From positions 1-25,178 of the forward strand of contig JAMYWO010000452.1 in assembly GCA_024220525.1 (NCBI GenBank): 25,178 bases of DNA. Reading direction: 5' to 3'. Below, piece by piece: positions 1-25,178 of the stretch (the stretch's first letter is position 1; every line of letters starts with the position of its first letter). Source of the stretch: Cochliopodium minus (taxonomy: Eukaryota; Discosea; Himatismenida; Cochliopodiidae). The position numbers and the translations under genes were made by a program. A model generated the notes under the pieces. It saw only the letters and a list, made by a program, of their open reading frames with translations, did no database searches and was not told the origin of the DNA.

Positions 1-113
1 CAAAAATTGTTGGTGAAAAAGATGAAAACAATTTTGTTCAAGTTTTTTTCTTTGATTCAAAAGAAACTCAAAAAACACATATCGATGATGTTTTCATTAT
101 TTACCCTTATTAA
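1..113 (+). CDS. 3' end of an unidentified protein-coding gene (partial)
   Basis: An open frame enters from the left edge (first full codon at 3) and ends at TAA 111-113, giving 36 residues that finish with IIYPY. The composition is ordinary for a coding sequence: mixed charged and aromatic residues, including EKDENNF and DSKETQKTHIDD. It differs from the homopolymer-rich noncoding sequence that follows. No domain can be recognised from so short a tail. It could also be the last exon of a gene whose other exons lie to the left. Positions 114-208 downstream are T-rich and I see no gene or site there. Confidence 0.45.
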   Translation, partial: KIVGEKDENNFVQVFFFDSKETQKTHIDDVFIIYPY

Positions 114-208
114 ATTTCCCTTTTTCTTATTCTTTTTGTTCTTATTGATGAAAAGTATTATTAATCTGTAGTTCGTTTTTTTGTCTTTATTTTCCATTTA
201 TTTTCCAT

Positions 209-590
209 TTATTTTTCGAGTGAGTCTTTGTGGTTTCGAATGCACTCAACAATCGAACCCATCATGTTCTGAGAGTTTTCTAAAGTTCCTCCCCAAAAAA
301 GATCTTCGTCTTCGTACACAAGATGATTGTCTTTTGTATGAAGCAATATTTTCTGAAATAAAAAAATAAATATACAAATAAAAATATAAAAAAATAAGAA
401 ATAAAAAAAAATAAAAAAATAAAAAAAATGAAATAAAGAATAAACAAAAATTTTTTACGTGTGCCAAATAATGAGTTTTCAAAGAATTTGTTTGATTCAT
501 AACAGTGCTGCGCAGATTTGTAGGATAATTCGCCAAGCTCGAACTCATTTTTGGAAAGAGGACAAAACACCATAGGGAACTTGATCTTTT
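209..590 (-). pseudogene. Broken NADAR-domain (YbiA/DUF1768-like) gene
   Basis: Three conserved NADAR blocks appear in order on the minus strand. The first is near 585-540 and reads PYGVLSSFQ, like the family's YG-x-LSNF start. The second is near 540-460 and reads ELSYKSAQHCYESNKFF, like the Y-x-S-x-EH...KF helix. The third is at 352-209 and reads LLHTKDNHLVYEDEDLFWGG then NMMGSIVECIRN, like the LL-x-TGD-x-LVE...D-x-WG...N-x-LG...IR end. NADAR enzymes act on N-glycosidic bonds of ADP-ribose-type metabolites. The first two blocks are in different frames, so there is one apparent frameshift. About 50 residues that normally separate blocks two and three are absent. The gap (about 363-458) is a nearly pure A/T stretch with intron-like borders, but its phase does not join the two sides. 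The usual Glu of the EH motif reads Gln here. I conclude it is a remnant. A sequencing error could explain the frameshift but not the missing centre. Confidence 0.5.
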
Positions 591-699
591 TTGAAGGTTA
601 GATTTTATTAATTTATGCATAAAAATTTCAAAATCTTAAATTATTCGAAATTTTAATCAAATTTTAAGTTCTGTTTTAATTGGTATATGTTTAGCATAT

Positions 700-1465
700 T
701 TGGAAAACTCTGTTGTGTCTGATGGAGGAAAATTCATGGACAATCCCAGTGAAGACTGCGAAAAGGAGATAAAGGACAAAAGGGAGAACAAGGTAATACA
801 TGATGCAATGGAAATCCTGGAATTTGTGGAGATAAAGGATCAAATGGTGGAAAAGGAGCACCTGGCTGTGATGGTCAAAACGGAGACAAAGGTGCAAATG
901 GTGGAAAAGGAGCACCTGGTCGTGATGGAATGAATGGTGAGAAAGGTGCAAATGGTGAAAAAGGAGCAATAGAAAAAACGGAGAATATGGGAACAATGGA
1001 GAAAAGGGTAACCAAGTTCAAGGATTGAAGGATGTGATGGTACTCCTGGTCAATAAGGATCAAATGGAGATAAAGGATAAAGGTAACTCTAGGACAAATG
1101 AGTCCAATGGAGTTGATGGTTCAAAAGGAGATGCAGGATCAAAGGGAAATACTGGTCAACCTGGTCAAAATGGAAGCAAACGGTTCAAAAGGATCTTCTG
1201 ATCAAAACGGAACAAATGGATCAAAAGGAGCATCTGGAAGCAAAGGAGAAAACTGAACACCTGGTCAAAATGGTTCAAATGGAACAAAAGGAGCATAAGG
1301 ATCAAGAGGTAACAATGGAACAAATGAAAACGGAGCAAAAGGATATTCTGGTTTGAAAGGACAAAATGGAGCAAATGGTAAAACTGGAAATAACGGAACA
1401 AATGTTGCAAAGGGAGCAAATGGGTGCAAAATTATCATCTGGAGCAAATGGAGAAAAGAAAACAT
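700..1465 (+). pseudogene. Decayed collagen-like Gly-X-Y repeat gene
   Basis: Glycine codons (GGA/GGT) recur every 9 nt across most of this stretch, encoding Gly-X-Y triplets such as GDKGQKGEQG, GSNGGKGAPG, GANGEKGA, GSKGDAGSKG and GQPGQNG. X and Y are rich in Asn, Lys, Ala, Ser, Pro and Asp, as in bacterial, protist and viral collagen-like proteins. The triplet frame starts near 765 and is broken by in-frame stops (for example TGA after GEQGNT, TGA after SKGEN and TAA after TKGA) and by several frame changes near 970-1110 and 1185. No single frame is therefore translatable. The intact protein would probably have been an extracellular triple-helical or surface protein, but no signal peptide or anchor is visible. 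The antisense His/Leu/Phe/Pro-rich open frames here are mirror images of the repeat. Confidence 0.75.
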
Positions 1466-1515
1466 CTGTACAAACCACTCATCTATGATCTATTCAAGCG
1501 AAACAGTTTCCTAGA

Positions 1516-2073
1516 TTGAATTGCAATGAAAAAAAAAAAAAAAAAATGAAAAATAATTTTGAGGTAACATTGATGAAGAAATTAGGAAATGAATTGATTG
1601 ATGCAATATATGATTATGACTTGATGAAAGTAAAGATCATTTTGAAGAATAATAAAAATCTGATTATTGATCATGAATATAAAGGAATCAAAGGTAATAG
1701 TTTCTAAATATCTCCCAAAATCTCAAAAATGAATATAATCAATCTTCAAGGAATAACAGCAACATATGTCGCCACCCAAAATGGACATTCTGATATTGTT
1801 GAATTATTGCTTCCATTCTCTCCCAACTTAAAACTAACAGATAAAAATGGAAAAAATCCGATTGATATCTCTAAAACCATCTCCAATAGCCATGTTCAAT
1901 TATTGCTTAAAAACCATTTCTATTCATGGAAAAAAGAGAATCATCAGATATTCACAAAAGAATTCAAAGAGGGGATATTCAATCTCCTTCTCATCATCAA
2001 GCGTTTCAATAAAGAAAATCCTAGGAAATTTCCTAGAGTTCTGATGGAATATCTTATCAAAAGCTTTTATTGA
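1516..2073 (+). CDS. Small ankyrin-repeat protein (two exons)
   Basis: The exons are 1516-1693 and 1751-2073, with an intron at 1694-1750 (57 nt, GTAATAG...CTTCAAG, phase 1). Splicing gives about 166 residues. It removes an in-frame stop and joins EYKGIK to GITATYVATQNGHSDIVELL, a textbook ankyrin helix pair (TxLh-x-A-x-x-xGH-x-x-IVxxLL). A second partial repeat follows (DKNGKNPIDISKTISNSHVQLLL). The N-terminus also resembles an ankyrin capping helix (ELIDAIYDYDLMKVKIIL). The C-terminal 60 residues are basic and aromatic with no match I recognise. ATG 1516 is followed by an A17 homopolymer coding for lysines; ATG 1546 just after it is an equally plausible start and would avoid the tract. The function is unknown beyond likely protein binding. 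The gene lies 50 bp after the collagen-like remnant and 81 bp before AGMO. Confidence 0.7.
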
Positions 2074-2154
2074 TTAAATATGTATAAGCATTTTATTTTT
2101 TTTTTCATTAATTGCAAATGAGATCAATTTTTATTTTATTTTTTATTAAAAAAA

Positions 2155-3953
2155 ATGAGGAATCGATATTTGCTCTCTGATTTAGATTTCTTTCTCATTG
2201 ATTATGTCACTCCTATCTTTATAGTTCTCATATCCCTCGAATTCTACTATTTTAGAAAAAAAAATAAACCTGTCCCTTTGAATGATGGGATAGGATCACT
2301 ATCAGCCGGAATAATGTCTCAAATAGTATTGAATCCATATATTAAGCCAATAGAAAGTAACAAAAATTTCTTCAAAGAATATTATTTTCTAATTTTTTAG
2401 GATTTGTTTGCAATAAATTGATCAAATTGGCAAATTATTCACCTTTTTACGTGGATGAAAGTGATTTTGGACCATTCACTTTTATATTATTATTAATTGT
2501 TGTTGATTTGGGTAACAATTATTGAAATGTCAATTTTAATTTAATATTCATTCAATCCAAACAATCGTTTAGCATTTTATACAAGGCAATACTTTTTTTC
2601 TTTCTTTTTTTTTTTTTTTGAACTAAATTTTTAGCCACTTCGTATCTCACAATGTAAATTTGTTTTGGTCATTTCATGTTGCACATCACTCGTCGGAAGA
2701 ATATAACTTTATGACAGCTCTGAGACAAGGACTCCTCGAAACAACTTTTTACTGGATGTTTTATTTACCAATTTTATTTTTCTTTGATTTATACCATGTC
2801 GTTCTTTGCAAAAACATGTAAAAGAGTGCTCTCTTTAGATTTATTTTTGAACTTTTTAACATATTTAGAAATGTAAAGAAAATAGATTCAATTTTTAAAA
2901 AAGGAAATTACTTTTGTTGCAGATAATCTTTCAGTTCTTTGTGCACACGGAAAGTATTCAAAAATTGCCAGCTTGGTTTGAATTTATATTCAATACACCA
3001 CAAGTAAAAAAAGAAATTCTTAATTGTTCTTTAAAAAAAAATTTATTTTTAATAGCACCACAGAGTACATCACGCAAGGCATTATTTAGTTTTTTCCTTT
3101 TCCCAAATTAAATTTAACATAAGTAAAAGAAATAAAAAATATCTAGGTAAAGAAATTTGAAAAAAAATCATTAAAAGTATCATTTTAATGAATGATTAAG
3201 ACAAAAACTATGCAGGTAAATTTCAATTTCACGATAAAGAAACTAAATATCATGAAATAATAAAAGGAATGTTCATTTTTATTGACAGGTAAAAATTTAA
3301 ATGAAAAAATTCTGAAAATTTTGAATCTTTTTAAGGATTTTTGGAACTTATGCTAATGAGGAAGAAACACCAAAATATGGTGTCGTTTATCCTATCTCCA
3401 CTTTTGATCCCATCACCATTCAATCCTACAACCTCGTCAACATCATCAAGGAATGCAACAAACTCCCTTCCATCAAGATAATTCTGAAATATCTCTTTTT
3501 GCCTCCTGGTTATACATACTCTCCAAAAACAGGATTGAAACTTGAACAAGTTCCTGTAAATTTTATTGGCAAATATTCATATTTAAATTTCATTAATAAT
3601 TCAATTTCATATAATTCATTAATTAGGATCCATATTTAAAATCTGAAAAATATAATCCTTCAACACCATCTTCTTATTCTTATCTCGCTCTTTTTCAATT
3701 TTTGCTCATGATGCTCTTTTATCTTTGGTTCTTGAAGTCACATAAAGAGATGTTGTTGATTTTAAGAATTTTTTGGACCATCTCCTTTGTTTTCCAATTG
3801 TGGGAGATATCTTCCCTCTTCGAAAACAAATTGACTCACAAATTTCTATATATGAAGGTGGTTTGGATAATTATTTCCACATTTTTTGATTATCGGATGG
3901 GATTATTATCATCGTTCAGTATTTTAAGTTTTGCATTGATCTCAACGATTTGA
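2155..3953 (+). CDS. AGMO: Alkylglycerol monooxygenase (fatty acid hydroxylase superfamily), 12 exons
   Basis: This is an integral ER-membrane, di-iron, tetrahydrobiopterin-dependent enzyme that cleaves the ether bond of alkylglycerols. The exons are 2155-2356, 2401-2511, 2573-2585, 2635-2817, 2869-2872, 2923-3003, 3056-3078, 3130-3146, 3201-3215, 3267-3288, 3336-3555 and 3627-3953. They sum to 1,218 nt (405 residues; human AGMO has about 445). Visible family marks in order: the N-terminal membrane segment TPIFIVLISLEF; LSAGIMS; DLAFYTSHFVSHN (HX3H at 110/114); WSFHVAHHSSEEYNFMTALR (HxxHH at 123/126/127); FVHTE; NTPQ-HHRVHH (199-204); KYLDKNYAG; DRIFGTYANEEETPKYGV; then a C-terminal domain with several hydrophobic helices. 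Eight metal-ligand histidines and the conserved Glu are all present. Introns 3 and 7 begin with GC. Small exons were placed by phase and by exact spacing against the family. The 4-nt exon is the least certain. AATAAA occurs at 3957-3962 just after the stop. Confidence 0.9.
2573..2585 (+). other. 13-nt microexon of AGMO (exon 3)
   Basis: CATTTTATACAAG lies between acceptor CGTTTAG (ending 2572) and a GC donor (AAG|GCAATA at 2586). With the flanking G (2511) and C (2635) it encodes A-F-Y-T-S. This turns the upstream VVDL and the downstream HFVSHN into DLAFYTSHFVSHN, matching the family's DxGYYxxHRxxHE. Skipping it shifts the frame to an early stop. No GT donor is available near its 3' end. Confidence 0.85.
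2586..2634 (+). other. GC-AG intron (AGMO intron 3)
   Basis: This 49-nt intron begins GCAATAC and ends AAATTTTTAG after a run of T residues. The upstream exon ends ACAAG, so the donor is AAG|GCAATA. The conserved protein on both sides fixes its borders, and no GT lies where it would keep the frame. Confidence 0.8.
2869..2872 (+). other. Proposed 4-nt microexon of AGMO (exon 5)
   Basis: The bases AAAT sit between acceptor ATATTTAG (ending 2868) and donor GTAAAG (2873). Exon 4 ends in phase 2 (AT, 2817) and the next clear exon starts in phase 0 (2923), so direct joining gives an immediate TAA. Adding AAAT restores the frame as I-N. It also gives the same number of residues as human AGMO between the conserved W-x-FY and x-x-x-QF segments. 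The flanking introns would be 51 and 50 nt, typical for this gene. The alternative is a 34-nt exon (2839-2872), also in frame, but it requires a 21-nt intron and adds ten residues that the family lacks. Confidence 0.65.
3056..3288 (+). other. Cluster of four small exons in AGMO (23, 17, 15 and 22 nt)
   Basis: The exons are 3056-3078, 3130-3146, 3201-3215 and 3267-3288, separated by introns of 51, 54 and 51 nt. Together they encode HHRVHHAR, NKKYL, DKNYA and GMFIFID, the last histidine box and the LDKNYxG signature. Every junction is phase-consistent: AG|A, G|AC, G|GA and AG|G. No longer exon is possible because the spaces between contain stops in the relevant frames. The first of these exons has a GC donor. 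Confidence 0.85.
3079..3129 (+). other. GC-AG intron (AGMO intron 7)
   Basis: This 51-nt intron begins GCATTATTTAG and ends AAGTAAAAG, after an exon ending GCAAG. It is bracketed by HHRVHHA and R-NKKYLDKNYAG. The next GT (3089) would add HYL and leave the frame closed at the following acceptors. The acceptor could in principle be an earlier AG, but only the AG at 3128-3129 gives the conserved sequence. Confidence 0.75.
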
Positions 3954-4080
3954 TCAAATAAATTTCCTAAAAATCTCTTTCTTTTTTTTTTTTATTTTTC
4001 CAATAATTTTAACAAGAAGAAAAATAAAAGAAAATTATTAAAAAAAAAAAAAAAAATCAACTTATTTATTTATTTATTCT

Positions 4081-7000
4081 ATGGAACAATCCTTTTGCTT
4101 TGATCTTTTCAAAGGATTCAAATTATTTGGTGAACAATATGGGAAATTGTTAAATAATAAAGATATACAAAGATTGAAAAAATTCTCTTCAAAAACGGTA
4201 ATATATAATTAAACATCCTTCTCAAATATATTTATTTTAAAATTCAGAGGGAAGATTGGAAAATAATAGATAAAGAGGAATCAGTGGATCTCTTATCTCA
4301 ATTAATATTAGATAAATCATTAATGTTTGGTGTGATAAGATGCTTCAGACCATTGATTTTGGAATTATTTGGGAGAATCATTGAAAGAAACAATAAAGCT
4401 CTCAATAAAGATGAATACGAAAAATTGGTGATATTATTATCCTCCATATTAAAAATTTCATCTCCGCTATTATTAGATATGGCAATAGAATTCTTCGAAA
4501 AATCTCCATTTTTCTTCGATCATATAATAACTTCGAAAAAATATGAGACAGATCTTGAAAGAATGAAAGGATTATTAATAGCATCGAGAAATTTATTGAC
4601 ATATTCTCCAAAAATAAAACATATATGGGATTGGTCCATCCTCATCAAAATTTACTCCCAATCCAAAGACAATAAAATCAAAAATGAGTTGGGGAGAATT
4701 ATATCCATCCTATATAATATACAAGATAGTACTCAATGGGAAATTAAAGATATAAATAAAAATCTGGAAATAGATTTAATAATGTAAAAATTAATGCTTT
4801 TTCTTTGAATATTTTTTAAAAATTAATTCTTTTTTAGAGAGGAAGAAGAAATTGCAGTAGAGGAAGTTTTGCCATTGATTAGTGAACAAGGTTTTCGACC
4901 AACAGAAGAAGACAAACAAAAATATCCTCATTCAGTTTTTGTGTCTACTGATTTGAGATCTAAGCTTGTTGAAGTGTGCGGGGTGTTGCTTCCGGAAAGA
5001 AAGAGAAAGTACCAAACTAAAAATGAAACACAAAAACTAGTTTATACTGAGACATCAGTCAAAAACTTAAAAGCATTGGCTTTGACTTTGTCGAAAGGAA
5101 ACCCAATCCTTTTGGAGGGAGTCACTGGAAGTGGAAAGAGTACATTGGTGAGGGAGTTGATGAGATTAACAGGAAATGATGACATGATATCTGTGCATCT
5201 TGGCGACCAAACCGATTCTAAAATGTTGCTAGGAACTTATGTTTGTACAGAAACTGCCGGAGAGTTCAGATGGCAACCTGGTGCTTTGGCTCAAGCTGTT
5301 TCTGATGGAAAATGGATTTTGATTGAAGACATTGACTTGGCTCCCGTTGAAGTAGTCTCTGTTTTGATTCCTTTGCTAGAAACAAGAAAGTTGTTCATTC
5401 CTGGAAGAGGTGAAGAAATCAGAGCTTCCAGCGGATTTCAAATTTTTGCAACACAAACCCTTTCTGGAAGAACTAAAAACAAGATTCCTCCTGCTCTCTT
5501 GAATCTTTGGAATAAAGTAGTGATTGAACCTCTTTCTTATGACGAGTTGAAAAAAGTTTTGGAAACAATCCATCCAAAATTAACACAACACATTCCTTTG
5601 TTTATAGAAACATTTAAAATTTTGACAAATTCAGGAAGCTCGAAGAAGACTGGTGAAAGTTTGTCTATTTCTCATTTACGTCAGTTTTCTTCCAGAGATC
5701 TTTTAAAGTGGGTTCACAGAGTAGAACTTTTTTGCGACATCCCTTCTGGAAATACAAAACTCAACTTGAACTTGAAACAAAAGATATTCCAAGAAGCTTA
5801 TGACTGCTTTTGTGCAATGATTCCCAAAATAAAAATCAGATTGAGTGTAATTAATGCTATTGGGAAAGTGTTTGAGCTCTTTCCAAATGAAATCTCATTT
5901 TTCCTAGCTTCCAAACCTTCTTTTCAAGTTTCAAAACAAACTTTCGAAATTGGAAGATCTAACCTCCCCATCCAAAACAACTTCATTCGTTCAGTTGAAG
6001 GAAAGAGACCTTTTGCTTATACCAGAAATTCTTTAAAACTGATTGAAGTTATTTCCGTTTCTATCCAGTTGGACGAACCTGTTTTGTTGGTTGGAGAAAC
6101 CGGAACTGGTAAAAAATTTACTGCTTTTAAAATAAATTTATTCTTACATTTTAAAAGGTAAAACTAGTCATATTCAATATATCGCAGATCAACTTGGACA
6201 AGATTTGATAGTTATCAATTTGAATCAACAGAGTGATAGTGCCGATTTACTTGGTGGTTTCAAGCCTGTTGAATTGAGATCACTTTGTGTTCCTTTGAAA
6301 GAAAAGTTTGTCAGCCTTTTCAACAAAACTTTTTCAAAGAGTTCAAATAAAAAGTTCATTGAGCAAATAAACACAAGCTTTGCGGAGCAAAAATGGAAGA
6401 GATTTCTCACATTGATCTCACAAGCTATTGGTTTGGTAGAAAAGAAAATACAAAAAGAAGATGAGTACCAAATATCCAGCAAGCAACAATCTGATTCCCC
6501 AAAAAGAAAGTTGGAAACTACCAATGAATCTAAGCCAATGTCTTTCAAGCTTCGCGAGGAGTGGAAAAAGTTCTCAAACGAACTTGAAATTTTCGAATCA
6601 CAAAAAGAAAGAATTACTAACAACTTTGCTTTTTCTTTTGTTGAGGGATCTTTGGTCAAGGCTGTACAAAGTGGAAAGTGGGTACTTTTGGATGAGATAA
6701 ACTTGGCTTCTGGAGAAATGTTGGAGAGTTTGTCAGGGCTTTTGGAAGGTGGTTCACTTTGCTTGAGTGAAAGAGGTGACATTGAACCTATCAAAAGACA
6801 TCCCCAGTTCAGGTTGTTTGCATGTATGAACCCTCCAAATGATGTAGGTAAAAAAGATCTTCCTCCTGGACTAAGAAACAGATTCACCGAAATTTTTGTT
6901 GATGAGTTGGAAGATACTGATGATTTACGTATTCTTGTTTCTTGTTACTTCAACGATCTTGGTCACTTTTACTTTCACCCTTTTCTTATTTAATTAATAA

Positions 7001-10000
7001 AAAATTTTTTTTAAAAAGGTCTAAAATCTCGTGTGGATCAAATCGTTACTTTTTATCAAGAATCCCAAAAACTTTGCAAAACTTCTTTGAGTGATGGATC
7101 CAATCAAAAGCCAAAGTTTAGTTTGAGAACACTCACCAGAGCACTAGAATACAGCGAACAGATTTGCTCTACATATGGTTTGGAGAGATCTCTCCATGAA
7201 GGTTTCTCTATGAGTTTTTTGACCCAATTAAACAAAACATCTATCAAAATCATGGAAAAGCTTATCAAAACGCACATTGTAAAGAATCTCACCAAAAGTC
7301 AACTTCGTGTTTTGCCTAGTCCTCCAAAAACTCAAAACAATTGTGTCAAGTTTGAGCATTTTTGGATTGAAACTGGAGAGAAAGAGCCGATCGTACCTGA
7401 GGATTACATTTTAACTAATACAGTCAGAAAACAGTTACGTAGTTTAGCAAGAGTTGTGCTGTCAAGAAAATATCCAGTTCTTTTGCAAGGTCCAACCAGT
7501 AGTGGAAAAACATCAATGTAAACTTTTATTTTCTCCAAATTTTTGTTTTAACTTATTTTAATAAAGGGTCGAATATCTTGCAAAGAGGTCAGGACACAGA
7601 TTCGTCAGAATAAATAACCACGAACACACTGATCTTCAAGAATACTTGGGTACTTATATCTCTGACAAAAATGGGAAACTCTACTTCCAAGAGGGTATTC
7701 TGGTCGAAGCAGTAAGAAAAGGTAAATTTATAAATTGATTTTATTTAATAAAAAAAAAAAAGATTCTTAATTGAATATTTTTAAAAAAAAAGGATACTGG
7801 ATCGTTTTGGATGAATTGAATTTAGCTCCATCAGATGTATTGGAAGCTCTCAACAGACTTTTGGATGACAACCGAGAGCTATTTATTACTGAAACTCAAG
7901 AGACAGTAAAACCACATCCACACTTTATGCTCTTTGCAACACAAAATCCTCCAGGAATGTACGGAGGTAGAAAAGTTCTTTCTAGAGCATTTAGAAACAG
8001 ATTCGTTGAAGTTCATTTTGATGAGATCCCTGGAGAAGAATTGGAAATTATCCTCGAAAGAAGATGTGCTATGGCCCCTTCTTACAGTAAAAAGTTAATC
8101 GAATTGATGAAAGAGTTGCAAAGAAACAGACAAAAAAGTAAGGTCTTTGCTGGAAAAGATGGATTCATCACTTTGAGAGATCTTTTCAGATGGGCAGAAA
8201 GACAACCTAACGGATATGAAGAACTTGCTGAAGAAGGATACATGCTACTCGCAGAAAGACTGAGAAATTCATCTGAAAAAACAATTGTCCAAGAAGCTAT
8301 CGAAAAACATCTTAATGTGAAAATTGATATCCAAAAAATCTTCTCTCTTGGTGACAAATATTCCGGCAAGTGGGAAGAAATCGACAAAAAATTGAAGCAG
8401 CTGATTGAGAACAACTCTGAAAATCTTCAGGGTCTCCAGAAAATCGTGTGGACAGAATCCATGAAAAGATTGTATGTACTTGTTGAGAAGTGCTTAAAGT
8501 TTAAAGAACCTATCCTTTTGGTTGGTGAAACTGGATGTGCCAAAACAACTGTTTGCCAAATTATTGCAACAATCAATTCACTCAAATTAGAAATCTTGAA
8601 TTGTCATCAACATACTGAAACATCTGACTTTCTTGGTGGTTTGAGACCAATCAGAGGAAAGGAGGCAATTGGACAACAACTATCTGGAAAGATCCTTCAA
8701 TTTTTTGCTTCATCAAAGAAATTGAATCTGCTCACCCAAATTGATAATGTTCCAAGTGACAATTCTGCTTTGAAAGAGATCATCAAATCATTTGATCTCT
8801 TCTGGAAAAGAATCGAATCTACTCTCAGCAAAAGAAAAAGAGATACAGAAGATGAAATCAAAAATGATAATGTTTCACTCTCTCAATTAAAGAAAGATGG
8901 ATTGGAGATCTTGCACTTGAAGCAACAATATGATACTTTATTTGCATGGCATGATGGACCTCTTGTACAATGCATGAAAGAAGGAAGCGCATTTCTTATT
9001 GATGAAATTTCCTTAGCTGAAGATGCTGTACTTGAAAGATTGAACAGTGTTTTGGAAAGAGGTAGAATGCTCACTTTGGCTGAAAAGGGAGGTGTTGAAA
9101 TTGAAGAATTGGTAGCGCATGAAAACTTTAGATTCTTGGCCACTATGAATCCTGGTGGTGACTTTGGAAAGAAAGAGCTTTCTCCTGCTATGAGAAACAG
9201 ATTTACAGAAATATGGGTTCCACAGATTGAAAATCCAAAGGATCTATGTGATATAATCGAAAGTAGATTATCCTCAAAATCATTAAATATGTTCAGCGAA
9301 ATGATCCTCAAGTTTGTTTTTTGGTATCACAAAGAAAGTGGCACATCCAACATCAGTTTGCGTGATCTTCTCTCTTGGGCCAGCTTCATCAATACAAGTG
9401 TCATCTCTTCAAAAATTGATCCTTTTCACGCATTCATTCACGGATCTTCTCTTGTTGTGATTGATGGATTAGAGATTTCAACTACTTTCACTCCTCACTA
9501 TTGCAAAGAATTAAGAAAGAAATGTATCCAAAAACTCCAAGAAATTGTTCCTGAAGAGAGAAGGGAGCTGGTTGAAGAACAATTCAGGTTCAAAAATAAG
9601 ATCCATCTATTTAATTCGATCCAAGACAACAATCCTTTCGTCCAAAACGGAAATTTTGGAGTAGATCCTTTCTTTATTCCTGTTGGCAACAGTCCTGTTA
9701 CAAAAGTAAATTACTCTATGAATGCTCCTACAACTTTCAAAAATGTTGTTCGTGTCTTAAGAGGATTGCAACTTCCAAAACCTATTTTACTTGAAGGAGA
9801 TCCTGGTGTTGGTAAGATCTAATTCATTTTTCCTTTTATTTTAAAATCTAATATGAAAATTTAGGTAAAACAACTCTCATTGAGGCTTTGGCAAGAGCTT
9901 CTGGGCACAGTGTTGTCAGAATAAATCTTTCTGAACAAACAGATATGATGGTATCTATTTAAAAATCTTGAACTTTTATTTTGTTAGTTTTTTACCCTAA

Positions 10001-13000
10001 ATAAAGGATTTACTCGGAGCAGATTTACCTGTAGAAGGAGAAAGCGGGCAATTCGCTTGGAGAGATGGTATTTTCTTGACTGCTCTCAAAACCGGAAAGT
10101 GGGTTCTTCTTGATGAATTGAACTTGGCATCCCAATCTGTATTGGAAGGTTTGAACTCTTGCTTGGATCACAGAGCTACCATTTACATCCCAGAAATCGA
10201 TCAATCGTTCAGTTGTCCACCAACTTTTAGAATATTTGCCTGCCAAAATCCAACCATGCAAGGAGGAGGAAGAAAGGGACTGCCAAAATCTTTTTTGAAC
10301 AGATTCACTAAAGTTTATGTTGATCAACTTTTGCCTACTGATTTGCTTTACATTTGTCAACAATCCTTCCCAAAGATTGATCCTAATCTTCTTGACAAAA
10401 TGATCAGTTTCAACTCCCAACTTTATACCGAGACAATGATTGAAAGAAAGTATGCAAGAAATGGAAGTCCATGGGAATTCAACTTGAGAGATGTTTTCAG
10501 ATGGTGCCACTTGATGGTAAAGCATCAATCTCCAACATCTTGGGATCCTTCTCTTTTTATTGACTTGATTTACTTGCAAAGAATGAGAATCAAAGAGGAC
10601 AGAAAAAAAGTGGAGGCTTTGTATGAAAGCATATTCAAAGTAGATCTTTTGTCTAGCCAACTTTACGCTCAACAAGAGTTTCCTTTTTTCCACATCACAC
10701 CTTATTATTTGCAAGTTGGAAATTCCTTCACCCAAAGAAAGAGATTTGTTCCAACCACCTCTATGGATATCCATCAAGATCAACTTGAATTGTTGCAAAA
10801 GAACATGAGAGCATTAGAAAATTTGGTAAAATGTGTTGAAATGAACTGGATGAGTATCTTGGTTGGACCTACCACCAGTGGAAAGACTTCTCTCATTCGC
10901 CTCCTCTCTAAACTCACAGGAAATAAACTTCACGAGTTCGCAATGAACAGTTCTGTGGACACCACAGAGTTGTTAGGAGGTTTTGAACAGATCGATCTTG
11001 GACATCATAAATCCAACTTTATCAAGAAGATCTCTGAATTGATTGATTTGGCAACGAACATAATCCTTTCATCTTCACCAAAGAAGAAATCTCAATCTAA
11101 TCACCAACTTTTGAGCAACTTGCACGAACTCCATTCTTCTTTTTTGAAGAGAAAAAAATTTGAGATGTCCAGTGGAAAGCACTCAAGCAGAACTGAGACT
11201 TTTGGGGAAGAACAATACCAAACATTACAGACTATTCTTGAATTGCTTTTAAAGATCTTCACTCCTTCCAATTTCCTTGATGAAAAAGCATCTGAAGAAG
11301 AGGTTTTCGTAAAGGACGAGCTCAGAACCATCAAAGATTCTCACGAACATGCTACACATCTTTTGAACGAACTCAACAGGCTTGTAAAAATTGAAAGACA
11401 TTCGATCACTGGATGTTTTGAATGGATAGATGGTCTTTTGATCAATGCTCTTGAAGAAGGATCTTGGATCTTGATAGACAACGTTAACTTTTGTAATCCT
11501 TCTGTTCTTGATAGATTGAATCCTCTTTTAGAACCTGGTGGTTCTTTGCTCGTCAATGAAAGAGGATTGTTGAATGGAGAACCTAAAATCATCTTTCCTC
11601 ATCCTAATTTCAGAATCTTCTTCTCCATGGATTACAACAATGGAGAAATCTCTAGAGCTATGAGAAACAGAGGTGTTGAAATTTGTTTACTTGAACCGAC
11701 CATCTCAAATGATCAAAAAGCAGATTCAATGTTGTCTTACGACATCCTCTCTTTGCTCTCAAAGATGGGAATAAGATCTGATAAAATCTCCACATTGTTG
11801 ATCAAGTTCCACAATTCTTTGATCACAACGAACAACTTTATGATTGAGAATCCTCTTACACTTAGAAACCTCCTTCAATGTGCAAGTTTAATTGTAGAAC
11901 AACTCAAGACTGGATCACCTCTTCAGGAATCCATAAATAATTCTGTTTATCAAGTTTACATCGCCAACAAAATCAGCACAGAGCAAAGAAAGTTTGTTTT
12001 ACAAAAATTTGAGGAGACATTCCTTCCATTCGACCAAAAGTTGATAAATCCTCTCCTAAATGATACCATCTTTCAACCAAACTTGTGGCCTTTGTTTGTT
12101 GGTACCGATAAATACTTGCACAACTCTGTCTTGGCAACCATCTTGAGACAATCTTCTTTATCTCACTACAAAATTGGGCAAACAAATCTCAATGAGGTCA
12201 ATCCTAACAAAAAACTCATCTTTAAAAATCCAATCGAGATTTGTTCCACCATGGGATTAAAAACTTTCAATACCCAAAATTCATCAACTAATCCTCCAAG
12301 TGATTTTTCTCTCCATTCTGACGACATCACTTTTCTCTACTTGGTGGAAAACTGCACCCTTGAAGATTGGAAAGAGAGAGTAAAATGGTTGGAATACACT
12401 TTGAGTAATACTCTTGCATCCCAAACAAAGGAGAAAATATCCAACTACATCTCATTGATCACTCATTTGATGAACAAATCCAATTTAGTCAAACTAAGAT
12501 ACACCATCCAAGAAAAGCTAAAAACCTTTCTCTTCCCAACTGAATTGCACATCTTTTCTTTTCAACCATTGGTTTTGACTCTCAATCATAATCTCATGCA
12601 TCTCATTGAATCCAAATCTAAACAATCTGGGGAACAAAAGATCGTAGATTTGTTCAATTTCTTTTGCGATCTTCAATTCAGAATCGATATCGAGATCAAA
12701 TTGTTCCAAGACAAAATCAGTGAAGATCAATTGTACTCACAAAGAGTATCAGATGATCAAAATCAAATCACCTGCATTCACAAATCTTTCCTCTCTTCAA
12801 AGGACAAACTTAAACTAAAAGAAACAACCTATTCTGAGCTCATAAAATTAATCTACCCCTTTTTCTTGTACCTTGATCAACAAATCGTATCATGGTTGAT
12901 GTTGGAGTATCCTATCATAATTGGAACTGATCACATTGCTAAATTAGAAAACTTGGTAGGATTCAGAAGTTATTTGTGGAATGGTTTGAATAACATAAAG

Positions 13001-16000
13001 TTCAACTTGGGTAACTTTCTTGTTCTTTGGGAAGACATCTGTGAGGTTCTCCAGTTCTTTGACGAAATAAATGTACAACACTTCAAACTTTCTACTGATC
13101 TTTACAATTGTGTCAAGAACATCAACTCTATGATCAAACAGCAAAATTTACAGCTCAAAAGTACTTTGTGGAAGCACTCCCAACCTCCAATGATTAAAAA
13201 TAGAAAACTGTTTGAGATTCAACAAAAACTTAAACATTTAGACGAAAAGTTCTTTGAATTTAAACCAGAATTGACTGTAGAATCTCCAATATTCACTCTA
13301 TCCAAGAGCTTGAAAAAGTCTTTTGTTCAAACATACTGTACCCTTTCGTATGTTGATGAACAACTGCTCTCTTCTACAAATTCAAAGAACGAACCAATCA
13401 AAAATTTGGAATCAATTGAAGCAGTTACTGAAAGTATTGGAAAGCAATTACAAGAGCACGAAGAGAACACTCAAAAATACTTTGAGAGTTTGAAACTCAA
13501 GAAAGATGAGAACAAAGAAGTTGATGATGATGATGAAGAAGTAGAAGATAAAGAAGAAGAAATCAAAAATCCAATCTTTGATAACTCTGAAAGAAGTGTT
13601 TTGCCATTCATTGAACATTCTAATCTCTCGAAAGAATTTCAAATCATCTCTGATCTGATGTTGTTCTTGCTTCCTTTCAAGTACAAGGACATTATCGCTT
13701 CCAAATGGACTGATCGTGCTTTGGAGAAGTTCAAAACTGTTGTACCATCAATAGAAAAGTGGTTGGAGACAGATTCTTGGGATTCATTGAGATCTCCATT
13801 AGATTTCACAAACTATCAACAAATTTTATGGAGTTATGAGGAAACACAACTTAGCAACAACCAAAGTTTATTCATCAATTTGCCTTCTCTTGTCCAATCC
13901 GTTTTATACAAGTGGCACAAGCGTTTGTGGACAAACTACTTCAACGATCTATCTGTACTAAGAACATTCAAGATAAAAAAGAGTCCAGAGTTGATCCAAA
14001 CAACTTCTAACGAAGTTTCTTTGCCTGGATTCCTTGATTTGGTTGGATCTTCAAGAATCTTTCAAAGTCTCCAAACCATTCTTTCTTTTTATCATCTTGC
14101 CAACTGGCATCACATCCCTCTTAACGAAATTGAAGATAAAAGATTGCAACTTAAAAAATTGTGCTCCCATTATTACCAATCCTCCATTCCTCAAGTCCAT
14201 CAATTGGATTGGAACGTTCTCATTTACACTTTTGGTGCTACTATCTCTCCTTATTGGAAATTTTGGAAACCAGAAAAGTTTTTCGAAATGTTTGAGAACA
14301 TCTACATCATCCAAAAGACTTTCGAGAAAAAAGAGAAGAATTTGCAAAACGTAGTTGAAATTTTGGAAAAGATCAAGCCTATCTTGTTAGATTGCTCTGA
14401 TAATCAATTCAAACAACAACTTGAGACCTTTATCAACCCATTCTTCACTATCATCACCAACATCTGCCTTGGGAAACATAATGAAAGCCATCTCTCTGAA
14501 ATATTTCACAGATGTAATCTTTGGATTTTGTTGTCTCTTTTCAGAGTCCACTTGTTGATTCCCATTCATAATGTTGATCCATCAGTAAAGTACTCTGAGA
14601 AAGTAGGTTACATGAACAGATTCTTGTCTCAAATAAAGATTGAATTGGAGAACAGAAAAGAACTTGAATCTTTGTTCACTGGAAGAGATTTCAATCATAA
14701 GACTGTCAAGTTGATAGAAAAGATAGAAAAATTATCCGAAAAAATAGATAAAACAACCATCAAGATGAAAGTGAGACCGATTGTCGAAGAAAAGATTGAA
14801 GAAAACGAATTTGTAGAAAACTTTGAAAATCTTTATGAAGAAATCCATTTCTTTTCCGACAATTTCCTCAAGCAAGATAATCTCATTACAATAATAGAGA
14901 GATTCAAACAACTTATTAGTGCCCAAAGCACACAGAAGAAGCAGTTGCTTGAGAACATTTTTTCTGAAGAAAACCATTGGCAAGATAAGAGTTTGCATCT
15001 CCTCCAATCTCTTTCAAGGAAATACAAGCACTATGAAGATGTGGTGATGCCATTTTCTATTGCTGTTTACCAGATCAAGTTTGCATTAAGATTGATCGCA
15101 TCTTCATGTTCTTTGAATATCACCTCAAAATCTATCAAAGGAGAGGCAACATCTTTGTTGAACACTACAGATAAATCACAAGTCAAAAGATTGATTCAGA
15201 TTCTCTTGGCATTTCCATCAATCAGTACTTATGAAAATGATACAAACATCCAAGCCAAATCAATTGCTTTTGATAGTAAATTTGTGATTTCTGAAAATAC
15301 ATTATCTTGCATGGAAAATGTGATGGGTTCTTACTCTACTGAAGAGAGACAAAGGAACAAACACAGAATCATGTCTTTGATTTTTAGAGGAACCCTCTCA
15401 AGATTGTACACCCAAACTTTGGAATGTGGATACCTCAGTAAGAACACTTTGCAGATGTTTGATCACATCTTCAACAGCTTCGTCAAGACTTGGGCGATTT
15501 TGGAAGAAGAAAAGATGGAAGAGCTTAGAAAGAAGGAAATGGCATTTGAATTTAAGCAAAAGACTCACATCTTGGCAACAGACGAAGAAGAAGACGAGAA
15601 GAACTTTCAGAACACTTTTCCCGAGTATGACAGTGTGTTTGTTGATCTTGATGACGAAGCTCCTCCTGTGCCTTTGGAAGATATCGGGAAAGAAATTTCA
15701 TCAAGTAAGTACACAAACGAAGAGAGATTAAGGAGTGCAGAAAAATCGATCTTGATCAGCGTTGAAGATCAATTGTTCCAAATTTGTAAAATACATCAAT
15801 CTCTTTTCAACAACATCAACCACAACTTCTCCAGTGCACAACCAAAGATCATTTCCAAAAATTCTGCAAAAACTAAAGTTTCCAAAGAAGAAAGAGTAGA
15901 CAGTTATATGTTGTCTTACAAATCTGCATCCATGATCTTGCAAGCATTATCTTACAACATTGATCTTGATGTTGAAATGGATCAAGAAACCCTTTCTTCT

Positions 16001-19000
16001 CAATTGATTGCATCAAACGCTCTCAAAGAAGTAATTGAGATAACTCCCATCAATTTGAGTCAAGTGAAATCAGAAACACTGCCTGGTGTTACAGATGCAC
16101 TCAACCCTTCTGATTTTGAATATTTTGACAACTCTTTCGGATCCTCTTCTTTTGCTGATAATACAACTGAGGATAGCATTCTCATTCCAAGCAAAAGCAA
16201 GAAAATAAATTACAAAAAGAGAGTTTCCACTGACAACACGTACAACATCTACAAAGATCCTAACATTCCCGAAGCCAAACTTGTTCTTCAGCCATTGGAA
16301 AACCTGAATAAGAGAATTGTAGAACTTTTAAACGAATGGCCAGAACATCCTGCTCTTGATTTGTTGTTGAAAATCAGTAAGAGAATCATGTCATTCAAGA
16401 TCACTGAGCCTCTAAACAAATTCTTGACTGGATTGGAATTTCTCCTTACAAAATCACAAAAGTGGGAGGAAGTTGCTGCAAAACACGTTTCACTTGATAA
16501 ACAACTTCATCAGATCACTTTGCTTATTGCTAGATGGAGAAAAATTGAACTGTGGTCTTGGCCTCAAATCTTGCAAATAAGAGCTAAACAATATGAAGTA
16601 AATGCTTTAAAATGGTGGTTTCATTTCTATACTTCCTTGCATACCTATGAACCTCCCAAAGTAGAATCCGAAAGAGAGAGAAAAGAAGTTCAATACCTCA
16701 CTGATCAAACTACCAACTTTAATCAATTCATGGAACAATCTACTATTGGTGACTTCAAACTCCGCCTTTCCCTCCTCTTTTCTTTCTATAGACAACTTAA
16801 TGTCGAACTCGAGAGTGGATACTGTGAAAGTAACGAGAATGAAAACAAATTACCTCCTCACTTGGTGTTAATTATGATGAAGATCTTGAGAAATCTCCAT
16901 AAGTACTATTCCCAATTTTTGGAGCAATACACAAAAGTTTTGGAGAGCCAATGTGAAAACCTCAAAAACAAGTTCAAAGATGAAATCAAGTTGGCTAGAT
17001 GGGATACAAGATCATACTACAGAATCAAAGAACACTCTGACAAATCCAAAAGAAAAGTTGCTACTTTCGCAAAGAAGTTTGAAGAAATTTTAAAATATAC
17101 TATGAAAGAGTTGGTCTTCTCCATAGTTGATGACAACATTGCAAAGGAGAACTCAAATAAAGATGCTTGCCTTGTTTATGATGAAAAACAACTAAAGTTA
17201 CTCGAGAAAGAACGCAAGGAAAAGGAGAAAATCCGATTGAAAGAACTAAAAGAGAAAGAACAATTTGAAAAGAACCAAAAAAAAAAGAAAAAGAAAAACG
17301 AAAAGCCTAAAGTTGATCCTGAAGAAGAAAAAGAGATGGAGAAAGTAAAACAGAGAGAAGAAGCAGAAGAACAAGAGAAAATGCTCTCTGTTGAAATCAG
17401 CTTGCCTCTTTTCACATTGAAACAACTTACCTGCAACTATGATACAAATGCTATATTCCAATCTGGAAAAATCAATTTCGAAAAGATTGATCCTAAATAT
17501 TTCTCCCAATTTGATCTTTCGAGCTCCATTTCCCAAGAATCTGTCAATTTTATCACTAATGATCTTTTCCAAGCTAACAACACAGAGAAAAGACTTTCCA
17601 AAATGGATAAACTCTACATCAAAATGCAACAGGTGATGAAAAAGAAAATCTTTGGACAGTTTGAAAACGGAGAAAAAAAGATCATTTCACCTGCTCAAAC
17701 TGCAGCTAACAATTCACTCAACACAGAGTTTCTTTCTATCAACATTCTTCAAAGATTGGTTTCACTCCAAAAAGAAGATGTAACTAGAAGTGAAAAGAAA
17801 CTTGCACTTTCTCAATTACTAAAAACTCTCAAATCTGTTGGATTGACTTTCCTCACCAATGCGATCGACAGAAGAACTGAAGATACTGTTTATTTGCTTC
17901 AATTACCAACTTGTGATATCTTGCAAAGAGTTTCTGTTTGTTCCAACTATTCCCAACAGTTGGACATTCCTAACTTTGATACATCATTTGATGTTACTCT
18001 TCTTAAATTGGTCAGAATTGTCTGGAAAAAGTCTGAGCTTTATTACTACAAGTCTCTTTACAAACTTAACATCTTGAGAGAGCTCTCCAAGACCTATTCT
18101 CAAGACTTGACATCATTTGAAGTAAAACAGGCTGTTGGTTATTGTCAGTTTCTCCTTCACTTTCAGATCCAACAAAGAGAAAATGTTGACACTTGGTTCC
18201 AAGAATTTGAGAAGCTCTCTATCAACTCGTTCAACTTTTCTAAACTCCCAAAGCTTTATTCAGATAATAAGGAAAACCAAGAAGAAATCAACGAAGAAAA
18301 AACTATTGGCACCTTTAGCGAGCAAACTTTCATCAAAAGCTGGACCCTCAAACAGAAACATATTGTGGATAACTTTTGTGAACTTTTAGAGCAATACTCC
18401 ATACTTGTTAATTCCATCGATAATAAAGATAATCAAAAAGAATCCATCCTTTTGGTATCTAACATGGAAAAATTTGTTTCACTGCTCTCAGGATGTAATG
18501 ATATCCTCAAACAACAACTTTCTTTCTTCGAGAATTTGGAATTGAAGGCACTCGAGAATGATTTTCAGACCCTGTTCAGTTTTGTTGATTGTAATCTCTT
18601 GGACAAAAACTTTTCTATCATTCAGACTGTTATTAATGAGCTTTCCACCAAGATACTTTGCAAGTTGCCAGAATCATTCTCCAATTCCATGAATGTATTT
18701 ATCGATCAAGTATCCAAAGAGGTTTCCTTCTACAGAGAAAAGTTAAAAGAAAAGAAGACCTCAAAGGATCTCAACGAAAACACCGATATCAAAAACTTTG
18801 CCAATGAATTTGTTGAAATTTATGAAACGATCATTTCGCAAATCTTGATATCTGTCCAAAACTTGATGGGAAAGGAAGAGAAGAAAGATGAAAAGAACGA
18901 CAAAGATGACAAAGAAGATAAACCAGAAAAAGAAGAAGAAGAAGAGTTGGATTTTGATCTCTCCCTCCCTGATAGTTTCAATCAACTCTCCAGTGTAATC

Positions 19001-22000
19001 AAATCCTTGAAAATCGACAAATTGAATTCATCCCTCGAAAAAATAAAAAAGATGGTAGGAGAATTTTGCAACAAATCATGCAATCACAAAGACAAATGGT
19101 TTGTAGAGTTCTTTGCATTCTCTATGCTTTCAGATCTCCATCCTCTCCTTGAACAGTTTAGAAGAATTCATGGAGATTTGATCTACAGAGGAATTTTGTT
19201 GAATAAGGCTACAAGTAAGCTCTCGTACATCCTTGTAGGTATTTTCTCCACATTGTTTAGACAAGGATTCTGTGGATCAAAGGATGAAGACGAAGGTACA
19301 GAAGTAGGAGAAATGAACTTTGCGGGAACAGGTATGGGAGAAGGAAAAGGACAAAAGGACATATCTGATCAATTGGAAGACCCAGAAGAACAGATGGGAG
19401 GTACCAAAGACGAAAAAAAAGAGAAAAACGACGAAGATAACAAGGAAGAAGACAAAGGTATTGAAATGGAAAATGATTTCGAAGGAGAACTTCATGATGA
19501 CGAAAAGGAAGAACAAGATGAAAAAGATGACGAAGAAGACGAAAAATCTGCAGACAGAGAAATGGGTGATCTTGAAAGTGAAGAAGAAAACGTAGTTGAC
19601 GAGAAATTGTGGGATAAAGATGAGGAAAACGATGATCAAGAAAAAGATGAGAAAGATGAAAAACTTGAAAAAGATGCACCTCTTGAAGATGATGGAAATC
19701 AAGAAAAAGAAACCCAAGCTAAACAAGGAGAAAAAGATGATGATAACAAAGACGACAAAAATGACGAGAAAGATAAAGAAAAGAAAAAAGAAGAAAAAGA
19801 GGACAAGAATGGAGGTGATGTCGATCAAGACAAGGACATGAACGAAGAAGGAGAAGGAGAAGAGTCAAGTCAAGAGGAACCCATCAATCCTCAAGATAAC
19901 CAAAAGACAGAAGAAAACGGCGTGGATATGCAAGACGAAGAAGACTTTGAAATACCAGAGAACTTGGAATTGGAACAAGGATCAGAAGAAGTTCCTGAAG
20001 ATATGGACCTGGGTGAGGAAAATCAAGATGATGAAAAGGGTGATGAAGAAGAAGAAAAAGAAGAAGAACAATTCCCAGAAGTAGAAGACAAAGAGAAGGA
20101 TAACGAAGAAGATCAAGACAAGAGCGACGACGAAGAAGGTGAGGAGGCCAATGACGTCCAGGAATTACAGAAAGATGGTGAAGATGAAAAAGACGAAGAA
20201 TTGGAAAAGATCGATGACAATATCACCCAACAACCTTACAAGAACGAACAACTCGAAAATCCTTATGGTGTCAAAGATCAAAAGGGTGAAACCAACGACA
20301 TGCAAGAAGATGATGAGAACAACAAAAATCAACAGCAAAATGATAATGAAACAAAGGGAAAACCCGAGAAAGACGAAGAACCAAACCAAGACATGAAAGA
20401 AAACCAACACAGTGACTTCAACCAAATGGAAGCCAATGACACTCAAGACATGGAAAAAGCAAAGAACAGAGAAATGCCTAACCCCCTCAGAAACCTTGCA
20501 TCTGCCCTTCAATTTTTGAAAGAAAACTTGAATGTAGCTCCTGATACAAATGCTGAAGACATGAAAAATGATGATAACAAAGAAGAAAACAACCAAAACA
20601 ATGAAGAAAAGAAAGCAGAGAAATACGAATTCAGCAATGATAAGAACGAAAACGCCCAAACTCTTGCACCTGCCACTGAACAGCAAATGAAAGAATCTCT
20701 CTCGAAGCCCGAAGAAGAAAAAGATGATAAGGGAGAGAAAGAAGTGATGCAAGACGAAGAAGATGCTAAGGATGAGAAAAAAGTTGAAAAGGAAGAGGCA
20801 AAAGAAGAAAAAGGAAAGCAACAGAAGAATGCAAAGAATCCTCCCCAGAACACTTTTGATTTCCCCAAAGAGGATGAGAAGAAAGATGTAGAAGATGAGA
20901 ACAAACAAGAGATCGATCAAGAAAAGATGGACATAACAGGTGAAGATGAAGTTGAGAAGGACAAACAAAACCAAGTCCTCGAACACAATCAAAAGAAGTT
21001 GTCGTCTCAAATAGAGAAAAAACTGGAAGAGCTTGAAGAACAAATGATCGAAAATGAATTGAATGAAATGGAAGGAGATATCCCTTCTTTCGATGAAGTG
21101 ATGAGATTAAGAGAGGAGCTCAAGAAAGATCTTGCTGAAAACCACAAAAGCGAAACCAAATCTGAAGAAATGTGGAGAAAATTTGAGAGATTAACTTCTC
21201 ATCTTTCCCAACAACTCTGTGAGCAGTTGAGATTGATTTTGGCTCCTACTCTCGCTACCAAGTTGAAAGGAGACTACAAAAGCGGAAAGAGAATAAACAT
21301 GAAGAAGATCATCCCTTACATCGCTTCACAGTTCAAGAAAGACAAGATCTGGATGAGAAGAACCAAACCCAACAAAAGACAATACCAGATCATGTTGGCC
21401 ATTGATGACAGTAGATCTATGGAAGACAATGGAAAAGGGGAACTCGCATTAGAAGCACTCACCACTATTTCCAAAGCTCTTTCCAAATTAGAAGTGGGTG
21501 AAGTTTCCGTTGTCAGTTTTGGTACAGATGTCAAGTTGTTGCACAGTTTTGACATGCCTTTCACCGACCAACATGCCTCCCGTGTCATTTCCCAGTTTGA
21601 TTTCAAACAAAACGAAACTAACATGCAACTTTTGATGCAGAAGGTCGTTCCTATCATGGAGTTTGCCAAACAAAACGCTTCCTCTTCTTCCTATGACAAC
21701 CTTCAGATCGCCTTTATCATCAGTGATGGTATCCTTAACTCAAGAGGCTCACAACTCAAGAAGTGGATAAGAGAGGCAGCCGAGAAAAACATCTTGATCG
21801 TTTTCTTGTTGATAGATAACAACAAATCCGAGTCTGGCAAGAGCGAATCTTTTCTTGACATCATGAGTGTCGAATTTGTTGAAAATAAGCTTGTCAAGAC
21901 CTTGTATATTGATAATTTCCCTTTCCCTTACTATGTCATCTTAAGAAACATCGAGAACTTGCCTGAAATCTTGGCTGATTCTCTCAGACAGTGGTTCGAA

Positions 22001-22018
22001 ATGGCAAACGAAAATTAA
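4081..22018 (+). CDS. MDN1: Midasin, giant dynein-like AAA+ ATPase of 60S ribosome biogenesis (complete, nine exons)
   Basis: Midasin (Rea1) sits on pre-60S particles. It uses its ATPase ring and MIDAS domain to pull off assembly factors of the Ytm1 and Rsa4 type. The exons are 4081-4197, 4248-4783, 4838-6108, 6158-6961, 7019-7517, 7567-7721, 7793-9811, 9865-9950 and 10007-22018, giving 5,832 residues (yeast about 4,910, human about 5,600). Six AAA modules follow an N-terminal domain. Walker A motifs: GVTGSGKS (about 312), GETGTGKT (637), GPTSSGKT (1067), GETGCAKT (1372), GDPGVGKT (1795) and GPTTSGKT (2116). Walker B: LIEDID, LLDEIN, VLDELN, LIDEIS, LLDELN and LIDNVN. A linker of about 2,400 residues leads to a D/E/K-rich tract (about 4920-5510). 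The C-terminal MIDAS domain has DDSRS (5629-5633) and IISDG (D5736). The start ATG follows TTATTTATTTATTC. TAA ends the gene 78 bp before the next one. Exons 1 and 2 are the least conserved, but they are in phase. Confidence 0.96.
6109..6157 (+). other. Midasin intron 3, inside the AAA2 Walker A codon
   Basis: This 49-nt intron (GTAAAAAATTT...TTTTAAAAG) is in phase 1 and splits the Gly codon of GETGTG-K-T. The downstream exon begins GTAAAAC, which repeats the intron's own 5' end. The AAA5 intron (9812-9864) splits the equivalent Gly codon in the same phase. Confidence 0.85.
9812..9864 (+). other. Midasin intron 7, inside the AAA5 Walker A codon
   Basis: This 53-nt intron (GTAAGATC...AAAATTTAG) is in phase 1 and splits the Gly codon of GDPGVG-K-T. 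Its position in the module is identical to that of intron 3 in AAA2. The downstream exon again begins GTAAAAC. Confidence 0.85.
17195..17385 (+). other. Highly charged Lys/Glu insert in the midasin linker
   Basis: A stretch of about 60 residues alternates Lys and Glu, with a nine-Lys-rich core (QKKKKKKNEK) and KEMEKVKQREEAEEQEK. This is typical of a single long charged helix. It interrupts ordinary helical linker sequence. Shorter charged inserts lie at 13500-13565 (VDDDDEEVEDKEEE) and 18870-18950 (KDDKEDKPEKEEEEE). They help account for the length above yeast Rea1. Confidence 0.7.
19276..21060 (+). other. Acidic D/E/K-rich region within midasin
   Basis: About 590 residues are dominated by Asp, Glu, Lys, Asn and Gln, made of irregular units such as DEKDDEEDEK and NEEGEGEESSQEE. 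All midasins carry a flexible acidic arm between the linker and the MIDAS domain that lets MIDAS reach its substrate. Here GAA/GAT/AAA codons make the plus strand almost pure purine over 1.8 kb, which explains the long Phe/Leu-rich antisense frames. Two islands are less charged: an M-P-N-P-L-R-NLASALQFL helix near 20475-20520 and another near 20840-20870. They may be short docking motifs, though that is inference. Confidence 0.9.
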
Positions 22019-22096
22019 AAACTCATAGAAAAAAATTAATTAAAATATTTATTTTAATCTCCTCAAAAAAACAAAAATAAAAAATAAAAAATAAAA

Positions 22097-23634
22097 ATGA
22101 ATTTGAACTATTCCAAAATTTTCAAAATTTTGCCTTTGTTCATTCTGATTGGTTTCATTATATTGATGATTATGATATTGAATGGCCCAAAGTCAAACCT
22201 TTCATCTCAATTATTAAATTTTGGAAAACCAAGATACAAAATATTGGAATATAAAGGTCCTATCAAATCAAGCAAAAACATCAAAAATAATCAAAAATTC
22301 ATCGATTTGGTTTATACATGGGTGAATGGCTCGTAATAAGCAAAAAAAAATTTATTTATAAATTTATGTTATCAAACTTTCTGAAAAGTGATCCATATCA
22401 TATCAAACAAAAAGAAATGTATCTCAAAAAATCTGATAACAAAAAAATTCAAGGCAAAAATTTAAATTTAGGAAGAAAATTAATATTCCTTTTTTTATTT
22501 TTTTTTTCATTTTCAAAAATCAAAGATATAGGAGAAAGCAGATTCAATGATAATGAAGAACTAAGATATTCATTAAGAAGTGTGGAGATTATGGCACCAT
22601 GGATTAGAAATATCTTTATCGTAAAAAAATTATCATACATATATAGATCATTCCCTTTTGCAATATAATTGAATTTAATCCCAAATAACAAGATATTTCA
22701 ATATAATATTAGGTAACCAATGGGCAAGTACCCTATTGGTTGGATATCAACAATCCAAAGATTAAAATAATCAAACATTCCCAGATATATTTGAACAAAA
22801 ATGATTTGCCCACATTCTCTTCACTGTCAATAGAGTAAGTGAAAAAGTCATTTATTTATTTATTCATAATATCTTTGTCAGATGCCATATACATAGAATA
22901 CCAGGTTTGTCTGAAGAGTTCATTTATATGAACGATGATATAATGTTTGGAAATCAAGTGACAATAGCAGATTTCAAAACGAAAAAAGATGAATACATAG
23001 TCTATTTGGACAAAGAATATTTAAATGGTAAAATTATAAGAATAAATGTTCAGAATTTTATATTAAGATTTTTAATTTCCAATTTTATATAAAGAAAATA
23101 TTGCTGGACATTCAAGCCATATCAGCTCGATGGTTCATGTGAATCATCTATACAACGAGAAGTTCGGCAAGAAGAACAGATATAAGATAGCTCATGTTCC
23201 TCTTTTTCTCAACAAAAAAATCCTTTCCAACCTTCAGAAAACTTTTCTTCCTCAATTCCTTTCCACTTCTTCAAACAAGTTCAGATCACCAAATGACATG
23301 CAATTCTCTTTCTCGTAAAAAAAAATTAATTATGTTTTATTTTTTTTTTTTCATTTCTTTTCCAAGATATTTTTACTTTTTGATGGAATCAACTGAAGAC
23401 TCCAAAAAAATTTATAAACATGTCACCACCCATGATAATTACGTCACTCTCAATGTTGACAACGACCTCCATTTGGTTGGCCAATCTCTCAAAAACGCCT
23501 CCTCTCAGAAGCCCAAATTCATTTGTATTAATGACGACTTGGACTATCACAACTACGCCACACAATCACTACACTCTCTTGTTCAAAGTTTTTATAAAGA
23601 TTTTTATCCTAATCCCTCTTCTTTTGAAATTTAA
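22097..23634 (+). CDS. GNPTAB: Stealth-family GlcNAc-1-phosphotransferase, GNPTAB-like, compact form (seven exons)
   Basis: This likely Golgi type II enzyme transfers GlcNAc-1-phosphate from UDP-GlcNAc, in animals to mannose of lysosomal enzymes. The exons are 22097-22332, 22389-22453, 22526-22620, 22713-22834, 22882-23027, 23095-23314 and 23367-23634, giving 383 residues. An N-terminal signal anchor ([18 protein letters not shown], about 11-28) is followed by all four Stealth regions. CR1 is [15 protein letters not shown]2 is [16 protein letters not shown]...[21 protein letters not shown]3 is LPTFSS...[20 protein letters not shown]4 is AHVP...[18 protein letters not shown]. The last 60 residues (HLVGQSL...[15 protein letters not shown]...[14 protein letters not shown]) match the C-terminus of GNPTAB beyond CR4, which favours this subfamily. 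The large spacer, Notch and DMAP inserts of the roughly 1,250-residue animal protein are absent. Intron 2 (22454-22525) begins with GC. The specific substrate is not known. Confidence 0.88.
22454..22525 (+). other. GC-AG intron (Stealth gene intron 2)
   Basis: The exon before ends CAAG, followed by GCAAAAATTTAAATTTAGG. The 3' side is a long T-rich tract ending ATCAAAG. No GT donor exists in the stretch that must be removed. Splicing gives [16 protein letters not shown], and the spacing from CR1 to CR2 is then as in short Stealth proteins. The region is also open if unspliced, which would insert a hydrophobic [11 protein letters not shown] segment, so retention cannot be excluded. Confidence 0.65.
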
Positions 23635-23891
23635 AAAAGAATAAAAAGATATTTATGTATATGTTCGTTTTAATTAATTACATAAGGGGAAATTTTTTTT
23701 TCTTTTTTAATATGTCTTTACCTCCAATTTATTATTATTATATCAAATTATGTAATATTATGAAATATAATTAATTAATATTATTAAATTTAATTTAAAA
23801 AAAAATCTGAATTATACAACTTTTTTTAATTAAATTTATTCTAAAATTCTTTTGTAAATACATTTCAACTGATTTTCTCTTTCTTTTGTTA
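23635..23891. other. Convergent intergenic spacer
   Basis: This is the 257-bp space between the Stealth gene (+) and the SNARE gene (-), and both end here. It is close to pure A/T with runs of T and TTAATTAAT-type words. AATAAA at 23640-23645 could serve the Stealth transcript, but such words are expected by chance in this composition. No further gene is visible. Confidence 0.4.
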
Positions 23892-24786
23892 TTACTTTTT
23901 TACAGCAAAAACAACAATGACAAAAACTATCAAAGCAATCAAGATTAACAAACAAAAAAATCTCACTACCCAATCCTTCATCAAAGACCTAGCTATGATT
24001 TTAAGTTGCTTGAAGCCAAACTTGATCCCTCCTTTAATATCCTCTACTTCTCCAGCTACCTTCATCAGTTTTTCTTCTTGCAAATCCAATTCTATCAAGG
24101 TTTCTGTTGCTATTTGTTTTGTTTCTTCTATTGTTTTTAATTGTCTTTGAAGAGATTTTTCAATACTTTCTTGGACACGGATTCCTTGTTCAATCTAATT
24201 TTGGTTAATAAATTTTCAATTTTTTTATTTTCCTACCAATTGAACATCTTTGTATTGTTCAGAATAATTTAAAATCAAATCTAGATGCACATCTTTGCTT
24301 TCTTCCGATTTTATGTGCATATTATTTAAAAGAGAAATTATATGGTTCAATTCTTTTTGAAATTCTTCTTTTTTCTGTAATTTGAAAAAGGAACAAAAAT
24401 AAGATAAAGATTTGAAGATCTTCAAGCATATATTTTATAAATATTTTTTTGAAATTAGCTGAAGTTGAAAAAAAATTAATTTTTACTTTTTTATATTTTT
24501 CAGGAACACCTTTCATTCTCATTTCAATCGCATATGATTCTAAATTTTCTTTTGTTTTCTGAATTTTCTCTTCGACTTTTCGAATATTCTGTGAAATCAA
24601 AAAAATTAATTAAAGTCAATCAAGTTAATCTCTTTTCCTTACTTTTTCATTGTTTGGCAGATTTTTAATCATACCATCTAACTTTTTTAATGAGTTTTTT
24701 ATTTTTCCTTTATACATCTTGAGATCATCAAGATCTATTTCAATTCTTTTGGATTCATTTTGAGACTGCTTTATTTTTTTGGACAT
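23892..24786 (-). CDS. Qb-SNARE, most like the NPSN (novel plant SNARE) group (four exons)
   Basis: This is a membrane-fusion protein of the endomembrane system. The exons in transcript order are 24786-24643, 24588-24487, 24374-24237 and 24194-23892, all phase 0, giving 228 residues. The introns are 54, 112 and 42 nt with GT-AG borders. The N-terminal half is helical and charged, as in the three-helix domains of Qb-SNAREs. A SNARE helix follows (IATETLIELDLQEEKLMKV, then EVEDIKGGIKFGFKQLKIIA). A short KDWVVR linker leads to a C-terminal transmembrane anchor (FFCLLILIALIVFVIVVF) and ends in AVKK. The linker and anchor resemble NPSN proteins, which plants and many protists have and animals and fungi lack. 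Vti1 is the main alternative. The central-layer residue aligns with Lys rather than Gln or Asp, judged by eye. Intron 2 is long for this window. Confidence 0.75.
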
Positions 24787-24976
24787 TTGTTGGTTTCTTT
24801 TTTTTTTTTTTAATTCTTTAAAGTTTATATTTTTAACTTTTTTTTCATTTTATTCGCTTAATAATGAAATTCAACTAATAAACTTATCAAAGATCTTTCA
24901 ACTGAAAGTTTTTTTTTGTTAAAACTGTAAAGTGAAATAGAAATATAATCAAATGCGTTATTTAAATAGTTTGTTT

Positions 24977-25178
24977 TTAAAACAATAATAGTTGTTTATT
25001 CTTTGCAAGTTTTGCCATCACTGCATCATAAATCTTACGTCCAAGAGTTTTTTGTTCTTTTTGAAGTTCTTCAATTCTTTGTTCTTCATTCTTCATCTTT
25101 ACTTGTTGAGATTTAATGTACTCTTCTTGTTGTTTTTCTTTCTCCAAGAGTCCTTCAATTACGCTCTCTTGTTTCTTA
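24977..25178 (-). CDS. 3' end of a coiled-coil protein gene (partial)
   Basis: An open minus-strand frame runs from the right edge to TAA at 24979-24977. It encodes 66 residues rich in Glu, Lys and Gln with heptad-like spacing (EGLLEKEKQQEEYIKSQQ and EEQRIEELQKEQKTLGRK), ending AKLAKNKQLLLF. It is the C-terminus of a longer helical protein. I do not recognise the family. It lies about 190 bp upstream of the SNARE start and on the same strand, so positions 24787-24976 hold its 3' end and the SNARE promoter region. That region is T-rich with no distinct motif. Confidence 0.6.
   Translation of the reverse strand, partial: KKQESVIEGLLEKEKQQEEYIKSQQVKMKNEEQRIEELQKEQKTLGRKIYDAVMAKLAKNKQLLLF

Follow-up and report, generated by a model that had tools for sequence, protein, structure and literature searches.

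Gene content of the window

The window, that is, the whole stretch of 25,178 bases analyzed here, has a GC content of 33% and carries genes with spliceosomal-type introns. It gave no Rfam match at the gathering threshold and no tRNA prediction. The following genes were identified:

2155-3953, plus strand: AGMO-like gene
4081-22018: midasin gene (PDB midasin matches down to an E-value of 1.5e-276 for the last exon)
from 22097: Stealth-type gene (Stealth CR1-CR4, Pfam)
minus strand: apparent gene for a small coiled-coil, membrane-tailed protein (Pfam match below threshold only)

The midasin gene has nine exons, with all introns located in its first third and a last exon of 12,012 nt that includes a long acidic stretch. 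Collagen-like Gly-x-y repeats, composed of tandem units of 18, 27, 36 and 54 nt, extend over two frames with many stops at positions 700-1480; this stretch looks like a decayed gene.

Structure of the AGMO-like gene

Alkylglycerol monooxygenase (AGMO) is defined by the tetrahydrobiopterin-dependent cleavage of ether lipids. Like the earlier note on this DNA, we take the gene at 2155-3953 to belong under this name. Its 12 joined exons form a single frame of 405 codons from ATG to TGA (405 aa). The predicted protein carries an FA_hydroxylase domain (PF04116) at residues 95-228, with an E-value of 4.5e-25 that is above the Pfam gathering cut-off, and the histidine boxes expected of the class, which were aligned as HxxxH, HxxHH and HHRVHH. 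Judged by its sequence, the host gene appears to be AGMO-like and to function in fat metabolism. The gene model, together with the intron that competes with part of it, is as follows (all on the plus strand):

2155-2356: exon 1, 202 nt, ATG start; donor 2357 with a posterior of 0.992
2401-2511: exon 2, 111 nt
2573-2585: exon 3, a 13-nt microexon followed by a GC donor; splice-site posteriors 1.0
2635-2817: exon 4, 183 nt, with the histidine motifs HFVSH and HVAHH
2818-2868: intron 5' of the 4-nt exon, 51 nt, GTAAAA...TTTAG; posterior 0.936
2869-2872: proposed 4-nt exon AAAT (exon 5), completing an Ile codon and encoding Asn171
2873-2922: intron 3' of the 4-nt exon, 50 nt, GTAAAG...TTGCAG; posterior 0.936
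2818-2903: competing single intron, 86 nt, ending TTTTTAAAAAAG, with exon 6 then starting at 2904; posterior 0.064
2923-3003: exon 6, 81 nt
3056-3078: exon 7, 23 nt, HHRVHHA, followed by a GC donor
3130-3146: exon 8, 17 nt
3201-3215: exon 9, 15 nt, DKNYA
3267-3288: exon 10, 22 nt
3336-3555: exon 11, 220 nt
3627-3953: exon 12, 327 nt, TGA stop

Six of the 12 exons are thus no longer than 23 nt. The introns of the gene measure 44-71 nt, and two of them begin with GC after CAAG. GC replaces GT at 3 of the 30 placed introns of the window (2586, 3079 and 22454), in each case with CAAG before the boundary and GCA after it. The share of GC donors is about 1% in most eukaryotes, and the value for the window looks high.

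The gap between exons 4 and 6

Exon 4 ends with AAAAACAT at 2817 in phase 2 (ACAT) and is followed by the donor GTAAAA at 2818, while exon 6 opens with ATAATC at 2923, directly after TGTTGCAG, which ends at 2922. The earlier note had pointed out that these exons are out of phase, and direct joining indeed produces a stop at codon 171. It had also proposed that the four bases AAAT, with AG before and GT after them, restore the frame; this was confirmed, with ATATTTAG ending at 2868, AAAT at 2869-2872, the donor GTAAAG at 2873, and introns of 51 and 50 nt on the two sides. Both borders of this ultra-short microexon (at most 15 nt) are therefore of the types used in the genome (acceptor AG, donor GT or GC). 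The AAAT model would also match the residue count of human AGMO in this segment, as the earlier note had stated.

The accompanying claim that AAAT is the only short insertion of this kind was confirmed: it is the sole in-frame, stop-free insertion when both introns are held to 44-72 nt. However, the note's list of rivals had missed the actual and simpler competitor, an in-frame single intron. Insertion of AAAT is needed for an open, homologous frame between exons 4 and 6, but the frame is also kept, with no stop, if the gap contains no microexon and a single 86-nt intron is removed (2818-2903), in which case exon 6 starts at 2904 (GAAATTACTTTTGTTGCAG...) and the predicted junction is AAAAACAT-GAAATTAC (position 2904). 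The latter model adds five residues to the protein compared with the AAAT model and four compared with its homologs.

The frequency of such solutions by chance was assessed in 1000 dinucleotide shuffles of the gap interior. A feasible microexon arose in 92 shuffles, one scoring at least 338 bits on the homolog profile described below in 23, and one matching the real score of 342.4 bits in a single shuffle. In-frame single introns are easily obtained by chance, as they arose in 419 of the shuffles and scored as well as the actual 86-nt intron in 196.

Splice signals

The splice sites of the gap were compared with those of 28 other introns of the window (9 from AGMO and 19 from other genes), which had been placed by frame and homology. 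The control introns are 42-72 nt long, plus three of approximately twice the usual size (22621-22712, 92 nt; 458-353, 106 nt; 24486-24375, 112 nt). In the AAAT model, acceptor 2868 scored 6.07 bits (above 13 of the 28 controls), donor 2873 scored 5.73 bits (above 8) and acceptor 2922 scored 3.45 bits (above 5). The acceptor of the 86-nt intron at 2903 (TTTTTAAAAAAG) reached 8.93 bits, exceeding 27 of the 28 control acceptors, and this stronger site counts against the microexon. The length of the 86-nt intron also finds some parallel in the 92-112-nt introns of the window.

The order of AG dinucleotides points the other way. In 24 of the 28 control introns the acceptor is the first AG located at least 44 nt from the donor, and the same rule predicts both introns of the AAAT model (2818 to 2868 and 2873 to 2922). 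The four exceptions are the 42-nt intron and three introns in which a single AG is passed over. Use of the acceptor at 2903 would mean passing over three AGs that lie at least 44 nt from the donor, and none of the 28 controls passes over more than one.

Seen from the AAAT model, the site at 2892-2903 is a strong acceptor-like sequence within the second of the two proposed introns, and just 31 nt separate it from the donor of that intron. It may act as a decoy, or else serve an alternative isoform whose protein is five residues longer. A further candidate, a GC donor at 2808 (3.92 bits), was rejected; it was not among the donors with a posterior above 0.02 in the decoding described below.

The earlier note had named as its competing reading a 21-nt intron followed by an exon of 34 nt (2839-2872). 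This exon has an open frame, but the shortest control intron is twice as long (42 nt, n = 28) and the acceptor at 2838 scored -0.65 bits. Together with the homology results and the posterior given below, these values led to rejection of the 34-nt exon, which can hardly be correct.

Comparison with homologs

Homologs were collected using the window model with AAAT as the seed, yielding 97 loci: 12 from plasmids (taken from 140 records matched by tblastn), 80 from genomes (the best 80 among 587 confirmed relatives), with 5 more from viral contigs. Four loci were left out, namely L022 and L063, whose translations broke off at 8 and 72 aa, and L096 and L097 (distant and without the marker residues). 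The remaining 93, all from prokaryote, plasmid or viral-contig collections, served for an alignment and a profile from which the window sequence was excluded.

All 93 homologs share an interval of 21 residues that leads from a conserved proline column (80 of 93 have P) to an invariant Q; this marker Q was part of one of the two search patterns, so that its invariance is partly by construction, while the preceding interval was not imposed. The corresponding interval is 20 residues in the AAAT model, 25 with the 86-nt intron and 30 with the 34-nt exon. The value of 20 occurs in none of the 93 prokaryote, plasmid or viral-contig homologs. The Asn encoded by AAT matches the most frequent residue of its alignment column (Asn in 48 of 93).

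The AAAT model obtained the highest score on the profile of the 93 homologs (342.4 bits) among 101 models scored, comprising 100 in-frame models (AAAT included) and one model with a one-base error. The runners-up were a model with a 19-nt intron (332.6 bits) and the 86-nt intron (331.1 bits, i.e., 11.3 bits below AAAT), while the 34-nt exon reached 324.7 bits; the other in-frame one- and two-intron models were rejected on the same profile. The broad Pfam model separated the readings less clearly, with 89 bits for AAAT, 87.4 for the 86-nt intron, a difference of only 1.6 bits, and 81.6 for the 34-nt exon.

The one-base-error model assumes that exon 4 is in reality one base longer (for example in the A run before ACAT) and is followed by a 105-nt intron (2818-2922), or that a true frameshift occurs there through a ribosomal -1 slip. 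With one additional base the A run gives an open frame that scored 331.0 bits, introns of 106 and 112 nt are present in the window, and the decayed collagen-like stretch at ~700-1480 changes frame, showing that indels, whether true or erroneous, occur in this contig. Conversely, the joined midasin model runs through 5,832 residues with no internal stop, and indel errors are therefore rare in the coding sequence of the window. In addition, the P-to-Q interval would be 19 residues, the 105-nt intron would skip four AGs, and the sequence C AAA AAC does not read as a canonical slippery heptamer. We consider an error or frameshift at this position very unlikely.

The position of the length difference was examined in the predicted structure of the bacterial homolog L015 (340 residues, mean pLDDT 94.9, 28 sequences). 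In this model the invariant Q152, the counterpart of Q175 of the window protein, is located within helix 138-154. Asn171, encoded by AAAT, lies four residues before Q175 and within the corresponding helix. In the alignment, the residue that the AAAT model lacks follows the proline immediately, a place close to where helix 121-134 ends and ahead of the short loop at 135-137. The junction lies inside a helix, where additional residues would be awkward, and one missing residue at the former place would probably be easier to fit than the four extra ones resulting from the 86-nt intron.

A search of the PDB revealed no relatives of AGMO, just three unrelated phosphatase chains with E-values of 0.32 or worse. 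Scans of viral contigs with AGMO and midasin found no relatives of the same lineage; they yielded AGMO-like loci at 23-34% identity, two AGMO pieces and one weak 18-residue midasin match.

Decoding of the spliced gene

The different lines of evidence were combined in a spliced-profile decoder, which sums over the gene structures possible when donors are GT or GC and acceptors are AG, and which draws on the profile of the 93 homologs. Its splice matrices and intron lengths were derived from the 19 non-AGMO introns of the window only. Applied to 2155-3953, the decoder found all 11 AGMO introns unaided, including those around the 13-, 17-, 15-, 22- and 23-nt exons, and at every undisputed splice site of the model the posterior was at least 0.992. 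The sites of the 4-nt exon (2868, 2873 and 2922) obtained 0.936, the acceptor of the 86-nt intron (2903) 0.064, and the 34-nt exon, the competing reading of the earlier note, 0.0000. The 4-nt exon is therefore the best-supported reading of the gap at the main settings, ahead of every model that lacks it.

The result was tested under 11 altered settings, of which nine gave the AAAT exon a posterior above 0.5 and two a value of 0.37. With intron rates of 0.0002, 0.001, 0.003, 0.009 and 0.03 per base the posterior was 0.37, 0.75, 0.90, 0.96 and 0.99, respectively. It was 0.998 when the splice sites were reduced to their dinucleotides and 0.37 with flat intron lengths, and four subsets of the homologs gave 0.86, 0.87, 0.89 and 0.75. 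The 86-nt intron is thus preferred (0.63) if intron lengths are ignored or if introns are assumed to be very rare. As a null model, the 86-nt intron was left intact and the remainder of its sequence shuffled (n = 300); an additional donor reached 0.936 in none of the shuffles and 0.5 in two. Taking both sides together, we regard a single 86-nt intron as unlikely.

The decoder does not penalize a 4-nt exon for its steric difficulty, and for this reason the final confidence was lowered by judgement. We estimate at about three in four the probability that the AGMO-like gene has 12 exons, with AAAT at 2869-2872 as exon 5, most likely a coding exon that is spliced into the mRNA constitutively.

Proposed recognition of the 4-nt exon

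The AAAT exon would contribute the third position of an Ile codon and a complete Asn codon, inside a predicted membrane helix. Its skipping would end the protein at codon 171, before the metal-binding motif HHRVHH. The flanking introns are of ordinary size for this genome, and each could be recognized across itself (intron definition). The two introns would probably be removed one after the other, since four bases hardly leave room for splicing factors to bind simultaneously at either end. The earlier note had called for a special way of recognizing so small an exon; with introns of ~50 nt, the splice sites could pair across each intron, and no such device would be needed. The fold of the region, examined for an RNA structure bridging the 4-nt exon, showed nothing unusual (z -0.04).

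Exons of this size are rare but not unprecedented. The 4-bp exon of human TNNI1 and the constitutive 4-bp exon 2 of human MPC1 are supported by RT-PCR, and the description given for them includes no detectable skipping in the cells tested (PMC9929638). The MPC1 exon conflicts with the statement of the earlier note that exon definition is impossible at this size: it is flanked by introns longer than 12 and 3 kb, and exon definition through the proximal introns is the mechanism favoured by the authors (PMC9929638), whereas intron definition would suffice for the AGMO introns of 51 and 50 nt. The AGMO exon resembles those of MPC1 and TNNI1 in being internal, exactly 4 nt long and not a multiple of three, and in having flanking splice signals that carry the information, but it is predicted from genomic sequence whereas the human exons are proven by RT-PCR (PMC9929638).

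In plants, 1-nt exons are reported in APC11 and VPS55, which, like AAAT, are needed for the frame (PMC4674806, PMC8831610). They are described as conserved across species and have RNA evidence, in contrast to the AGMO exon, which is predicted from the genome of one eukaryote (PMC4674806, PMC8831610). As stated in the Arabidopsis report, the smallest exons known before it, in 2015, measured 6 nt (constitutive) and 3 nt (alternative), and for the 1-nt exon intron definition with successive removal of the introns was judged likelier than exon definition (PMC4674806); by extension, we infer the same mechanism for the AGMO exon. Among the titles and abstract openings listed in the literature searches, no comparable case of microexons or tiny exons was found in protists.

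Exons of 4 nt are a test of how short an exon may be and still be spliced. The published examples that we came across are from human and plants, and a gene with introns of ~50 nt would suit pure intron definition. Prediction programs that require a minimum exon size can get such genes wrong, and a standard predictor could well select the in-frame single intron in the present case. Intron definition in this lineage, where introns are mostly 42-72 nt long, might even be so efficient that exon size is nearly unconstrained, with exons of a few bases common throughout the genome and missed by annotation. We consider this extension doubtful; if true, AGMO, with its six exons of at most 23 nt, the 4-nt one among them, would represent the usual kind of intron-dense gene in the lineage.

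The host gene itself is unusual. It shares the domain, motifs and full-length frame of the FA_hydroxylase superfamily (PF04116), but is split into 12 exons, half of them no longer than 23 nt. The five other small exons, of 13-23 nt (2573-2585, 3056-3078, 3130-3146, 3201-3215 and 3267-3288), have splice-site posteriors of at least 0.997, and as a set they are perhaps more striking than the 4-nt exon.
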